Part shown: positions 1 to 64,000 of the stretch, piece after piece | How the letters are laid out: each line of letters starts with the position of its first letter | Position numbering within the stretch: position 1 is the first letter of the stretch | Assembly: GCA_002730735.1 (NCBI GenBank) | Contig: PCAU01000001.1 | Coordinates: 272,925-336,924 of the forward strand | Length of the DNA: 64,000 bases | Origin: Acidobacteriota bacterium | Lineage (GTDB): Bacteria > Acidobacteriota > Vicinamibacteria > Vicinamibacterales > UBA823 | Direction of reading: 5' to 3' | Notes under the pieces: generated by a model | Databases searched by the model: none | What the model saw: only the letters and a program-made list of their open reading frames with translations | Told to the model about the DNA's origin: nothing | Position numbers and translations under genes: made by a program

Positions 1-1284
1 GTCACCAAATTGCTCCCTTTGGTCATCCCAAGTGCCAGAACTTAAGTGGTATGGCGCGTACTGGACGAAGCAGGACAGGATGTGTTTGCCTGGAGGTGCC
101 ATTGACGGATCACTCAGAGTGGGAATGACCATGTCAATATAGGGATGCCGAGAATATTGTCCGTATTTGGCGTCGTCATAAGCACGTTCCATGTAGTCGA
201 CATCTGGCGAAATCGTAAGTCCTCCTCGCAAGTGCGGACCTGCGCCAGGCAGGCTCGTAAAATTGGGTAATGCGTCGAGTGCCAAATTGACCTTGCCGGA
301 CGAACCGCGCAGCTTGTAACGACTAACGTCTTCAACGAAGTCGTCCGGTAGCAGGTCTTTCCCGACCATCTTGAAGAATGTTAGGCGTGGGTCAACGCTC
401 GATGCAACGATGTCAGCGCGTAATTCATCTCCGTTCTCTAACACTACCCCAGAGGCCTTTCCGCGCTTGACAAGTATCTGTGCGACTGGTGTTCCTGTAC
501 GGATCTCGGCTCCAGCTTCTCGAGCCGCGGCAGCGATCGCATTCGAGATTGCACCAGTGCCACCTCGAGGAAGGCCCCACGATCGAAAGGCACCGTCGAT
601 CTCTCCCATGTAATGATGCAGGAGGACATAGGCCGTACCGGGTGAGCGCACACCGAGAAATGTCCCGGTTATTCCCGAGGCCGCCATTGTGGCCTTTAGG
701 ACGTCGGTTTCGAACCATTGGTCTAGGAAGTCGACAGCGCTCATCGTCCCTAATTGCACCTGCATCTGCTGGAAGGAACGTGGAAGCTTTCGGAAACGGT
801 TACCGATTGCCAGCAGTTGCAGAAGCGCTCGCGGGTCGCGTGACGTTGGATCGCGCGGCGCCATTTCAAGCATTGGCTTGACGAACCGACCCATGTCGAC
901 CATCGTCTTGCTGTAGTCCTCGTAAGCTTCGGCATCGCGTGGAGAATGACGAGCGATCTCCCTGTAGGTTTGGGCATGGTCATTGACGCGCCAGAGATAA
1001 TCGCCGTTCGGCATTGGTGTGAACGTGCCATCGAGAGGAAGAATCTCGAGGCCGTGCCGCGCCAGTTCAAGTTCACGGATGATTTCGGGCCGAAGAAGTG
1101 AAACGACGTAGGAGCACACTGAGAACCTAAAGCCTGGAAAGATTTCTTCAGTGACGGCCGCGCCACCCACTAATCGACGGCGCTCGAGAACTAGCGTTTT
1201 CTTTCCACTGCGCGCGAGGTAGGCTGCAGTGACTAAGCCATTGTGCCCACCACCGATGATGATTGCGTCGTATGTGCTTGCCAT
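1..1284 (-). CDS. PYROXD2-like FAD/NAD(P)-dependent oxidoreductase (3-prime truncated by window)
   Basis: The open frame runs from an ATG at 1284 leftward to the window edge without a stop, giving 428 residues of a family whose members are usually a little over 500. It begins MASTYDAIIIGGGHNGL, a dinucleotide-binding fold with GGGHNGL, followed by an acidic strand end (LVLERR) and GGAAVTEE. This is the start typical of the phytoene-desaturase/amine-oxidase superfamily, PYROXD2 branch. Further on are FLGVRSPGTAY and WGLPRGGTGAI, also typical of this branch. The substrate is not known; carotenoid desaturase activity is possible but PYROXD2-like proteins are generally annotated only as oxidoreductases. 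The gene diverges from the GcvT-like gene at 1417. No clear Shine-Dalgarno precedes the ATG. The family call is firm; the reaction is not. Confidence 0.82.
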   Translation of the reverse strand, partial: MASTYDAIIIGGGHNGLVTAAYLARSGKKTLVLERRRLVGGAAVTEEIFPGFRFSVCSYVVSLLRPEIIRELELARHGLEILPLDGTFTPMPNGDYLWRVNDHAQTYREIARHSPRDAEAYEDYSKTMVDMGRFVKPMLEMAPRDPTSRDPRALLQLLAIGNRFRKLPRSFQQMQVQLGTMSAVDFLDQWFETDVLKATMAASGITGTFLGVRSPGTAYVLLHHYMGEIDGAFRSWGLPRGGTGAISNAIAAAAREAGAEIRTGTPVAQILVKRGKASGVVLENGDELRADIVASSVDPRLTFFKMVGKDLLPDDFVEDVSRYKLRGSSGKVNLALDALPNFTSLPGAGPHLRGGLTISPDVDYMERAYDDAKYGQYSRHPYIDMVIPTLSDPSMAPPGKHILSCFVQYAPYHLSSGTWDDQREQFGD

Positions 1285-1335
1285 TGCTCGAGTCGACGGC
1301 TCGTGGGGAGCCACCGGAAGTTCGCATTGTAAGCG

Positions 1336-1375
1336 ATTATAAAACTTGTCGGAGTCGTTCGATGGTTTCTATAAT
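1336..1375. promoter_or_regulatory. Divergent promoter region between the PYROXD2-like and GcvT-like genes
   Basis: On the plus strand TATAAT lies at 1370-1375 with TTGTCG at 1346-1351 and an 18-bp spacer, giving a 5-prime leader of about 35 nt before the GTG at 1417. On the minus strand a second TATAAT is read from 1341 to 1336, about 50 nt before the ATG at 1284. Both hexamers match the sigma-70 -10 consensus exactly; the -35 matches are partial. Confidence 0.5.
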
Positions 1376-1416
1376 CCAAGGTTAACTGCTGCGCCTGTCG
1401 CAGAGTAGGAGTCGTT

Positions 1417-2631
1417 GTGCCTATCGGATCCGCGGTTCATGACCGCACTTTAGCGCTCTGCAAGAGCTTAAATTATCGCGAATGGTCTGGTTTTTTCTCC
1501 GTTAGCGCCTACGAAGCCCATCACGAACATGAGTATGCGGCCATCCGCACGTCTGCAGCGTTAATCGACATTTCACCCCTCTACAAGTACTTAATTACAG
1601 GCAAAGAGGCGACAGGGTTCGTCAATCGCTTAATCACCCGAGATGCAACAAAGCTTGCCGTAGGCCAGGTTGCGTATACCACTTGGTGCGACGAGGACGG
1701 TAAGGTCATTGATGATGGGACGGTTTCGCGTCTCGGTGATGACCGGTATCGCTGGACTGCCGCCGATCCCAACCTCCGATGGTTTCAAGGGAACGCTGGC
1801 GGGTTCGACATGACTATTCGCGACGTGTCGGAGGAGGTCGGTGCCCTCGCGTTACAGGGCCCGACATCAGCCGACGTGTTGAGGCAGGTTGCTGATGTGG
1901 ACATCGACGCGCTGAAATACTTCCGCGTCACTAGTGGTGCTATTCGGAATGTGTCGGTCGATGTTTCCCGCACTGGATACACTGGCGACTTGGGCTACGA
2001 GATCTGGATGCCTTGGGAAGACGCAGGCAGGGTATGGGATGCACTGGTCGATCACTCGCAGGATTACCTCGTGCGGCCGGCCGGCATGCTAGCCTTGGAC
2101 GTGGCTCGAATCGAGGCTGGTCTATTGCTGACCGAAGTCGATTTCTTTGGCAGCCGGAAGGCGCTCATTCCGTCACAGCGATATTCACCATTCGAGATGG
2201 GACTTGATAGGTTGGTAAGTTTAGACAAGTCTGAATTTGTTGGTCAGCCTGCACTTCGAAATGAGCGGCTTGCTGGACCACCACGAAGGATTGTGGGTCT
2301 CGAAATTGACTGGCCGGCGATTGAGGTGCTCTTTGAGGCAGTTGGACTTCCACCAGAGCCGCCAATAGTGGCATCTCGGGAGGCCGTCCCGGTCTACAGC
2401 GGCGGAGAACAGATTGGCAAGTTAACCTCGATGGTCTGGTCGCCTGTACTAAAAAAACTGATTGCCTTGGCGACAGTCCACCGTAACTACTCGGCTTCCG
2501 GCACCAAAATGCTGATCGAATTCACCGTTCAGGCAGTTCGACACAAGGTGGAGGCAGTGGTGGTGCCGACGCCGTTCTTCAGTCCTTCGCGAAAAACTGC
2601 AACCCCACCGGCCACCGCCGAATCGAGCTAG
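1417..2631 (+). CDS. Aminomethyltransferase (GcvT)-like folate-dependent protein
   Basis: A 404-residue protein of the GcvT/DmdA/YgfZ superfamily. It has the N-terminal folate-binding region with KVIDDGTV (the conserved acidic pair of GcvT), LALQGP around residue 140, SRTGYTGDLGYEIW around 185, and a C-terminal barrel domain ending near VVVPTPFF. True T-proteins take the methylene group from H-protein-bound aminomethyl-lipoate onto tetrahydrofolate; relatives demethylate DMSP, dimethylglycine or similar compounds. No H or P protein gene is nearby, so a stand-alone demethylase-like role is as likely as the glycine cleavage system. The start is GTG at 1417 with TAGGAG five bases upstream. It diverges from a flavoprotein, which may act on a related substrate (inference). 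Confidence 0.8.
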   Translation: MPIGSAVHDRTLALCKSLNYREWSGFFSVSAYEAHHEHEYAAIRTSAALIDISPLYKYLITGKEATGFVNRLITRDATKLAVGQVAYTTWCDEDGKVIDDGTVSRLGDDRYRWTAADPNLRWFQGNAGGFDMTIRDVSEEVGALALQGPTSADVLRQVADVDIDALKYFRVTSGAIRNVSVDVSRTGYTGDLGYEIWMPWEDAGRVWDALVDHSQDYLVRPAGMLALDVARIEAGLLLTEVDFFGSRKALIPSQRYSPFEMGLDRLVSLDKSEFVGQPALRNERLAGPPRRIVGLEIDWPAIEVLFEAVGLPPEPPIVASREAVPVYSGGEQIGKLTSMVWSPVLKKLIALATVHRNYSASGTKMLIEFTVQAVRHKVEAVVVPTPFFSPSRKTATPPATAESS

Positions 2632-2665
2632 AAGTTAGCCTGTCGGTCCCGCCAAGACGTAGCGA

Positions 2666-2671
2666 TATAAT
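2666..2671 (+). promoter_or_regulatory. Putative -10 element of the sdh operon
   Basis: A perfect TATAAT lies about 43 bp before the ATG at 2715, in the gap after the GcvT-like gene. No convincing -35 is visible at 16-18 bp. It would give a leader of roughly 35 nt containing the strong ribosome site AAGGAGG. Confidence 0.45.
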
Positions 2672-2714
2672 GTAGAGTTGCGGCGTTGCACTCCACGCCT
2701 GTAAGGAGGAACTC

Positions 2715-3158
2715 ATGTCTCAAGCACAACCACAAAACTACGCCAATCACGCTCGGATGGTTCCGGCCTTTCACTTTGTCGCACTCCCGATTTTAGCGAT
2801 CAACTTGTTTTGGTCCGTGGGTCAAGTCGTGACGGCCGGCCTTTCATTCGAGACCTTACTGGCGGTAGGCGTCGCACTCGCGCTTATAGTCATCGCGTTG
2901 TGCGCCAGACTGTTCGCTCTCTGGGCACAGGACCGCGTCATTCGCCTCGAGATGCGGTTAAAACTGACGGAAGTTCTTTCGGACGAACTTAAGCCGAGGA
3001 TTGGTGACCTGTCGACATCGCAACTTGTGGGACTGCGTTTTGCCAGTGACGCCGAGCTGCCGGGTCTCGTGCGCAAGGTGCTCGAGGGTAGCCTGAGTGA
3101 CCAGAAAGCAATCAAGCAGGCAATCACGGCCTGGCAAGCAGACCATCAGCGGGTCTAA
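2715..3158 (+). CDS. DUF6526 family membrane protein
   Basis: A 147-residue protein starting MSQAQPQNYANHARMVPAFHF, which resembles the DUF6526 family as I recall it. Two hydrophobic segments lie at about residues 18-36 and 47-68. A charged, probably cytosolic, helical C-terminal half contains RLEMRLKLTE and a region rich in Asp and Glu. The function is unknown. The start is fixed by AAGGAGGAACTC before the ATG. It is 32 bp upstream of the succinate dehydrogenase anchor gene on the same strand, so it may be co-transcribed with the sdh operon and could be an accessory or assembly factor (inference). Confidence 0.75.
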   Translation: MSQAQPQNYANHARMVPAFHFVALPILAINLFWSVGQVVTAGLSFETLLAVGVALALIVIALCARLFALWAQDRVIRLEMRLKLTEVLSDELKPRIGDLSTSQLVGLRFASDAELPGLVRKVLEGSLSDQKAIKQAITAWQADHQRV

Positions 3159-3190
3159 GGACGGGTAAGGTGCACAAAGGAGTAATCTGA

Positions 3191-3997
3191 ATGACTCAGG
3201 TAACCATCACGGCACCGGTGCGTCGTTTTGGAGGGACCTCACGGGGGGACGCGTGGTGGCTACAGCCCCTTGCGGTTGCGGCCGGGCTGGGCCTCTTCGT
3301 TGCGTATTCAACCTGGGCTGCCTTTCAGGCCGAGTACTATCACACGGGACCTTACTTATCGCCGTTTTACTCGCCCGAGCTATTTGGTGATTCTCCGCAC
3401 TCGTGGCTTGGACCGAAGCCAGCCGCTTGGCCATCTTGGTTACCGTGGTCTCCAGCGTTCCTCATTCTCGGCGTCCCAGTGGGGTTCCGCCTGACCTGCT
3501 ACTACTATCGCGGTGCTTACTACAAAGCATTCTGGGCCGACCCGCCGAACTGTGCTGTCGGCGAGCCACGGGAATCATACTTGGGCGAGCGCTCGTTTCC
3601 GCTCATTATCCAAAACGTGCACCGATACTTTCTCTACCTCGCGCTGGCATTCATTTTGGTTTTAGCCTACGACGCCTGGCAGGGACTATGGTTCGTGGAT
3701 CCAGCAACGGGCGCCACTACCCTAGGTGTCGGCGTGGGCAGTCTCGTGCTTATTCTCAATGTCATCCTGCTTGGCGGCTACACGTTTGGTTGCCACTCGC
3801 TACGGCACCTTATCGGTGGGCACAGAGATCAGTTGTCAGGAATCAATCGATTGCGTCAATCAACGTATGACTGTGTGAGTTGCTTCAATCAACGACACAT
3901 GCTATGGGCGTGGATGAGTCTGGCGTGGGTCGGCTTTACTGATTTTTATATCCGGATGTGTGCAATGGGTATATGGGTTGATTTCCGGCTGTTGTGA
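3191..3997 (+). CDS. Succinate dehydrogenase membrane anchor subunit, Sdh1 type
   Basis: A 268-residue protein with about five membrane-spanning stretches, near residues 25-46, 83-105, 143-163, 177-200 and 238-258. It resembles the single large anchor of mycobacterial Sdh1 (Rv0249c type) rather than the small SdhC/SdhD pair of E. coli. It contains several His residues near membrane faces (NVHRY, FGCHSLRHL) that could ligate heme, and a short YDCVSCF motif. AAAGGAG precedes the ATG. It is followed 37 bp later by the flavoprotein gene and then the iron-sulfur gene, which supports the assignment. Its likely role is passing electrons from succinate oxidation to quinone in the inner membrane. Confidence 0.8.
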   Translation: MTQVTITAPVRRFGGTSRGDAWWLQPLAVAAGLGLFVAYSTWAAFQAEYYHTGPYLSPFYSPELFGDSPHSWLGPKPAAWPSWLPWSPAFLILGVPVGFRLTCYYYRGAYYKAFWADPPNCAVGEPRESYLGERSFPLIIQNVHRYFLYLALAFILVLAYDAWQGLWFVDPATGATTLGVGVGSLVLILNVILLGGYTFGCHSLRHLIGGHRDQLSGINRLRQSTYDCVSCFNQRHMLWAWMSLAWVGFTDFYIRMCAMGIWVDFRLL

Positions 3998-4034
3998 TGA
4001 ACCTACGATGCGCTAACGTCGGCCAAGGTCGCTG

Positions 4035-5840
4035 ATGGACTATCAAACCTACGAACATGACGTGGTGGTGATTGGTGCGGGCGGTGCTGGGCTCCGGGCC
4101 GCGATCGAGTTATCGGCGTTGGGGGTTTCGGTTGGGGTGGTCTGCAAGTCACTGCTAGGTAAGGCGCACACGGTGATGGCTGAGGGTGGCGTAGCTGCTT
4201 CACTTGGCAACGTTGATAATCGTGACGCGTGGGGTGTGCACTTCGCAGACACGATGCGTGGCGGGCAGTATATGAACAATGCGCGGATGGCGGAGCTTCA
4301 CGCCAAGGAGGCCCCGGAGCGGGTCCGCGAGTTAGAAGCTTGGGGCGCCCTGTTTGACCGGACGGCAGACGGTCGTATTTTACAGCGCAATTTCGGCGGG
4401 CATAAATACCCTCGGCTCGCACATGTTGGTGACCGAACAGGCTTGGAGATGATCCGTACGCTCCAGGACCATGGGATACATCAAGGGATCGATGTGCATA
4501 TGGAATGCACAGTCCTTGCTCTTCTTAAGGACGGCGATCGTGTTGTCGGGGCCGTAGCCTACGATCGTGAGCGGGGCCGTTTCCGCGTTTTCCATGCACG
4601 TGCAGTGGTGCTAGCCACTGGCGGTATCGGCAAGGCCTATCGTGTTACGAGTAACTCGTGGGAGTACACCGGGGATGGGCATGCCCTTGCTTACAATGCA
4701 GGTGCAGACCTTATCGACATGGAATTCGTCCAGTTCCATCCGACCGGGATGGTGTGGCCCCCAAGCGTAAGCGGCATCCTGGTAACGGAAGGTGTGCGCG
4801 GAGAAGGTGGCGTTCTGAAAAATAGGGACGGTCACCGTTTCATGTTCGATGAAATTCCTGATTTGTACAAGAATCAGACGGCCGACAACGAAGAGGAGGG
4901 TTGGCGCTACACCCAAGGCGACAAGGATGCGCGGCGTCCTCCTGAGCTGCTAACTCGAGACCACGTGGCGCGTTGTATTGTTCGCGAGATCCGGGAAGGA
5001 CGAGGTAGTAAGCACGGTGGCGTTTATCTCGACATTGCGTGGATTAAAGAGCGATTGTCGAACGGCACCGAACATATCAAGAAGAAGTTGCCGAGTATGT
5101 ACCACCAATTCAAACAGCTGGCGTCAATTGATATTACGCAGCAGCCGATGGAGGTTGGTCCAACCACCCATTACGTTATGGGCGGTGTGCGTGTCGATGC
5201 CGATACACAGATGTCAAACGTACCTGGTTTATTTGCTGCCGGCGAGTGTGCGGGCGGGTTACACGGCGCCAATCGTCTAGGCGGCAACTCACTGTCCGAC
5301 CTACTTGTGTTTGGTAAGCGTGCGGGCGAGTACGCCGCAAAGTTTGCGAAAGAGCATAAGCCGGGCGCTGTGAACGCCGATCAGGTGGAGGAGGTAGCCC
5401 GGCGTGCGTTGGAGCCGTTCTCTAGAGAAGGCGAGAGCCCCTATAAGATTCAGCAGGACCTCCAGCAAACGATGCAAGATTTGGTTGGGATCAGTCGTCA
5501 GGACGTGGAGATGCGGAGAGCGCTGGATGAACTCGCAAACCTCCGGGCGCGTGCAGGTTCGGTTGGCGTCATAGGGAATCGAGAGTACAACGCTGGTTGG
5601 CACACCGCGCTTGATTTACCGCATCTGTTAACCGTTGCGGAGGCTATTACCCGTGCTGCCGTGGAGCGTCGTGAGAGCCGTGGGGCGCACTTTCGCGAAG
5701 ACTATCTTGCCAAGGACGAAGGGTTGGGTCAGGTGAGTTTACTGGTTCGAAAGTTAGGCGATGGGTCGATGCAGGTTGTCCGCGAGCCTATTTCTGAACT
5801 GACGCCTGAGTTGGCCAAGATCGTTGACGACAACAAGTAG
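4035..5840 (+). CDS. sdhA: Succinate dehydrogenase/fumarate reductase flavoprotein subunit
   Basis: A 601-residue flavoprotein oxidising succinate to fumarate at the cytosolic face of complex II. VVIGAGGAGLRAAIE near the N terminus is the FAD-binding fold. KAHTVMAEGGVAAS holds the histidine that normally carries covalent FAD. TTHYVMGGVRVD and HGANRLGGNSL contain the conserved substrate-site His and Arg. The C-terminal helical domain includes EYNAGWHTALDLP and RRESRGAHFREDY. The length fits the Sdh1 class. It lies between the anchor gene and sdhB in one operon, with a 15-bp gap to sdhB. The ATG at 4035 is preceded by a weak AAGG. Direction of catalysis (SDH versus fumarate reductase) cannot be read from sequence; the Sdh1-like layout favours SDH. 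Confidence 0.95.
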   Translation: MDYQTYEHDVVVIGAGGAGLRAAIELSALGVSVGVVCKSLLGKAHTVMAEGGVAASLGNVDNRDAWGVHFADTMRGGQYMNNARMAELHAKEAPERVRELEAWGALFDRTADGRILQRNFGGHKYPRLAHVGDRTGLEMIRTLQDHGIHQGIDVHMECTVLALLKDGDRVVGAVAYDRERGRFRVFHARAVVLATGGIGKAYRVTSNSWEYTGDGHALAYNAGADLIDMEFVQFHPTGMVWPPSVSGILVTEGVRGEGGVLKNRDGHRFMFDEIPDLYKNQTADNEEEGWRYTQGDKDARRPPELLTRDHVARCIVREIREGRGSKHGGVYLDIAWIKERLSNGTEHIKKKLPSMYHQFKQLASIDITQQPMEVGPTTHYVMGGVRVDADTQMSNVPGLFAAGECAGGLHGANRLGGNSLSDLLVFGKRAGEYAAKFAKEHKPGAVNADQVEEVARRALEPFSREGESPYKIQQDLQQTMQDLVGISRQDVEMRRALDELANLRARAGSVGVIGNREYNAGWHTALDLPHLLTVAEAITRAAVERRESRGAHFREDYLAKDEGLGQVSLLVRKLGDGSMQVVREPISELTPELAKIVDDNK

Positions 5841-5855
5841 CTTGATGGAAACGAT

Positions 5856-6593
5856 ATGAGCACTGCGAGGTTCAAGATCTGGCGTGGCAACGCCGATGGT
5901 GGTGTATTCCAAGAGTATTCCGTTGAGGTTGCCGAAGGGATGGTTGTACTCGACGTTGTGCTCAAGATTCAGGCTGAGGAGGCGAACGACCTCGGGGTAC
6001 GCTGGAACTGTAAGGCAGGGAAATGCGGCTCGTGCTCAGCCGAGGTCAACGGTAATCCTCGGCTCATGTGCATGACCGGCATGGACACGATTCCGACCGA
6101 TCGACCGATCACGGTTGAACCAATGCAGACCTTTCCGTTAATCAAGGATCTGGTGACTGATGTCTCATGGAATTATAGTGTCAAGCAGGGAATCACGCCG
6201 TTCACACCTCGGCCAGCCGATGCTCACGACGGAACCTGGCGGATGCAGCAGCGCGATGTGAATCGGGTTCAGGAATTTAGGAAGTGCATTGAGTGCTTTC
6301 TTTGCCAGGACGTCTGTCACGTCCTGCGCGACCACCGGAAGCATGATGAGTTCATCGGGCCGCGCTTCTTTGTCCACGCGGCGGCTTTGGAAATGCACCC
6401 GCTTGATGTTGCTGACCGCGTTGAGGAGCTTGCTCAGACCGAGGGGATCGGCTACTGCAATATCACGAAGTGCTGCACCAAGGTCTGTCCTGAAGAGATT
6501 ACGATCACTGATAATGCAATCATACCGCTCAAGGAACGCGTGGTTGACCGCCTTTACGACCCACTTTCGAAACTCTTGCGGATATTTCGATAA
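5856..6593 (+). CDS. sdhB: Succinate dehydrogenase/fumarate reductase iron-sulfur subunit
   Basis: A 245-residue electron-transfer subunit. The N-terminal plant-type ferredoxin domain has CKAGKCGSC followed by a distal Cys (RLMC) for the [2Fe-2S] centre. The C-terminal domain has CIECFLCQDVC and CNITKCCTKVCP for the remaining two clusters. The second motif differs from the E. coli pattern by an extra adjacent Cys. The length matches the Sdh1 iron-sulfur protein of Actinobacteria. It is the last gene of the sdh operon and converges on the peptidase gene at 6617. Confidence 0.93.
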   Translation: MSTARFKIWRGNADGGVFQEYSVEVAEGMVVLDVVLKIQAEEANDLGVRWNCKAGKCGSCSAEVNGNPRLMCMTGMDTIPTDRPITVEPMQTFPLIKDLVTDVSWNYSVKQGITPFTPRPADAHDGTWRMQQRDVNRVQEFRKCIECFLCQDVCHVLRDHRKHDEFIGPRFFVHAAALEMHPLDVADRVEELAQTEGIGYCNITKCCTKVCPEEITITDNAIIPLKERVVDRLYDPLSKLLRIFR

Positions 6594-6616
6594 TGGGATT
6601 GTGATTGATCACTAGA

Positions 6617-7513
6617 CTAGTCCTCATCCCAGAACGCAGCTTCCTCTTCGTCCCATCGTTGCCGGCGAATTTTACGCTTCTGACGGTGACTCCAGATCGC
6701 CAGCAAAGCAAGTAGTGTCACGGCCGACCAAAGCGTGTAACCGCCGGTGAGAAATGGTAACCAGCGTTCAACGACAGACTGATTCATCATGAATTCCAGT
6801 TCTAGTGATGTCAGTGACCGTCCTGTCGCCACTTGAGTCGCTGCATCGAACGAGTGACCAGCGGCGACCGTCGACAGAATCTTAGCCGGTGCCGTGACCC
6901 CGTACTCGTGAATCAATCGACGCACGAGCGCACCCGAAATAGCATAAGCTCGCTCGGCGGCGACACGGCCTTGGCCGAATCGGTGATTGAGGGATTCGAA
7001 CGACATCTGGTGATCAACGACTCGGGTCCAGGCAAATCGAGTGCGGTCGGTAAGGCTCCAAGGCCGCTCAACCGTAATCGCTAATCCCTCGTCGAACCAC
7101 CGGGGCAAGGGACGGCCGCGGGCGGCCCGCCCGATCAGTACGTGAGCGATCTCATGGCGCAATACAGATTCCAGCGAGTTATTTGGATAAGAAGGTGTTC
7201 TGGTAGGAAAGAGGGCAATCAGATTATGTTCGGTGACAGCATAACCAGCGACCCAATTTGGTATGCCATTTCGCCGTGCCACCGATTCGGTGACTAGTTC
7301 CACCAAGATAGGCGCTGCTAGGCCACGCACATCGGAAAGCCAGGGAGTCTCAAGTAATGGATTGGGGTCGTAATTTCTGATCTGTCTGGCGATCCCGCTG
7401 AACTCCTCCGGCGCCCTCACCTCAAGCCGTAGGGTCTGCGCGCTAACCGGTGTTGTGAATAAACAGACTGTGACCCACCAGAGGACGAACGTAGCACTCT
7501 GCCAAAGCCGCAT
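6617..7513 (-). CDS. Membrane-anchored peptidase MA-like zinc metalloprotease
   Basis: From ATG 7513 the protein has 298 residues. The N terminus MRLWQSATFVLWWVTVCLF...SAQ is a signal peptide. HEIAHVLIG around residue 125 is a gluzincin HExxH motif, and WFDEGLA about 20 residues later supplies the usual downstream Glu, the layout of the peptidase MA family. A single membrane segment (about 243-265, LWSAVTLLALLAIW) precedes a basic stretch and an acidic tail (EEEAAFWDED). It is therefore probably exported with its catalytic domain in the periplasm. A longer frame upstream to 7618 exists, but it would overlap the HypE-like gene and bury the signal peptide; AAGGTGG before 7513 supports the shorter start. 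The substrate is unknown. Confidence 0.78.
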   Translation of the reverse strand: MRLWQSATFVLWWVTVCLFTTPVSAQTLRLEVRAPEEFSGIARQIRNYDPNPLLETPWLSDVRGLAAPILVELVTESVARRNGIPNWVAGYAVTEHNLIALFPTRTPSYPNNSLESVLRHEIAHVLIGRAARGRPLPRWFDEGLAITVERPWSLTDRTRFAWTRVVDHQMSFESLNHRFGQGRVAAERAYAISGALVRRLIHEYGVTAPAKILSTVAAGHSFDAATQVATGRSLTSLELEFMMNQSVVERWLPFLTGGYTLWSAVTLLALLAIWSHRQKRKIRRQRWDEEEAAFWDED

Positions 7514-7544
7514 AATGGCCACCTTGTCGCTCGAGTAAAGATGG

Positions 7545-8615
7545 TCAGTGTCCGAGCACACTCGTGATTGCGTCACGGTCGGGTGTTTGGAGGGGAAGGG
7601 TGACACCGTTTGCTTCAATCGTTACACCTGCCGCTGCTGGTCGCACTTCAGCGATTACGACTGCTGGAATGTTCTGCAACTCCAGTGCTGCGATAATTCG
7701 ATCCGTATCGTTCCCAGGTGCACCGATCAGTAATGCACCCGACGCAATGAGCCGCATTGGATCCACTTTGAACGGGCGGCAAATAGCAGCGGTTTCTGGA
7801 AAAATCGGAACCTGGTCAGATCGAAGATGAAGACCGGTCGACGAGGCCGCAGCCAACTCGCAGAGTCCACCAATTAAACCGCCTTCCGTGGGGTCGTGCA
7901 TGGCATGCACAGAACCGACTTCAAGCGCGGTGCGAACAGCATCGACCACACTGATGCCGGGATCGAACAGAAACTGCTCAGCGCGGGCGAGCACATCGTC
8001 GGTTACCTGCCCACGAAGAACGTCACGCTTCTCGCGTGCCAGGAGGGCAGTGCCTTCGATGGCGACCCCTTGCGTGAGAATAATCTGATCGCCGACTTCT
8101 AGTCCGGTCTTTGCTACGAGTCGGTCACGCGTGACTTCACCCAGCATCTGGCCAATTACGATCGGCCGATCGAGGCCAGTGGTAATCTCAGTGTGTCCAC
8201 CGCAGACGGTTATTCCGAGGGATTGAGCAGTGTCGTGCACGTCCCTCATGATTCCGTCGATAAGTGTCTCGGTGGTGTTGTGTTCGGGCAAGAGCAGCAC
8301 GACAGAAAGCCACCGCGGAGTGGCACCCATAACCGCGATATCGTTGGCGTTAACATGGACGGTATACCAGCCAATGCGATCCGTAGCAAAGGTGACCGGG
8401 TCGGTCGTGACAACGAGGCAACGGTCAGCAAATGTAATTACTGACGCGTCTTCACCCACCTTCGGTCCGATGATTACACGGGGATCCTCCCGGCGTAGCC
8501 CCGCAAGTAGAGTTCGGAGCTTGTCGGCGGGAAGTTTCCCAGGTTGAACGCGCGGAAATTGATTATCTGAGGGCACGGGGGCGCCGAGGGTAGCACGCGG
8601 TAGAAGACCGGTCAA
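7545..8615 (-). CDS. AIR synthase family protein, HypE-like
   Basis: A 356-residue ATP-binding protein of the PurM/SelD/ThiL/HypE superfamily. It contains GPKVGEDASVI, VNANDIAVMGATPRW, CGGHTEIT and DPTEGGLIGGL, all placed as in HypE. HypE proper ends in a Pro-Arg-Ile-Cys tail whose Cys carries the cyanide ligand of NiFe hydrogenase. This protein instead ends SVLGH with no Cys, and no hydrogenase genes are in the window, so a different ATP-dependent role is likely. The start is uncertain: TTG at 8615 or GTG at 8576, neither with a strong ribosome site. It lies 31 bp upstream of the peptidase gene on the same strand. Confidence 0.8.
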   Translation of the reverse strand: MTGLLPRATLGAPVPSDNQFPRVQPGKLPADKLRTLLAGLRREDPRVIIGPKVGEDASVITFADRCLVVTTDPVTFATDRIGWYTVHVNANDIAVMGATPRWLSVVLLLPEHNTTETLIDGIMRDVHDTAQSLGITVCGGHTEITTGLDRPIVIGQMLGEVTRDRLVAKTGLEVGDQIILTQGVAIEGTALLAREKRDVLRGQVTDDVLARAEQFLFDPGISVVDAVRTALEVGSVHAMHDPTEGGLIGGLCELAAASSTGLHLRSDQVPIFPETAAICRPFKVDPMRLIASGALLIGAPGNDTDRIIAALELQNIPAVVIAEVRPAAAGVTIEANGVTLPLQTPDRDAITSVLGH

Positions 8616-8660
8616 TTCTCAGCTGGTGTGACCACCAGGGTCCTATTCAGGCGTTCTTTG

Positions 8661-8666
8661 TATAAT
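8661..8666 (+). promoter_or_regulatory. Putative -10 element for ribA
   Basis: TATAAT is preceded directly by TTTG and lies 32 bp before the ribA ATG at 8699, in the divergent gap with the HypE-like gene. No good -35 hexamer is seen. The implied leader is about 25 nt, too short for an FMN riboswitch, and none is visible. Confidence 0.4.
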
Positions 8667-8698
8667 GAAACGTTGGTCTGCGCATGGAAGAGTAGAGC

Positions 8699-9295
8699 AT
8701 GGTTAAACGCACTGTGACATCGCGGTTGCCGACGCGGTATGGAGAGTTCTTACTGCATGCTTACCTCGAGGAGCGTGAGGGCGAGGCAGCACGTGTACAC
8801 CTCGCGTTGGTGCGCGGGTCGACCGACTCGGAATCAAAACCGCTGCTCCGCATACACTCGGAATGTCTAACCGGCGACCTGCTCGCTTCGATACGGTGTG
8901 ATTGTGGCGAGCAACTCGATCAGGCGCTAGCGGCCATCGGAGAGGCTCCTGCGGGCATCCTAATCTACCTACGGCAAGAAGGCCGTGGAATCGGACTTCT
9001 GAACAAACTGCGCGCCTATAACCTGCAGGATGATGGACTCGATACGGTCGAAGCTAATATCCATCTTGGCTTCGAACCTGATGAACGAGATTATTCAGTC
9101 GCTGTAGACATACTCGAGGACCTCGGTGTAATGGCTATTCGGTTGCTCACGAACAATCCGAATAAGGTTGCAGCTTTCGAGCGTTCGCGTGTGCGGGTTA
9201 TTGAGCGGGTGCCGCTGGTGGTGAGCGAAACAGCGGAGAATGCAAACTATCTTGAAACAAAGCGGCGGCGACTCGGCCACATGCGTCGCGGGTGA
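8699..9295 (+). CDS. ribA: GTP cyclohydrolase II
   Basis: A 198-residue monofunctional enzyme converting GTP to 2,5-diamino-6-ribosylamino-pyrimidinone phosphate, the first step of riboflavin synthesis. The zinc site is visible as HSECLTGDLLASIRCDCGEQ (Cys followed by a CDC pair), the catalytic loop as YLRQEGRGIGLLNK, and the C-terminal LLTNNPNKVAAF is standard. It lacks the N-terminal DHBP synthase domain found in RibBA fusions. The ATG at 8699 follows GAAGAG. It stands apart from other riboflavin genes, followed by a PLP enzyme on the same strand 73 bp later. Confidence 0.95.
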   Translation: MVKRTVTSRLPTRYGEFLLHAYLEEREGEAARVHLALVRGSTDSESKPLLRIHSECLTGDLLASIRCDCGEQLDQALAAIGEAPAGILIYLRQEGRGIGLLNKLRAYNLQDDGLDTVEANIHLGFEPDERDYSVAVDILEDLGVMAIRLLTNNPNKVAAFERSRVRVIERVPLVVSETAENANYLETKRRRLGHMRRG

Positions 9296-9368
9296 CCACT
9301 TGCGTAGAATCGTGACACATCCGGTAGTTAAGGCGTGCCGCTGGAAATGGTAATCGGGCAGGTGCAAT

Positions 9369-10472
9369 ATGGAAGCTGCCTGGCTTAACCCACGCGAGCG
9401 ATGTATTCCGACCGACCCCGTTATTTCCTCTAAGGAACTCGGTTTGGTCGAGGCTTTCTATGGCGCTCGTCCCGAACTCAAACCGACACCCTTGCATCGG
9501 CTCAGAGGCATCGCTGAAGAGCTCAGCCTCGGCGAGGTTCTCATAAAAGACGAATCCAGTCGTTTTGGACTGAACGCGTTCAAGATTCTTGGTGTGTTGT
9601 ACGCGTTCCACCGAATCATGGAGAGTCGCGTCTCTAACGAGGCACCGATTGTGGTCTGTGCCTCAGCTGGAAACCATGGAAGGGCTGTCGCTTGGGCGGC
9701 GCGCGAGTTCGGCTTCACGGCAAGGGTGTATTTACCGGTTGGCACGGCTCCTGCGCGAGTTGACGCCATCGCGAATGAAGGCGCCGACGTCGTGGTTACG
9801 GATGTCGGCTACGAAGGTTCAATTCGGCGCGTGGTGCGTGATGCGAGGCGTGAGGGCTGGCTGATAATTTCCGACACCTCGTGGCCGGGTTATGACGAGG
9901 TGCCTCGATGGATTATGGCGGGATACACATGGATGATGGCGGAGGTCCAGGCACAATGGTCTTCCGTGCCTGATGTGGTGATCGTACAGGGTGGCGTTGG
10001 CGGTCTAGTTTGTGCTGGGGCAAGCTGGTTCGCACAGCACCACGGCACGAGCCGACCGTTCTTTATTGCTGCCGAGCCGACGGTAGCGCCATGTTTACTT
10101 GAATCAGCACGGATTGGCCGTCCGACAGTTGTACCAGAACACGACACAATGATGGCCTGCCTCAAGTGTGCCGAGATTTCACCGATCATCTGGCCGGTAC
10201 TCGCCGACGCGGTCGATGCTGTTGTAACGATTGACGATGAAAGGGCTGCGTGGGCGATGCGGCGCCTTGCACATCCTTTAGCGGGTGACCCCGAAATTGT
10301 GGCGGGTGCTTCCGGTGCATGTGGACTCGGGGCCCTCCAGGCAATCATGAGTCATGATGTGTTCCAGTCCGTCCGCGACAGCGCCAACCTTGGTCCTCAG
10401 TCGAGTGTCCTTGTCGTCAATACCGAGGGGGCCACCGACCCCACGCTCTACCGTTCAATTGTTGGCGATTAA
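9369..10472 (+). CDS. Diaminopropionate ammonia-lyase-like PLP enzyme
   Basis: A 367-residue fold-type II PLP enzyme. The Schiff-base Lys is in KDESSRFGLNAFKILG, a signature close to diaminopropionate ammonia-lyase (YgeX) rather than threonine deaminase. CASAGNHGRAVAWAA contacts the cofactor and VQGGVGGLVCAG binds its phosphate. Diaminopropionate ammonia-lyase makes pyruvate and ammonia from 2,3-diaminopropionate. YgeX is about 400 residues, so this copy is slightly short. An amino acid permease follows 114 bp downstream on the same strand, fitting an uptake-plus-deamination pair. ATG 9369 follows AGGTG. Other beta-eliminating substrates such as D- or L-serine are possible. Confidence 0.8.
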   Translation: MEAAWLNPRERCIPTDPVISSKELGLVEAFYGARPELKPTPLHRLRGIAEELSLGEVLIKDESSRFGLNAFKILGVLYAFHRIMESRVSNEAPIVVCASAGNHGRAVAWAAREFGFTARVYLPVGTAPARVDAIANEGADVVVTDVGYEGSIRRVVRDARREGWLIISDTSWPGYDEVPRWIMAGYTWMMAEVQAQWSSVPDVVIVQGGVGGLVCAGASWFAQHHGTSRPFFIAAEPTVAPCLLESARIGRPTVVPEHDTMMACLKCAEISPIIWPVLADAVDAVVTIDDERAAWAMRRLAHPLAGDPEIVAGASGACGLGALQAIMSHDVFQSVRDSANLGPQSSVLVVNTEGATDPTLYRSIVGD

Positions 10473-10586
10473 GTGTCGCTGATAACCCCTGCCATCCTTT
10501 TAGTGAGCTCACTTGCTCGTGGTGCGAATCCCGGGGATGATACAGCCCCGTGATCAACTGACGCGGGTGAGCGCTGCGAAGACGAC

Positions 10587-11939
10587 ATGACGATTCCGGC
10601 CACCCTGCGACGCACTCTCGGCAAATGGGACCTAGTGGCGATTGGTGTCAACCAGGTGATCGGCAGCGGCATCTTCCTGCTTCCGTCTCGCGTCACCGCG
10701 GAGCTCAATGCCTGGAGTGTTTTGGCCTTTATCTTAGCTGGCATAGCATCATTGCTCATCGCTCTCTGCTTTGCTGAGGTGGCTAGTCGTTTTGAGATCA
10801 CGGGCGGACCCTACGTCTACACTCGCGCGGCGTTTGGCCGCCTCGTCGGGTTCGAAGTGGGTTGGATGCAGTGGGTGACACGGATCACAAGTTGGGCGGG
10901 CGTTGCCAATGGTATTCCACTAGCGCTGGGATTCTACATTCCGGCGATGACCAGTGGTGTACCGCACGCGCTCTTTATCGTTGGGCTCTTCAGTCTGCTC
11001 GCGTATATCAATTTATTGGGGGTGCGACAGAGCGCGTGGGCCATCAATTTTTTTACTATCAGCAAGCTGCTGCCGTTGGGAGTGTTCATCTTGGTTGGCC
11101 TGTTCTTCTTGAAGGCCGAGCCGTTCATGACTTACGCCCCAGTGTCGTGGCCTCAGGCTTCGGCTGCCGGCTTACTACTGATCTTCGCGTTTGGCGGTTT
11201 TGACGTCGTGACTGTCCCGGCGGGTGAAGCATCGAATCCACGCGGGCAGGTACCATTTGCCATGGTTACGACGATCATCACAGTTACTTTGGTTATGTTG
11301 TTGGCGCAAGTAGTAGCGATGGGGACCTTACCTGGGCTGAGCACATCCGCGACCCCTCTAGCTGACGCGGCTTTCGTCTTCTTAGGCGCTGGTGGTGCAT
11401 TGATGATCGGACTTGGGTCAGTTGTATCGATGACAGGCAATAACGCCGGCCAGGTGCTCACCTCGTCTCGGATGCTGTTCGCCTTAGCCGAACACGGCGA
11501 GCTACCACCGCAGGTTGCGTATGTACACCCTCGCTATCGCACACCGTCAGTCTCGATTCTGGTCTCCACGGGGATTGCTATGACGCTGGCACTATCGGGC
11601 TCGTTCGTGGCGCTGGCAACGGCCAGTGCGGTAGCTAGGCTCATTACCTATACGGGGGTGGCGGCCGCCACCCTGCGTCTACGACGCCAGGAATTTCAGG
11701 GGAGTGTTCGTTCGCCGACTTTCCGCACACCGGTAGGCCCACTTGTCCCCGTCCTTGCCATTGTGGTGTCACTTGTAATTCTCGTTGGCGCATCGCGCGA
11801 ACAGTTGATGGGTGGTGCTTTAGCGTTGGCCGTAGGGATGATTGTGTTCTTGTGGAACGACCGTATTAACGGCGGGCCGGGCGCACAGCAGACGGTATCT
11901 CACGAATCAGCGGTAACGTGGAATCGTGGCTCGGAGTAA
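10587..11939 (+). CDS. APC family amino acid permease
   Basis: A 450-residue integral membrane protein with about twelve hydrophobic segments. It begins TIPATLRRTLGKWDLVAIG and continues VIGSGIFLLP, the first unwound helix with the GSG(I)F motif of the amino acid-polyamine-organocation superfamily. FGGFDVVTVPAGEASNPRGQ near residue 210 is the conserved TM6 region of APC porters. It is probably a proton- or sodium-coupled amino acid importer in the inner membrane. The position after the diaminopropionate ammonia-lyase-like gene suggests that its substrate is processed by that enzyme (inference). Confidence 0.88.
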   Translation: MTIPATLRRTLGKWDLVAIGVNQVIGSGIFLLPSRVTAELNAWSVLAFILAGIASLLIALCFAEVASRFEITGGPYVYTRAAFGRLVGFEVGWMQWVTRITSWAGVANGIPLALGFYIPAMTSGVPHALFIVGLFSLLAYINLLGVRQSAWAINFFTISKLLPLGVFILVGLFFLKAEPFMTYAPVSWPQASAAGLLLIFAFGGFDVVTVPAGEASNPRGQVPFAMVTTIITVTLVMLLAQVVAMGTLPGLSTSATPLADAAFVFLGAGGALMIGLGSVVSMTGNNAGQVLTSSRMLFALAEHGELPPQVAYVHPRYRTPSVSILVSTGIAMTLALSGSFVALATASAVARLITYTGVAAATLRLRRQEFQGSVRSPTFRTPVGPLVPVLAIVVSLVILVGASREQLMGGALALAVGMIVFLWNDRINGGPGAQQTVSHESAVTWNRGSE

Positions 11940-11976
11940 TCTCGTAAGTGGGAAGAGTTGTGTTGGAGGTAACTAG

Positions 11977-12516
11977 ATGATTTTCGTACTACGCTGTGTG
12001 TCCGTTGTGTGTTTAGTGGTCGTGGCTATGCCTTCGCCAGCCAGTGCCCAGGAAGCGATTTTTGTCGTCCGGCATGCCGAGCGTGTTGATGGATCGCCCG
12101 ATGCGGCGCTGTCGGTGGAAGGTGAAGCGCGGGCGGAGATATTAGCTCGGCATCTGAGGGATGTTGGAATCGACGCTATCTACTCGACGACCTACCAGCG
12201 CACCCTTGGCACCGCTGCGCCGCTGGCTGAGGTGCTCGGCCTTGAGATACAGACCGGGCCGACCCATGACATAAGCACGATGATGAATTCAGACCCAGCC
12301 GTGAGCCGATACGTTGAAAGTCTTGCTGCGCAACTGGATGTCCAGCATGGCGCAGACCATGTTCTCGTGGTTGGACATTCGAACACGGTGCCGGCCTTAC
12401 TCACTGCACTTGGTCATCCGGAAGCGGTTCCGATCGGCAGCGACGAATACGACAATTTATTCATCGTAGTACCCCGGGAGCAAGGCTCCCCAACCGTAAT
12501 TCGCATCCGTTTCTGA
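11977..12516 (+). CDS. Exported histidine phosphatase family protein (SixA/PhoE-like)
   Basis: A 179-residue protein with a signal peptide (residues 1-24, ending PASAQEA). The phosphatase core starts FVVRHAER, the RHG-type motif in which His forms the phospho-enzyme. YSTTYQRTLGTAAPLAE and VLVVGHSNTVPALL follow, the latter with the second active-site His. The length is that of the small SixA group. Being exported, it more likely acts on periplasmic phosphate esters than on phosphohistidine proteins. TTGGAGGTAACTAG before the ATG fixes the start. It is 37 bp downstream of the permease and may be co-transcribed. Confidence 0.85.
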   Translation: MIFVLRCVSVVCLVVVAMPSPASAQEAIFVVRHAERVDGSPDAALSVEGEARAEILARHLRDVGIDAIYSTTYQRTLGTAAPLAEVLGLEIQTGPTHDISTMMNSDPAVSRYVESLAAQLDVQHGADHVLVVGHSNTVPALLTALGHPEAVPIGSDEYDNLFIVVPREQGSPTVIRIRF

Positions 12517-12597
12517 ACTCAGTCGGCGAGGAGGCTTACCCACCCACCCTACAGTCACTCAGTGTGCCTGGCGCTCGTTAGGGTCAGCACCAGTTTT

Positions 12598-13275
12598 CTA
12601 CACAAAGCTAATGAACTCTTCGAGTGATTTTTTCGTGATCTCGGGGACCTTGGCGTCACTGGCCGGATAGCCCACCACAAGTAACAGAAACGGCCGCTCG
12701 TGCGACGGACGGCCAAGGATCTCGTTCAAGAAACCCATCGGGCTCGGTGTATGCGTGAGCGATACCAGTCCGGCGTGATGTAGTGCGGTAATGAGCATTC
12801 CGGTTGCGATTCCTACTGATTCCTGAACGTAGTAGTGCTTCACCTTGCGGCCATCAGGCAATACTCCGTAGGTTTCACCGAAAATGGCTATCAGAATGGG
12901 TGCTGTTTCCAAGAATGGCTTCTGGTAGTCGGTGCCCAACGGGGCAAGGGCTTCCAGCCACTCCTGAGGCGCACGTCCACCGTAAAAGGCGCGCTCCTCT
13001 TCCTCCGCACTTTTCCGGATTTGGCTCTTCACGGCCGGGTCTGAGACAACAACGAAATGCCACGGCTGTAGGTTTGCCCCGCTAGGCGCTGTGCCCGCAG
13101 CACGGAGACAGTTCTCGATAACTTGTCGATCCACTGGACGATCAGAATACTCACGTACTGTTCGTCGCCGCCTGACGTCATCGTAGAATTCTTGGGCGCG
13201 GGAGCGCATCTCAGGCTCTGGGGTTTCGCGATAGTGGGTGAGCGGGAGAAACGTTGGAGTCGTCTTCTTCGTCAT
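12598..13275 (-). CDS. Nitroreductase family flavoprotein, iodotyrosine deiodinase-like
   Basis: A 225-residue FMN enzyme. [14 protein letters not shown] and [19 protein letters not shown] are the FMN-binding start of the nitroreductase fold. The lid region [16 protein letters not shown] through [14 protein letters not shown] aligns by eye with human iodotyrosine deiodinase. The Glu, Tyr and Lys that grip the zwitterion of halotyrosine in IYD are all present (E and Y in EERAFY, K in DYQKPF). Later [13 protein letters not shown] and [18 protein letters not shown] also match. Reductive dehalogenation of halotyrosines is thus the best guess; a generic nitroreductase is the fallback. It converges on the histidine phosphatase gene and diverges from panE. 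Confidence 0.85.
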
Positions 13276-13324
13276 TGTTCAATCTTTCCACGAAATGCGG
13301 GAGCCGGGGTAAGATCATTCGCCG

Positions 13325-14281
13325 ATGATGAACACACCCCAAACAAAACACTTTGCAATTCTTGGATCGGGAGCCGTAGGTGGCTACTACGGCGCAAAAC
13401 TGACACGAGTCGGGCACCGCGTGAGTTTTCTCGCTCGTGGTGCTCATCTTGCGGCTATGCGTGAAGGCGGCCTGCAGATTCGTAGCCCTTTAGGCGACTT
13501 CACAGTGCCGGTTGAGGCCACCGACGATCCATCACTGGTTGGTTCGGTCGACGTGGTCCTCTTCACCGTAAAGAGCTATGACAACGACACGGCACTGCCG
13601 ATGCTCGTGCCGCTTGTCGGAGACCGAACGGTCGTGCTCACACTGCAAAATGGTATCGACAGTGCGGATGAGGTCTCTGCAGTTGTGGGCGAATCCCATG
13701 TTCTTGGTGGAGCAACATATATCGCTACCGGACTCGCCCAACCTGGACTCATTGAGCAAACTGGGACACACCGGAAAATCGTTTTTGGCGAAGTGTTCGG
13801 CCAACGGTCGCGCGTGTCGGACCGTGTGGTAGCCCTTGGGCGCCTTATGGAGCCTGCTGACATCGAGGTCGAGACAGTGGTTGATGCGCGACAACAGTTG
13901 TGGGAAAAACTCATCTACCTTTGTCCCTTTGCGGCTTTCACCGGCGCGGCGCGGTCACCGATTGGAGTGTTGTGGAACGATTTGGACACACAGGCGCGTT
14001 TCATGGCGGCTGTCGCCGAGGTTGAGGCTGTAGCGCGGGCCGAAGGTGTGAATGTGAGTGCAACGGTCACAGAGGAGGTTCGTGAATATATGGATTCACT
14101 CCCACCGGAGACTCGCTCGTCAATGCTTATCGACCTATCCCAAGGCAAGCGGATCGAACTAGAAGCGCTTCAGGGGACGATCGTCCGCCGGGGTCAAGCT
14201 TTGGGTATCGCGACGCCAATCATCGCGGCACTGTATGCGGAACTAAGGCCGCATGCCGGAGGAGCTTCGGCATGCGGATGA
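13325..14281 (+). CDS. panE: 2-dehydropantoate 2-reductase
   Basis: A 318-residue NADPH-dependent reductase making pantoate from ketopantoate for coenzyme A synthesis. FAILGSGAVGGYYGAKL is the nucleotide-binding fold, LFTVKSYDN and LTLQNGIDS are characteristic, and the catalytic Lys lies in LWEKLIYLCPFAAFTG. The C-terminal helical domain includes SSMLIDLSQGKRIELEALQG, a strong ApbA/PanE signature. Two adjacent ATG codons occur at 13325 and 13328. A TAAGAT hexamer nine bases upstream suggests a very short leader. Family members also reduce other 2-oxo acids, so pantoate specificity is inferred. Confidence 0.88.
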   Translation: MMNTPQTKHFAILGSGAVGGYYGAKLTRVGHRVSFLARGAHLAAMREGGLQIRSPLGDFTVPVEATDDPSLVGSVDVVLFTVKSYDNDTALPMLVPLVGDRTVVLTLQNGIDSADEVSAVVGESHVLGGATYIATGLAQPGLIEQTGTHRKIVFGEVFGQRSRVSDRVVALGRLMEPADIEVETVVDARQQLWEKLIYLCPFAAFTGAARSPIGVLWNDLDTQARFMAAVAEVEAVARAEGVNVSATVTEEVREYMDSLPPETRSSMLIDLSQGKRIELEALQGTIVRRGQALGIATPIIAALYAELRPHAGGASACG

Positions 14282-15065
14282 GCGTGTAGTGGGTATCATT
14301 TCCATCGGTTTTATTCTTGGCTTTCTCATCGGTCTGACTGGCGTCGGTGGCGGTGCCCTGCTCGCTCCAGCACTGTATGCGGTCTTGGGGTTGAGCTACC
14401 AGGCAGCTGTTTCCGTCACTCTCATTTATGCCTCTATCACGAAAGTTTTTGGTGCCGTGCAGCATGTGCGCCAGGGAACGGTGCTCTGGCGGCTTACATT
14501 ACTCTACGGAGGCCTAGGGATTCCCGGCGCCATTCTAGGTGCGCGCATTGTCCACTGGACCGACGACTCTATCCAGCAGGTCTTCCCCTTTGTTATGAGC
14601 GGCTTGTTGATGCTGGTGGCCTCGTTGATTATTTGGGAGTCTGGAGAGAGCAGTCCGAGCGGTCGACGAAAGCCGTTTTCACCTTTCAACATCAAAACTC
14701 GGGGCGTGCTGGCGGTCGCTGTGGTGCAGTCCTTTGCCGGAGTTCTGCTTGGAGCGACTTCTGTGGGCGCAGGGAGTATCGTGATTCTCTCCATGCTCTA
14801 CCTTTTTCGTATGCCCGCTCAGCAGGTGGTGGGTTCGAACATTGTCATCGCAATTATCATTGGCATTCCCGCTTGGCTTACGCACTTCGCCGTTGTTGGG
14901 GTTGACTGGAACCTTCTGGGATTGCTGGTGGTCGGCTCGGCGGCCGGCTCCGTTCTCGGTGCCAAGTGCACGATGCTTATTCCCGAGCGGCCACTCAAGC
15001 GAGTGGTGGCCGGTATCATTTATCTCGGTGCGATCGCGACGTTGGTGAAAGCGTGGACGACGTAA
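14253..15065 (+). CDS. TauE/SafE family sulfite or organoanion exporter
   Basis: A 270-residue membrane protein with about eight hydrophobic segments in two related halves. Each half opens with a glycine-rich loop: GLTGVGGGALLAPAL near residue 28 and GVLLGATSVGAGSIVIL near residue 160, the internal repeat of the TauE/SafE/DUF81 family. These export sulfite, sulfoacetate or related anions. The start overlaps the 3-prime end of panE by 29 bp; CTAAGG precedes the ATG at 14253. A GTG at 14289 is an alternative that would trim the hydrophilic first twelve residues. The substrate cannot be read from sequence. Confidence 0.82.
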   Translation: MPEELRHADERVVGIISIGFILGFLIGLTGVGGGALLAPALYAVLGLSYQAAVSVTLIYASITKVFGAVQHVRQGTVLWRLTLLYGGLGIPGAILGARIVHWTDDSIQQVFPFVMSGLLMLVASLIIWESGESSPSGRRKPFSPFNIKTRGVLAVAVVQSFAGVLLGATSVGAGSIVILSMLYLFRMPAQQVVGSNIVIAIIIGIPAWLTHFAVVGVDWNLLGLLVVGSAAGSVLGAKCTMLIPERPLKRVVAGIIYLGAIATLVKAWTT

Positions 15066-15168
15066 GAGAGAGCGTGATTCCACTTTTCGATTAAACACCG
15101 AAGGCCAATTTAACTACTTGGTTCTAGGCACCTCTTGGAGGTTGAAGGGCACCGGGGTGGCTGTGGGG

Positions 15169-15501
15169 TTATGGCGTTCGTGGTCGAGATCCGCGTAATG
15201 TGGCGATAGTTGCTCCGAGGTGGCTTTCCGGTGCGTCTCTAAAGGTATCGACCAGAGGGTGCCGTTCCAAAGTCGCCTGGACAGCGCCTCGTTGTTTGCC
15301 TGTACCACGGCCGTGAATAAGCCTAATTTCCTCAAAACCGGCCTTATACGATTCCCGAACATACTCGTTTACGACAGCGCAGATGTCTCGTGGCTCGAAC
15401 GGATGGAGGTCGAGAGTGCCCTCGATCGGCACAGGATGCGCCAGTTTGAGGGCTCCGGGGCGGTCGATGAAATATCTGTCTCCGGAGGTGTTACGTCGCA
15501 T
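15169..15501 (-). CDS. Smr domain protein
   Basis: A 110-residue protein that is almost wholly a Smr domain, the nicking/endonuclease module found at the C terminus of MutS2. LDLHPFEPRD matches the LDLHG-type start, IRLIHGRGTGKQRGAVQATLERHP carries the HGxG loop, and SHLGATIATL is the closing strand. Stand-alone Smr proteins cleave DNA or RNA, including collided-ribosome mRNA in bacterial SmrB. The ATG overlaps the end of queF by 11 bp, so the two are translationally linked. Here the first motif is LDLHP where LDLHG is usual. Confidence 0.85.
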   Translation of the reverse strand: MRRNTSGDRYFIDRPGALKLAHPVPIEGTLDLHPFEPRDICAVVNEYVRESYKAGFEEIRLIHGRGTGKQRGAVQATLERHPLVDTFRDAPESHLGATIATLRGSRPRTP

Positions 15502-15877
15502 CAGACCGTTCGCTGGACGGGTCGTAGATAGTGGTGACCGACGTTGTGATCCCCCCGCGCACCGAGAAATTTCCGACCACCGTCATCCGTCTTGGGTGGC
15601 AGGCCGCAACGAGATCGTCGAGGATCTGATTGGTCGCCGCTTCGTAAAAAATCCCGCGGTTCCGGTACTCGATGAGATAGTATTTCAGCGCTTTGAGTTC
15701 AACACACAGCTTGTCCGGCACGTAGGTGATCCTGATTTCGCCAAAGTCTGGTAGCCCTGTCTTGGGACATATTGACGTAAACTCTGGACAGTGAATGGCG
15801 ATTTCGTAATTGCGCTCAGAGCGTGGGTTAGGAAATGTATCGATCGTGGCAGCTGGCATGTCAAGAGATTTTAGCAT
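15491..15877 (-). CDS. queF: NADPH-dependent 7-cyano-7-deazaguanine reductase
   Basis: A 128-residue unimodular QueF (YkvM type), reducing preQ0 to preQ1 for queuosine in tRNA. CPKTGLPDFGEI carries the catalytic Cys that forms the thioimide and the nearby Asp. ELKALKYYLIEYRNRGIFYE contains the QueF substrate-binding motif. The distal GNFSVRGGI completes the T-fold. The length fits the short homodecameric form. Starts at 15877 or 15859 are both possible and neither has a clear ribosome site. No other queuosine genes are in the window. It overlaps the Smr gene downstream by 11 bp. Confidence 0.93.
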   Translation of the reverse strand: MLKSLDMPAATIDTFPNPRSERNYEIAIHCPEFTSICPKTGLPDFGEIRITYVPDKLCVELKALKYYLIEYRNRGIFYEAATNQILDDLVAACHPRRMTVVGNFSVRGGITTSVTTIYDPSSERSDAT

Positions 15878-16036
15878 TGTCGTGCCAGATGGTCCGTGAT
15901 GGCAAAATCATGTCATCATTGACACTGAGAGAACCACAGGCTAGGATGCCACGGTTTTTGGTTTTGGCTGCGACAGTCGCTCGCGCGCGCGACGGTCGTT
16001 GGGTGCTCTTCGCGCGCTTGAGTCAGGGGGACGCCG

Positions 16037-16339
16037 ATGGCCGATGCCCGAAGGATGGGTAAGTCTGAGCTCTTCTCGCATTTTGCGGAAAAGTTCGAGA
16101 TCAAGCGAGCGCAGGCTCGTGAGTTTTTTGATGAGTTAAATTCACTCGCTGAGTCTGAACTAAAGCGAGCGAATGAGTTTGTGCTACCTGGGATGTGCAA
16201 GTTGGTGGTGCAGAACCGGAAGGCCCGACAGGGACGTAATCCCGCCACGGGCGAGACCATCCAGATTCCCGCGAAGACCGTTGTTAAGGCTCGCATTGCG
16301 AAGCAGTTGAAAGACTCCGTTCTGCCGGGAAAGAAATAA
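16037..16339 (+). CDS. HU/IHF family DNA-binding protein
   Basis: A 100-residue basic histone-like protein. The N-terminal helical dimerisation part (MGKSELFSHFAEKFEIKRAQ...FFDEL) is followed by the beta-arm region with GRNPATGETIQIPAKTVVK, the signature of HU proteins, whose conserved Pro at the arm tip intercalates DNA. It is about ten residues longer than E. coli HU, with an N-terminal extension and the short C-terminal tail VLPGKK. AGGGGGACGCCG precedes the ATG at 16037. It acts in nucleoid organisation. It is transcribed alone between queF (divergent) and lipB. Confidence 0.92.
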   Translation: MADARRMGKSELFSHFAEKFEIKRAQAREFFDELNSLAESELKRANEFVLPGMCKLVVQNRKARQGRNPATGETIQIPAKTVVKARIAKQLKDSVLPGKK

Positions 16340-16578
16340 CCGGGCGAGCGCTAGGATCCACCGCGACCCCCCCCCCATTTCAGCCGCTTTTTAAGGGTCT
16401 TGAGCTGGTTGGGGGCCGCGGCGCACTCGCGTCCTCACTACGTCCAGCCTAGCCTCGACCTTTGTTTGAGCAGCATTGAAACTTGGTCCGGTAGCCCTAT
16501 CGCATCTGGGTCGGACCCCACTGTTTCTGTCGAATGGTTGTGGCTCACAGATCCGACTCCGCTTTGTACTCATCACCC
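16340..16578. other. Intergenic region with a ten-cytosine homopolymer
   Basis: About 240 bp between the HU gene and lipB. A run of ten C residues lies at 16367-16376, unusual in this window. No hairpin with a T-run, RNA gene or credible open frame is seen. A frame upstream of the lipB start stays open here but shows no family-like sequence. Confidence 0.6.
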
Positions 16579-17244
16579 ATGAGACAACTTGAGGTGCGGT
16601 CCCTCGGCACCGTTGGCTATTGTGATGCGCTCACGTTGCAACACGCTCTAGTAGAGGAACGACGCCACGGTCGAGTCTCTGACCTGTTGTTGCTACTCGA
16701 GCATCCGCATGTCATTACGCGCGGCGCTGGCGCGCGCGAGTCCAATGATCATGTCTTAGTCGATCGGTCTGCGCTGGATGCTGAGGCTATCGATATTGTC
16801 GATACAGGTCGTGGCGGCGACGTCACCTATCATGGTCCCGGGCAACTTATTGGTTACCCGATTCTCGACCTCAAGCCCGACCGATGCGACGTGCGGCGCT
16901 ACGTCCGAGATCTCGAGGAAGTCATGATCCGCACGGCGGCTGCGTTCGGTATTGTTGCGGGGCGGGTTAACGGTCTCACTGGTGTGTGGGTGGGCGAAGC
17001 GAAGCTTGGTGCCATTGGTGTCCGGATCTCACGCTGGATCACTAGTCACGGTTTTGCTTTCAATGTCTCTCCAGACCTGTCTCGATTCGAAATGATTGTG
17101 CCGTGTGGGATCGTTGATAAGAGTGTGACGTCGCTTTCTGCACTGCTCGACCAAGAGTTAGTTCTCGCTGATGTTGAAGCTGCGGTCGTGACCAGCTTCA
17201 GCGAGGTCTTCGGTCGAGCGGTCCGCACAACCGCCCTTGTATGA
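16579..17244 (+). CDS. lipB: Lipoyl(octanoyl) transferase
   Basis: A 221-residue LipB, moving octanoate from acyl carrier protein to lipoyl domains of 2-oxoacid dehydrogenases and GcvH. Visible motifs are LLLLEHPHVITRGAGA, DTGRGGDVTYHGPGQLIGYP, the substrate-contacting Lys in GEAKLGAIGVRI, SHGFAFNV, and the catalytic Cys in VPCGIVDKSVTS. I chose ATG 16579 because upstream residues to 16534 have no counterpart in the family and the conserved LGTVGYCDAL begins shortly after this Met. No lipA is adjacent in the window. Confidence 0.93.
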   Translation: MRQLEVRSLGTVGYCDALTLQHALVEERRHGRVSDLLLLLEHPHVITRGAGARESNDHVLVDRSALDAEAIDIVDTGRGGDVTYHGPGQLIGYPILDLKPDRCDVRRYVRDLEEVMIRTAAAFGIVAGRVNGLTGVWVGEAKLGAIGVRISRWITSHGFAFNVSPDLSRFEMIVPCGIVDKSVTSLSALLDQELVLADVEAAVVTSFSEVFGRAVRTTALV

Positions 17245-17373
17245 TGATCCAAACGCCGTGAGTTTACTGGTCCGTATACCGTCTGTTATCCAATCTGGCC
17301 TCCGAGTGTGCATTAGTGCCGATGATGGCTAAGATGAGTATAGAGAGAGAGTTGGAGGCTGTAATCTAGTGAA

Positions 17374-18099
17374 ATGACTGACACACCGCAACTGACCGAC
17401 AAGGTCGCTATCGTCACGGGTGGTTCGAGTGGTATCGGCTTGGCCATTGCAGCGGCGTTTCAAGCTTGTGGCGCAAGCGTCATGATCGGCGCACGGGACG
17501 AAGCGAGGGTCGAACGGGCGATACAGGACCTGTCGATGGGCACGGACCGCGTGTGTGGTGCGGCATTGGATGTACGCGACCCCCGTCAGGTCGAAGACTT
17601 TATAACGCAGGCGGTCAAGCATTTCGGAGGCCTCGATATCCTAATCAACAACGCGGGTGTTGGTGGCTATACGAAGATCGTCGATCAGTCACTGGAGGAA
17701 TGGCGTAGCATCATCGACACCAATCTATCCGGTGTCTTTCACTGTTGCCGCTCAGCCATTCCACATCTCAGGCGACGCGGTGGCGGGTTCATTATCAACA
17801 TTAGTAGTCTTGCAGGTAAGAACGCGTTTCCCATGGGGGGCGCTTACTGCTCCTCGAAAGCCGCCCTCAATATGTTCAGCGAAGTGTTGATGCAGGAGGT
17901 TCGGTACGACGATATTCGAGTCAGTTATGTAATGCCTGGTTCGGTGACAACGGCTTTCGACGGAGGACGGGCGCATGCAGGCTCTGAATGGAAGATGACA
18001 GCCGAAGACGTTGCTGAAGTGGTGCTCGATATTGTGTCCATTAATCGGCGGACGCTGGCTAGCAGGGTAGAGATGCGACCTTCGAAGCCCAAGAAATGA
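17374..18099 (+). CDS. Short-chain dehydrogenase/reductase
   Basis: A 241-residue classical SDR. The nucleotide-binding motif is TGGSSGIGLA, the structural NNAG motif is in LINNAGVGGYTK, catalytic Ser is in INISSLAGK, and the Tyr-x3-Lys pair is in GGAYCSSKAAL. After the first strand the sequence GARDEARVERA has an Arg, favouring NADP(H). It is slightly short at the C terminus relative to the usual 250. The substrate is unknown. It follows lipB after a 129-bp gap that shows no clear promoter or terminator. Confidence 0.87.
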   Translation: MTDTPQLTDKVAIVTGGSSGIGLAIAAAFQACGASVMIGARDEARVERAIQDLSMGTDRVCGAALDVRDPRQVEDFITQAVKHFGGLDILINNAGVGGYTKIVDQSLEEWRSIIDTNLSGVFHCCRSAIPHLRRRGGGFIINISSLAGKNAFPMGGAYCSSKAALNMFSEVLMQEVRYDDIRVSYVMPGSVTTAFDGGRAHAGSEWKMTAEDVAEVVLDIVSINRRTLASRVEMRPSKPKK

Positions 18100-18164
18100 G
18101 TTCCTGAGGCACAACATGGACGAACAGGGGGCATTGAGTTATTGCAGTTGACCTCGGTTCCTAG

Positions 18165-19157
18165 TTACTTCAGCCCTGCGTTATAGTTTCGCCCTTCCAA
18201 TAAAATCTCCGTGAACTGCTCAACGTCGATATTAGCACCCGACACAATCGCAACCACGGTTTTACCGACGGGCTTGACTGCGCCTTCAAGCAAAGCGGCC
18301 ACAGCCGCAATGCCTGCACCCTCAGCGATCAGTTGCTCATTCGCGACAAGACCGTAGATGCCCCTACGCAATCCCTCCTCACTCACGACAACCGTGTTGT
18401 CGACGAGTTTCTTCACAAGTGCGAATGTAATTGTGGTTGGGTCTAGATTGCCACTTAGGCCGTCGGCGATTGTCTCGCCAACGGTAATCTCAGTAATCCG
18501 ACCAGCTTTCAGGCTGGTACGAAAGGGGTGCGATACTTCGAGTTCGACGCCAACCACCTGTGTCTCGGGTGCCGCTGCCTTGATGGCGATGGCGATTCCG
18601 CTCAGGAGTCCGCCCCCGCCAGTTGGCACCAGAATCGAATGTATGTTCGGGACCTCTTCGAGGATTTCCAGCACGACCGTTCCAGCACCCGCGATGATGT
18701 CGGGATGACTATAGGGAGAGATGTAAGTAGCGCCGCTCTCTATAGCGAATGTCTTGGCTAGCCGTTCCGCATCGTCGTAGGTCGGCGCCGTATCGCGTAG
18801 GTCGGCACCGTGGTGACGAATTCCATCACGCTTGGTTTTGGGGGCGTCGTTTGAGGTAAACACCGTTAATGCGACGCCGAGGCGCTCAGCTGCCCATGCC
18901 ATAGCTCGTCCATGGTTCCCGGCTGATGCCGTCACGACACGCGGTGCCACCGCGTCAGAATGTTCGAGTAGCGACGCGAGTGCGTTGACCGCACCGCGCA
19001 GCTTGAAGGAGCCAGTCGTTTGTAACGATTCGACTTTAAGCAGAATTCGCCCACCGGTTATTTCCGAGAGCCATGGTGATTGGGCCAACGGTGTTCGCCG
19101 GATATATTTAACGATTCGATTTCTCGCCGCCGTAATGTCATCGAGTGAAATCGACAT
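18165..19157 (-). CDS. Threonine ammonia-lyase / serine-threonine dehydratase without ACT domain
   Basis: A 330-residue fold-type II PLP enzyme. LKVESLQTTGSFKLRGA carries the Schiff-base Lys, VTASAGNHGRAMAWAA contacts PLP, and PTGGGGLLSGIAIA binds the phosphate. The length is that of catabolic TdcB-like or serine racemase-like enzymes; the C-terminal regulatory ACT domain of biosynthetic IlvA is absent, so isoleucine feedback is not expected. It converts threonine to 2-oxobutyrate plus ammonia, and probably serine to pyruvate. It converges on the SDR gene and diverges from the MBL gene with 50 bp between starts. Confidence 0.87.
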   Translation of the reverse strand: MSISLDDITAARNRIVKYIRRTPLAQSPWLSEITGGRILLKVESLQTTGSFKLRGAVNALASLLEHSDAVAPRVVTASAGNHGRAMAWAAERLGVALTVFTSNDAPKTKRDGIRHHGADLRDTAPTYDDAERLAKTFAIESGATYISPYSHPDIIAGAGTVVLEILEEVPNIHSILVPTGGGGLLSGIAIAIKAAAPETQVVGVELEVSHPFRTSLKAGRITEITVGETIADGLSGNLDPTTITFALVKKLVDNTVVVSEEGLRRGIYGLVANEQLIAEGAGIAAVAALLEGAVKPVGKTVVAIVSGANIDVEQFTEILLEGRNYNAGLK

Positions 19158-19169
19158 GAAAGTGCCGCA

Positions 19170-19179
19170 ATTCTATACT
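19170..19179. promoter_or_regulatory. Overlapping bidirectional -10 elements
   Basis: Plus strand TATACT at 19174-19179 serves the MBL gene (ATG 19208, about 22 nt leader). Minus strand TAGAAT, read from 19175 to 19170, would serve the threonine deaminase (ATG 19157) with a leader of only a few nucleotides. The two hexamers overlap by two bases within the 50-bp divergent gap. Confidence 0.4.
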
Positions 19180-19207
19180 CTAAAGATGCGCGCGCGCGGA
19201 GTGACTT

Positions 19208-19855
19208 ATGCTACTGGAAAGCCGGACTGTTGAGCCGTTCTTTAAGAACGGGTTCGTGCTGGGATGTGAAACCTCCCAGGAAGGCGTCATCATCGATCCC
19301 GGCGATGAAGTAAATGATCTATTGGCTATTGTTGAGCGAACCCAGTTGGCTATTAAATACATCCTACTGACTCACGCTCACGTCGACCACGTCACTGGGG
19401 TTGCGAAGTGCAAGGAAATGCTTGATGCTCCAGTCTGTCTGCATCGAGACGACCTGTTTTTGTACAACGGAGCCGTGCAGCAGGGTGCTCTGTTTGGTCT
19501 ACGGGTCGACCCGCTGCCTCCGATTGACCACTATTACGACGAGGTCGGTCCCTTCCGCTTTGGCCGGTACGAGGCGGTCGTGCATCACACGCCGGGTCAC
19601 TGTCCCGGCGGAGTCTGCCTGCAGGTGGGAGAGGCCGGCACGTCAGGGCAGATGTTGTTTGTTGGCGACACTCTTTTCGCTGGGTCAATTGGCCGGACCG
19701 ACCTGCCTGGAGGCGATCACGCGCTCCTGCTCAGGACGATTAGAGAAGTGTTGCTGCCGTTTGGCGATGAAGCTGAAGTCTACCCAGGTCACGGCCCGAA
19801 GACGACCATCGGGCACGAACGCCAGACGAATCCATTTCTCGTTAGTAGGACCTGA
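19208..19855 (+). CDS. MBL-fold hydrolase, glyoxalase II-like
   Basis: A 215-residue metallo-beta-lactamase fold protein. The metal-binding THAHVDHVTG motif lies near residue 58, HHTPGHCPGG near 132, and GDTLFAGSIGRTDLPGGD near 157, the last being the signature of the YcbL/hydroxyacylglutathione-hydrolase-like group. YPGHGPKTTIGHER closes the metal site. It probably hydrolyses a thioester such as a lactoyl-thiol conjugate. GGAG six bases before the ATG fixes the start. True glyoxalase II has a longer C-terminal substrate-binding domain, so a generic thioesterase is equally possible. Confidence 0.87.
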   Translation: MLLESRTVEPFFKNGFVLGCETSQEGVIIDPGDEVNDLLAIVERTQLAIKYILLTHAHVDHVTGVAKCKEMLDAPVCLHRDDLFLYNGAVQQGALFGLRVDPLPPIDHYYDEVGPFRFGRYEAVVHHTPGHCPGGVCLQVGEAGTSGQMLFVGDTLFAGSIGRTDLPGGDHALLLRTIREVLLPFGDEAEVYPGHGPKTTIGHERQTNPFLVSRT

Positions 19856-19915
19856 CGTTTCTCAGTCTTTAGACTCGTTGTTGATGACTGATTAGTAGTA
19901 ATAGACCAAGAAGCC

Positions 19916-20233
19916 CTAAGGTGCCGATTCCTCAGATATTGTTAGCTCAACTTGGCCGATGCGCAGCGTGTCACCCGAGGTAAGCATCTTACGTTTAACC
20001 TGCTGCTCGTTGACGAAGGTGCCGTTTGTGCTGTCGAGGTCTTCGACTTCAAGACGGTCGTTCGTGCTGATGAGCCGGCAGTGCAAACGAGATACAAGAG
20101 TGCAGTCGAGCGTAAAGTCTGCTGTTGGGGCGCGGCCGATTGTCTTCATCGCGCCGGGCATGACCCGCAAGGTGGCAGGAGTGGTTGTTGTGATTTCTGA
20201 CAGCAACTCCACTTTGACTTTCAGTAACCACAT
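19916..20233 (-). CDS. FHA domain protein
   Basis: A 105-residue protein that is essentially one forkhead-associated domain, which binds phosphothreonine peptides. KTIGRAPTADFTLD contains the conserved GR, SRLHCRLI the Ser-x2-His pair, and VEDLDSTNGTFVNEQQV the Asn-Gly loop. The last strands (GDTLRIGQVELTI) complete the fold. There is no signal peptide or other domain. Its start is 13 bp after the pntB stop, so it appears to be the last gene of the transhydrogenase operon; a link to Ser/Thr kinase signalling is inferred only from the domain. Confidence 0.87.
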   Translation of the reverse strand: MWLLKVKVELLSEITTTTPATLRVMPGAMKTIGRAPTADFTLDCTLVSRLHCRLISTNDRLEVEDLDSTNGTFVNEQQVKRKMLTSGDTLRIGQVELTISEESAP

Positions 20234-20246
20234 CGACTGAACCCGC

Positions 20247-21647
20247 TCAGGCCTCCTTAATGGCCGAGATTAGATCCAAAGCTGCTTTCTTACCGTCAGA
20301 AAAGAGCATGAGTGTCTTGTCAGCAGCGAAGAGTGGATTTGGAATACCAGCGAAGCCAGGGCTAAGGCTACGCTTGATGACAACCACAGTACGCGCCTTG
20401 TCTACTTCGAGAATCGGCATTCCAGCGATTGGGCTAGCTGGGTCGGTGTTCGCGACCGGATTGACTACATCGTTGGCTCCGATGACGATAACAACATCAG
20501 TCTCAGCGAAGGTAGGGTTGACGTCATCCATTTCACGAAGTTTGTCGTAAGCGACGTCGGCTTCGGCTAACAGGACGTTCATGTGACCGGGCATCCGACC
20601 AGCCACTGGATGAATCGCGAACTCCACCTCGGCACCTTGCGACTCGAGTAGATTCGCGAGATCGCGAATGGCATGCTGGGCCTGTGAGACCGCAAGACCG
20701 TACCCGGGGACGATCACCACCCGCCGTGCTGAGTCAAACAACATCGCGACTTCCTCGGGTGACGCCGACTTGACCCGGCCCGCGTAGACTTCATCTGCCG
20801 AGGTGCCGCCGCCTTCGACTTCTGGCCCGATTGCGCCTGTGAGGACGTTGGTTAGGGATCGATTCATTGCTTTGCACATGATCCGCGTGAGAATTAGACC
20901 AGACGCGCCAACGAGCGATCCCGTAATGATGAGCACGTTATTATCGAGGACGAAACCGGTCGAGGCTGCCGCTAACCCGGAGTAAGAGTTGAGCAACGCG
21001 ATCGCAACCGGCATGTCAGCACCGCCGATTGGAATAGTGAGCAGTATCCCACCGACCGAGGCAAGCGCGACAAGCACCCAATAGAGATTCGTCATCGCCG
21101 GGTTGTTCACGATCAGGACGCCTACGGTGAGTGCGCCAATTCCAAGCAATAGGTTCACAAACTGCTGACCAGGGAAGTGCATCGGCTTACCGGGCAGTAC
21201 CAACTCCTGCAGTTTGTCGAATGCGACGAGACTGCCGAAGAAAGTAATGCCGCCAATGATCCCGCAAGCGACCGTTGCAACCGTCATTTGGGTGGTTGGT
21301 TCGGTTGCGTCAAAGAGCGCCGCGCCAGCGACGAAGACCGAGGCGCCGCCCCCAAACCCGTTCAACAGTGCGACCATTTGTGGCATCGCGGTCATCTGAA
21401 TCTTTAACGCGAGCGTGGCGCCGATCCCACCACCGATGACGATACCAGTGAGGATTACGCCAATCCCCTGGAGACCGCTCCCAAAAACATCGCGGGTTGC
21501 CAGTGTGGCGATTATTGCCAGCAACATGCCAGTCGCGCCGTAAAGATTCCCACGAACGGCGGTGCGCGGGTGGGTTAACCCTTTGATGCCAAGGATGAAC
21601 AGAACCGACGCGGCGAGGTATGTCAGGTTAATAACAGACGAATCCAA
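20247..21647 (-). CDS. pntB: NAD(P) transhydrogenase subunit beta
   Basis: A 466-residue subunit of the proton-translocating transhydrogenase that drives NADPH formation from NADH. LGIKGLTHPRTAVRGNLYGA at the start, multiple hydrophobic helices up to about residue 260, and the NADP(H)-binding domain III at the C terminus with VPGYGLAVSQAQHAIRDL identify it. I chose TTG at 21647: it has AAGAAGGA eight bases upstream, lies four bases after the stop of the preceding gene, and begins DSSVINLTYLAAS as in homologues. A longer frame to 21713 would run into pntAB. Confidence 0.94.
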   Translation of the reverse strand: MDSSVINLTYLAASVLFILGIKGLTHPRTAVRGNLYGATGMLLAIIATLATRDVFGSGLQGIGVILTGIVIGGGIGATLALKIQMTAMPQMVALLNGFGGGASVFVAGAALFDATEPTTQMTVATVACGIIGGITFFGSLVAFDKLQELVLPGKPMHFPGQQFVNLLLGIGALTVGVLIVNNPAMTNLYWVLVALASVGGILLTIPIGGADMPVAIALLNSYSGLAAASTGFVLDNNVLIITGSLVGASGLILTRIMCKAMNRSLTNVLTGAIGPEVEGGGTSADEVYAGRVKSASPEEVAMLFDSARRVVIVPGYGLAVSQAQHAIRDLANLLESQGAEVEFAIHPVAGRMPGHMNVLLAEADVAYDKLREMDDVNPTFAETDVVIVIGANDVVNPVANTDPASPIAGMPILEVDKARTVVVIKRSLSPGFAGIPNPLFAADKTLMLFSDGKKAALDLISAIKEA

Positions 21648-21651
21648 AGCG

Positions 21652-21930
21652 TCAATCCTTCTTCTTAAACATTTCAAGCATACGGTGGGTGACGAGGAAA
21701 CCGCCGACGACATTCGTGGCGGCCAGCACGAGTGCGCAGAAGCCGAGGGCGGTCGTTAGCGTGTTTGGTGTTGTAGCAGCGATCATCGCGCCGATAATCG
21801 TGATGCCCGAGATCGCGTTAGAACCAGACATTAGCGGCGTGTGAAGTAGCGGAGGCACCTTCGTAATGATCTCGAAGCCGACAAAAACCGCGAGCAGGAA
21901 GATGGTAAGGAGCGGAATGAAAGCGTCCAT
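21652..21930 (-). CDS. pntAB: NAD(P) transhydrogenase subunit alpha, membrane part
   Basis: A 92-residue protein with three hydrophobic helices corresponding to the membrane C-terminal part of E. coli PntA, here encoded separately as in Rhodospirillum-type three-gene systems. VGFEIITKVPPLLHTPLMSGSNAISGI is the family signature. It ends MLEMFKKKD. Its ATG shares one base with the pntAA stop (TGATG), and pntB starts four bases after its stop, showing a tightly coupled operon. Confidence 0.95.
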   Translation of the reverse strand: MDAFIPLLTIFLLAVFVGFEIITKVPPLLHTPLMSGSNAISGITIIGAMIAATTPNTLTTALGFCALVLAATNVVGGFLVTHRMLEMFKKKD

Positions 21931-23117
21931 CAGGCGCCGGTCCTTTCGTTGTCAATCGCGGGAGTGATAGTGCCGAGGAGTTCACGCAGTCTTGAGTTGA
22001 CAACCTCGCCATCGCGCGACACCAGCGTCTCCTTGGTAATTTGATCCTCCAGGTCCAAGACGAACTTTCCGTCGTCGATTAAGTGAAGCAGAAAGGACGT
22101 GATGTTTTTTGCATACATCTGACTAGCGTGATACGGCACGCTGGCAGCCACATTCGTCGGACCGAGTAAGGTCACACCGCGGTGCACCGTCGGTTGGCCA
22201 GCCTTGGTCAGTTCACAGTTGCCACCTTGCTCGGCTGCGAGGTCGACAACGACAGACCCGGGTGCCATTCCATCGACCATCTCCCTAGTGATGAGGATGG
22301 GAGCTTTTTTCCCCGGGACTAGCGCAGTGGTAACCACCACATCAGCACCAGCGACCACTGCAGCCATTGCCTCTTGCTGGCGTTGATAGAACGCTTTGTC
22401 CTGAGTTTTAGCGTAGCCGCGTTTGTCCTCGCTATCCGCAGTCTTAAGATCAAGTTCGACGAATTTTGCGCCAAGGCTCTCGACCTGTTCCTTGACTGCC
22501 GGACGAACGTCATACGCCTCGACGTTGGCTCCGAGCCGCCGGGCGGTGGCGATTGCCTGTAAGCCAGCTACACCCGCGCCGAGAATAAGGACCCGTGCTG
22601 GTTTGACTGTACCGGCAGCAGTCATCAGCATCGGGAACATGCGAGGTGCTGTATCTGCTGCGAGCAACACGGCTTTGTAACCGCTCACCGTAGCCATCGA
22701 TGACAGCACATCCATGCTTTGGGCACGCGTGATGCGCGGGATCAACTCGAGCGAAAATGCCGTTACCTGACGCTCAGCGAGTGCCTGGGCCGAGTCAAGT
22801 GCGGTGAGTGGCTCCGAGAGTCCGATGATGACTTGACCCTGCCGCAACAGATCGAGGTCTACTCGGCCTGCTTCTGGGTTTGCACCCAGAGTACGAACCT
22901 GGAGCACGATGTCGGCATCGGCGAACAGCTGGCCGCGATCACTTGCTAGCTGTGCGCCCTTGTCAAGGAACGCTGCATCAGGAAATCCTGCCTCGTCGCC
23001 GGCGGAGGCCTCAGTAAGGATGTGAAGGCCAGCTTTTGTGAGTGAGGGAATGACTGAGGGAACGATGGCAACACGCCGTTCGCCAGGAAACGTTTCTTTA
23101 GGGATTCCGACGATCAT
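21930..23117 (-). CDS. pntAA: NAD(P) transhydrogenase subunit alpha, NAD-binding part
   Basis: A 395-residue soluble domain I that binds NAD(H). It begins MIVGIPKETFPGERRVAIVP, the alanine-dehydrogenase/transhydrogenase signature, and has the nucleotide fold LILGAGVAGLQAIATARRLG near residue 175. QAMDVLSSMATVSGYKA style sequence is present as QSMDVLSSMATVSGYKA. It is the first gene of the pntAA-pntAB-pntB-FHA operon read on the minus strand. AAACGTTTCTTTAGGG lies within the gene; no clear ribosome site precedes the ATG. Confidence 0.95.
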   Translation of the reverse strand: MIVGIPKETFPGERRVAIVPSVIPSLTKAGLHILTEASAGDEAGFPDAAFLDKGAQLASDRGQLFADADIVLQVRTLGANPEAGRVDLDLLRQGQVIIGLSEPLTALDSAQALAERQVTAFSLELIPRITRAQSMDVLSSMATVSGYKAVLLAADTAPRMFPMLMTAAGTVKPARVLILGAGVAGLQAIATARRLGANVEAYDVRPAVKEQVESLGAKFVELDLKTADSEDKRGYAKTQDKAFYQRQQEAMAAVVAGADVVVTTALVPGKKAPILITREMVDGMAPGSVVVDLAAEQGGNCELTKAGQPTVHRGVTLLGPTNVAASVPYHASQMYAKNITSFLLHLIDDGKFVLDLEDQITKETLVSRDGEVVNSRLRELLGTITPAIDNERTGA

Positions 23118-23213
23118 GAATTTGTGATCTCATACGTTAAAGATGCGACCAACTTCAACCAAGCATTATACGCGCCTTCCAATCCCGAGGGCCACTCGTT
23201 CGTCGCCTACGCG

Positions 23214-24905
23214 TCAACGGCGAGAGGGCATGACCTTGTGTAACTTCTCACCGAGGGCGGCAATTAACTCAGCACTGACCGACCGTGTCTCAAGCGTTGG
23301 ATATCCGTTAACCTCACCCGTCACGGCTGGGACCAAAAGGTGGTTTAGGGCGTCGAAGCGGACCAATTCAGTTGCTACCCTCCGGTCCCGTGCTAGGCCC
23401 ATCTCGAGCAGGCGGTCTGCGTGTCCTGGAACGATTTGCCGGTCGAGACCGCCGTGAATGACCACCATTGGCTGGCGTAGGTCCTGAATGACGTCGGCCG
23501 GCCAGAAGTTGAGGTAACTCGAAAACCACGGCGTGTCAGCCTGCTTGCGCATGTCAGGCGGAATATCATCCCAGCCATCGCCCGTCAGGACCGCATCGTG
23601 AATCCGTCGCTGTAGCTCCATCTTACTCAGTCGCTCCTCGTCGCTGATCTCCATGCGTACGAGCGTTTGTCGCTGCTGTTCGAGGACGAACTCCACACCG
23701 CGTGTCGACGGAACCGCCACCAATCCGAGGGCAGTAATCCTGCGCTCCTTCGCTGCGGTTAGCATGGCGACCCAACCGCTTTCACCGTAGCCCACTACGG
23801 CAATTCGACGCTCGTCTACGTCAGCCCGGTCACGAAGATGACGAATCACCGACCTAACATCTTCAGCGTATTCCGCGAGTGTGATGCTTTCGATCCGGCC
23901 GCCGCTCTGGCCGACCCCTCGTTTATCGTAACGGACGACGATGAAACCGGCGTCGGAGAGGCCGCCCGCCAAGTTGCCATAGATTGGCACGCCCGAAGAT
24001 GTTTCGTCCCTATCGGTTGAATTGGGTCCTGGCACAAGGACAACGGCGGGCCACTCACGGTCGTTATCGGTTTCAGGCGAGGCCGCGGGAGAGAGCTGTG
24101 GCCTGGTGAGTGTCGCTGCTAGATTGAAACCCGAAGCGGGGATGTACAGGTCTTCGTCCCCTTCATTTCGCACGGTTTCCTGCCGAGCTGATAGCGAGAC
24201 GATTTCCTGCCTCGCAATGTCGAGCCCGATCGTTGGCATACTGATACGTAGTAATCGATGCCCAGCATCAGACCAAATTTCGGCATCAAAGGGATTACGA
24301 CTGTTGAGAAAGGTCACATGATGCCGCTGTGCTTCGACCGTGCCGGCACTTGTGGTGATCCGCTGCTCACTCGTTCGGTTTAATCGGATAGTAATCTCAG
24401 CTTGTGGTGCGATATAGGCAGGAATAGCGGTGCCAACCTCGGCTACTGATAGGCGTGCCGCGAGGGCTTCGTACGACGCAAAAAAGTTCGTTGGGAGGAC
24501 GATAGTCCCGGCTGATAAAGCGTCTACTTTACTGCTGGTCTCGCTACCTACGAGTATATCGCTCGTCGCACTGGTTTCCGTGAATGTTGTCTGCACCCTG
24601 TAAGGCTCACCGGCAAGCGTGGCATCAATGAACAGAGTCTCCGGCCGCCACAAATCGTCGTAACGAATCTCAAACTGTCGAATGGCTAGGTCGAGCGGAC
24701 CCGACACTCGGCCCGTTGAGTTGATTGTCCAGCCTGACTCGGTCTCCTCCACCCGGATCTCCTCGGTTCCCACGAGAGTGAGCTGAAAAAAGATATTGAA
24801 CGTAGACTGACCTGGGGTTGGTCTGGGAACTGACTGGTCAGCAGCCGCGAGTGAACACATTGCCGTCGCCAGGAAGGCGACGGTACAATAGGCCGGCACA
24901 CGCAT
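23214..24905 (-). CDS. Exported alpha/beta hydrolase (S9-like/dienelactone hydrolase family)
   Basis: From ATG 24905 the protein has 563 residues. MRVPAYCTVAFLATAMCSLAAADQ is a signal peptide. Residues about 30-250 form a beta-rich domain of unknown role, also present in other exported hydrolases. The C-terminal hydrolase contains VVRYDKRGVGQSGG, the nucleophile elbow VVGYGESGWVA, the acid in VIHGGLDRQIVPGHA, and the His in FDALNHLLVP. It probably acts on periplasmic esters or peptides. The first in-frame Met (24923) lies six residues further upstream and would disturb the signal peptide. It diverges from ygfZ with 44 bp between starts. Confidence 0.83.
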   Translation of the reverse strand: MRVPAYCTVAFLATAMCSLAAADQSVPRPTPGQSTFNIFFQLTLVGTEEIRVEETESGWTINSTGRVSGPLDLAIRQFEIRYDDLWRPETLFIDATLAGEPYRVQTTFTETSATSDILVGSETSSKVDALSAGTIVLPTNFFASYEALAARLSVAEVGTAIPAYIAPQAEITIRLNRTSEQRITTSAGTVEAQRHHVTFLNSRNPFDAEIWSDAGHRLLRISMPTIGLDIARQEIVSLSARQETVRNEGDEDLYIPASGFNLAATLTRPQLSPAASPETDNDREWPAVVLVPGPNSTDRDETSSGVPIYGNLAGGLSDAGFIVVRYDKRGVGQSGGRIESITLAEYAEDVRSVIRHLRDRADVDERRIAVVGYGESGWVAMLTAAKERRITALGLVAVPSTRGVEFVLEQQRQTLVRMEISDEERLSKMELQRRIHDAVLTGDGWDDIPPDMRKQADTPWFSSYLNFWPADVIQDLRQPMVVIHGGLDRQIVPGHADRLLEMGLARDRRVATELVRFDALNHLLVPAVTGEVNGYPTLETRSVSAELIAALGEKLHKVMPSRR

Positions 24906-24949
24906 CACTTCCCAGCATACCATCCTGTGTGTGCGAACTGGTTGGTTAC

Positions 24950-25987
24950 ATGGTCAGCGCAACGCTAATCCAGTCCTACGAAAAGCTCCGTGAAACGGCT
25001 GGGCTCGTGAGTCTCAGTAATCGGGGCGCGATAAATATGAAGGGCAGCGACTGTGCTTCGTACTTGCAGGGGCTTCTTACGAACGACATCTCGGGGCTGA
25101 CAACTGGCGCAGGTTGTTACGCTGCTTACCTCACGCCGCAGGGGCGCATGATCGCCGACATGAGGGTTCTGAATCTCGGAGATCGGTTACTGCTGGACGT
25201 TGATTCTGCGATGTCTGACACCCTGACCTCTCGGTTCTCAATGCTGGTTTTTTCTGAGGATGTCCAAGTCAACGACGAATCTTCAACTTGGTATTGGGTT
25301 GGTGTGCGTGGGCCGGGTGCGGCAGCTTGCCTGGAGCCAATTTTACGGCCGGAGGGAACCCTGTCAGGAAAGAAGGCTGTAACGGCCTATCAAGGTCTCG
25401 ACAACGGATGGTGGGTGCTCGACGGAAAGCCAGTGCTGGCCGTGAGCAACGATGAGTTGGGTATTCCTGGCATTGACCTCGGTGTTTCAAGTGCTTACAG
25501 CGGGCAAATAAATGCGCAGCTTGAGGGTTTAGGTCTTGAGTGGGGGAGTGCTGGCGCAGTGGAGGCGCTCCGGGTCGAGGCCGGCACGCCTCGGTTCGGC
25601 GCCGATATGGACCAAGACACGATTCCGCTTGAGGCCGGTATTGAGGCACGGGCCATCAGTGAAACGAAGGGCTGCTATGTCGGTCAGGAGGTTATCATTC
25701 GAATCCTGCATCGTGGCAAAGGACGCGTCGCACGACGTCTAGTCGGCCTGATATTCTCACAGGACCACACGACGGAATCCTTGTCGGGCCAGTCCGTCTA
25801 CGACGGTCATGAAACAATTGGTCGAGTGAGGAGCGCAATCTCGTCGCCGCGACTCGGTCGACAGATTGCCTTAGCTTATGTTCAGCGTGCGTACACGGCG
25901 CCGGGTGCACGTGTCGAGGTAGCGGACGGTGAGCGTCGGGTCGCTGCTGAGGTTACGGAACTTCCGTTCCCACCTTCGTTAGCCTGA
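24950..25987 (+). CDS. YgfZ/GcvT-like folate-binding protein
   Basis: A 345-residue protein of the YgfZ family, folate-dependent helpers of iron-sulfur cluster enzymes such as MiaB. The diagnostic KGCYVGQEVIIR motif with its Cys lies near residue 242. SYLQGLLTNDI and YAAYLTPQGRMIADMRV are the N-terminal folate-binding parts, and VEALRVEAGTPRFGADMD precedes the motif. I chose ATG 24950 because the upstream open frame (to 24818) overlaps the divergent hydrolase and is not family-like. The 3-prime end overlaps the convergent mutT gene by 35 bp. Confidence 0.9.
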   Translation: MVSATLIQSYEKLRETAGLVSLSNRGAINMKGSDCASYLQGLLTNDISGLTTGAGCYAAYLTPQGRMIADMRVLNLGDRLLLDVDSAMSDTLTSRFSMLVFSEDVQVNDESSTWYWVGVRGPGAAACLEPILRPEGTLSGKKAVTAYQGLDNGWWVLDGKPVLAVSNDELGIPGIDLGVSSAYSGQINAQLEGLGLEWGSAGAVEALRVEAGTPRFGADMDQDTIPLEAGIEARAISETKGCYVGQEVIIRILHRGKGRVARRLVGLIFSQDHTTESLSGQSVYDGHETIGRVRSAISSPRLGRQIALAYVQRAYTAPGARVEVADGERRVAAEVTELPFPPSLA

Positions 25988-26357
25988 CGATTAATGCTTT
26001 ATCGGCGAGTGGAAACTCCAGTGTGGCTAGTTCACGTCGTTTGACCCAACGGATCCGCTGCTTCAGCATCGAACGTGGTTTCCCCTTTAGTTGGCAATGG
26101 TAAAAGTGTAGACATACGGTCCTGTCGGGATAGGCGTGTTCCACGCAGTCGATTTTTTTGCCAATCTCAACCTCAACGCCTAGCTCCTCGCGCATTTCCC
26201 GTCGCAGTGCATCTGTGAGCGATTCTCCAGATTCCAGTTTTCCGCCAGGAAACTCCCAACACCCCCCTAGATGATCGCCCGCCGCACGTTGCGTAACCAG
26301 GAAGTGATCACGTTGTTCAACAACCGCCGCTACCACATCAAGGGGTACGCTACTCAT
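25953..26357 (-). CDS. mutT: MutT-like 8-oxo-dGTP diphosphatase (Nudix)
   Basis: A 134-residue Nudix hydrolase with an intact box, GKLESGESLTDALRREMREELGV, matching Gx5Ex7REUxEExGU exactly (quoted in part; spans residues about 36-58). The downstream HAYPDRTVCLHFYHC and IRWVKRRELATLEFPLADKAL match MutT, including the Asp in the nucleotide-sensing FPLAD segment. It would remove 8-oxo-dGTP from the nucleotide pool. ATG 26357 overlaps the mutY stop by four bases (ATGA), so translation is coupled. A longer frame upstream to 26453 lies inside mutY and is not credible. Confidence 0.88.
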   Translation of the reverse strand: MSSVPLDVVAAVVEQRDHFLVTQRAAGDHLGGCWEFPGGKLESGESLTDALRREMREELGVEVEIGKKIDCVEHAYPDRTVCLHFYHCQLKGKPRSMLKQRIRWVKRRELATLEFPLADKALIVRLTKVGTEVP

Positions 26358-27067
26358 TTCTTGCGTTGTCCCGCAGGACGACTGTCGATTGGCCCGGTAC
26401 GACATGCGGTGGCCATGGGGCAGGAACGGCATCGAGGCCGTCGCGCTGTACACACTGTTGCGCCAAAATCCATAAGGCCCTGGTTGAAATCGAATACGTG
26501 TCGCCGAGGTAGCAGCACCCTAGCCAGACTCCAGAGATGGCGCTGCAAGGCATGGGCACGCAGGTCGCCCGTGCCGACAAAGAACCGGTACAGGACGCGC
26601 GCCACGTTGGTGTCAAGAATCGCCGCCCGGCGGCCGAAGGCGAAACTTAGGATCGCGCCGGTTGTGTAGGCACCTATCCCTTTGAAAGATCGAAGCGTCG
26701 TCTCGTCATCGGGCAGGGCACCTCCGTACCGTAGCACCGATTCCCGTGCGATAGCGTGCAACCGCCTGGGCCGAATGTTATATCCGAGTGGATACCAAGT
26801 GCGGATTACGTCCCGGGGTCTTGCCGCCGCGAGTGCTTTAAGCGTCGGATATTTCTTGAGCCACTCCTTATACTTCGGCATCACTCGGTCGACTTGCGTC
26901 TGCTGCAGCATGATCTCCGATACGAGAATGCGATACGGATCGCGCGTTCGACGCCAGGGCAGGTCGCGGCCGTGTTTCCAGTACCATGTGAGAAGCTGAC
27001 GCCGGAACTTCTGTCGGTCCACTGGGGCCGGCAAGGTCAAACGCAAGAGGCTACGCTCACTGGTCAT
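26354..27067 (-). CDS. mutY: A/G-specific adenine glycosylase, short form
   Basis: A 237-residue HhH-GPD DNA glycosylase. SEIMLQQTQVDRVMPKY contains the catalytic Glu of MutY, LRSFKGIGAYTTGAILSFAFG the helix-hairpin-helix, LDTNVARVLYR the catalytic Asp, and CTARRPRCRSCPMATAC the [4Fe-4S] ligands with C-x6-C-x2-C-x5-C spacing. It lacks the C-terminal Nudix-like domain that reads 8-oxoguanine in full-length MutY (about 350 residues). The next gene, overlapping by four bases, is a MutT Nudix enzyme. It diverges from the cobalamin adenosyltransferase gene. Confidence 0.9.
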   Translation of the reverse strand: MTSERSLLRLTLPAPVDRQKFRRQLLTWYWKHGRDLPWRRTRDPYRILVSEIMLQQTQVDRVMPKYKEWLKKYPTLKALAAARPRDVIRTWYPLGYNIRPRRLHAIARESVLRYGGALPDDETTLRSFKGIGAYTTGAILSFAFGRRAAILDTNVARVLYRFFVGTGDLRAHALQRHLWSLARVLLPRRHVFDFNQGLMDFGATVCTARRPRCRSCPMATACRTGPIDSRPAGQRKK

Positions 27068-27102
27068 CGTTTTCGGTGGCCGGTCGATGTGCCAACGCTG
27101 GC

Positions 27103-27110
27103 ACTATAAT
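27103..27110. promoter_or_regulatory. Symmetric bidirectional -10 element
   Basis: The octamer ACTATAAT reads TATAAT on the plus strand (27105-27110), six bases before the GTG of the adenosyltransferase, and TATAGT on the minus strand (27108-27103), about 35 bp before the mutY ATG. The whole divergent gap is 49 bp. The plus-strand spacing implies a leaderless transcript. Confidence 0.45.
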
Positions 27111-27116
27111 TGCGCT

Positions 27117-27656
27117 GTGTCGATCTACACCCGTAGCGGTGATGACGGAGAGACCGGTCTTTTTGATGGTGCCCGTCTGTCGAAGTCCGATCCGCGGATT
27201 GAGGCCTGCGGGGAGGTTGACGAGTTGGACGCAGTACTTGGGCTGGTGCTCGCCCACCTGACTGAGCCAGACCTGATTGAGATCACCACGCATGTGCAGC
27301 GCGACCTTTTTGCGATTGGTGCGCGATTGGCCGACCCGCGACGCCGGATAGCCGAGCGGATTACGAAGGTCGATTTGGATGGTCGAGCCGTGGAACGGCT
27401 GGAGTCGTGGATTGATCGTTTCGACGAAGAATTGCCTGAGATGCGGCAATTCATTCTGCCTGGCGGCACGCCGGCTGGAGCAGCACTGCACTTGGCGCGC
27501 TCCGTATGCCGCAGAGTAGAGCGCCGGATTGTTGCATTGGGAAGCGATGTTGTCGAGCGAGCGGTACGGGTCTACATTAACCGACTGTCCGACCTTCTCT
27601 TCATGCTCGCCCGGGCCGTGAACACACGTGCGAAGATGCAGGAGATCGAGTGGTAA
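27117..27656 (+). CDS. Cob(I)alamin adenosyltransferase, PduO type
   Basis: A 179-residue enzyme attaching adenosyl to cobalamin. SIYTRSGDDGETGLFDG at the N terminus is the ATP-binding signature of PduO-type transferases; ARLADPRRR and GGTPAGAALHLARSVCRRVERRIV with the following NRLSDLLFMLAR are the other conserved parts. The GTG at 27117 is favoured because the conserved region begins two codons later, and a perfect TATAAT ends six bases upstream, suggesting leaderless transcription. A frame start at 27087 would overlap that -10. No adenosylcobalamin-dependent enzyme is visible in the window. Confidence 0.92.
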   Translation: MSIYTRSGDDGETGLFDGARLSKSDPRIEACGEVDELDAVLGLVLAHLTEPDLIEITTHVQRDLFAIGARLADPRRRIAERITKVDLDGRAVERLESWIDRFDEELPEMRQFILPGGTPAGAALHLARSVCRRVERRIVALGSDVVERAVRVYINRLSDLLFMLARAVNTRAKMQEIEW

Positions 27657-27660
27657 GCGT

Positions 27661-28167
27661 TCAAACGGGCCCGGTTGCGTCATCCCGCTCCACGAGATCC
27701 AGCTTCACGCAATCGAAAATTCGTCGGGCTAACTCTTGAGAAATCCGTTCTCGGATTGCGCCGCATTCTACAAGCGTTGTCTCACCGATTGTCTCGATGG
27801 CTACGTCCCATCGATCATGCGCGATACCCTCAGAGCGGTCCTCAAAGGCAGTCGGCATTGCCTTCAGCGACGATTGAAACCGTTTAGATTCGTAGGCCGC
27901 GATCGGAGATCCGTTAATCAGCATGCGCACAGCCGTAGTGCGTCGTTTGTCGATCGTTGCATCGCGGTAGAAAAAGGCATTGTCATCTTCACTGAAGAGC
28001 GTCATGTCGGTGCCGGATGGAAGTTCAGCAACAACGCGCCGGCCGTGCTGGTGCTCGCGCCGGCGTTGCGCCTGACGGCGTTTACGCAACATGTGGAGTG
28101 TTGAGCCGAGGCTCACTGCGGTGACGAGCAGCAGTGCGGCGAAAGCGGCGGCAATGAGATCTCGCAT
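27661..28167 (-). CDS. Membrane-anchored protein of unknown function
   Basis: A 168-residue protein. MRDLIAAAFAALLLVTAVSLG is a single N-terminal membrane segment followed by a strongly basic linker (MLRKRRQAQRRREHQHGRR), so the rest is probably cytosolic. The remainder is a mixed alpha/beta region with no family I recognise. It starts 17 bp after the stop of the phytoene/squalene synthase gene on the same strand, suggesting that it is the last gene of that operon. It converges on the adenosyltransferase gene with four bases between stops. Confidence 0.65.
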   Translation of the reverse strand: MRDLIAAAFAALLLVTAVSLGSTLHMLRKRRQAQRRREHQHGRRVVAELPSGTDMTLFSEDDNAFFYRDATIDKRRTTAVRMLINGSPIAAYESKRFQSSLKAMPTAFEDRSEGIAHDRWDVAIETIGETTLVECGAIRERISQELARRIFDCVKLDLVERDDATGPV

Positions 28168-28184
28168 CAATGTTTGCCGTAGAT

Positions 28185-29204
28185 TTAAATTTCTGCCGCA
28201 CTGGTCTCGGCCGCAACCGTCAGCCCGAGCCGCTCTTTGTCGGCATCGGTTAAAAGGTGATGTTCGGTCATGGGATCAAAATCACACACCGCGATCTTTT
28301 CCAGTGTTGCCATGTAGAGCCGGATAATCAACTGCAGCACAAACATTCGGTCGGCAGGCAGTTGTCCTTTGAGAGGTGTAAGTTGTGCTTCACCCGCACG
28401 TCGCCATGAGTCTGCCCGTCCCGCCAGGTCCTCGACTAACGCCTTAAGGGCCGGGCTAGCATGTTCCCGTCCTAGGTCTTCTAGCAGTGTTGCCTCGGTC
28501 ACGCGGTGCGTCGCCATGTCGTCGCCGGCCAGATAGACTAGCCCTCGCTTACCAGTGGTTAAGTCTTGGCGGAGATCTCGCAGTACATGGCTCACATACG
28601 CGAACAGCCCGAGATTGTAGCCGCAGCCCTGTAGGTCGAAGTCTGCCGGGATGCGAAAGACTCCATCAGTGCCCTGTTCCGCTGTGATCAGGTAGAGGTA
28701 AATGGTTGTCGGTGCCACCGTCGCGCCACGGGCATAACGTAAGAATTCCTCAAAGGTTTGAAATCTGTCACGCTCGAGATCCCTCTTCATAGCATCGAAA
28801 AAAGCACTCCAAAGCGAAGGTTCTACTGGGAACCGTGCGATGCCCCGCCCGAAAGCGTCTAGAACATCAGCTGCACGCGGCTCTTTGGTCGCCTGGAGCG
28901 CGGCACGGTTTGGTGGCCGATCGGTTAGCGCCGCAGAGACCGTGTCCTCCCATGCGAGAAGAATCCGCTGTGTATGAGGCACAGCATTGCTATTCAGGCC
29001 CTCGGAAAGGACTGCATCGACGCAATCGTCGACGAGTCTCATCACCGCGTAAAGTGCACAGAACGCTCGGTAACGTTCGATCTCGGTGAAGAAACAGCTT
29101 GCCCGATAGAGGTTGTTAAGGTCCTTGGCGGCGATCGTCTCGGCGATACTGTCCGTACCGGTCAGCGAACCCGGGCGCCAGAACTGTTGAGGGATTCTGG
29201 TCAT
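28185..29204 (-). CDS. Phytoene/squalene synthase family protein
   Basis: A 339-residue trans-isoprenyl diphosphate synthase that joins two prenyl diphosphates head to head. The first Asp-rich motif is in MRLVDDCVDAV and the second in YVSHVLRDLRQDL, both needed for magnesium and diphosphate binding. YRAFCALYAVMR precedes the first motif as in CrtB/HpnC/HpnD. Its ATG overlaps the upstream reductase stop by four bases (ATGA). Whether the product is phytoene, squalene or another C30/C40 chain is not decidable; the partner reductase suggests a lipid whose double bonds are later reduced. Confidence 0.88.
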   Translation of the reverse strand: MTRIPQQFWRPGSLTGTDSIAETIAAKDLNNLYRASCFFTEIERYRAFCALYAVMRLVDDCVDAVLSEGLNSNAVPHTQRILLAWEDTVSAALTDRPPNRAALQATKEPRAADVLDAFGRGIARFPVEPSLWSAFFDAMKRDLERDRFQTFEEFLRYARGATVAPTTIYLYLITAEQGTDGVFRIPADFDLQGCGYNLGLFAYVSHVLRDLRQDLTTGKRGLVYLAGDDMATHRVTEATLLEDLGREHASPALKALVEDLAGRADSWRRAGEAQLTPLKGQLPADRMFVLQLIIRLYMATLEKIAVCDFDPMTEHHLLTDADKERLGLTVAAETSAAEI

Positions 29205-30481
29205 GCAGGATCACTCCACGCAGGTAACGCGTCAGGCCGTCCGAAACTCGACTGGAGCAGTTGCCAAAGAAATCTTGGATTTAACAGGTGATTTCTTGGA
29301 CCGGCGTGGCCGATAAGCCCCATGAGTTGTCCAGCCCAGCGGCTATCATGCTTGGCGCGCGCAACTAGGTTCTCCAGTAGTCGCTGATTTCCGTGGACAT
29401 GCTGCAGGAGTCTGCCGGTTCCGAAGTCAACCATGAATCGTCGCCGCCACGCCAGCTCGTAACCACGTAGTGCCTGGCTCGTCGCACGCCAATCAGCTCT
29501 AGTGATTGCATCATGAACCGCGCGGGCAGCTAGAAGCCCGCTGGTAAGTGCGTTATGAATCCCATGCCCGGTAAACGGATCGACGAATCCCGCCGCGTCA
29601 CCGACGAGCAGAACTCCATCGGCTACAGTTCGACGCCTCAGGCTGGCCGATGGCAATTGCCAACCCTTTAGCTCTTGGGTACAAGAAAGGCTAATTCGGG
29701 AACCAATCATCCGGGTCAGATGCTGAATTAGCTCACCACGGGTCGGACGGTGGCGTGCGTCGAAGAGCCCGACGCCAACGTTAGCGCGATGTGTCGACAC
29801 TGGCACGATCCAACAGCAACCGCGCTCGAACTGGCCGTTGGTAATCACTTCGAACCGAGGTGCTGACGCTGTGTGGTCGGTGTAGGCGCGCAGCGCAACG
29901 CTATAGCGGGGCTGTGTGCCGAACATGGGCGCGAGACCCCGACTTGCCGCGACTCGACTAAAGGCACCATCTGCGCCAACGACAACGGGAGCACAATAGG
30001 TAACACGATGGCCACGCTGCTTCACCTGCAGCACGTTCAGTTGCTTGGTGGAGTCCCAGTCGACCCGCTCTAGGAGTTGATTCTCTCGTAGTTGAGCCCC
30101 ACAGCGCTCAGCGTATCGAGCTAGGCGTTCATCAAGGATGCGCCGGGGCAGGATTCGCCACAGGTGTTTCCGTCCGTGTAAATCAACAAAATCAGCACCT
30201 ACTCGAAGCCCGCTACCCGTAGTGAAGTTGCACCCCTCGATGGTGAACGCGTCTGGGGCCAGTTCGTCTAGACTCGTGCCCAGCATCGTCATCGCTGTGG
30301 CAACTTCTGGAAGTAGAACGTCACCGCAGACTTTGTCACGAGGAAACCGTCCTGCCTCGAGTAAGAGGACCCTGTGTCCCAACTGGGCGAGCGCTGCCGC
30401 CGTGCCGCTGCCGGCCGGTCCAGCGCCAACCACGACGGCGTCAGCGTCCCACGTTGAGGAGGATGAAGCAGATTGTGGCAT
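29201..30481 (-). CDS. Geranylgeranyl reductase family FAD-dependent oxidoreductase
   Basis: A 426-residue flavoprotein. AVVVGAGPAGSGTAAALAQ is the FAD-binding start, RFPRDKVCGDVLLPEV is the hallmark of the geranylgeranyl-reductase group, VVGADGAFSRVA the second NAD(P)/FAD motif, and LLVGDAAGFVDPFTGHGIHNAL the C-terminal FAD site. Such enzymes saturate isoprenoid chains or epoxidise/oxidise related substrates. The downstream phytoene/squalene synthase overlaps by four bases, so the two act together on an isoprenoid (inference). Start choices are ATG 30481 or TTG 30502; no ribosome site decides, and the FAD motif begins 15 residues after the ATG. Confidence 0.87.
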   Translation of the reverse strand: MPQSASSSSTWDADAVVVGAGPAGSGTAAALAQLGHRVLLLEAGRFPRDKVCGDVLLPEVATAMTMLGTSLDELAPDAFTIEGCNFTTGSGLRVGADFVDLHGRKHLWRILPRRILDERLARYAERCGAQLRENQLLERVDWDSTKQLNVLQVKQRGHRVTYCAPVVVGADGAFSRVAASRGLAPMFGTQPRYSVALRAYTDHTASAPRFEVITNGQFERGCCWIVPVSTHRANVGVGLFDARHRPTRGELIQHLTRMIGSRISLSCTQELKGWQLPSASLRRRTVADGVLLVGDAAGFVDPFTGHGIHNALTSGLLAARAVHDAITRADWRATSQALRGYELAWRRRFMVDFGTGRLLQHVHGNQRLLENLVARAKHDSRWAGQLMGLIGHAGPRNHLLNPRFLWQLLQSSFGRPDALPAWSDPA

Positions 30482-30610
30482 TTGGGACACGGCTGCACAC
30501 AAGGGAGAAAGCCGTGCCTGAGTTTCCCATGATTTACTTGTGTTGACAACGATCGGCAGTGGGCGACCGGATAGCGTTTGTTACTTATTGAGTAGCCAGT
30601 TACGATTTGT

Positions 30611-31807
30611 ATGAATCAGGTAAACATTTCAATGAAGTCAGTCATTATTCACTACCAGGAAATTGCACTCAAGGGCGGCAACCGTCCTTGGTTCATTGCA
30701 CGACTGGTGCGCAATCTCCGTGCACTCACAGCCGATTTAGGAGTCACGAAAGTGCGGTCCCTTATGGGTCGTATCAAGCTGGAACTCGGTCCGACAGCCG
30801 AGTGGGAACCGTTAGCTGAACAGTTGCGCTTAGTATTCGGGATTGCCAACTTTGCCCAAGCTGGGCACGTGCTGGGGGGTGACCTGGACAAGATTGCGGA
30901 TGCAGTAGTGGCCGACCTGGGCGATCGGCAACCCGGGTCGTTTAGAGTATCGGCGCGCCGTGCTGACAAGCGGTATCCGCTCACCTCGCCGCAGATCGAG
31001 CGAGAAGTTGGGGGCAGGATCAAGGAAGCGAAGGGTTGGACGGTAAATCTGTCGGCGCCAGACCTGACAGTATATCTGGAAATGCTGACTGACGAAGTGT
31101 ACTACTCGTTCGGCAAGCAGCAGGGCGCAGGGGGGCTTCCGAGTGGCGTGAGTGGTCGCGTCGCGTGCCTTCTTTCAGGCGGCATTGATTCACCCGTCGC
31201 GGCCTACCGCATGATGAAGCGTGGCTGTGAAGTTCATTTCATCCACTTTCACAGCTATCCGATTCTTTCGAAGGCATCGCAGGACAAGGTGCGTGAAATC
31301 GCTAGGCTGTTCACGCGGTCGCAGTTGCGATCCCGCCTCACCATGGTTGCCTTCGGAGAAATCCAACGGCAGGTCGTTCTTACCGTCCCGCCTCCTCTAC
31401 GGGTGATCATCTATCGTCGTCTGATGTTACGTATTGCGGATCGCTTGGCGCATAAGACACGCGCTCGCGCAATCGTGACTGGCGAGGTTGTAGGGCAGGT
31501 TGCGTCACAGACTCTTGAGAACTTAGCGGTGATCAACGCAGTGACTCGCTTGCCCGTACTCCGACCGCTAGTTGGCCTCGATAAGAACGAGATCACGGAC
31601 GAGGCACGGTCTCTTGGCACATACCCAATCTCAATCATACCTGACCAGGATTGCTGTCAACTTTTCACACCAAAGCACCCAGCGACCCGGGCTACAGTGG
31701 TAGAGACTGAGGCTGCGGAAGCTACTCTACCGATCGATGAGATTGTCGAGAGTGCTATTGCTGAAGCGATGGTTGAACATCTGAGCTTTCCGTCGAAACA
31801 ACCTTAG
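30611..31807 (+). CDS. thiI: tRNA 4-thiouridine synthetase ThiI, without rhodanese domain
   Basis: A 398-residue enzyme for 4-thiouridine in tRNA. Residues about 8-170 carry the NFLD/THUMP domains (SVIIHYQEIALKGGNR, SVRADKRYPLTS-type sequence as SARRADKRYPLTS). The PP-loop is CLLSGGIDSPVAAYRM, adenylating the tRNA uridine. IIPDQDCCQLFTPKHP contains the Cys equivalent to Cys344. E. coli ThiI is 482 residues with a C-terminal rhodanese domain bearing Cys456; this one stops before it, as in Bacillus and archaeal forms, so sulfur must come from another carrier. Starts at 30611 and 30632 are both ATG and in frame. Confidence 0.93.
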   Translation: MNQVNISMKSVIIHYQEIALKGGNRPWFIARLVRNLRALTADLGVTKVRSLMGRIKLELGPTAEWEPLAEQLRLVFGIANFAQAGHVLGGDLDKIADAVVADLGDRQPGSFRVSARRADKRYPLTSPQIEREVGGRIKEAKGWTVNLSAPDLTVYLEMLTDEVYYSFGKQQGAGGLPSGVSGRVACLLSGGIDSPVAAYRMMKRGCEVHFIHFHSYPILSKASQDKVREIARLFTRSQLRSRLTMVAFGEIQRQVVLTVPPPLRVIIYRRLMLRIADRLAHKTRARAIVTGEVVGQVASQTLENLAVINAVTRLPVLRPLVGLDKNEITDEARSLGTYPISIIPDQDCCQLFTPKHPATRATVVETEAAEATLPIDEIVESAIAEAMVEHLSFPSKQP

Positions 31808-31820
31808 GGATGCGCTCAAC

Positions 31821-32363
31821 CTATTTTTCATCAAATCCGTGGCGATAGAGATGCCCATCGAAATAATCGCGCAGTGCTTCTTGGGTACTGCGAAATGCCA
31901 AATTGTGCCATGGGATCTCGTTCCGTGAGAAGCGGCCGATTTCGAGCGACTCCTCGCAATGGCGTAGAACGCCGCTGACCACTGTGGCAGCGTAGACGAT
32001 GATGACAGGCGTGCGGCCGGTGTAAGAATAGATATTAATTAATCCGACGAGCCGCACATTGAGATTCGTTTCCTCGAGCGCCTCCCGAGTGGCGGCGGCC
32101 GTCATCTCCTCACCACGATCTACGTAGCCACCCGGAAACACCCATTTTCCAAAGCCTGGCTCGATCGCGCGGCGCACGAGTATGATTCGGTCATCTTCCA
32201 TCCTAATGATCGTGCCGACCGCCACCTTCGGATCGAGGTAGACCACGTGTTCGCACTCCCCGCAAACGAGTCGTTCCGGTTCACCGGCCTTTATTAGTTT
32301 CGCTGTAAGCACACTGCTGCACAGAGGGCAGTAACGGTAGGCGTGTTCTTGTGACGGAGTCAT
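31821..32363 (-). CDS. Nudix hydrolase with N-terminal zinc ribbon
   Basis: A 180-residue protein. YRYCPLCSSVL and LVCGECEHVVY form a four-Cys zinc ribbon at residues 12-37, as in NudC-like NADH pyrophosphatases and related ADP-ribose hydrolases. The Nudix box GGYVDRGEEMTAAATREALEE continues with TNL, so the consensus Gly near the end is Asn; the catalytic REALEE core is intact. It probably hydrolyses a nucleoside diphosphate conjugate such as NADH or ADP-ribose. It converges on thiI (13-bp gap) and diverges from def with 41 bp between starts. Confidence 0.87.
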   Translation of the reverse strand: MTPSQEHAYRYCPLCSSVLTAKLIKAGEPERLVCGECEHVVYLDPKVAVGTIIRMEDDRIILVRRAIEPGFGKWVFPGGYVDRGEEMTAAATREALEETNLNVRLVGLINIYSYTGRTPVIIVYAATVVSGVLRHCEESLEIGRFSRNEIPWHNLAFRSTQEALRDYFDGHLYRHGFDEK

Positions 32364-32391
32364 CGTCTCAGTGTCTCACCTATTGCTCACG

Positions 32392-32397
32392 TATAAT
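32392..32397 (+). promoter_or_regulatory. -10 element placing def on a leaderless transcript
   Basis: TATAAT ends seven bases before the def ATG at 32405, so a start at the usual distance falls on or next to the start codon. GAGGGA directly abuts the ATG and is too close to be a ribosome site. No -35 hexamer is evident. Confidence 0.4.
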
Positions 32398-32404
32398 CGA
32401 GGGA

Positions 32405-32929
32405 ATGTCTATCCTCAATGTTGCGCGTATGGGCAACCCCGTGCTTCGTGAGAAAGCTCGGCCCGTTGAACGTTCGGAGTTGTTGACACCAGTCATACAG
32501 AAGTTAATCGATGACATGATCCAGACGATGGTTGAGTACCAAGGGATTGGATTAGCCGGACCACAAGTGCACGAGCAGCGGCAAATCTTCGTTGCTGGTA
32601 TTGAGAATGGCGACGACCCGATGCCTCTCATAGTTGTCGTTAATCCTGTCCTTACGTTGCTTGGTAGTCCGACCGTCGAGGACTGGGAGGGTTGCTTGAG
32701 CATTCCGGATCTACGGGGACGGGTACCACGCGCGCCTGAAGTGGAATTGCGTGCACTCGACCGTTATGGTGAACCAATGCAACTTACCGCTCACGGCCTC
32801 GCCGCGCGTGTTATCCAGCACGAGACCGACCATCTTAACGGCGTGCTGTTTGTTGATCGAATGCAATCCTTCGACTCGCTCACTCATCTCAATGAGTTCT
32901 CTCGATTTTGGAACACAGAGAGAGACTAA
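32405..32929 (+). CDS. def: Peptide deformylase
   Basis: A 174-residue metalloenzyme removing the formyl group from nascent proteins. Its three motifs are visible: GIGLAGPQ (usually GIGLAAPQ), EGCLSIP with the metal-binding Cys, and QHETDHLNG with the HExxH pair. The length is standard. ATG 32405 is preferred over upstream in-frame codons because the conserved NVARMGNPVLREKARPV begins right after it. No methionyl-tRNA formyltransferase gene lies beside it here, unlike in many genomes. It converges on the ThyX-like gene. Confidence 0.94.
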   Translation: MSILNVARMGNPVLREKARPVERSELLTPVIQKLIDDMIQTMVEYQGIGLAGPQVHEQRQIFVAGIENGDDPMPLIVVVNPVLTLLGSPTVEDWEGCLSIPDLRGRVPRAPEVELRALDRYGEPMQLTAHGLAARVIQHETDHLNGVLFVDRMQSFDSLTHLNEFSRFWNTERD

Positions 32930-32971
32930 TCACCACTTTCCTGCTTCTTGGCTTCTGGACCAAAAATAATT

Positions 32972-34612
32972 CTAGGACCGGAGCCGCTTTTTCTCTGAAG
33001 CCCGTTCAGCTTGGAGACGTTCGAGGTCCACGGCCGAATGATCAGCGAATCGCATCGCGGCCGCGATAGCCCGGTGACCTGCCTTTTCGGCAATTAGTCG
33101 ATGCATTGCTTGACAGACACGTCGATACGCTGGATGTCCCTGCGGGGCACTCCTGAGCTCAATCACGTGCATGGCTTCTCGCGCGTTCATGTGCATGTAA
33201 AAGCGGATACGGTATGCCATGGCGACTGCATACGGTGCCACCGCGCCGAGGGTCGCCTTCTGCAGAGCTTCGTGTAGCTCAACCGATGACTCCATGACCT
33301 GCCGCCAGTCGGCAAGGGCACCGGCTTCTTCGATTGCTGCTGGTTCGTTGAAGCCGTGGTCGGTTGTCAGATCCTGCCATTCAATGCTGAGCAAACGATG
33401 TCTTTGGAGATCGCGAAATGCGCCGTAGTCCGATAGCACATCGAAACGGTAACCAGTGCGCTCAAATGCGCGGCCCGGCTTATGGCGGCGGTTTGTCCTG
33501 GCGCCGATGTAGGCTTTTAAGATTGACGCCCGCTCGCTGGCCGACATCTGCCTCGCCATGGCGAGTAGCTGAGAATCTGGCAGGTTTGACACCGCATAGA
33601 GTGCGGCAGCGACCACTTTGACCTCGCCGTCTGGATCAAAATCGACCAACGACACCTCATCTCGTAGTTGGGGGTCGATGTCAGCCAATACGGTCATTGA
33701 TGTTTGTTTTAGGTCAGTCTGCGTAGTGCTTAGATAGTCGCTCCACAGAACGCCTCGGTTGGGCAGGTCAACACGTGTCAGGAACGCAGGGATCACCTTG
33801 CGCAGTTCAATTAGCATCATCTCCGCATATCGCTGCATCTCGGTCAGTGGATGTGCGCGCATTTGTAGAAGCAATCTTTCATATGCCTGCCCAGACCCGA
33901 AAATGCCCACGTTGGATTGCGTTGCCGCCGGTAAGAGGCCACGTAATGTATCAAGGGCCTTCGCACGGATCGCTGCCCGGTAGACACCGTCCGAATCCTC
34001 TGGATCCTTCGGATGCTTGGCCTTGTAGTAATCCTGCATCGGTTCGATCCACCGGTTATAAATTTCGAAAGCGCGATCGAGGGTCCGGACGTACTGAGCG
34101 CGCAGTGTCGTCCCGTTAAGTTCTTCCGGGATTAAGTATTTCCAGTGGCCTTGCGGGCGGTCGGTGTAGGGTATGTAGCGTGTTGATTGTTCGAGATACG
34201 CTGCGAGCCTACCCCGCTCCAGCACCTTCGTTAGGAGGTTTGAGGCACCCTCACAGGCGATGTGCGCCCCGCCCAACTGAGCGACCGAGTCATCGCCGTA
34301 CTCGTGGAAAACGCGTGTGTAGAGTCGCTCGGCACGCTCGACGCCAACATCTGGCGCCTGACGGTCGGCTCCGGAAACTTTGTCGGTGAATTCATCGAGA
34401 AACAGTCGACGCAGCGATTTTGCGGATCGCGAGTATCGGGCAAAGAGTGCTCCCTTGACGACGTCCGGTAAATTTGTCAGCGCGAACACTGGTCCCTCGA
34501 GATTCGTGAAATACGGTTCGAGGAGCCGTCGTTCCTCTGGGGTGAATGATTCGGCAGATGGGCGTTCGTCGGGCACGCCGTATAATAGTCGGGCGGTGCG
34601 AGGTTCCGTCAA
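32972..34612 (-). CDS. Duplicated ThyX-like (FAD-dependent thymidylate synthase) protein
   Basis: A 546-residue protein that looks like two fused ThyX domains, about residues 40-290 and 300-530; a normal ThyX is about 220-250. Domain 1 has VLERGRLAAYLEQSTRYIPY, which fits the ThyX motif RHRx7S except that the His is Gly. Domain 2 has LQRHRLLSIEWQDL, with RHR intact but the final Ser replaced by Asp. ThyX makes dTMP using methylene-folate and FAD with active sites between subunits, so the two halves might complement each other or the protein might have another role. The start is TTG at 34612 preceded by GGAGGAAGGAAGG. It diverges from the thioesterase gene with 25 bp between starts. Confidence 0.78.
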   Translation of the reverse strand: MTEPRTARLLYGVPDERPSAESFTPEERRLLEPYFTNLEGPVFALTNLPDVVKGALFARYSRSAKSLRRLFLDEFTDKVSGADRQAPDVGVERAERLYTRVFHEYGDDSVAQLGGAHIACEGASNLLTKVLERGRLAAYLEQSTRYIPYTDRPQGHWKYLIPEELNGTTLRAQYVRTLDRAFEIYNRWIEPMQDYYKAKHPKDPEDSDGVYRAAIRAKALDTLRGLLPAATQSNVGIFGSGQAYERLLLQMRAHPLTEMQRYAEMMLIELRKVIPAFLTRVDLPNRGVLWSDYLSTTQTDLKQTSMTVLADIDPQLRDEVSLVDFDPDGEVKVVAAALYAVSNLPDSQLLAMARQMSASERASILKAYIGARTNRRHKPGRAFERTGYRFDVLSDYGAFRDLQRHRLLSIEWQDLTTDHGFNEPAAIEEAGALADWRQVMESSVELHEALQKATLGAVAPYAVAMAYRIRFYMHMNAREAMHVIELRSAPQGHPAYRRVCQAMHRLIAEKAGHRAIAAAMRFADHSAVDLERLQAERASEKKRLRS

Positions 34613-34637
34613 CCTTCCTTCCTCCCCGCGCTAGGTC

Positions 34638-35072
34638 ATGGGTAGTAGCTTTCATCACTCAATCGACGTCAGGTTTCGAGATTGTGATGAGTTTGGCCAC
34701 GTGAACAACGCGGTTTACTTCACTTACCTCGAAGAAGCACGCTGGGTGTTTTTACGCCACTTGCAGGGCCGGTCCCGCGATCACGGCTTGACCGATAGCG
34801 ACAGAGTGCCGAAGCAGCCGGGAACGATCCTGGCGCACGCCGAATGTGACTTCCGATCGGAGGCTAAGTATGGTGACGTCCTTGATGTGTTGGTGAAGGT
34901 TTCCGCAGTTGGGCGTTCGAGTTTCAGTTACGAATACGAGGTCATCGAAAAATCGAGCAGCCGACTGATAGCAACAGCGAAATCCGTGCAGGTGTCCTAC
35001 GACGCCGTAGCCAAACGGCCGGTCCCCATTCCCAATGCATTACGCGTTGTACTCGAGGAAACGTTACGGTGA
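34638..35072 (+). CDS. Hotdog-fold acyl-CoA thioesterase (YbgC/FadM-like)
   Basis: A 144-residue thioesterase of the 4-hydroxybenzoyl-CoA thioesterase group. FRDCDEFGHVNNAVYFTYLEEAR holds the catalytic Asp and the substrate-pocket residues of this family. AHAECDFRSEAKYGDVLDV and SFSYEYEV complete the fold. It hydrolyses acyl-CoA esters; chain preference is unknown. The start ATG 34638 is preceded by a weak TAGGT. TATAAT at 34581-34586, inside the start of the divergent ThyX-like gene, is a possible promoter. The selenoprotein-like gene begins 25 bp downstream on the same strand. Confidence 0.88.
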   Translation: MGSSFHHSIDVRFRDCDEFGHVNNAVYFTYLEEARWVFLRHLQGRSRDHGLTDSDRVPKQPGTILAHAECDFRSEAKYGDVLDVLVKVSAVGRSSFSYEYEVIEKSSSRLIATAKSVQVSYDAVAKRPVPIPNALRVVLEETLR

Positions 35073-35096
35073 TTCCGCAAGAGAGGAATGAGTAGC

Positions 35097-35321
35097 ATGA
35101 ATCAGATCGTCTACATCTTCGGCAAAGACACGTGACCTTATACCACTGCTGCCCGTGAGGACTATGCCAAGCGGAACATTGAGGTCGATTATGTCAACGT
35201 TAAGGAGGACGCTGACGGGTTGCGTCGCATGCTGGAGTACACTGGCGGTCGACGTAAGGTTCCAGTGATTGTTGAGAATGACACGGTCACGACAGGATTT
35301 GGCGGCACATGAGGGGTATGA
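35097..35321 (+). CDS. Glutaredoxin-like selenoprotein with two in-frame UGA (UXX-star type)
   Basis: Reading from ATG 35097 gives 12 residues, TGA at 35133-35135, 58 residues, TGA at 35310-35312, Gly-Val, then TGA at 35319-35321: 74 residues if both internal TGA encode selenocysteine. The N terminus MNQIVYIFGKDT-U-PYTTAARE puts the first TGA where glutaredoxins have the first active-site Cys. RRKVPVIVEND carries the cis-proline of the thioredoxin fold and VTTGFGG replaces the usual C-terminal GG loop. The end is U-G-V-stop, which fits what I recall of the UXX-star small selenoprotein families. AGAGGA lies nine bases before the ATG. The coding quality is continuous across the first TGA, unlike a decaying gene. 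The sequence shows the codons; selenocysteine insertion is inferred. Confidence 0.8.
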
Positions 35322-35339
35322 TGGCTGCCGGTGGCAGCT
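35310..35339 (+). promoter_or_regulatory. SECIS-like hairpin after the second in-frame UGA
   Basis: Six perfect pairs, GCTGCC (35324-35329) with GGCAGC (35333-35338), plus a flanking G-T pair, close on the triplet GGT at 35330-35332. Counting the UGA as bases 1-3, the loop GU lies at 22-23; in the E. coli fdhF SECIS the essential GU is at 23-24. The bulged U of the E. coli element is not reproduced. The first UGA (35133) also has GU at 23-24 but only a weak CC/GG stem around it. Confidence 0.5.
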
Positions 35340-35653
35340 TTATTATTGGGCGCCGAAGGGATTAAACGGTGCGTGTCTCTGTCAGTCAAGATTGACAGCT
35401 GGCGCGCGCGGCACGATAATTGCCGCTCGGAATCTCGGACCGTCGTAATTATCCTCAGTTGGGAGTCAGGCGCTTTTGTTCTTCAGTCGCATTTTTTCGA
35501 TCCGCAAGGCGTCGTCGTTTACCCTGTTCACTCAGCATTAGTTCTTCCGCCTACGTCGTTACTCTTCTCAGTCATCTCATTCTGCTTCATAAGCTCGGGG
35601 TTCCACTTCCATTCTGTGCTAGTGAATCCCGGTTTGTTTCATGACGAGGTGGT
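35322..35653. other. Non-coding gap after the selenoprotein gene
   Basis: About 330 bp holding the SECIS-like hairpin at its left end. Open frames here lack any recognisable motif or ribosome site and are rich in unusual residue runs. No terminator with a T-run and no RNA gene is seen. The right end supplies GAGGTGG for the MBL gene. Confidence 0.55.
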
Positions 35654-36454
35654 ATGCACTATGAGCTGATTCCTGCGCACAACCCCGGGTCCTACACCGG
35701 GTCTGGTAACAATACCTATCTCCTTAACGGAAAATCACCTGTGCTGATTGATGCGGGCACCGGTGATTCTCGGCATGTTACAGGCGTCGCCGACGCGTTA
35801 GTGCAGTCGCCGAGCACTTCGCTAACGAAGGTTCTCGTGACTCATGGGCACGCCGACCACGCTTCCGGCATTAGCGCACTCATGACAAGGTGGCCAGAGG
35901 TTGTGGCCGCTAAGATGCCTTGGCCGGAACGCGACGATCGCTATTCGGTGTTCTGGACTCCAATCGCCGACGGTGATTTGATCCCAGCCGGTGATACAAC
36001 ACTCCAGGCTGTGCACACGCCAGGTCATGCGCCAGACCATCTGTGCTTCTTGGATAGCACTTCCAGGGTTTTATTTACTGGCGACCTTGTGGTTAGCGGA
36101 AGTACCGTGATGATTCCAGGAAGTTCCGGGGGCGACCTAGTCGCATATCTCGCGTCACTTCAGCGCGTGCTTTCGCTCAAGCCAACCCGGCTGCTCCCGG
36201 CGCATGGGCCCGCAATTGACGATCCAGTAACTCTTGTGCGGCACTACCTTGATCATCGCCAATCGCGTGAAGATCAAATCTTGGCGGCAATCCGAGCCGG
36301 TATTGACACAGTGGACGGGCTAGTGTCGCGTGTCTATGGGTTTCTGGAGCCGCAACTCATTCCGGCAGCTCATGAAAGCGTTTTGGCACATCTAAAGAAG
36401 CTCCGCGTCGAAGATCGAATCCAAACCGACGCGAACCGTTGGACATCGACCTAA
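35654..36454 (+). CDS. MBL-fold metallo-hydrolase, LACTB2-like
   Basis: A 266-residue protein. NPGSYTGSGNNTYLL and PVLIDAGTGD form the start, THGHADHASG the metal-binding HxHxDH motif near residue 64, VHTPGHAPDHLCF the third His, FTGDLVV the bridging Asp, and LPAHGPAI the last His. The C-terminal winged-helix-like part (residues about 205-265) is shared with LACTB2, an RNA endonuclease, and with related hydrolases. The substrate may thus be RNA or a small ester. GAGGTGGT before the ATG fixes the start. The dipeptidase gene follows by 44 bp and may be co-transcribed. Confidence 0.87.
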   Translation: MHYELIPAHNPGSYTGSGNNTYLLNGKSPVLIDAGTGDSRHVTGVADALVQSPSTSLTKVLVTHGHADHASGISALMTRWPEVVAAKMPWPERDDRYSVFWTPIADGDLIPAGDTTLQAVHTPGHAPDHLCFLDSTSRVLFTGDLVVSGSTVMIPGSSGGDLVAYLASLQRVLSLKPTRLLPAHGPAIDDPVTLVRHYLDHRQSREDQILAAIRAGIDTVDGLVSRVYGFLEPQLIPAAHESVLAHLKKLRVEDRIQTDANRWTST

Positions 36455-36498
36455 GGTTGTTTGTCCGCTGTTGACTGAACGGCATCACGAAGGTCTAT

Positions 36499-37902
36499 AT
36501 GAACACCATCATCGATTTTATTCACACGAACCGAGATCGTTACATTGACGAGTTGAAAGCCTACCTAGCGATTCCAAGTATCAGCGCGTTACCCGAGCAC
36601 GCTGCGGACGTAAGACGCTGTGCAGAATGGACGGCGGAAGAAATGCAACGGGTCGGCTTGGATCACGTTCAGCTTTACGAGACACCCGGCAATCCGATCG
36701 TTTGCGGAGAATGGTTGAAGGCTGAGGGTGCGCCCACCATTCTTTATTACGGACACTACGACGTCCAACCAGTCGACCCGCTAGAGCTTTGGGAATCGCC
36801 GCCTTTTGAAGCCACGGTGCGAAGTGGCGAGATCTATGCGCGTGGCGCAGCCGACGACAAAGGCCAGGTGTTCATGCACCTTAAGGCGATCGAGGCGCAC
36901 CTGAGACAAACCTCTAGGTTGCCGGTGAACATGAAGATCGTTCTAGAGGGTGAAGAGGAGGTTGGTAGCGAGAACCTTGATGCCTTCATCCGCGATCGGC
37001 GTGATGAGTTGTCCGCCGACGTGGTCGTAATTTCCGATTCCCCGATGTTCGATCGCGGCGTACCGTCCATTTGTTACGGTCTCCGAGGACTCACGTATTT
37101 CCAGATTGACCTCCGTGGTACGGCGAGCGACTTACACTCTGGCTCGTTCGGTGGTGCGGTTGCCAATCCGGCTTTCGTATTGAGCCAGGTGCTCGCACAG
37201 ATGAAAGACCGCGGCGGTCGGGTGAAGGTCCCAGGCTTCTATGATGCTGTACGTCCGTTGCGAGAGGAAGAGCGTGCCGAATTCAAGAAACTACCGTTCA
37301 ACGAAAAGCATTACCGCAAGGAAATAGGGGCACCCAAATTGTTTGGCGAGAGGGATTACACAACGCTCGAACGTGTATGGGCTAGGCCGACGTTCGAAGT
37401 CAATGGTCTTCAGTCGGGCTTCACTGGTGATGGAGCTAAGACTGTTATTCCGGCGACCGCGACGGCGAAGGTAAGTATGCGGCTTGTGCCGGATCAGGAG
37501 CCTGATACGATCGCCGAACAGTTTGAGGACTATCTTCGCAAAGTTACGCCGAAGACGGTTACGTTAGCCGTTACACGCATGCATGGTGGGAGGCCTTGGA
37601 TGACCGAATTTGACAATCCTTATGTGCAGGCCGCCGCCCGTGCGGTCGAGCGAGGCTTCGGACAACAACCTGTGTTTAACCGTGAAGGTGGTTCGATTCC
37701 GGTCGTGGCGACTTTCCAGGAGGTGCTTGATCTACCATCGGTGCTGTTTGGGATTGGCCTACCAGACGAAAATGCACACGCGCCAAATGAAAGATTGGAT
37801 CTCGGTAATTTTTTTAACGGCATCATTGCCTCAGCTTGTTTGTACGATGAGATTGGCCAGCTAACTGGTCACGCGGCAACCGCGGAATCGGGTGGTGGAT
37901 GA
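36499..37902 (+). CDS. M20 family metallo-dipeptidase
   Basis: A 467-residue peptidase. YYGHYDVQPVDP holds the first zinc His and catalytic Asp, GAADDKGQ the bridging Asp, LEGEEEVGSENL the catalytic Glu and zinc Glu, VISDSPMF the next Asp, and the distal His is in DENAHAPNERL. Residues about 200-370 form the dimerisation lid, beginning RGLTYFQIDLRGTASDLHSGSFGG. This layout is that of the carnosinase-like CNDP group, cleaving dipeptides in the cytosol. No signal peptide is present. GAAGGTCTAT precedes the ATG. Confidence 0.93.
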   Translation: MNTIIDFIHTNRDRYIDELKAYLAIPSISALPEHAADVRRCAEWTAEEMQRVGLDHVQLYETPGNPIVCGEWLKAEGAPTILYYGHYDVQPVDPLELWESPPFEATVRSGEIYARGAADDKGQVFMHLKAIEAHLRQTSRLPVNMKIVLEGEEEVGSENLDAFIRDRRDELSADVVVISDSPMFDRGVPSICYGLRGLTYFQIDLRGTASDLHSGSFGGAVANPAFVLSQVLAQMKDRGGRVKVPGFYDAVRPLREEERAEFKKLPFNEKHYRKEIGAPKLFGERDYTTLERVWARPTFEVNGLQSGFTGDGAKTVIPATATAKVSMRLVPDQEPDTIAEQFEDYLRKVTPKTVTLAVTRMHGGRPWMTEFDNPYVQAAARAVERGFGQQPVFNREGGSIPVVATFQEVLDLPSVLFGIGLPDENAHAPNERLDLGNFFNGIIASACLYDEIGQLTGHAATAESGGG

Positions 37903-38115
37903 CACCAGTCGATAGGTTATGAAGCAAGGCCTGTGCTGATGGTCAAAGGTATCGACCTGCAGCGACTAAGAAGAGCCAATATACCTTCTATAACCCTTTA
38001 GTTATTCTAAGTAGGGTCGAAGGCGAAGATGCAACCTCAATCTAACAGCAGCGCCGAGACAAACGTTTCTCGGAGAGAATGGTGGCAAGGTTCGCTACAC
38101 TAACCGCAGTGGTAG

Positions 38116-39000
38116 TTAGTTCAAACTTGCCACTCGCCTTCGCAACATCTTGATGTGTTCCCAGATCTGCTCGTGTTCCGTCTGGCGATCCACTGGGACG
38201 TCACCGTTTCTGGTTCGCCCCGTAATGTGCAGGTATGCTTCGAGGTCTCTCAGGGCGCCCGAGAAGTCTCGCAGGTGATAGGCCAGCAAGCCACGGTCGC
38301 GAAGATCGACGGCGCCAGATGGTTTAATGGCGAGGAGTAATTCAGTCACGTCACGCGCCTGTGGGAAAGAACGTAACCTGACGTACATTCGTTTCAAGTT
38401 TTCGAGGACTCGGACGATGATCTGTTTATCACTTGCCGGCTTGAGAAGTCGAAGGTCGAATTCGGCGTCGTCACCGAGATGTTGGTGGAGTAGTTCACGG
38501 CAGTCACCCTCGGCCATTATCCTGCCGTTATTGGATGGGTCGATGACAAGTGGCATCTGTTTCCACTCCGATGATTCCGCTTGTAATCGTACTAGGAAGT
38601 GACTTGGAAAATTGACTCCCGCCGCACGAACTCCAGCTCGTTGAGCCACTTCAAGGAAGACAATCCCTAGTGTTACCGGAATGCCTGTCCGTCGATCGAG
38701 CACCTGATTCAGACAACTGTTTCTGGGATCTTCGTTGTCTGCAGGGTTGCTAGTAAAGCCCCGCTCCCGAAACAGGTAACGGCTGAGGATTTCGAACTGC
38801 GCTTGCTGAGTTTTGCCATCTCCGTCCGCTAGCCGCTTCCGTGCCTCGCTACCCATGCGGTCAAGACACTCGAGGGATGGCGTGGGGTTGAGGTGCGGGT
38901 GTTCGAGCCTGGCGATGAGCAGTGCTGCGCGTGCGAGGTCTGGAGCTTGGCCGCTGACCGTGTCAGCAAACTCGCGCGCCAGCTTATCAACATTGATCAT
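38116..39000 (-). CDS. SirB1 family protein with transglutaminase-like and TPR regions
   Basis: A 294-residue protein. The conserved core is SCLNQVLDRRTGIPVTLGIVFLEVAQRAGV followed by GVNFPSHFLVR, the SirB1/DUF transglutaminase-like fold with Cys and His positions. Residues about 195-285 form TPR-like helices (VLENLKRMYVRLRSF, RDRGLLAYHLRDFSGALRDLEAYL). The molecular role of SirB1 proteins is not settled. It is the last gene of a minus-strand run after the TPR protein and DUF1684 lipoprotein, 24 bp downstream of the latter. Confidence 0.85.
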   Translation of the reverse strand: MINVDKLAREFADTVSGQAPDLARAALLIARLEHPHLNPTPSLECLDRMGSEARKRLADGDGKTQQAQFEILSRYLFRERGFTSNPADNEDPRNSCLNQVLDRRTGIPVTLGIVFLEVAQRAGVRAAGVNFPSHFLVRLQAESSEWKQMPLVIDPSNNGRIMAEGDCRELLHQHLGDDAEFDLRLLKPASDKQIIVRVLENLKRMYVRLRSFPQARDVTELLLAIKPSGAVDLRDRGLLAYHLRDFSGALRDLEAYLHITGRTRNGDVPVDRQTEHEQIWEHIKMLRRRVASLN

Positions 39001-39024
39001 CTGATTCGAAGTCCATGCATTTCT

Positions 39025-39648
39025 TTAATTATCCCATTCTCCCGGGAGCCGCTCCCCAGCGAGGACCGCTAATGCCAACTGGTTCTCGAGTGGCGGGAAC
39101 GGGCAGTCGAAGCGCACGTCATAGTAGCAAAATGGGTGATAGGCGGTATTGAAGTCGAGGTCGTAGATTCCCGTTGGTGTCACCACCAGGTCAAGGTAAC
39201 GTCCAGCAGGATAAGTCTCCCTGCCATTCGTCAGATCGCCAAATGGCACGAACAGGCTGTTGTTGTTGGATGCTAAGACTTCGACAAAAGCTGACAGCGT
39301 GACAGGATTTCCCTCGAGTTGAAATTCTAGGACTCCCACGCGGCGCATTGACCTCCGCTTGCCCGTCGATGTGGGGATTTCGAAGATTGTTTGTTCACTG
39401 TCAACGCGGAGCGATGCAGGGATTCGGTAATCGACATCAGGTAAGAAGTAACTTAGTGGAAGAAGGTCTTGACGGCGAGAAACAGGGACTGGGGAATCCG
39501 CACTATTTTCAAACGCCTGGTCCTTGGCTGTCCGCGATGCGAGGAGTGTGTCGACGTAGGACAGATCATCCGGTGGAGGAGCACTACAGGCGCTCACCGC
39601 AATAAGCACGGCCGCACTCCAGGGTGCGGTGGTTGACCCTCTAGTCAT
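39025..39648 (-). CDS. DUF1684 lipoprotein
   Basis: A 207-residue predicted lipoprotein with lipobox region VLIAVSAC near residue 21. The DUF1684 signature is clear: FVPFGDLTNGRETYPAGRYLDL, DFNTAYHPFCYYDVRFDCPFPP and LENQLALAVLAGER. Members are widespread and uncharacterised. This one ends soon after the signature. Its ATG is two bases after the stop of the TPR gene, so the two are in one operon. Confidence 0.88.
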   Translation of the reverse strand: MTRGSTTAPWSAAVLIAVSACSAPPPDDLSYVDTLLASRTAKDQAFENSADSPVPVSRRQDLLPLSYFLPDVDYRIPASLRVDSEQTIFEIPTSTGKRRSMRRVGVLEFQLEGNPVTLSAFVEVLASNNNSLFVPFGDLTNGRETYPAGRYLDLVVTPTGIYDLDFNTAYHPFCYYDVRFDCPFPPLENQLALAVLAGERLPGEWDN

Positions 39649-39650
39649 TG

Positions 39651-40502
39651 CTAAGGCTGAGACAATTGCTTGAGCATCGCGGTTGCGACGGACTGCTCTT
39701 TGGAGCCTGGTTCGGCCTCGATGGCCATTTGCAGGTATCGCCGCCCTTCAGACTGGTCACCTGCGGCGAGTGCGATCTCGCCCAGCTTGAGAAGAGGTTT
39801 GCTCCATGCTGGATCGGTCTCGTGGGCGCGCCAGTACCAGCCGACCGCACGTTCGGCGCCCTCTAAGGCTAATTGTGTTTCGCCGAAGTTGTAAAGCAAC
39901 TCACGGTTCAGGCTAAGGTCAAGGTCTAGCTCAGCCGCAAGCACGCCCTGATAGGCTTCTTGTGCCTCGGCGTACTGCGCGATGTTGAGGTAAGAATCAC
40001 CAATTATTAGCTTAAGTGTTGTGAGTGCCGGGACCATTACGGACAATTTCTCGTAGGCGGCAACTGCTTCCAGGTAGCGCTCAGCAGAATATAGCTCCTC
40101 GGCCTGTTGCAACTGTTCCTGCAGATCGGTCGACTTTACATTTGCTAAGGCCCCGAACCGCTCACCATAAGCGCCGCGGGCTAGGAACAAATTTATCTCG
40201 GGGTTACGGGCTATCTCTCTGACGCGCCGATGCAGTTGTGCTGGTGTGAAGCCAAGCGCTTTCGCAGTGAACATCCAATTGCCTGGCCGCAGGGTAACAA
40301 AGCCAAAATTCCCCCCGGAATCAGTTGTAGCAGTGAAGCTACGGTTACCGTTCTCAGCGGTGACTGATGCGCCTTGGATCGGTCTATTGCTCTCGTCGCG
40401 CACTGTGCCAACGACTCGTGTTTGCCCAAAAGCTACCGTGCTAGTGGTAAGCCAGAAGGCCACGCATACAGAGAACAAACAGAAATTCGCTATGGTTTGC
40501 AT
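39651..40502 (-). CDS. Exported protein with carboxypeptidase-like regulatory domain and TPR repeats
   Basis: A 283-residue protein from ATG 40502. MQTIANFCLFSVCVAFWLTTSTVAFGQ is a signal peptide. Residues 28-105 form a carboxypeptidase regulatory-like beta sandwich (VVGTVRDESNRPIQGASV, TTDSGGNFGFVTLRPG). The rest contains at least four TPR-like helical pairs (AEELYSAERYLEAVAAYEKL, GDSYLNIAQYAEAQEAYQGV, GEIALAAGDQSEGRRYLQMAI). The combination is common in exported Acidobacteriota proteins and suggests a periplasmic scaffold. An upstream in-frame extension to 40760 overlaps the divergent gene and is not credible. Confidence 0.82.
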   Translation of the reverse strand: MQTIANFCLFSVCVAFWLTTSTVAFGQTRVVGTVRDESNRPIQGASVTAENGNRSFTATTDSGGNFGFVTLRPGNWMFTAKALGFTPAQLHRRVREIARNPEINLFLARGAYGERFGALANVKSTDLQEQLQQAEELYSAERYLEAVAAYEKLSVMVPALTTLKLIIGDSYLNIAQYAEAQEAYQGVLAAELDLDLSLNRELLYNFGETQLALEGAERAVGWYWRAHETDPAWSKPLLKLGEIALAAGDQSEGRRYLQMAIEAEPGSKEQSVATAMLKQLSQP

Positions 40503-40619
40503 ATAACACCTTGATGATATTGGATATCCGACCCCAACCCGTCGGGCGGTTTCACTCAAGGCATCGTGTCTGCCAGTATAATCCAGAACTCTGGTGCCTG
40601 TCGGCACCCGAGTATTGCT

Positions 40620-43004
40620 ATGAACCAACGTGGTGTTGTGATCGGACTTCTGCTCGGTGTACTGCTGAACACATCTGAGCTTATTGCTGGCCAGCGTACT
40701 GACGAAGCCAGGCTGGCACGAGTCGGTGTACTCGTGCGCGAGGCCATCGATGCGGGACAACTCCCCGGCGCGGTTGTTTTGGTCGGCCGTGGGGACGAGG
40801 TCGTCTATTTCGAAGCGTTCGGCGATCGTGCCCTAGTGCCGGCCCGCGAGCAGTTGACGCGTAACACCATCTTCGATCTCGCTTCACTTACCAAGGTCGT
40901 TGCCACGACGACTAGCGTAATGCAGTTGGTCGAAGCGGGCCAAATCCGCCTGACCGATCGCGTCGGGACGTTTATTCCAGAGTTTTCACGGTATGGCAAA
41001 GAGGGTGTCACCATTAGACACCTTCTAACGCACATGTCTGGTTTGAGGCCAGACCTCGATTTGGCAGATGAGTTTGAGGGTTACGACGAGGCGATTCATC
41101 GCGCCACCGAAGAAGTGCTGTTGGCGCCGCCGGGCAGACAGTTCGTTTACAGCGACATAAACTTTTTTCTACTTGGAGAGATTGTTGCGCGAGTTTCCGG
41201 ACTACCACTTGACCAGTACGTACGAGAACGGATCTTCGTACCGCTCGGAATGGTTGACACGATGTTTAACCCACCAGTTGACGTCGTGCCGAGGATTGCA
41301 CCGACTGAAGCCTGCCCACCCCTCGGGTGGCCTTGCAACGGACCCAGTTCGGTGATGCTACGTGGAATAGTGCACGATCCGACAGCCCGCCGGATGGGGG
41401 GCGTAGCTGGACACGCGGGTCTCTTCAGTACTGCACACGATTTAGCTATTTTTTGCCGCATGTTGCTAGGCAGGGTCGCGATTGGCGGTACGCGTTTACT
41501 CGCACCACTTACCCTGGCAAAGATGACCACTGTCGCGACCCCGCAGCACGAACGGAACCGGAGGGGCCTTGGTTGGGACATCGACTCGGTTTTCGCATCG
41601 AACCGAGGAGAACTCTTACCCGTCGGTTCGTTTGGTCACACCGGCTTCACTGGGACATCACTCTGGCTTGATCCCACGACCGATACCTACATCATCTTCC
41701 TGTCGAACCGCGTGCATCCAGATGGCAAGGGCAATGTTGTTGCTCTCCGTGCTCGCGTGGCTACGGCAGTCGCGGCCGCACTCACCGATGTGCCCCCAAC
41801 CATAGGCTTCCAAGGGGGTGGCATGACCGGCGTCGACTTTGGTGCGTCCGGAGGCCCTCCTTCGTCGACACCGCGGTCGGTGATGTCAGGTATTGACGTG
41901 CTTCGTGCCGACGGCTTCGCTGCGTTACAAGGCCAACGGGTCGGTCTACTGACGAACCACACAGGTCTTGCGCAAGACGGGACCACGACGATTGATCTCT
42001 TACATGGTGCTGACAAAGTCGAGCTCGTAGCGTTATTCAGCCCTGAACATGGTATCCGGGGGGTAGAAGATTCGGCCGTGGCCTCTGGCCGTGACAAGCG
42101 TACCGGACTGGCGATCCACTCGCTTTATGGTGAGACGCGGCGACCGCTGTCAAGGATGCTCGAAGATCTCGACACCATCGTTGTTGATATCCAGGGCATT
42201 GGTGCCAGGTTCTACACCTACATGACCACAATGGCTTATGTCATGGAGGCTGCGGCTCTACATAATCTGACGATCGTCGTATTGGACCGGCCTAATCCAA
42301 TTGGCGGCGTGGCGATCGAAGGGCCTATTCAGGACGATACGGCGGTGGGTTTCACCGGTTATTTTCCAATGCCCATCCGTCACGGACTAACACTCGGTGA
42401 ACTAGCTCGTCTCTTCAACGAGCAGCTAGAGATCGGTGCCGAGCTGACTGTTATTGAAATGACGGGCTGGATGCGGGACGCTTGGTTCGATTGGACCGGC
42501 TTGCGATGGGTGAACCCATCACCGAACATGCGTAACCTAAATCAGGCGGCACTCTATCCGGGTATTGGTGCGATCGAAGGCACGAACGTCTCGGTAGGAC
42601 GCGGCACAGATGCGCCCTTTGAGCAAATCGGTGCGCCCTGGATTGACGGTGTTGAACTAGCAGAACATCTCAACGCACGGAGTCTCTCGGGCATCCGTTT
42701 CTATCCTGTGGCGTTCACGCCAGAGAGTAGTAAGTACGCCGACCAACAGTGCGGCGGTATTTACATGATTGTTACGAATCGAGACCTGCTGCGGCCTGTA
42801 CGTGTGGGTCTCGAAGTGGCAGCCGCACTGTACCAACGCTATGGTGACATTTTTGAAATTGACGCAGCTGCCCGTCTCTTTGGATCGCGTGACACGCTAA
42901 ACCGTGTTAAGGCCAATGAAGACCTTTCGGCTATCGCGCAAAGTTGGGTCGCTGACGAAGCCGCCTGGCGCCGACTACGAGCGCCGTATCTACTGTATTA
43001 CTGA
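40620..43004 (+). CDS. Serine hydrolase (beta-lactamase family) fused to NamZ-type exo-muramidase (DUF1343)
   Basis: A 794-residue exported fusion. The signal segment is MNQRGVVIGLLLGVLLNTSELIAGQ. Residues about 35-390 are a class C beta-lactamase-like hydrolase with SLTK at 89-92, YSDIN near 177 and HTGFTG near 343 in place of the third motif. Residues about 420-794 are DUF1343/NamZ, an exo-beta-N-acetylmuramidase, with LLTNHTGL, LFSPEHGIRG, VVDIQGIGARFYTY, DRPNPIGG and PIRHGLTLGEL. In Bacillus subtilis a beta-lactamase-like gene (ybbE) and namZ are neighbours in one muropeptide recycling operon; here they are one polypeptide. It probably trims periplasmic cell-wall fragments. ATG 40620 is chosen by the signal peptide. 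Confidence 0.88.
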   Translation: MNQRGVVIGLLLGVLLNTSELIAGQRTDEARLARVGVLVREAIDAGQLPGAVVLVGRGDEVVYFEAFGDRALVPAREQLTRNTIFDLASLTKVVATTTSVMQLVEAGQIRLTDRVGTFIPEFSRYGKEGVTIRHLLTHMSGLRPDLDLADEFEGYDEAIHRATEEVLLAPPGRQFVYSDINFFLLGEIVARVSGLPLDQYVRERIFVPLGMVDTMFNPPVDVVPRIAPTEACPPLGWPCNGPSSVMLRGIVHDPTARRMGGVAGHAGLFSTAHDLAIFCRMLLGRVAIGGTRLLAPLTLAKMTTVATPQHERNRRGLGWDIDSVFASNRGELLPVGSFGHTGFTGTSLWLDPTTDTYIIFLSNRVHPDGKGNVVALRARVATAVAAALTDVPPTIGFQGGGMTGVDFGASGGPPSSTPRSVMSGIDVLRADGFAALQGQRVGLLTNHTGLAQDGTTTIDLLHGADKVELVALFSPEHGIRGVEDSAVASGRDKRTGLAIHSLYGETRRPLSRMLEDLDTIVVDIQGIGARFYTYMTTMAYVMEAAALHNLTIVVLDRPNPIGGVAIEGPIQDDTAVGFTGYFPMPIRHGLTLGELARLFNEQLEIGAELTVIEMTGWMRDAWFDWTGLRWVNPSPNMRNLNQAALYPGIGAIEGTNVSVGRGTDAPFEQIGAPWIDGVELAEHLNARSLSGIRFYPVAFTPESSKYADQQCGGIYMIVTNRDLLRPVRVGLEVAAALYQRYGDIFEIDAAARLFGSRDTLNRVKANEDLSAIAQSWVADEAAWRRLRAPYLLYY

Positions 43005-43088
43005 GCTGCTAGTAGCTTGGTACCTACTCTTGGAATCAAGTATCGGTCTTGGAACAACAGCAAAGAAGGGTGCCTGGAGCACGGCGGC

Positions 43089-43511
43089 TTAGGTCGGTAG
43101 CATGTATAGCATTCCATAAACGACGACCCCGGTAACCGAAACGTAAAGCCAGATCGGAAACGTCCAGCGCGCGATCGCTTTGTGACCTATATCATCGCGC
43201 CGGAGGCCGCGGCGTAGAGTCACGACCGCCATCGGCACGACGGCGATGGCTAGGACAACGTGGGTTGCCAGAATAACAAAATACACGACACGAATTATCC
43301 CGGTACCCGTGAATGCCCGAGATCCTATGTTCACGTGGTAGATGACGTATGAGACCAAGAACAGCACTGACATTGAGAAGGCGGCTAACATTAGGGCGCG
43401 ATGCCTGACGACATTACCCTTACGGATCATGACATAAGCAGAGACCAGCAGTATCCCCGCGAGGGCGTTCAACGTGGCGTTGAGCAACGGGAGATCTGAA
43501 ATCTCTAACAT
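43089..43511 (-). CDS. DUF420 (CtaM-like) membrane protein
   Basis: A 140-residue protein with four hydrophobic helices. It begins ISDLPLLNATLNALAGILL and contains KGNVVRHRALMLAAFSMSVLFLVSYVIYH, both characteristic of DUF420, which includes CtaM, needed for maturation of heme-copper oxidases in Staphylococcus. Conserved His residues (RHRAL, YHVN, ATHVV, GHKAIAR) could bind heme or copper. AGAGGA precedes the ATG. It ends the minus-strand run ctaA-ctaB-ABC ATPase-permease-DUF420, which strengthens a role in oxidase assembly. Confidence 0.88.
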   Translation of the reverse strand: MLEISDLPLLNATLNALAGILLVSAYVMIRKGNVVRHRALMLAAFSMSVLFLVSYVIYHVNIGSRAFTGTGIIRVVYFVILATHVVLAIAVVPMAVVTLRRGLRRDDIGHKAIARWTFPIWLYVSVTGVVVYGMLYMLPT

Positions 43512-43530
43512 CGATGGTTTCCTCTACAGA

Positions 43531-44304
43531 TTAGCGGCCTCGTTTGCTGCGCACGAACAGAATGCCTATTGCAGCTGTTGCGCAACCAAACACGAAGACT
43601 ACGATCAAAGACATCGCGAATGACGGTAGCCCTCCCCCTGTTACGGAGGTCCCTCCTGTCAGAACTACCCGTAATGCCGTGACTCCGTAAGTCATTGGAT
43701 TGGCCCACATGATTGCGCGGATCCACCATGAGGCGCCCTCTGCAGGAAAGACTGCTCCCGACAAGAGCCACATCGGTACCAGCACTAGATTCATGACGGC
43801 GTGAAAACCCTGCGTAGAATCAAGCTGCCACGCAACCAGAAAGCCTAAACCGGTCAGTGCGAAAGCCAGCGTGAGTAGTGCCACGACGAGGGGCAGTATC
43901 AAGTCGGCTCGGAGATCAATGCCAGTGGCAGGTGCGAGCAACAGAAAAAGCATCGCTTGTATTACAGCGAGCGTGGTGCCGCTGAGAATTTTACCCACGA
44001 CGATGGTTGTCCTCGGCACCGGCGCCACCAGCACTCCTTGTAAAAAGCCTTCACGTCGGTCTTCAATGACTGAAATCGTTGAGAAAATGGCGGTGAAGAG
44101 CACAATGAGCGCAAGCGTGCCTGGAAAGAAGTATTGCAGATAGTTCACTGGTGCGTCGGCGTTGACGCGAAATGACGACCCTAGTCCGGAACCCAGCAGC
44201 AGCCAGAAGACGACCGGGGTACCGAGTGCGCCGATAACTCGACTGCGCTGCCGGTAGAATCGGATAATGTCGCGGGCCCACAAGCTATAGGTGGCAAGTA
44301 GCAT
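43531..44304 (-). CDS. ABC-2 type transporter permease
   Basis: A 257-residue permease with about six hydrophobic helices. WARDIIRFYRQRSRVIGALGTPVVFWLLLGSG is the typical cytosolic elbow and first helix of DrrB-like permeases, and VLVAPVPRTTIVVGKILSGTTLAVIQA is the conserved ABC-2 coupling region. WLLSGAVFPAEGASWWIRAIMWANPMTYG near residue 190 is a family hallmark. It pairs with the ATPase gene nine bases upstream. The transported molecule is unknown; the cytochrome oxidase context is notable. Confidence 0.88.
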   Translation of the reverse strand: MLLATYSLWARDIIRFYRQRSRVIGALGTPVVFWLLLGSGLGSSFRVNADAPVNYLQYFFPGTLALIVLFTAIFSTISVIEDRREGFLQGVLVAPVPRTTIVVGKILSGTTLAVIQAMLFLLLAPATGIDLRADLILPLVVALLTLAFALTGLGFLVAWQLDSTQGFHAVMNLVLVPMWLLSGAVFPAEGASWWIRAIMWANPMTYGVTALRVVLTGGTSVTGGGLPSFAMSLIVVFVFGCATAAIGILFVRSKRGR

Positions 44305-44313
44305 TGCGTTGGC

Positions 44314-45273
44314 TTAATGCAATTGCTCGCCGGTGTAGTGAATGAACACGTCTTCAAGCGTTGGTTTGCCGAAGGTGATCGTATCAATCTCACCGGGAAA
44401 TGCTTCGACGAGCTCCGGGACAAATTCATGCGCTTGCGCGCGTTCCAACCGGAGAGCTTCATCGATGATCTCTACGTGCTGGTCAAAGCGTTGGGTAACT
44501 TTCTGCGCTAGTGACGAGAGGTCCTTACCGGTGACGAGAATCATATCGCCCCCGATCTCTGATACCAGCGCTTCCGGAGTACCTGATGCGACTAATCGAC
44601 CTTTATGAAAAATTCCTACACGGTCGCACTGCGCGGCTTCGTCCATCAAGTGCGTGGCCACGATAATAGTCGTCGACTCAGTCTGGCGCAGATGTCGTAG
44701 ATGCTCCCAGACCTCGTGCCGTGCACCAGGGTCGAGACCATTACTCGGCTCATCAAGGAGAAGAAGTAGTGGTTTGGTGAGTAGCGTCTTAGCCAATTCC
44801 ACACGCCGTTGCAGTCCGCCGGACAAGGTGCTCACCAGGTCGCTCGCGCGGTCGGTTAGGTTGACGAGCGAGAGCACCTCGTCAATTCTTTGGTTGAGTG
44901 ATTTACCGTACAGGCCATATAAATGGCCGTGGTAATAGAGATTTTCAACAACACGGAGGCGATCGTCGAGCGCCGGTGACTGGAAGGTCATACCGATGCA
45001 ACGACGCACAGCGTCGGGGTTGGTAGCTACGTCGTGTCCGAATACGCGGACCGTTCCGTTGATAGGGGTCAGCAGTGTGGCAGCAATCCGAAAGAAAGTC
45101 GTCTTGCCACCCCCGTTCGGACCCAGAAGTCCAAAACTTTCGCCAGGCGCTACATCGAAGCTGACCGATTGGAGCACTTGACGGTCACCGTAGCGGTGAT
45201 TCAGGCCGATGACGTTTAATGCCGATTGAAGGCCTGGACGGGACGCCGGGGTAGGCGAAATCGGTTCAGCCAC
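44314..45273 (-). CDS. ABC transporter ATP-binding protein
   Basis: A 319-residue ATPase. Walker A is GPNGGGKTT (Gly in place of the common Ala), the Q-loop is in GMTFQSPALDDRL, the signature is LSGGLQRRVELAK, Walker B is LLLLDEPSNGLDP, and the switch His is in IIVATHLMDEA. The C-terminal 90 residues form the extension seen in DrrA-like proteins. The GTG start at 45273 lies eight bases inside the end of ctaB. It works with the permease encoded next. Confidence 0.92.
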   Translation of the reverse strand: MAEPISPTPASRPGLQSALNVIGLNHRYGDRQVLQSVSFDVAPGESFGLLGPNGGGKTTFFRIAATLLTPINGTVRVFGHDVATNPDAVRRCIGMTFQSPALDDRLRVVENLYYHGHLYGLYGKSLNQRIDEVLSLVNLTDRASDLVSTLSGGLQRRVELAKTLLTKPLLLLLDEPSNGLDPGARHEVWEHLRHLRQTESTTIIVATHLMDEAAQCDRVGIFHKGRLVASGTPEALVSEIGGDMILVTGKDLSSLAQKVTQRFDQHVEIIDEALRLERAQAHEFVPELVEAFPGEIDTITFGKPTLEDVFIHYTGEQLH

Positions 45274-46159
45274 CTAACAACCGCGAGGAAATCAGGAGCA
45301 CCCACAGGAGGGGCAGATAGACGAGCGATCCGAAGAAAAGATTGCGGGCGTTCTGCGTGGACCGGTGCCAGGCGAACCGTACAGAGAGCGCGGCGAAGCC
45401 GAAGCCGAGAAAGGCCGTACCAAGCAAATATGGGGTGCCAGCCATACCGACCCACACCGGAGCGAGACTAACTGGCAACAGGCCGGCGAGAAAAAGAAGC
45501 ACGTGCCTAGCTGTACGCCGTCCGCTTGGTTCAACGACTGGCAAAACCTGAAATCCCGCACGAGCGAAATCCTCACGGTAGATCCACGCGATTGCGAGAA
45601 AGTGTGGGATCTGCCAGAGGAAGACGATGCCGAATAACACCCACGCCTCAAGAGTCATCGAGCCATTTGCTGCCACCCAGCCTAGCGCAGCCGGTAAAGC
45701 GCCAGGCACAGCACCAACCACGGTGGCGAAAGGAGTGCGGCACTTCAGTGGTGTGTAAATCAGAACGTAAGTGACTATTGTCGCTAGAGCGAGGCCGGCG
45801 GCAAGTGGACGCGTATAGGTCAGGACAGCCAATCCGATCAGAGAAAGTGCGATGCCAAATCCCCGCGCCTCCGCTGGTAACAGTCGACCGCTAGGTAGCG
45901 GCCGATGCCGGGTCCTAAGCATCAGGCCGTCTGCCTTCCTCTCGTAAACCTGGTTGAGTGCGGAGGCACCACCGGCGACCAGCGCTGTTCCAATTATCGT
46001 TGGTCCGATAAGCCACACTACACCGGCGTCAGGGGCCGCCAGATAGAAACAGACGGTCGTTGTAACTAAGACGAGGGAGTTCAAACGTGGCTTCGTAAGT
46101 GCAATGAAGTCGGCGATGCGACTTCCCGGAACAGCTATTGCCACCGCACTGATTTTCAC
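45266..46159 (-). CDS. ctaB: Protoheme IX farnesyltransferase (heme O synthase)
   Basis: A 297-residue UbiA-type membrane enzyme adding a farnesyl tail to heme B. It has about eight to nine helices. ALTKPRLNSLVLVTT is the N-terminal signature, NQVYERKADGLMLRTRHRPLPSG carries the first Asp-rich motif, and IYREDFARAGFQVLP the second (usual YxxDYxxAGxxMLP). The GTG start overlaps the ctaA stop by four bases (GTGA). It works with CtaA to supply heme A to cytochrome oxidase. Confidence 0.94.
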   Translation of the reverse strand: MKISAVAIAVPGSRIADFIALTKPRLNSLVLVTTTVCFYLAAPDAGVVWLIGPTIIGTALVAGGASALNQVYERKADGLMLRTRHRPLPSGRLLPAEARGFGIALSLIGLAVLTYTRPLAAGLALATIVTYVLIYTPLKCRTPFATVVGAVPGALPAALGWVAANGSMTLEAWVLFGIVFLWQIPHFLAIAWIYREDFARAGFQVLPVVEPSGRRTARHVLLFLAGLLPVSLAPVWVGMAGTPYLLGTAFLGFGFAALSVRFAWHRSTQNARNLFFGSLVYLPLLWVLLISSRLLGG

Positions 46160-47121
46160 CTAACTACCCCTGCTGACGACGTCTCGGGCAGTGCTACTGA
46201 GGTGTTGCTTAAGGGCATATCCGAGAGTCGGTGGCGGTGCACCAAGAGTGTCAAGAGGACAACCGTTGCCAGAAGTGCCGCTCCAGTCGCGACATGTGCC
46301 GTGTTGATACCCACTTGACGTTCTGAAAGCACAGTGAGAGCACCCAGCGTGAACTGAACCGTCACGAGCCCAATGAGCAGCCAGGCCAGTCGCCGTAGTT
46401 CCAATCGGTGCCGGTGATGCACCAGCACGTGCCCCGCTGTTGCTACGACCGCCAATGTTACAAGGACGGCACCAATCCGATGCCCGAAGTGAATGGCGAT
46501 TGGCCAACTCCATTCAGGTGGGACAAGATGCCCAAAAGCTAAGGGAAAATCTGGAATCGCCAATCCGGCGCCGGTGTGTCGCATTATGGCCCCGACAAGG
46601 ACCTGCACGTAGACCACAGCCACCGTTCCGATGGTCAACCGCGCTAGCATCCGATCGGCAATGGGTGCGGCCGTCCCGGTGTGCCAACGTGGTGACGTGA
46701 ACAATGCGAGGGCCACTGTCAGGCAGAAGACAAGCTGAGCGAGCCCAGCGTGTGCGACGGAGATGGGTGTTGGTAAAAAGTAGAGCACCGTGACACCTCC
46801 GAGCGTGCCCTGCAGTATAACCGCGCCGAGAGCAACCCAAGCTAGATATCGCACCCAGCGACGACCATCAACACGTGAGAACCACACAGCCAATCCGATC
46901 ATCAGGATTCCTACAGCACTCGCGATTAGCCGGTGTCCATGCTCGTACAAGATCCCGCCTACCATCTTCGACAGCGGGAAGCTGAACATGAAGTAACCAT
47001 AAGTATTTGGCCAGTCTGGGACCGCCAGCCCAGAGTCTGTGCTAGTGACCAAGGCGCCGGCCGTGATGAGTAGCAACGTAGCTGTGGCGACGAAAATTGT
47101 GAACCTATGGAGCGAGGCCAT
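46156..47121 (-). CDS. ctaA: Heme A synthase
   Basis: A 321-residue COX15/CtaA membrane protein with about eight helices, oxidising heme O to heme A. Visible features are GALVTSTDSGLAVPDWPNTYG near residue 22, YEHGHRLIASAVG with the first heme His, VLVGAIMRHTGAGLAIPDFPLAFG at the pseudo-repeat, HFGHRIGAVLV with another His, and NTAHVATGAALLATV near the end. The internal duplication is typical. The gene is followed with a four-base overlap by ctaB. A terminator-like hairpin separates it from the upstream cupredoxin gene. Confidence 0.94.
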   Translation of the reverse strand: MASLHRFTIFVATATLLLITAGALVTSTDSGLAVPDWPNTYGYFMFSFPLSKMVGGILYEHGHRLIASAVGILMIGLAVWFSRVDGRRWVRYLAWVALGAVILQGTLGGVTVLYFLPTPISVAHAGLAQLVFCLTVALALFTSPRWHTGTAAPIADRMLARLTIGTVAVVYVQVLVGAIMRHTGAGLAIPDFPLAFGHLVPPEWSWPIAIHFGHRIGAVLVTLAVVATAGHVLVHHRHRLELRRLAWLLIGLVTVQFTLGALTVLSERQVGINTAHVATGAALLATVVLLTLLVHRHRLSDMPLSNTSVALPETSSAGVVR

Positions 47122-47148
47122 ACGTCGTTAAACAGGCGGGATGTGAAA

Positions 47149-47171
47149 ACGACGGAGGGATCCTCCCTCCG
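47149..47171 (-). terminator. Rho-independent terminator-like hairpin
   Basis: An eight-base-pair perfect stem, CGGAGGGA with TCCCTCCG and a three-base loop (47153-47171), followed on the minus strand by TCGTTTTC. It lies between the stop of the cupredoxin gene (47190) and the ctaA start (47121), so it would end or attenuate transcription before ctaA. Confidence 0.6.
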
Positions 47172-47189
47172 CCGCGCCCACTTAAAATG

Positions 47190-47963
47190 CTAGCTAACCG
47201 TAAAGGTAAACGAGACCTCAACGGTTTCGTTCTCAACCACGGTGACGTTCTGAGTCTGAGTACCTAACATTTCATGCCAAGCCTCGATCGTGTAGTCGCC
47301 CGGGGGTAGTGTGTTCAATGCAAACGCACCACCGTTACCGCTCACGCCGAAGTACGGGTGATCCAACACGCCCACATAGGCGTTCATCCAACCGTGCACG
47401 TCGCACTTAAACGGCACCATAACCTCAACTGTTTCGAATGCGGTGTCGTAGGTCATGCCTTCGATCGGTTGGCCGGTGTTGAATTCACGGTTATTTGCTG
47501 GCATTGCGTGAATGTTGTGCAGCGTTGGGTCACCGTTGCTCACTGTCAGGGTCTGGCCCGCCTGGATCCCGAAGACATGCGGCGTATAGCGGCAACCATT
47601 TTGGTCAAGCATAACGGGTTCAGAGGGAGTAGGAAACGACCGGCTACCAAGACCTTCCTTAACGTAGACAAACACGTTATTGAGTGAACCGTCCTCCCCG
47701 ACGACGTAGTATTCCGTACTGGTGTTGTTGCCAGACTCCTGTGCGCAAACAGGATCAGAATTCATCCGAATAGTTTCGGCCTCAGGGGGTGTGCCTTCAA
47801 GCATGACCGTGCCGGTTATGTTGCCTTCAGCAGCGCTGTCGACCGCAGACGCAACCGGCGCTTCAGGTTCAGATTCGGCCGGGGCTTCCGAGCCACCACC
47901 ACACGCCACTGTTAGGACCAACGCCATTATCGAAACCAGCAGCCACGACTTTCGTACATCCAT
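47190..47963 (-). CDS. Cupredoxin-domain lipoprotein
   Basis: A 257-residue predicted lipoprotein with LVLTVACGGGSE as lipobox, followed by an acidic, Ala/Pro-rich linker. The middle part has a cupredoxin-like copper site: TLHNIHAMP supplies His and FKCDVHGWMNAYV supplies Cys, His and Met in C-x2-H-x2-M spacing. The C-terminal strand GGAFALNTLPPGDYTIEAWHE resembles a carboxypeptidase-regulatory sandwich. It probably carries electrons or copper in the periplasm. CAGGAG before ATG 47963 fixes the start. The location just upstream of ctaA/ctaB suggests a respiratory role (inference). Confidence 0.82.
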   Translation of the reverse strand: MDVRKSWLLVSIMALVLTVACGGGSEAPAESEPEAPVASAVDSAAEGNITGTVMLEGTPPEAETIRMNSDPVCAQESGNNTSTEYYVVGEDGSLNNVFVYVKEGLGSRSFPTPSEPVMLDQNGCRYTPHVFGIQAGQTLTVSNGDPTLHNIHAMPANNREFNTGQPIEGMTYDTAFETVEVMVPFKCDVHGWMNAYVGVLDHPYFGVSGNGGAFALNTLPPGDYTIEAWHEMLGTQTQNVTVVENETVEVSFTFTVS

Positions 47964-48128
47964 TGAAACTCTCCTGACACGAAGTAAGGGGAAAAACACC
48001 GCAGGCCGCTCAGTTCGTCGTCTCGCGGCAACCTCCAAAACCAGATCAATATCACACGCACCGACCGCAGTAAATGGTTGAAACACTCTAGCGGAGCTTA
48101 TCTAGCCTATGTGCGAACGCAATGTCAG

Positions 48129-49520
48129 TTACCGCGCGCTGGCACGAGCAATTTTTCGAGTAATTCGGTCCCCTATCCAGTGCGGGTCCCACCATTCGAT
48201 CGGTGTGACCGGGTGGCCGTGCAGCAGCGTCGTGAAGTGCAAATGGTCGCCGCCGGCTAGGCCGGTTCTCCCGCTACGGCCAATTTCCTGCCCCTGTTGA
48301 ACAGCATCTCCGACCTGGACACCGATGGATGAGAGATGGGCGTAGAGGGACTGGAGTCCCATGCCATGGTCGATCACCACGCAATTGCCATAGATACCTA
48401 GGAAGTCAGCATGGACAACGATACCGTGGTTTGACGCCAGAATTGCTACATTGGCGGTGGCAGCAAGGTCAAATCCAAGGTGCACTTGTTGATCGATCGC
48501 CTGACCGTTGTACAGGTAGGTCCGGTGATCGGCAAAGCTTGATTCAACCTGAGAGTTACCGAGTTGGCGAAACGAACCCTGCCACAATAAGCGCGGCTGA
48601 GTTTGTTTTGCGAGCGCCAGTAGGTAGGTTGCATTTTCTTGCCGGAGGTCGGCGTTAATGCGGCTGTACTGGGCAACTAGGTCATCCTTCGGTATACCTT
48701 CGAGTAACACCCGCGCAGCATCCGATTGCTCAGCAATTGCTGGAACGACACGCTGTATGAAATTGTTTCCCACCGTGATTTGACGCCGGCGGAAGACCTT
48801 CGGGAACGTCCGGCGATTGAAGTCGGCCCGCACTTCGTTACCCGCTGGGTCACGAGCGAAGAGCTGCATCGGTGCATTCAACTCTTGGTCGTGTAAAAGG
48901 GCAAAGAACGCGACACGCATCGCCTCGTTCGCCCCTGTAATACCTGCTCCGGCAGCGGGGAACCCCGGATAAATTTGATTGTCCACAATAACGCCAGACT
49001 CGACGTCGTTTGGAGTCACCCGGTACACGATCATCTCAGTGCCACCGTGGTTTACATAATGCTGAGTTGATAGCACGGTCAGCCGTGGGGGTTCGAATCG
49101 TAGTTCAAGTGAATGGGTTCTCGAGGTCGAGGCTTGGCGAAGACCGTAGAGCACCGGACGGACTGCGGTCACTATGAGGTGTGCCGGTCCTTCAGTTGCC
49201 CCTGGAAGGTCGTTCAGGTCGAAGGTTCGCACGATGCGAATTCGCTCGTGAGTTTCTTGCTCGACCCTGGCTTCGCGTGGAGCCGCGAGTGAGAAGAGTG
49301 AGATCCGCGTGTCACCTTGCTCGAGAACAGCATCAACTCCGGCAATTGTCCCTCCGGGAGTCTCAACCGAAAAGTCGAGCACGCTGGTCCGCCCGACATA
49401 GCGCTCCGGATTATTGACCTCGACCGTGGGACCGAGAGCCCGTCCGGCCCAACGATACGCTCCAACCACGGAGAAAGCCGCGAGTACGATCACTAGCAGC
49501 ACTTTTGAGAATAGTGACAT
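48129..49520 (-). CDS. M23 family (LytM-like) metallopeptidase, membrane anchored
   Basis: A 463-residue protein. MSLFSKVLLVIVLAAFSVVGAYRWAG is an N-terminal membrane anchor. Residues about 30-290 are a beta-rich region without a clear family. The C-terminal M23 domain has HLGFDLAAT (His and Asp zinc ligands), NCVVIDHGMGLQSLYAHLSSIGV, GDAVQQGQEIGRSGRTG and the final GGDHLHFTTL with HxH. All zinc ligands are present, so it may be an active endopeptidase on peptidoglycan rather than an EnvC-type activator. ATG 49520 has GGGAGGA eight bases upstream; the longer frame to 49598 is rejected. Confidence 0.88.
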   Translation of the reverse strand: MSLFSKVLLVIVLAAFSVVGAYRWAGRALGPTVEVNNPERYVGRTSVLDFSVETPGGTIAGVDAVLEQGDTRISLFSLAAPREARVEQETHERIRIVRTFDLNDLPGATEGPAHLIVTAVRPVLYGLRQASTSRTHSLELRFEPPRLTVLSTQHYVNHGGTEMIVYRVTPNDVESGVIVDNQIYPGFPAAGAGITGANEAMRVAFFALLHDQELNAPMQLFARDPAGNEVRADFNRRTFPKVFRRRQITVGNNFIQRVVPAIAEQSDAARVLLEGIPKDDLVAQYSRINADLRQENATYLLALAKQTQPRLLWQGSFRQLGNSQVESSFADHRTYLYNGQAIDQQVHLGFDLAATANVAILASNHGIVVHADFLGIYGNCVVIDHGMGLQSLYAHLSSIGVQVGDAVQQGQEIGRSGRTGLAGGDHLHFTTLLHGHPVTPIEWWDPHWIGDRITRKIARASAR

Positions 49521-49702
49521 TGGTTGTTTCCTCCCATCCCGTTCGTGGTCGCGAATCCCTCGACCTTTGGTATCGGACTTGGGGAGCATAGAGTTCAACG
49601 CAAATCACCTGTCTCCCCTGAAATTTGATGCTGGTTCGACACATCGGTTCATTGACCCACTTGCTCGCCAGTTGCTAGAATCCAAAGTTTCGGTCGGCCC
49701 GT

Positions 49703-49777
49703 GGCGGTATCGTCTAGGGGTCAGGATGCGTGGTTCTCAGCCACGAGACCGGGGTTCGAATCCCCGTACCGCTACCA
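49703..49777 (+). tRNA. tRNA-Glu (anticodon CTC)
   Basis: A full cloverleaf can be folded. The acceptor GGCGGTA pairs with TACCGCT, with G-U at the first pair. The D-arm GTCTAGGGGTCAGGAT is typical of tRNA-Glu. The anticodon stem CGTGG/CCACG closes on TTCTCAG with CTC at 49736-49738. The T-arm is CGGGGTTCGAATCCCCG. The discriminator is A at 49774 and CCA is encoded (49775-49777). It reads GAG codons. The PheC-like gene starts 18 bases downstream. Confidence 0.93.
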
Positions 49778-49794
49778 AGCTATGGTTTTCTAAT

Positions 49795-50757
49795 ATGCGA
49801 GCGCTCGTCCTAACCGCGCTTATCGTCGGTCTTCCCATTTCTCACCTTGACACCGTTTTGGAGCGGGGCGAGATTCTCATTGGCACGACCGGCGATTATC
49901 GCCCTTTTACTTATCAGCGCCCTGATGGGACATTTGAGGGTTTTGATATCGACGCTGCGCGCCGACTTGGTGCGGATCTGGGAGTCAAGGTGCGTTTCGT
50001 TTCCACGAGTTGGCCCCAACTCGTGGAGGGGCTTCGCGCAGGACGCTACGACATCGCAATGTCTGGGATTACACGTAATCTCGAGCGCCAGAAAATCGTC
50101 TCGCTGTCGGACCCCTATCTCTCGATCGGAAAGTGTCTTCTTATTCGAAGAGCAGACCGTGCGCGTTTCACGGACCTTAGGGCCATCGATCGCCTCGGTG
50201 TTCGTATCGGTGTTAATCCTGGTGGAACAAACGAGAGTTTCGTGAGAGAACGTATCAACACGGCTGACGTTGTCGTTATTGAGGACAATCTCTCCATCCC
50301 CGATGCCGTTGCTGAAGGACGAGTCGACGTGATGCTGACTGACAACGTCGAAGCCGTGCTAGTCGCGAACGAGGACCCGCGTCTCTTCGCCGTCCAGCCA
50401 AGCTCTCCGTTGAGTCGTGACGAACTCAGTTACATGCTCCCGCGAGATGCCCCCGCTTTCTTGAACTGGGTAAACCTGTGGGTTCACCGTATGGCGCTCA
50501 ACGGCGAGTTCGAACGCCTCCGAGAGAAGTGGATCGACGGTGTTTCTGCTTCTCCGGGAAAGCGTAGCGAGAACTCTTCAGAGGGTGCGGGCCTACGCCT
50601 TCTGGAACCTTTGGGCAACATCAGCCGTCCCGCGGTGGGTCGTCTCTTCGCCCGAGATGAATCGTGGAGCGTAATTGAAAGCTGGTTTCAAGGATGGGAT
50701 TCGTTGTTTGTTAAACGAACTCGGTCCTTGGGCGTGAGTTCAGCTGAATCGTTTTAA
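49795..50757 (+). CDS. Periplasmic cyclohexadienyl dehydratase (PheC)-like, SBP3 fold
   Basis: A 320-residue exported protein of the type 3 solute-binding fold. It matches Pseudomonas PheC by eye through its length: IGTTGDYRPFTY, STSWPQLVEGLRAGRYDIAMSGI, NLERQKIVSLSDPYLS, VRIGVNPGGTNESF and VDVMLTDNVEA. PheC turns prephenate or arogenate into phenylpyruvate or phenylalanine in the periplasm; a true amino acid binding role remains possible. About 60 residues at the C terminus (from SASPGKRSE) extend beyond the family. I start at ATG 49795 because the longer open frame to 49414 runs through the tRNA gene. The N terminus is a short signal peptide. Confidence 0.78.
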   Translation: MRALVLTALIVGLPISHLDTVLERGEILIGTTGDYRPFTYQRPDGTFEGFDIDAARRLGADLGVKVRFVSTSWPQLVEGLRAGRYDIAMSGITRNLERQKIVSLSDPYLSIGKCLLIRRADRARFTDLRAIDRLGVRIGVNPGGTNESFVRERINTADVVVIEDNLSIPDAVAEGRVDVMLTDNVEAVLVANEDPRLFAVQPSSPLSRDELSYMLPRDAPAFLNWVNLWVHRMALNGEFERLREKWIDGVSASPGKRSENSSEGAGLRLLEPLGNISRPAVGRLFARDESWSVIESWFQGWDSLFVKRTRSLGVSSAESF

Positions 50758-50773
50758 GATTAAGGAGCCCTTC

Positions 50774-52039
50774 TTGAAACATCCATTCGTGCTGGTGCTG
50801 TGTCTGATAGCAGCCACCTCCTCCGTAAGCTTCGCCCAAATCTACGATCTCGGCGGTATGTATACCTACCACTACAGAGATGGTCGGTACTCCGACTGGG
50901 GTGATTTCAGCCTGCACGGTTCTCGGATTGCTATTGCGGAAATTAACGAATCCGGCATGTTGGGGGACGCACTCATTCGCATGACGGACGAGAACACGAT
51001 CGACTACCACTGCTGGCCAGAGAACGCGGCGCTTATGGCGGAGACACTCATGAAGAAGGGCATTCTTGTGCTCACCGGAGCGGATTGCAGTGGGCCTGCC
51101 GTCGACATTGCCCGCGTCGCTGAGAAGTACAAAATCCCAGTTGTCTCGAATGGCTCCAACGCGTCCATGCTGTCGTCAGTCGAGGAGTTTCCTTATTTCG
51201 TACGCGTGGTCAGTCCGAGTGAACAGTATGAAGGTTATTTGATTAATGTTGCTGAGCACTTTGGTGTCGAAGAGATTGCGTATTTTTATACGACGGATGC
51301 ATGGGGTCTCGGAGCCAGAGACGTCATTCACGAATCTACACTGCAACGGAATATCAATATCGTGCAGGAATACAGTTATCCGCGAGACACGTCCTACGAC
51401 GAGATCAGGTTGTATATGACCAAGGTTAAACAGGCCGGCATTAGGCATATTGTGAATACGAGTCCAACGCCGGACACAGTGAGGATATTTCGTGCGCTCC
51501 ATGAGCTTGAGATGAATGAGCCGGGCTATTCGTTCTATGCCGCCGAGATGGTTTCGGCGGATGAGGCTCCCGAGGCGGTTGCGGGCAGCCTCGGCTATTT
51601 CGCGCCCATGGTCGAGCTCATGCCATCACCGAAGTTGTCACAATTCCGGGACGCGCTTGAAAAACGATTAGGCAGGCCTGTCGACCCGAGTTCAAAAGCC
51701 TTTTTCTATGGAGCCTTAAGCTACGACCACATGTTGGCGGTGGGCTACGCCATTCGTGATATTCAAGAGGCGGGTGAGCGTGTGACCAGCCAGAACATGT
51801 TGGCATATCTCAGAAGAATGGATTTTGATGGAGCGACGGGTCATGTCGCGCTAGTGCCGGGCACCAACGATCGGGCGAACATGCCGATTCAGATCGTCAA
51901 CAGTCATGGTTACAAAGATGATGGCAACACCGTGGACTTCGTGTCTGTTGGCACCGTGGATCCCGTAAGCGGTCGACTGGTATTGAACGAAGACGCTATA
52001 CTGTGGCCTGGCAGTGTTACGAGCCCACCTAACCAATAA
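50774..52039 (+). CDS. Branched-chain-amino-acid-type ABC substrate-binding protein (LivJ-like)
   Basis: A 421-residue periplasmic binding protein with signal peptide MKHPFVLVLCLIAATSSVSFAQ. GSRIAIAEINESG, GADCSGPAVDIARVAEKYKIPVVSNGS and FFYGALSYDHMLAVGYAI are typical of type 1 leucine/amide-binding folds. The start is TTG at 50774, supported by TAAGGAG eight bases upstream. No LivFGHM permease genes are in the window. It follows the PheC-like gene by 16 bp, so the two are co-transcribed. The ligand is unknown. Confidence 0.85.
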   Translation: MKHPFVLVLCLIAATSSVSFAQIYDLGGMYTYHYRDGRYSDWGDFSLHGSRIAIAEINESGMLGDALIRMTDENTIDYHCWPENAALMAETLMKKGILVLTGADCSGPAVDIARVAEKYKIPVVSNGSNASMLSSVEEFPYFVRVVSPSEQYEGYLINVAEHFGVEEIAYFYTTDAWGLGARDVIHESTLQRNINIVQEYSYPRDTSYDEIRLYMTKVKQAGIRHIVNTSPTPDTVRIFRALHELEMNEPGYSFYAAEMVSADEAPEAVAGSLGYFAPMVELMPSPKLSQFRDALEKRLGRPVDPSSKAFFYGALSYDHMLAVGYAIRDIQEAGERVTSQNMLAYLRRMDFDGATGHVALVPGTNDRANMPIQIVNSHGYKDDGNTVDFVSVGTVDPVSGRLVLNEDAILWPGSVTSPPNQ

Positions 52040-52058
52040 CGAGGGAAGCGAAAAAGAG

Positions 52059-52072
52059 GAACGCGCGCGTTC
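52059..52072. repeat. Perfect 14-bp palindrome
   Basis: GAACGCGCGCGTTC is its own reverse complement and lies 24 bp upstream of the thioredoxin-like gene. It may be a repressor operator, or simply a chance GC-rich palindrome; no second copy was seen. Confidence 0.35.
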
Positions 52073-52095
52073 ATCAACTATAGGAAGATTCTAGG

Positions 52096-53064
52096 ATGGT
52101 GTTAAAGAGAATCGCGAAGCTTACGTTCTTGGCAACGGTAGTTTTGAGCTTGGCTTGTGGGTCCCCAGCGCCGAAAAGTTCGCCGATGGAGATCTCGGAG
52201 TTGGTAAACCAGATGCGTGACATGGCTTGGGCCGAAGAGGTTGATGCGGCGCAGACGCTTCTACAGCAGCAACGTGGGCACCATGACCAGACATCACCTG
52301 AGTGGCTGGTCGCGGCATCCTGGCTCGGTCGCGGCGCGAGTTTTGCCCAGCGCTGGGATGTAGCCGAGCAATATGCGCGTGAGGCGTACGATGGTAGCTC
52401 TGCACTTCTCAACGATCGAGAAGTGGACTTGGAACGGCAACTTCCAACTGCACTGGGTGCTGGAATTGAAGTGCTCGGACGCGTTCAAGATGCGCGTGGT
52501 GACCGAAGCGGAGCGGTGGAGTTCTTACGTGCGCAACATGAGACTTATATGGGAACCTCAATTGAGACCCGTCTTCAGAAGAACATCTTGCTTCTTAGTC
52601 TGGAAGGACTGCCTTTCCCGGTGATTGATGTCGAGCATTACCTCGGTGAACGAGTGTTGTCGCCTGATAGCTTGAAGGGAAAGGTTGTTGTGGCATATTT
52701 CTGGGCCCACTGGTGTCCGGACTGCAAACAGCAATTGCCGATCTTGGATCAGTTGTACGAGCAATACGGTGAGCGCGATCTCGCTATCATCGGCCCGACG
52801 CAACTGTATGGCTATATAGCCCGTGGACAAAACGCTACGCCGGCGGAAGAACTCGAGTATTTGCGAGGCGCCTATCAGGAGCAATTTCCGGTCCCGGAAT
52901 GGATGAGTGTGCCCGTGAGTCAGCAGAGCTTTCTCGACTTTGGCGTCAGCACAACGCCGACACTAGTCATCATCGACCGTGAAGGGGTCGTTGAGCTATA
53001 CAACCCGGGGACACTTTCGTACGAGGAGCTATCGGCACAGGTAGAGCGCCTGCTAGCCACGTAG
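52096..53064 (+). CDS. TlpA-like thioredoxin-fold lipoprotein
   Basis: A 322-residue predicted lipoprotein (VLSLACGSPAP lipobox at about residue 22). Residues 30-160 form a helical, TPR-like region (AEQYAREAYDGSSALL, EVLGRVQDARGDRSGAVEFLRAQH). The C-terminal thioredoxin domain has GKVVVAYFWAHWCPDCKQQLPIL with a CPDC active site and the cis-Pro in GVSTTPTLVIID. It probably acts as a periplasmic disulfide reductase. It is part of a plus-strand run with the two binding proteins upstream. Confidence 0.87.
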   Translation: MVLKRIAKLTFLATVVLSLACGSPAPKSSPMEISELVNQMRDMAWAEEVDAAQTLLQQQRGHHDQTSPEWLVAASWLGRGASFAQRWDVAEQYAREAYDGSSALLNDREVDLERQLPTALGAGIEVLGRVQDARGDRSGAVEFLRAQHETYMGTSIETRLQKNILLLSLEGLPFPVIDVEHYLGERVLSPDSLKGKVVVAYFWAHWCPDCKQQLPILDQLYEQYGERDLAIIGPTQLYGYIARGQNATPAEELEYLRGAYQEQFPVPEWMSVPVSQQSFLDFGVSTTPTLVIIDREGVVELYNPGTLSYEELSAQVERLLAT

Positions 53065-53285
53065 CTGCTGCTCATTTAGACCGGTCGATTGGCCGAGGGT
53101 CCACTGGCTCTATTGCTCTGTCTTCACTACGGCGGTTTTCATCAGGTAGTAGTGACGGCAAAGGCTCTCGGTATTTGTGCTGAAGTTTCCGTCTGTCCGG
53201 AAGCGCTGGTTCTGACAGGGGAGTCTGCTAGATGGACAAGGCTGGATACGGTTGAGATGATGTTCTGGGAATTTTAGGGGGGACT

Positions 53286-54404
53286 ATGCCTAATCGAGAT
53301 CGCCTGAGAGGAATACTGGTTGGTGCTGCATCGGCGCTTGTGATGATTGGCTTGGTGGCCTGTGGCCAGCCGGAGGCTCCGACGGCGGAGGTCGAACCGG
53401 AGCCAACGGTAATTGAGCCGATTAATGAGCTACCTAATCCCTATACCACAGAGGATGGATGGGTGATGCTGCCAGACGCGCGTGAGTGGGGTTCAACGGC
53501 TGGGGTCGACATCGATCCCGATGGGGAACACATCTGGGCAATTGATCGCTGTGGTTCGAATTCCTGTGCTACCTCCGATCTAGATCCGATCCTCAAGATC
53601 GACCCTACAGGGAACGTGGTCGCTAGCTTCGGCGGAGGGCTGATGCTCTTTCCGCACGGCATTCATGTCGACCCAGTGGGTAACGTGTGGATTAGCGATG
53701 CGCGAGGGCCTGACGGGGAGGACCCAAGCCAAGCCGGCAAGGGCCACGTGGTCATCAAATTCAGTCCGGAAGGTGAAGTTCTGCTGACGCTGGGTGAGGG
53801 CGGAGTGGCTGGTGATGGCACGGGTGCTGCGCTGAACACACCGTGCGACGTGGCCGTTGGTCCGGATGGTAGCGTTTATGTTGGTGATGGCCACGAGGGG
53901 CAGAACACGGATGACCCGAACACCGTGGCTCGCATAGCAAAATTCTCGGCTGATGGAGAGTTCATTGCCTCTTGGGGGCGGTGGGGTTCCGAGCCGGGCG
54001 AACTTAAAACACCCCACGCGCTAGCGTTTGACTCGCTGGGCCGTCTTGTTGTTGCCGACCGTGGGAATAACCGGTTGCAGATTTTCGATGAAGAGGGCAA
54101 TGCTGTTGAGGAGTTCAATCAATTCAGCCGGCCGAGCGACGTACATTTCGGCCCTGATGGGATGGTCTACGTAGCTGACTCTGAGTCCGCGTTCGACGAG
54201 GTGCGGAATCCAGGTTGGACCCCGGGTATTAGAGTCGGTAGCTTAGAAGACGGCTCGGTCAGCTATTTCATCGACGGAGCAATCGAAGGCCACGACAGGT
54301 ACTCCGATGGATCGAACCCTGAGGGGGTGGCTGTGGATGCTGCGGGTAATGTGTATGGTGCTGTAGTGTCCGGTGGCGGCGCGATGGTGCGGTCCAGTAG
54401 ATAG
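53286..54404 (+). CDS. NHL-repeat (six-bladed beta-propeller) lipoprotein
   Basis: A 372-residue predicted lipoprotein with lipobox IGLVACGQPE at residue about 26 and a Pro/Glu-rich linker. At least five NHL blades follow, for example LMLFPHGIHVDPVGNVWISD, NTPCDVAVGPDGSVYVGD, LKTPHALAFDSLGRLVVADRGNNRLQIF, SRPSDVHFGPDGMVYVAD and NPEGVAVDAAGNVYGA. The closest known relatives by layout are peptidyl-alpha-hydroxyglycine alpha-amidating lyase-like propellers, but catalytic residues were not verified. A GGGGGGA run precedes the ATG. The 220-bp gap upstream has no recognisable gene. Confidence 0.85.
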   Translation: MPNRDRLRGILVGAASALVMIGLVACGQPEAPTAEVEPEPTVIEPINELPNPYTTEDGWVMLPDAREWGSTAGVDIDPDGEHIWAIDRCGSNSCATSDLDPILKIDPTGNVVASFGGGLMLFPHGIHVDPVGNVWISDARGPDGEDPSQAGKGHVVIKFSPEGEVLLTLGEGGVAGDGTGAALNTPCDVAVGPDGSVYVGDGHEGQNTDDPNTVARIAKFSADGEFIASWGRWGSEPGELKTPHALAFDSLGRLVVADRGNNRLQIFDEEGNAVEEFNQFSRPSDVHFGPDGMVYVADSESAFDEVRNPGWTPGIRVGSLEDGSVSYFIDGAIEGHDRYSDGSNPEGVAVDAAGNVYGAVVSGGGAMVRSSR

Positions 54405-54771
54405 TAGTGCGGAACGAAAATCGTGGCTGTCTCCGAGGTCGGCTGGTCGCGTAACCCAGGAAAACGGGATGGCGCAATCGTCTTCGATGTGATTTGGTTC
54501 AATTGTGGGCGCGTTTCTCGAGAGGAAAACACTATCGCGGCTCGTAACCGTGAACGATCTCTATGCGTTTGATCCGAATGCCAAGGTGTCGATCGAACCG
54601 TTCATCGACGTCATGGGACGCCACTTTAAGCAGCCGAAGGAAGGTCTCGGATGGGATAACAGTCCGTCGTCTCACATGTGGCGAACGATGATCATGCCCG
54701 ACCGGCGGCTGTAAACGTCAATCATCGCGAAGTTCCGTTCGAACTGTGGAGTAAGCACGAAAAGGGTTGCT
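54405..54771. other. Gap with a short possible gene remnant
   Basis: About 370 bp between the NHL gene and the ornithine-cyclodeaminase-family gene. A plus-strand frame, 54505-54714 from a GTG, encodes 69 residues including VNDLYAFDPNAKVSIEPFIDV and GLGWDNSPSSHMWRTMI. The composition looks protein-like but I recognise no family, there is no ribosome site, and the piece may be the tail of a lost gene. No terminator is evident. Confidence 0.35.
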
Positions 54772-55773
54772 CTACAACTTTATGACCGTTCCCCGTCCTT
54801 GTTCGACGGCACGGGTGTAGGCGAGGTGGGCTGTGGCGACGTCCTCGACGGCCATGCCTAGTGACTTGAAAATGGTCACTTCTCCGGGGTGGGTCCGACC
54901 CTGATTCTGTCCGCTTACGACCTCGCCAATCTCGGCCACAAGGTGGTTCTCACTAAAGAATCCGTCTGCAATTCCTTGAACGATATCGCCGGACTCAGCG
55001 AGAGCTCCGATTCTGGAATCAACGATAACCCGTGCACGCGCGACCAGTCGTGGGTCCATCTCCCGCTGATGAGGGATTGGAGCGCCAATGGAGGTTACGT
55101 GGGCACCGTCCGCCACCCAGTCGTTTTCGACGACAGACTCGGTAGACGACGTGGCAAGAACGATTAAGGTTGCGCCACGAATCGCTTCTTCAGCGGAGGA
55201 TGTTGCCGCAAGCGGGACGTCCGTGGATGTAGACATCGTGTTCACGAATCGCCGGCGGTGGCTTTCGGTCGGACTCCAAACCCGTACGTCTCTAACGGAG
55301 AGCGCGTGGACGAACGCGTCGAGATGACTCCGTGCCTGCACCCCGGATCCGACGATTGCCAGCTTGTGTCCGTCGGTTGGAACTTCGAGATGCTGCGCGG
55401 CCATTGCCGAGGCAGCCGCAGTCCGCGCCTCAGTGATGTAGGTTCCGTCTAGCACGGCCAGAAGTGCACCGGTCTCAGGGTTGAGCAGCACGACGGTGGC
55501 GAGGTGTGAGGGAAGGCCGTGCAGGTGATTGTGCTCGAAGATCGTGACCAGTTTGGTGCCCACCGCAGCTGGGTTCGAGAGGGCCGCTGGCATCACGCCG
55601 CAATAGGCCTTGTCAGGACCGATGCTAAATACGTTGCGGAGCGGTTGTTCAACCTTGCCCTGCGAGAATTGGGCCAAGGTCCGCTCCATTAGTGGCACCA
55701 GGTCGGGGATTGTGACAAGGGCGCGGACGTCAGAACTATTGAGAATTAGTGGCATCGGTGCGAGTAGTGTCAT
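54772..55773 (-). CDS. Ornithine cyclodeaminase / mu-crystallin family protein
   Basis: A 333-residue NAD(P)-binding protein. VFSIGPDKAYCGVMPA and AVGTKLVTIFEHN are typical of the N-terminal domain, DGTYITEARTAAASAMAAQHL is the family signature with the conserved Thr-Glu-Arg-Thr-Ala, and LAIVGSGVQARSHLDAF is the Rossmann motif. Members include ornithine cyclodeaminase, alanine dehydrogenase and delta1-pyrroline-2-carboxylate reductase. The divergent neighbour is a proline-racemase-family enzyme, which makes the pyrroline-carboxylate reductase role most likely (inference). ATG 55773 is chosen because upstream residues overlap the divergent gene. Confidence 0.86.
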   Translation of the reverse strand: MTLLAPMPLILNSSDVRALVTIPDLVPLMERTLAQFSQGKVEQPLRNVFSIGPDKAYCGVMPAALSNPAAVGTKLVTIFEHNHLHGLPSHLATVVLLNPETGALLAVLDGTYITEARTAAASAMAAQHLEVPTDGHKLAIVGSGVQARSHLDAFVHALSVRDVRVWSPTESHRRRFVNTMSTSTDVPLAATSSAEEAIRGATLIVLATSSTESVVENDWVADGAHVTSIGAPIPHQREMDPRLVARARVIVDSRIGALAESGDIVQGIADGFFSENHLVAEIGEVVSGQNQGRTHPGEVTIFKSLGMAVEDVATAHLAYTRAVEQGRGTVIKL

Positions 55774-55830
55774 GTGGGAGCTTATAATCGTCTTACTGCT
55801 AGCCGCAACCGAAGCCACTTTAATAGCGAG

Positions 55831-56838
55831 ATGATCCATCGCCTCCGTACGATCGACGCCCACGCCGCAGGTGAGCCACTGCGTTTAATCGTCGAAGGAT
55901 ATCCGAGCCCTGTTGGTCGGACGATGCTTGAGAAGCGATCCTGGGTTATGGAACATCATGACGCGCTCCGACGTGCACTCATGTTCGAGCCCCGTGGGCA
56001 CCTCGACATGTACGGCGCCGTACTTACCGAACCGGTAACCTCCGGCTCACATGCTGGTGTTCTCTTCATGCACAACGAGGGTTACAGCACGATGTGCGGC
56101 CACGGTATTCTAGCCGTTGTTACGATCGCGCTTGAACGTGGGCTCCTGCACTTACCTGACAGCAAAACAGAGGTTGTGCTCGACTCACCGGCTGGGCCTA
56201 TCCGGGCGCGTGCGGCCGTGACTGAACGTGACGGCGTTCCGCGCGTTGAGCGGGTCACGTTCGTCAACGTGCCATCGTTTGTCTTACACCCAGGGTTGAC
56301 TGTAAAGCTTGGAAACCGCGAAGTGCCCGTCGATGTTGCTTTCGGTGGCGCTTTCTATGCCATCGTGGATGCCGAGGCGGCCGGTCTAAGAATCGGTGCT
56401 GGTGACTTAGGCTCGTTGCGGGACGTTGGCATGTTAATTAAGCGCTCAGTTGAATCCCAGGCGGTCATTGTGCATCCGGTCGATGAAGGATTAACGGGAA
56501 TTTATGGGACGATCTTCACCGGTATGGCGGACGCTCCAGGGGCTGACTTGCGTAATGTGACGGTCTTTGCCGACGCCCAAGTTGATCGTTCGCCTTGCGG
56601 CAGTGGCACCTGCGCCGTGATGGCGGTGCTTGACGCCATGCAACTACTTGCGGCCGACCGACCCTTCACGCACGAGAGTCTCCTCGGCACGCAATTCCAG
56701 GGCCGAATCGTGGGGCGTTCACAGGTCGGTGACCATTCTGCCATCGTGCCTGAGATCGAAGGCGAAGCTTGGATCACGGGTGAGCATACCTTCCTAATCG
56801 ACGACGAAGACCCGCTAAGAGAGGGCTTTCTTCTCTGA
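55831..56838 (+). CDS. Proline racemase / hydroxyproline epimerase family protein
   Basis: A 335-residue protein. TIDAHAAGEPLRLIVEG opens the family, GYSTMCGHGILAVVTIALE carries the first catalytic Cys, and DRSPCGSGTCAVMAVL the second. Both Cys are present, which fits racemase or epimerase rather than trans-3-hydroxyproline dehydratase, where the second is Thr. RGHLDMYGAVLTEPV is another hallmark. Substrates are proline or 4-hydroxyproline. TATAAT at 55783-55788 is a likely -10, giving a leader near 35 nt. The oxidoreductase gene begins nine bases after the stop. Confidence 0.9.
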   Translation: MIHRLRTIDAHAAGEPLRLIVEGYPSPVGRTMLEKRSWVMEHHDALRRALMFEPRGHLDMYGAVLTEPVTSGSHAGVLFMHNEGYSTMCGHGILAVVTIALERGLLHLPDSKTEVVLDSPAGPIRARAAVTERDGVPRVERVTFVNVPSFVLHPGLTVKLGNREVPVDVAFGGAFYAIVDAEAAGLRIGAGDLGSLRDVGMLIKRSVESQAVIVHPVDEGLTGIYGTIFTGMADAPGADLRNVTVFADAQVDRSPCGSGTCAVMAVLDAMQLLAADRPFTHESLLGTQFQGRIVGRSQVGDHSAIVPEIEGEAWITGEHTFLIDDEDPLREGFLL

Positions 56839-56846
56839 TTTCGCTC

Positions 56847-58853
56847 GTGTCGTTGGCACACAATTTCGGTTGGCGAAGTGTGCTACCGTACGGCCTAGTG
56901 CCCATTGAAGATCGCGTCGCGCGGCTCTTAACTGAGCTACCACCGAACCCACAGTTTCCTACCCAGGGCGCGACCCTTTTTGTTGACTTGGCGCGGCGAC
57001 AGGTAAGGCAGGCGTATACACCGAGGCGAATTATCGAGACATTCCTCGCGGGGCGCGGTGCCAACATGTTCTATCTGTATCGCTTGCTTGATGAGTCGCT
57101 CGACCCCAGTGACCCGTCGGTGCCACTCATCTTCGGTTCGGGTGTTTTGACCGGGATTGTGCCAAGCGCGGCCAGGGGGAACGTAACGTCATGGTCTCCC
57201 GAATCAGGCGTGTTGATGGACAGCAACGCGGGCGATTACTTTCCGTCTTTCTTGAAGATGAACGGGATTGACCATCTTGTTATCTATGGCCGGGCGGACG
57301 CATGGACCGTGCTCTGGCTTGGTGACGGGCGTGTAGAGTTCCGCGATGCAACGCCATATCTTGGACTCGACAATATCGACATGCGTGATCGCATCGCTGC
57401 TGATTTTGACGGCACTTGGACGCGGGACCTTGCGATGGCAAATATCACCCGAGCTGGCGAGAATCAGGCACTGACCAGCGCGATTATGGCTGGACCGAAG
57501 GCTTGCTACGCTCGTGGTGGTCCAGGCGCGAAGATGGGCTCGCTCAAGATGAAGGCAGTTGTTGTTCAGGGGCAGACCCACGATTTTGAAACAGCACAGC
57601 CTTACAAGCAATACAACAAGGAGATTGCGACCAAGCTACTGGACACGTCGGTTGTCAAGAACGCGCTGCGGACGATTGGAACGCCGTTTCTTTATCGACC
57701 CAGTCGGGTTCTTGGGGCGATGGGGACGAAAAATAATCAAGAAACAACCTGGACCGATCGTCTCGACGCCGAAAACATCACTCCGTTCCGTCCTGGTATG
57801 GCTGGCTGCTTCCGCTGTCCGGTCAACTGCCGCCCGCTGAACCAACTCAACGATGACAATACCGATCGGTACGGGCGGGGTGACGGTCCTGAGTACGTGA
57901 CGCTGGGTAAATTCGGACCAAATGTTGGTATCGACCAGGTCGAGCCGGTGATCCGGCTCAACAATATTTGCAACGACCTTGGGTTGGACACGGCTTCGAC
58001 CGGATCAGCCATTGCTTGGGCGATGGAACTGTATCAGCGCGGGATCGTTTCCAAGAGTGATACCGGTGGTCTTGAGCTCACGTGGGGCGACGCCGAACTT
58101 GTGGAACGCCTACTCTTTGCCATGTCACACCGTGAGGGCTTTGGAAACGTGCTCGCTGATAGCACGCGCGCCATCGAGCGCGGGCACTATTCAACTGAAG
58201 CGGGCAGGTATCGAATGGCGGTTAAAGGGCTGATGCAATCTGACCCACACGATGCGCGGATTTTAAAAGCATTCGCACTGGGTCTGGCGGTTTCGACCCG
58301 TGGCATGGATCACCTCCGGAACAGGGTCACTTTAGAGATTAACGCTCGCATTAACGACGACTCTGGCTACAAAGCGAAGCTTTACGGCGGGCCGGTCTCG
58401 GCCAAGCCGAACAGCTACGAGACGAAGGAATGGGCAGTTCGGGTGTGCGAGAACGTCTATGGTGTGGGGGATGCTGTCGGGATGTGCCGATTCACTACGA
58501 AACTCTTCAATAGCCCGTCGCTACCCGGTCTTGAGGAATTTTCTAGTCAGATCGCCAACGTGACCGGACTGGAATTTGACGCTGGTGCACTTGACCGTGT
58601 TGGTCTCAACATCATGGGCGTTGAGCGGCTTATTAACCATCGGCTCGGCGTGCGGCGGAGCGATGATACGCTGCCCGATCGATGGTTCGACGAAGAGATT
58701 ACAGTGGGCGCGTACAAGACCGAAAAAATCGACCGACTGGAATTCGATGCCATGCTATCGCGCTTTTACGCGATATCGGGTCTCAGTGACGAGGGTGTGC
58801 CAGCTAAGGCATGGCGGCAAGAGTTGGAATCAGTGCTTTCTGGTCCAGCGTAG
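56847..58853 (+). CDS. Aldehyde ferredoxin oxidoreductase family tungsten/molybdenum enzyme
   Basis: A 668-residue oxidoreductase. IIETFLAGRGANMFYLY corresponds to the N-terminal AOR region and SNAGDYFPSFLKMNGIDHLVIYGRA to the pterin-binding part. AGCFRCPVNCRP carries three cubane ligands (CxxCxxxC), and VGDAVGMCRFTTKLF the distal Cys. EYVTLGKFGPNVGIDQ is also family-like. AOR enzymes oxidise aldehydes to acids with ferredoxin, using a bis-pterin tungsten cofactor. The N terminus is about 40 residues longer than the archaeal enzyme; the GTG at 56847 has no ribosome site and the start is uncertain. It is followed after two bases by a MoaD-like gene. The aldehyde substrate may come from imino acid breakdown (inference). 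Confidence 0.9.
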   Translation: MSLAHNFGWRSVLPYGLVPIEDRVARLLTELPPNPQFPTQGATLFVDLARRQVRQAYTPRRIIETFLAGRGANMFYLYRLLDESLDPSDPSVPLIFGSGVLTGIVPSAARGNVTSWSPESGVLMDSNAGDYFPSFLKMNGIDHLVIYGRADAWTVLWLGDGRVEFRDATPYLGLDNIDMRDRIAADFDGTWTRDLAMANITRAGENQALTSAIMAGPKACYARGGPGAKMGSLKMKAVVVQGQTHDFETAQPYKQYNKEIATKLLDTSVVKNALRTIGTPFLYRPSRVLGAMGTKNNQETTWTDRLDAENITPFRPGMAGCFRCPVNCRPLNQLNDDNTDRYGRGDGPEYVTLGKFGPNVGIDQVEPVIRLNNICNDLGLDTASTGSAIAWAMELYQRGIVSKSDTGGLELTWGDAELVERLLFAMSHREGFGNVLADSTRAIERGHYSTEAGRYRMAVKGLMQSDPHDARILKAFALGLAVSTRGMDHLRNRVTLEINARINDDSGYKAKLYGGPVSAKPNSYETKEWAVRVCENVYGVGDAVGMCRFTTKLFNSPSLPGLEEFSSQIANVTGLEFDAGALDRVGLNIMGVERLINHRLGVRRSDDTLPDRWFDEEITVGAYKTEKIDRLEFDAMLSRFYAISGLSDEGVPAKAWRQELESVLSGPA

Positions 58854-58855
58854 TG

Positions 58856-59116
58856 ATGTCGATCACAGTACGTCTACCGACGACGTTACAGACGAGCGGA
58901 CAAGACAGGCTCACCATCACCGAGCCAGTAGAAAACATTGCGGAACTTGTCCTGGTTCTCAGACGACAGCTGCCTGGTTTCCCCGCCCAGTGGGACGATT
59001 CGATGCTGAATTTTTCGGTGAATGACGAGGTAGTGTTACACCGTGTCGAGGAACGGGTTCTTACCAACGGCGATGTGGTTGAGATTATCCTCGCCCTCTC
59101 GGGCGGGAGACCATAG
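58856..59116 (+). CDS. MoaD/ThiS-like ubiquitin-fold protein
   Basis: An 86-residue beta-grasp protein from ATG 58856. SITVRLPTTLQ, FSVNDEVVLHRVEERVLTNGDVVEIILALSGG fit the MoaD/ThiS family in order (quoted as key parts; the last strand is VVEIILALSGG). The C terminus is SGGRP, that is Gly-Gly plus two extra residues, whereas active MoaD and ThiS end at Gly-Gly. The gene starts two bases after the aldehyde oxidoreductase stop, a pairing seen in other AOR operons, so it is probably a pterin dithiolene sulfur carrier or a dedicated partner. Confidence 0.82.
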   Translation: MSITVRLPTTLQTSGQDRLTITEPVENIAELVLVLRRQLPGFPAQWDDSMLNFSVNDEVVLHRVEERVLTNGDVVEIILALSGGRP

Positions 59117-59169
59117 GGCGCGGACGCCAGTACACCGTTCGTCATGACGAGCCAACGCCAGATGTTTAC

Positions 59170-60081
59170 CTAGGGCGTTCCAGAGAGATCTTCGGCGCTG
59201 GCGATATAACTCCGGCGCGCGCGCGCTGTCAGACCGGGTCGTCCAAGGCGCACTTCAAGCATGTGCGGCCTACCGTCAAGCTCGGCTGGCGTGAAGCCGA
59301 TTACATACTGGCTGTGTAACTCTTGAGCGACACGTGTAAATGTGGAGCCGAGGTCGTCATCGCTGCGCAACTCGAAGTAGCCACCGCCTGTTTCTTGAGC
59401 GTACTTCCTCAAGTTGCGATCGGGTCGGCTACGCACCATGCGTCTACCATTAAAATATTCCACCCTGAGACCGATAGCATAGACCATCACTTCTTCCACG
59501 ACTGCGCGCTCGAGCACGTCATCGGAATCAGCGGTGCTGCTTGTGTCGTCGCCGTCGGTGAAAACAAGAATGACGCGGCGTCCTTGAATTCCTTGCAGTG
59601 CGTCGAGGCTGGTGGCGATGGCGTCGTACAGGCGGGTTGGGTTTCCAAAGTCGAGTGTGTCTAATTCGGCAATGAGATGATCGCGGTCACCGGTAAACTC
59701 CGAGGTAAGTTCTACTTTGTCGTTGAACGCTCCGACCCGTCCTCGGTCGCCCGGTAACATTCGGATGAAGAATTGCTCCGCACCTGCCATCAGCAGCTTG
59801 AGCTTGCCGGTCATGCTGGCACTTGTGTCGAGCATAACGACAACCGAGATGGGTTGAACGTCGTTACGAAACACGACGATTTCCTGTCGAACCTCGTTGT
59901 CGTAGATCTCAAAGTCCTCTTTTACGAGGTTGGCTACTAGTCGGTCGTTGCCATCGGTGACCGTTACGTACAAAGGCACAATGTTGGTGCCTGACCTGAA
60001 CAGCGGTACCTGCTGCTGGGCACCAATCGTGGTGATGGTCAGACCGATCAGTCCAAACAAGAGCGTTATCTCGACGCGCAT
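59170..60081 (-). CDS. Exported VWFA-domain protein (Acidobacterial VWFA-related type)
   Basis: A 303-residue protein from ATG 60081 with signal peptide MRVEITLLFGLIGLTITTIGAQQ. The family-specific start is VPLYVTVTDGNDRLVANLVKEDFEIYDN. The von Willebrand A domain follows with VVMLDTSASMTGK (MIDAS DxSxS), GRVGAFND, TRLYDAIATSLDAL and VILVFTDGDD. This combination is the VWFA-related domain first described from Acidobacteria. The role is unknown, likely extracytoplasmic protein binding. A TTG at 60117 would add twelve residues. It converges on the MoaD-like gene. Confidence 0.88.
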   Translation of the reverse strand: MRVEITLLFGLIGLTITTIGAQQQVPLFRSGTNIVPLYVTVTDGNDRLVANLVKEDFEIYDNEVRQEIVVFRNDVQPISVVVMLDTSASMTGKLKLLMAGAEQFFIRMLPGDRGRVGAFNDKVELTSEFTGDRDHLIAELDTLDFGNPTRLYDAIATSLDALQGIQGRRVILVFTDGDDTSSTADSDDVLERAVVEEVMVYAIGLRVEYFNGRRMVRSRPDRNLRKYAQETGGGYFELRSDDDLGSTFTRVAQELHSQYVIGFTPAELDGRPHMLEVRLGRPGLTARARRSYIASAEDLSGTP

Positions 60082-60222
60082 ACCGATGAGATTAACAAGC
60101 GATATGAGTGTGTGCAATAACTGAAAAATTATCGGGAGAGAACCCGACGAAGCGTCAATTTAGGATGATCGCGCCGGCCTTCGTCTAGCTGGTTGGCGTG
60201 AGATATGCTGGGTGATTGAAGG

Positions 60223-61101
60223 ATGACAATGCCCGACGAGCCTAAGTCGACAACGTCAGGTCCGCGCCACGTCGACGCTGCTGAGGCCGAGCAGTTGATC
60301 AGTGAGGGTGAGATCCATCTCCTTGATGTTCGCACACCACAGGAATTCACATCGCTCGGACATATTCCCGAGGCTTTGCTTCTCCCCGTAGAACTCGTCG
60401 CGGCGGCACCGGCTGTCGTGCCGCACGATGACAAACCCGTCCTGGTCTATTGTGAGCACGGCGTTCGGAGTCAACACGCCGCGCAGGTGTTATTGCGGTG
60501 CGGATATAAACAGGTACTCAACTTATCTGGCGGCATGTCCACGTGGCGTGGTAGGCGTGCGTACGATTTGCAGCCGATTGCTGGGCCGTCAGAATGGCTA
60601 CTCGAGAATAGCGATTTCCTGCATGGAGGCGGACTTGCCCTCGACCTAGCCTGCGGGCGTGGACGGCACGTGCTGACGCTGGCAGCCGCTGGGTGGCAAG
60701 TCCGTGGCATCGATCGGAACGCAGAGGTGATTGAGCATCTTCGGGGAGTCGCGAGGTGTCTAGGTCTTCAGGTCAATGTAGAAGTAGTTGACCTAGAGAG
60801 TGGTTCGGTTGACTTGGGTAATACGGTCTATAACCTCATCGTGGTTACCCGTTACTTACATCGCCCACTTTTTCCCGCAATCTGTGACGCGCTTAAGCCT
60901 GGGGGAATACTTCTCTATGAGACTTTCACTATTGACCAGGCTGAGCGAGGACATCCGAAGAATCCAGAGTTCCTTCTGAAGCCTAACGAACTACAGAAGC
61001 TTGTGAGACCACTAGAGATTCTCCGGAAGTATGAGGGTGAGCGCGATGGTCGGATGGTTGCAGCGGTTGTCGCGCGCAAGCCATCCTTTGGTTCGCCATG
61101 A
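60223..61101 (+). CDS. Rhodanese-methyltransferase fusion protein
   Basis: A 292-residue protein. Residues 15-110 are a rhodanese domain with LLDVRTPQEFTSLGHIPEALLLP and the active-site loop VYCEHGVRSQ. Residues 130-285 are a class I SAM-dependent methyltransferase with LALDLACGRGRHVLTLAAAGWQVRGID and LKPGGILLYETFT, resembling TehB/UbiG-like enzymes. The fusion suggests a sulfur, selenium or tellurium compound as acceptor, but this is speculative. GAAGGATGACA precedes the ATG. The PIG-L gene overlaps its stop by four bases. Confidence 0.87.
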   Translation: MTMPDEPKSTTSGPRHVDAAEAEQLISEGEIHLLDVRTPQEFTSLGHIPEALLLPVELVAAAPAVVPHDDKPVLVYCEHGVRSQHAAQVLLRCGYKQVLNLSGGMSTWRGRRAYDLQPIAGPSEWLLENSDFLHGGGLALDLACGRGRHVLTLAAAGWQVRGIDRNAEVIEHLRGVARCLGLQVNVEVVDLESGSVDLGNTVYNLIVVTRYLHRPLFPAICDALKPGGILLYETFTIDQAERGHPKNPEFLLKPNELQKLVRPLEILRKYEGERDGRMVAAVVARKPSFGSP

Positions 61102-61853
61102 GCGCTGCACGGGTCCTATTTAGCTTTGCACATCCCGATGACGAGACCTTCACCGGAGCGGGTGTCGCGTGTCAGTGTGCGGAGGCAGGTGCTCGCCTAG
61201 CACTAGTGACCGCGACCCGTGGCCAAGCTGGGAAGATGGGTGAGCCACCTGTCTGCACGCGTGATGAGCTTCCGGCAACCCGCGAGCGTGAACTCCGTGC
61301 AGCGGCCGAGATTCTTGGCATTCATGAAGTCAGCGTCTTGGATTACCAGGACAAGGCACTTGCCGAAGTGGCGCCGGAACTGATCCGTGCCGATCTTGTG
61401 GCGTTGCTGAGGGCGTTCCGCCCACACATCGTCATCACTTTCGATCCGAACGGCTTAAACCAACACCCCGACCACGTTGCAATCAGCCGCTTCACTTCCG
61501 ACGCGATCGCTGCTGCCGCTGATGCCAGGTGGCCGAGTAATGGGCAGCCACATTCTGTGGATCGTTTACTGTGGACGCCGCCTGTGCCACCGTGGGAGTT
61601 AGCACGACAGGCCGACCTTGCACGGAACCCCGGTATTGATTTCCTGTTTGACATCGCCCGATGGCGCGACCGGAAGGTAGCGGCGCTTCGAGCTCACCGA
61701 ACACAGCACCTTGCCATCAATCGTCTCTGGTTTGACCAAAGAGACGTTAAGAGCTTGCTATCGTTCGAAGCCTATCGGCAGGCTTGGGGACCAGTTCTGC
61801 CGGAGGTGCCGATGAGTCAGTTGCCGCTAACCGACTATGAATCATGCGAATAA
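61098..61853 (+). CDS. PIG-L family deacetylase
   Basis: A 251-residue zinc-dependent N-deacetylase. VLFSFAHPDDETF carries the AHPDD motif (zinc ligands and catalytic base) and NQHPDHVAISRF the distal His ligand; TATRGQAG is also conserved. Members deacetylate GlcNAc conjugates, for example in bacillithiol (BshB), mycothiol (MshB) or GPI synthesis. There is no BshA or BshC in the window. The ATG overlaps the upstream stop (ATGA), so it is translationally coupled to the rhodanese-methyltransferase gene. Confidence 0.9.
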   Translation: MSAARVLFSFAHPDDETFTGAGVACQCAEAGARLALVTATRGQAGKMGEPPVCTRDELPATRERELRAAAEILGIHEVSVLDYQDKALAEVAPELIRADLVALLRAFRPHIVITFDPNGLNQHPDHVAISRFTSDAIAAAADARWPSNGQPHSVDRLLWTPPVPPWELARQADLARNPGIDFLFDIARWRDRKVAALRAHRTQHLAINRLWFDQRDVKSLLSFEAYRQAWGPVLPEVPMSQLPLTDYESCE

Positions 61854-61881
61854 AGAAACAACGAGGGAGGGAGGAGGAATA

Positions 61882-62283
61882 ATGACGGGCGACCGTTGCA
61901 CTCACACTCTGATCACCGGTGAGCATTTTCCTAAGCCGGCCGGTCCGTACTCGCCTGGTGTTAGCTTTGAGCGGCTCGTGTTCGTGTCTGGACAAGGTGC
62001 CGTGGACCCGGCGGCGGGAAAGATCGCGTCAGCTGACACTGAAATGCAGACCGAACAGGTGCTCAAGAACGTTCAGGCGATTTTAGAGGCGTCAGGATCC
62101 GGTTTGGATTACGTCCTTCGATGCGGTGTCTACTTAACGGATATTAGCGAGTTCAAAAAGATGAACGCTGGCTATGAGCGAATGTTTGGTTGCCACCGAC
62201 CTGCTCGGACAACCGTCCAAGTCGCGGCTTTACCGGTGCCAGACATGAAAGTGGAAATCGACGTCATCGCCTATGTGCCATGA
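61882..62283 (+). CDS. RidA family protein
   Basis: A 133-residue trimeric YjgF/RidA protein. GPYSPGVSFERLVFVSGQGAVDP, KNVQAILEASGSGLDYVLRCGVYLTDI and the Arg in HRPARTTVQVAALP are the conserved parts. RidA hydrolyses reactive 2-aminoacrylate and related imines made by PLP dehydratases; two such enzymes (9369 and 18165) lie elsewhere in the window. ATG 61882 is fixed by the strong GGAGGAGGAATA upstream; the frame back to 61837 overlaps the PIG-L gene. Confidence 0.93.
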   Translation: MTGDRCTHTLITGEHFPKPAGPYSPGVSFERLVFVSGQGAVDPAAGKIASADTEMQTEQVLKNVQAILEASGSGLDYVLRCGVYLTDISEFKKMNAGYERMFGCHRPARTTVQVAALPVPDMKVEIDVIAYVP

Positions 62284-62364
62284 ACAATCGGCTGGCGACC
62301 CCGTCGAGGTAAACGGCTCCGTTTCCGGTCGGGTCGAGATCGAGTATCGTTAGGTAGCCCTTTG

Positions 62365-63942
62365 ATGTCCGATAATCATAGCCAGGTCGCCGACCGAGAG
62401 CGCGTTGTTCATGCGTTGACTCGCATCGCTAGGCGGCTACGTCAAGCCCGAGTGATGCGTGAGCTTCTTCATGGGTTTACCTTGTCACTCATCCTTCCGG
62501 TCTCGGTCAGCGTGATTTACCGTTTCGTTGCAATGAGCTGGATGACTGTGGCTGTACTCGTAGGACTGTGGTTGCTCGGGGTGGCGGTCTACGGTGTCAC
62601 AGTGATTCTTCGGAAGGGTACTTTACTGGGCGCCGCCGAGTCTGTAGACCGTCAGGCTGACTTGCACGATGAGTTGACGACGGCATACTGGTTTCATCGT
62701 GAGGGCCGGTCCTCAGGTTGGATTAATTTGCAGCTACACCGCGCTGCTGTCACAGCGGATGACCTCAAGGTTGATCAACTGTATGCCTGGTCGATGCCGC
62801 CTCGCGTGCGAACAACGGTTGGATTACTGGCGCTGCTCATGGTGCTTAACCTGCTGCCCTTGTCGTGGACACGAAGCTGGTTGGAGGCAGGACCACCTCC
62901 CGTGGTGGAGTTCACCGACGCTGACCAGATGTTACTGACAGAGGTCGAACGGATGCTAGCTGAAGCTGCAGCTTTACAGGATGCGGAGCTTCCATCCGAG
63001 ATGCGAGAGGCTCTCGCCGAGCTTCAGCGGGGGTTGCTCACGCGGGAACAAGCGCTGGCTGAACTTGAAAAACTCGAGACAATGCTCGATACGCTCGACT
63101 CAACCGAGCTGAACGACTTGATAGACAGCATGGCCGAAGCGCTCACGTCGACCGATGCGGAGTCGCTCATTGATGCGCTGTCTGATCGAGATTTAGATCG
63201 TGTGGCTGAAGAATTACGTAACTTGTCTGCTGAAATGTCCGACGCAGAGCGGGAGCAACTTCAGGCCGTGCTTAAACAAATAGCCGAGCAGGCGGAAGAC
63301 GAATTCGAGGAACTGGCTGAGAATCTCGCCGATGTGGCCGAGCAACTGGCGAAAGGTGACGAAGAGCAGGCCCAGCAGGCGATGGAGAACCTTGCGCAGG
63401 AGTTAGAGCAACTTGCTCAACAGCAGCAGGGCCAAGAGATTCGCGAAGCTGCGGCCCAAGGCCTCGAACAGTTGCAGCAGGCGCTCAGTGATGATTCGAA
63501 CCAGCTTCAGGCTGCCACAGATGAAATGGCTTCTGGGGATCAGGCCGCAGCTGGAATGCCGCAACCGGGAACCCAAGATCCGGATTCACTGTCGATGCAG
63601 GCTGCCGAAGGTGGGGCACAATCGGCCGAGCAGGGCCAGGGTGACCTGTCGGCCCCCGGTATGGGCGACGAAATCGAGTACGGTACGCCGACTACACTGG
63701 AAGTTGAGCTTCTACCCGAAGTCATGGAGCTTGCGCCCCAGTCAGGTGACGACCCGGGTGAGCAGCTGATTGACGAGCCGAGTCAGGCAGAAGAGTCTAG
63801 TCTGGAATACGAACCTGTCGAGCCAGATGTCACTTACGGTGAGGCCGATCTGCTCAATGCGGATACAATCCCACCGTCATACCGAGAACTCGTCAAACGT
63901 TATTTTCAGGCCGTCGGGCCACGCGGACGACATGATTACTGA
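62365..63942 (+). CDS. DUF4175-like membrane protein with long acidic coiled coil
   Basis: A 525-residue protein. Hydrophobic segments lie at about 40-60, 64-84 and 149-167. From residue 185 to 400 there is a long acidic helical region, rich in Glu, Gln and Leu with heptad-like spacing (for example LAENLADVAEQLAKGDEEQ), followed by a low-complexity tail and a final PPSYRELVKRYFQAVG, which is typical of the C terminus of proteins upstream of MoxR/BatA operons. I recognise it as DUF4175-like. The next gene, a MoxR ATPase, starts inside its last codons. A stress or envelope role is likely from context. ATG 62365 is preferred over the adjacent TTG. Confidence 0.78.
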   Translation: MSDNHSQVADRERVVHALTRIARRLRQARVMRELLHGFTLSLILPVSVSVIYRFVAMSWMTVAVLVGLWLLGVAVYGVTVILRKGTLLGAAESVDRQADLHDELTTAYWFHREGRSSGWINLQLHRAAVTADDLKVDQLYAWSMPPRVRTTVGLLALLMVLNLLPLSWTRSWLEAGPPPVVEFTDADQMLLTEVERMLAEAAALQDAELPSEMREALAELQRGLLTREQALAELEKLETMLDTLDSTELNDLIDSMAEALTSTDAESLIDALSDRDLDRVAEELRNLSAEMSDAEREQLQAVLKQIAEQAEDEFEELAENLADVAEQLAKGDEEQAQQAMENLAQELEQLAQQQQGQEIREAAAQGLEQLQQALSDDSNQLQAATDEMASGDQAAAGMPQPGTQDPDSLSMQAAEGGAQSAEQGQGDLSAPGMGDEIEYGTPTTLEVELLPEVMELAPQSGDDPGEQLIDEPSQAEESSLEYEPVEPDVTYGEADLLNADTIPPSYRELVKRYFQAVGPRGRHDY

Positions 63943-64000
63943 AATCGACCAGCAAATTGCACAGTTCCAGCAAAACTTTGCGCTCGCTACTGAAGAAATC
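63932..64000 (+). CDS. MoxR-family AAA ATPase, N-terminal fragment
   Basis: From ATG 63932 the frame is open to the window end (23 codons): MITEIDQQIAQFQQNFALAT and then EEI. It overlaps the DUF4175-like gene by 11 bp. The short visible part cannot prove the family; the call rests on the start of MoxR proteins, which have a helix of this kind before the AAA module, and on the usual gene order DUF4175-MoxR-DUF58-BatA. Confidence 0.55.
   Translation, partial: MITEIDQQIAQFQQNFALATEEI

Follow-up and report, generated by a model that had tools for sequence, protein, structure and literature searches.

Positions 35097-35321 of the window, by which we mean the whole 64,000-nucleotide stretch of DNA that was analysed, are a real small-protein gene in which two UGA codons are predicted to be read as selenocysteine (Sec). 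Standard gene-finders miss this gene because its two UGA 'stop' codons serve for selenocysteine. We are highly confident that the product belongs to UXX-star selenoprotein family 1 and that both Sec residues are encoded; it is an ordinary member of this already described family, with nothing of note to set it apart. Translation with U at TGA gave MNQIVYIFGKDTUPYTTAAREDYAKRNIEVDYVNVKEDADGLRRMLEYTGGRRKVPVIVENDTVTTGFGGTUGV followed by a TGA, such that the in-frame TGAs fall at codons 13, 72 and 75. An earlier note on this DNA had claimed a dual-UGA, glutaredoxin-like gene of the UXX-star type, and was correct on each of these points. The translation likewise bore out the T-U-P-Y-T motif with a TGA at the active site, the KVPVIV segment and the G-T-U-G-V-stop ending, all without a frameshift. 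The short open reading frame broken by two TGAs had thus rightly been picked out by eye as a selenoprotein. The ATG at 35097 was preferred as the start, and an in-frame ATG at 35088 was considered less likely because it lies directly on the AGAGAGGA motif (Table 1). A genome of the same species encodes a protein identical to the product of the window copy.

Table 1 Features of the selenoprotein gene and its surroundings, in window coordinates
Feature	Position	Strand	Description and basis
UXX-star family 1 selenoprotein gene	35097..35321	+	74 residues, two Sec, UGA stop; translation, profile match, conservation, selection
UGA codon 13	35133..35135	+	Sec at the glutaredoxin active-site nucleophile position, U-P-Y-T; translation, alignment, codon counts
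UGA codon 72	35310..35312	+	C-terminal Sec, G-G-T-U-G-V-stop; translation, alignment, codon counts
UGA codon 75	35319..35321	+	Taken as the true stop; TAA or TAG at the same position in 17/61 homologues
AGAGAGGA, purine-rich, probable ribosome-binding site	35080..35087	+	5' of ATG 35097; direct reading, inference
Candidate first SECIS region	35147..35169	+	Inside the coding sequence; GCC CGU GAG signature at codons 19-21, kept in Sec13 forms; codon signature only
Candidate second SECIS hairpin	35323..35339	+	GGCUGCC-GGU-GGCAGCU, 3' untranslated region; loop starts 17 nt after UGA72
4HBT-type thioesterase, directly upstream	34638..35072	+	Neighbour kept in close relatives only
Metallo-beta-lactamase-fold hydrolase with winged helix, downstream	35654..36454	+	Neighbour kept in close relatives only

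Family membership was assigned by profile search. The product, with its Sec at positions 13 and 72, scored 117 bits on NF041114 (NCBIfam, UXX-star selenoprotein family 1; cut-off 72), the alignment spanning profile positions 1-70 of 70. It also exceeded the cut-offs of the subfamily model NF041212 (94.5 versus 66) and of Pfam Glutaredoxin PF00462 (39.1 versus 22.9 bits). UXX-star families 2 (NF041211) and 3 (NF047338) and the HUGP/GUXX-star fusion (NF045501) share a homologous glutaredoxin-like domain and a C-terminal Sec motif, but the product scored below the cut-off of each (54.1 versus 100, 45.7 versus 97 and 50.1 versus 325, respectively). All 29 members that we aligned match NF041114. 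The product carries the family's UxxT motif (U13-P-Y-T16), its two Sec and the C-terminal U-x-x-stop (U72-G-V-stop), and together with the full-length match we found no notable difference from the family. The classical dithiol CxxC is absent and is replaced by UxxT, with T16 invariant in the 29-member alignment. In the table of a 2026 review, UXX-star family 1 is entered as 'Distant Grx-like protein 1' with UxxT and two Sec, citing a 2008 Global Ocean Sampling metagenome study (PMC13188914). Dual Sec and the U-x-x-stop ending are therefore known family features; the two selenols in 74 residues pointed out in the earlier note are predicted here, but they are the listed state of the family and not special to this copy.

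Read in the standard way, 35097-35321 breaks at two TGA codons, as would a glutaredoxin gene in decay that had acquired two nonsense mutations. We examined this alternative against the distribution of the family and the pattern of selection. Of 396 genomes from this phylum, 44 had a member above the NF041114 cut-off, nearly all with both TGAs in frame, and identical TGA positions recur across dozens of genera. A scan of named genomes, whose patterns demanded Cys at position 13 and are biased to Cys13 forms, added relatives in Acidobacteria, Anaeromyxobacter, 'Deltaproteobacteria', Planctomycetes, Nitrospirae, Pelotomaculum and others. The 28 homologues aligned with the window copy (53-72% identical to it) have Cys or Sec at both 13 and 72, and these positions are invariantly Cys/Sec in the 29-member alignment. 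Among the 61 copies whose C-terminus was scored, all but two had TGA at codon 72 (59 TGA, one TGC, one TCA); codon 13 was TGA in 38 and TGC or TGT in 22 of 61, and was missing from one partial copy. The C-terminal Sec72 therefore appears the more constant of the two, in a sample that is partly Cys13-biased. Two rare relatives (L066, L070) lack the C-terminal Sec and carry Cys (TGC) or Ser (TCA) there; both have Cys13. Homologues of the kind that the earlier note had proposed to look for thus exist; in them residue 13 is Cys or Sec and residue 72 is, with few exceptions, Sec. Compared with two genomes of the same family, the gene had dN of ~0.2 with saturated dS and a dominance of third-position differences, and the same purifying pattern (dN ~0.2 versus saturated dS) was seen for codons 14-71, 3' of the first TGA. 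These observations, and the presence of tRNA-Sec, selA and selD in the genome, make a decaying gene exceedingly improbable. A pseudogene was ruled out because both TGAs are conserved throughout the phylum, residues 13 and 72 are conserved and selection is purifying. The earlier judgement that decay was unlikely is thereby backed: from sequence comparison, chance and decay are both excluded because of the 117-bit match to a curated family, the conservation of 13 and 72 in 28 homologues and a dN far below dS.

The earlier note had also called for a check of selA, selB, selC and selD. The window's own genome contains a tRNA-Sec (selC; 61.7 bits, over the cut-off, and called SeC by ARAGORN), selA (549 bits; also present in six of six relatives checked) and selD (350 bits). 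The selD match, which lies outside the window (L019, G000:C1:157627-158553), runs through one in-frame TGA, and SelD of this genome is therefore probably a selenoprotein itself. A selB over the cut-off was found neither in the window's own assembly (61% complete) nor in the same-species assembly (97% complete). In a sister genus selB lies directly 3' of a gene resembling RNase R (named by inspection), and in the same-species genome the RNase R-like gene starts at 38859 on a contig that ends at 39604, which cuts it off. The lack of selB in both assemblies of the species is best explained by an assembly gap next to RNase R, because this neighbour of selB in relatives runs into the contig end in the 97% assembly. 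Absence of the Sec machinery was accordingly rejected, with selA, selC and selD present and the missing selB traced to the gap.

Decoding of UGA as Sec in bacteria involves a SECIS hairpin with its loop ~16-37 bases after the Sec codon. The candidate hairpin for UGA72 begins two bases past the stop codon and had a moderate fold score in the window copy (z = -1.64). In 50 of the 59 members compared, the C-terminal hairpin scored better than shuffled sequences of preserved composition (p < 0.05). Within a sequence its arms were 99% paired, but exchanging arms among members lowered this to 50% (36 distinct arm pairs); the best hairpin was chosen per sequence, which biases the 99% upward, while the shuffle comparison is unbiased. 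We consider the predicted second SECIS hairpin well supported across the family. The candidate first SECIS region folded weakly in the window copy (z = -0.63, not significant), and a search of Rfam over 34500-36500 returned nothing relevant. Codon usage in this region differed with the residue at position 13: codon 19 was GCC in 39/39 Sec13 genes versus 14/23 Cys13 genes and codon 20 was CGT in 32/39 versus 2/23, in counts that ignore relatedness. This would be expected if a SECIS constrained the synonymous sites solely in genes that use Sec.

The position of the second hairpin raised the question of whether UGA75, which lies near it and is used by 44/61 members, is sometimes also read as Sec to give a longer protein. 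Codon 75 was TGA in 44, TAG in 11 and TAA in 6 of the 61 homologues; the presence of TAA or TAG in 17 of them marks it, as judged from these codons, as a stop position. UGA was only modestly more frequent as the stop in the family (44/61) than in large flanking ORFs (93/170), in counts that again ignore relatedness. The hairpin loop in the window is just 8 nt after UGA75 and 17 nt after UGA72, and across the family it lies 14-24 nt from UGA72. Reading downstream of codon 75 gave no protein sequence in common among members, and Sec insertion at UGA75 is, on this evidence, very improbable. One homologue (L033, G389) has a further in-frame TGA three codons past the usual UGA stop (UGVU-PS-U), probably by chance.

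An AlphaFold2 model of the product had a glutaredoxin fold (mean pLDDT 95.1), with the dithiol cGrx1 (7c10) as its top PDB match and BC3987 and NrdH also near. The Clostridium oremlandii Sec glutaredoxin cGrx1 (PDB 7c10, 7c12) shares the fold and the Sec or Cys at the active site; it differs in having a U/CxxC active site, where our product has T16 for the second Cys, and its match ends at the GG region, to which our product adds Sec72. In the model, the U13-P-Y-T16 active site is without a second cysteine and Sec72 comes just after the GG kink. In yeast Grx5 and Chlamydomonas Grx3 a bond forms between CysA and CysC, the latter adjoining the active site and the GG kink (PMC3866529). These monothiol proteins similarly combine an active-site chalcogen with a second beside the GG kink and none at the CysB site, but they use thiols, the second one position earlier (GGC), where our product uses selenols (GGTU).

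We take the product to be a UXX-star family 1 selenoprotein that has a glutaredoxin fold, resides in the cytosol and acts as an oxidoreductase. SelB with charged tRNA-Sec would decode UGA13 with the help of the candidate hairpin within the coding region and UGA72 with that of the hairpin just past the stop codon, while UGA75 would escape recoding and act as a stop because it is too close to the second hairpin. Sec13 occupies the catalytic-cysteine (CysA) site of glutaredoxins, with the invariant T16 at the CysB site, and Sec72 lies near the CysC site, the third cysteine of several glutaredoxins, which is able to bond CysA intramolecularly. In the likeliest scheme, Sec13 would attack a substrate, which may be a disulfide, a selenenyl compound or an organometal(loid), and Sec72 would resolve the Sec13 intermediate as an intramolecular diselenide, replacing the absent second active-site Cys. 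The location of Sec72 after the GG kink, the UxxT motif without a second Cys and the precedent of the CysA-CysC bond make a Sec13-Sec72 couple the likeliest arrangement. We give the diselenide step itself not quite an even chance. The fuller proposal, a selenium CysA-CysC centre in which a 3' UTR SECIS recodes UGA72 and spares the UGA nine bases on, is put forward tentatively, as somewhat short of even. If true, the gene would be a natural test of spacing as the decider between Sec and stop. With two Sec in so compact a protein, and a stop UGA nine bases beyond a Sec UGA, the gene also lends itself to studies of selenol redox chemistry and of how Sec and stop are told apart.

The main rival to the Sec13-Sec72 couple is that, in the same selenoprotein, the two selenols jointly bind a metal or metalloid, for example in mercury or arsenic handling, with no catalytic diselenide. 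The review considers that Sec in UXX-star proteins may be a metal-binding ligand (PMC13188914), and the near-constant Sec at residue 72 fits a ligand in need of selenol affinity. However, no metal-resistance genes lie beside 35097-35321, the neighbours being the thioesterase, the MBL-fold hydrolase and an M20 peptidase, and conserved neighbours vary by lineage. We regard metal binding as unlikely, although a good deal more plausible than decay or recoding of UGA75.

The thioesterase described in the earlier note does lie just upstream, but its ORF ends at 35072, leaving a gap of 24 bp and not the 25 bp given there. The genes flanking 35097-35321 are also found in an Acidobacteria gp6 genome (L065), which suggests an origin of the window in Acidobacteriota. 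A conserved operon partner was rejected, as the thioesterase and the MBL hydrolase are common to close relatives only. Cys13 homologues of groundwater 'Deltaproteobacteria' have an apparent nucleoside-diphosphate kinase downstream, in a rough comparison whose clusters include shadow reading frames. Elsewhere in the neighbourhood, positions 32972-34612 encode a 546-residue ThyX-type (Thy1) protein in which two stretches match the domain and which adjoins a peptide deformylase gene.

Follow-up and report, generated by a model that had tools for sequence, protein, structure and literature searches.

The window analysed here is a stretch of 64,000 nucleotides of an Acidobacteriota genome (assembly GCA_002730735.1, contig PCAU01000001.1). 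On its forward strand lies a short gene (35097-35321) that is open from ATG to stop only when two in-frame TGA codons are read as selenocysteine (Sec, U), and whose translation is then a glutaredoxin-fold protein of 74 residues. The gene, the elements predicted within and behind it, and its two neighbours are listed below, with positions counted from the first nucleotide of the window.

34638-35072, plus strand: YbgC/FadM-like acyl-CoA thioesterase, upstream neighbour (Pfam PF13279/PF03061; TIGR00051 just below its cut-off)
35097-35321, plus strand: UXX-star family 1 selenoprotein gene, 74 amino acids, with Sec13 and Sec72
35133-35135, plus strand: predicted Sec codon 13 (UGA) in the glutaredoxin active site, T-U-P-Y-T (UPYT, residues 13-16)
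35136-35180, plus strand: probable SECIS region for Sec13, internal to the gene's coding part, with the core GCC-CGU-GAG (CGT at Sec+7)
35310-35312, plus strand: predicted Sec codon 72 (UGA), G-T-U-G-V-stop
35319-35321, plus strand: terminal stop codon TGA of the UXX-star gene
35323-35339, plus strand: predicted SECIS hairpin for Sec72, past the stop codon, with its loop 17 nt after the UGA
35654-36454, plus strand: metallo-beta-lactamase-fold hydrolase with a BLACT_WH domain, downstream neighbour (Pfam PF00753, PF17778)

The translation of 35097-35321 reads MNQIVYIFGKDTUPYTTAAREDYAKRNIEVDYVNVKEDADGLRRMLEYTGGRRKVPVIVENDTVTTGFGGTUGV and is followed by the stop codon TGA. Neither the KVPVIV segment nor the helix that follows the active site is broken in this translation, and a GAGAGG stretch is located about 10 nt upstream of the ATG. 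The coordinates and motifs of this dual-UGA gene had been proposed from an earlier reading of the same DNA (the original prediction), and re-translation gave the same result.

Conservation and selection

Homologues were collected from related genomes and, more widely, from genomes of species in several phyla, and identical copies were removed; 96 distinct genes had both sites readable, the window's own copy (L031) included. The metagenome-assembled genomes (MAGs) that carry the homologues are labelled as Acidobacteria, Methylomirabilota, Deltaproteobacteria/Desulfobacterales, Armatimonadetes, Planctomycetota, and others. A search for homologues with Cys or Sec at residues 13 and 72 had been suggested as a check, and it bore the original prediction out: both sites are TGA in 86 of the 96 genes, and eight more have Cys/TGA. 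The remaining two genes have TGA/Gly (L075) and Cys/Ser (L059). Counted by site, the aligned codon 13 is TGA in 87 genes and Cys in nine (L025, L029, L059, L061, L064, L113, L119, L126, and L127), and the aligned codon 72 is TGA in 94; the C-terminal Sec is lost only in L075, which has GGA (Gly), and in L059, which has TCA (Ser) together with Cys13. UGA72 is kept in eight of the nine Cys13 homologues, and the C-terminal Sec is therefore the better conserved of the two.

In comparisons of the gene with two close relatives (NG86), dN was 0.031 with a dS of 0.230, and 0.105 with a dS of 0.638; dN is thus far below dS, which shows purifying selection on the reading frame both between the TGA codons and on either side of them. 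These data bear on a rival reading, in which the locus is a pseudogene in decay and its two TGA codons arose by mutation from cysteine codons. The standard code does break the frame at two points, as such a reading would have it; however, the same two TGA codons recur in most of the distinct homologues across several phyla, the low dN speaks for selection on the protein, and no frameshift and no additional stop were found. The pseudogene reading is refuted by the persistence of the two TGA codons and by the purifying selection on the stretch that separates them, and we attach virtually no probability to it; by computation, the gene is real. Decay had already been considered unlikely in the original prediction, and this judgement holds.

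Selenocysteine machinery

The assembly comprises 1.58 Mb and is 61% complete. It encodes selA (E 3e-137), selC (a tRNA-Sec with the anticodon tca, i.e. UCA), and selD (E 6e-105). The selD gene (L017, G000:C1:157627-158553, minus strand) contains one in-frame TGA within a G-U-A-S-K motif, and the selenophosphate synthetase SelD is itself likely to be a selenoprotein here, judging from this motif. The original prediction had called for selA, selB, selC, and selD in the same genome; three of these are present, and a search of the 61%-complete assembly did not turn up selB. The genome's highest-scoring match to SelB (192 bits, in a frame of 396 amino acids) was rejected, for it is under the cut-off and covers the GTPase part only; a match of the same size is found in three congeners beside the true SelB of 659 amino acids, and the 192-bit match most likely represents EF-Tu.

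All three congeners have selB. In the sample of the phylum, selB was found in 18 of the 18 other genomes that have the UXX-star gene over its cut-off, with the 61%-complete assembly as the sole exception, and about one third of the sample has no selB match. The absence of selB is best read as incompleteness of the assembly.

A genome-wide reassignment of TGA (e.g. to Trp or Gly), with no selenocysteine involved, would also open the frame. The only observation in its favour is the TGA read-through at the UXX-star gene, and nothing further was found, whereas three observations speak against it. The terminal stop among the 96 homologues is TGA in 48 (the window gene among them), TAA in 34, and TAG in 14, so that TGA serves both as Sec codon and as stop; the alternative residue at site 13 is Cys in nine of nine cases; and selA, selC, and selD are encoded in the genome. 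With TGA as the stop of the very same gene and Cys as the alternative residue, reassignment is refuted and, like decay, is given hardly any probability. We infer that selenocysteine is incorporated at UGA13 and UGA72.

SECIS elements

The rules for bacterial SECIS elements (bSECIS) given in PMC13188914 place a hairpin at 16-37 nt downstream of the UGA and ask for G at the first two loop positions. The hairpin GGCUGCC-GGU-GGCAGCU after UGA72, which lies wholly 3' of the stop codon, fits this pattern. A rule-conforming hairpin after the second UGA was found in 89 of the 96 homologues; dinucleotide shuffles gave 33 on average and at most 41. The stem sequences of these post-stop hairpins vary widely among the homologues; they did not align tightly enough in MAFFT for pairs to be counted by column, and no formal covariation score is claimed, while the stem pairs were tallied per sequence from each sequence's own fold, as a description only. 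A search of Rfam gave no SECIS match within 34000-36500, and the hairpin and codon tests at the level of the family stood in for it.

For UGA13, which lies near the start of the gene, the SECIS element must be inside the coding sequence. The hairpin test after UGA13 was passed by 35 of the 96 homologues (shuffled mean 19, maximum 26), a weaker result than for UGA72, and the window copy taken alone has no clear bSECIS fold there and fails the test. The codon usage of the family, however, supports an element there: 73 of 87 Sec13 genes encode the Arg at Sec+7 as CGT, whereas CGT accounts for 33 of 276 Arg codons in the rest of these genes (Fisher p 4e-36, a value that overstates independence, since the genes counted are related to one another), and CGT is found at Sec+7 in only two of six Cys13 genes. 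This pattern is a strong constraint at the nucleotide level 18 nt after UGA13, where the loop would be, and a SECIS element probably resides there.

Family assignment

The UXX-star protein matches NCBIfam model NF041114 ('UXX-star selenoprotein family 1') over its whole length (profile positions 1-70 of 70) with 117.1 bits against a cut-off of 72 (E 3e-34), and the parent model NF041212 with 94.5 bits (cut-off 66); all of 28 aligned relatives match NF041114 as well. The read-through product is also matched by Pfam PF00462 (glutaredoxin; E 1e-9). We are as good as certain that 35097-35321 is a dual-Sec UXX-star gene. The assignment to the UXX-star type with two Sec residues, as originally predicted, is thus supported by the score and by the fit of UPYT and UGV-stop to the listing of the family.

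In a 2026 review (PMC13188914), NF041114 is listed as 'Distant Grx-like protein 1', with the motif UxxT and two Sec residues. The implication of the original prediction that having Sec at the redox site as well would be unusual was wrong; two Sec residues are the normal form of UXX-star family 1. That the two-Sec family was known before rests on this listing and on NCBIfam. The review cites a 2008 GOS paper (PMC2398784) for NF041114, in the main text of which no two-Sec glutaredoxin is named, and Haft and Tolstoy 2025 for further UXX-star families.

The window copy shares with UXX-star family 1 the full-profile score, the Sec in UxxT, the second Sec three codons before the stop, and the length, and nothing of substance differs; two deposited Acidobacteria MAGs carry copies with 91-95% identity to it. 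UXX-star families 2 (NF041211, listed with one Sec in PMC13188914) and 3 (NF047338) have the same fold and C-terminal layout, but the window protein scores under both cut-offs (54 and 46 bits, cut-offs 100 and 97). The C-terminal domain of the HUGP/GUXX-star fusion selenoprotein (NF045501) matches the window protein, which however lacks the N-terminal domain and reaches 50 bits against a cut-off of 325. Classical glutaredoxins, including the selenocysteine form (UxxC) listed in PMC13188914, have the same glutaredoxin fold and likewise Sec or Cys in the first position of the active site. The window protein differs from them in that its motif lacks a second Cys, its C terminus is shorter, and it has a C-terminal Sec.

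Genomic neighbourhood

The thioesterase frame ends at 35072, 24 nt upstream of the UXX-star ATG. The gene order thioesterase, UXX-star gene, metallo-beta-lactamase-fold hydrolase (34638-36454) is kept in the genus and in the bacterial family, and elsewhere in the order several genomes have one or the other neighbour near the UXX-star gene. In loci labelled as other phyla, searches with the two window proteins found neither neighbour near the UXX-star gene. Further upstream, an open reading frame for 546 amino acids (32972-34612, minus strand) matches the Thy1 (ThyX) family in two stretches and is far longer than the usual ThyX.

The cluster with the thioesterase, which is of the hotdog type, and the hydrolase is conserved in this acidobacterial lineage and raises the idea that the substrate of the two selenols is a thioester or an acyl-thiol metabolite (CoA-linked, or linked to a low-molecular-weight thiol). 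We hold this to be improbable, and the adjacency may reflect synteny of the lineage and not function.

Structure and putative function

The AlphaFold2 model of the UXX-star protein is confident (pLDDT 93.7) and has a glutaredoxin-like fold. In a fold search, the PDB structures nearest to it were those of small glutaredoxins and of NrdH-like redoxins, with the Grx entries 7c10 and 7c12 among them, and a sequence search likewise gave glutaredoxins and NrdH-like redoxins as the closest in the PDB. The last element of the model is a strand; classical glutaredoxins end in a terminal helix, which the UXX-star model is without.

In the mechanism that we propose, SelB with Sec-tRNA(Sec) would decode UGA13 with the help of the in-frame SECIS element after it, and UGA72 would be decoded via the SECIS hairpin just beyond the stop codon, with translation stopping two residues after Sec72. 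The product would be a short thioredoxin fold of the glutaredoxin/NrdH-like kind, with one selenol at the N-terminal active-site position, in a U-P-Y-T motif with no resolving residue inside it; the other selenol would lie three residues before the C terminus. In the most likely chemistry, Sec13 would attack the substrate, and Sec72 would be either the resolving residue or a second ligand, so that the two would make up a pair that forms a diselenide or binds metal. A nucleophilic Sec that has no partner in its motif, together with a Sec near the C terminus, suggests that Sec72 resolves Sec13 or shares a ligand with it; pairing and substrate are both what we infer, and we consider this pairing chemistry as apt to be wrong as right. 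The pair is not strictly coupled, as is shown by the Cys13 forms in which Sec72 is retained and by L075, which has Sec13 with Gly at position 72.

Metal binding or unknown substrates have been suggested in PMC13188914 for the Sec residues of UXX-star proteins. A reading that concerns the function and not the identity of the two-Sec protein is that it serves mainly in metal or metalloid handling, with the selenols as soft-metal ligands. An active-site motif (UPYT) that has no second Cys or Sec would suit this role, but the glutaredoxin-like fold and the cis-proline motif would not, and the neighbours that were checked are the thioesterase and the metallo-hydrolase, with no mercury or arsenic genes. 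Metal handling as the main role is a reading with some plausibility, if the less probable side of the question.

Family, fold, and two-Sec layout had already been catalogued, and the biological news of the locus is small. Raw reading of DNA can bring to light a genuine double-selenoprotein whose gene would be broken up by gene calling in the standard bacterial code. If a role with thioesters or acyl-thiols were true, it would be the first concrete substrate class for the UXX-star family. To UXX-star family 1, the locus adds an acidobacterial copy with conserved neighbours.
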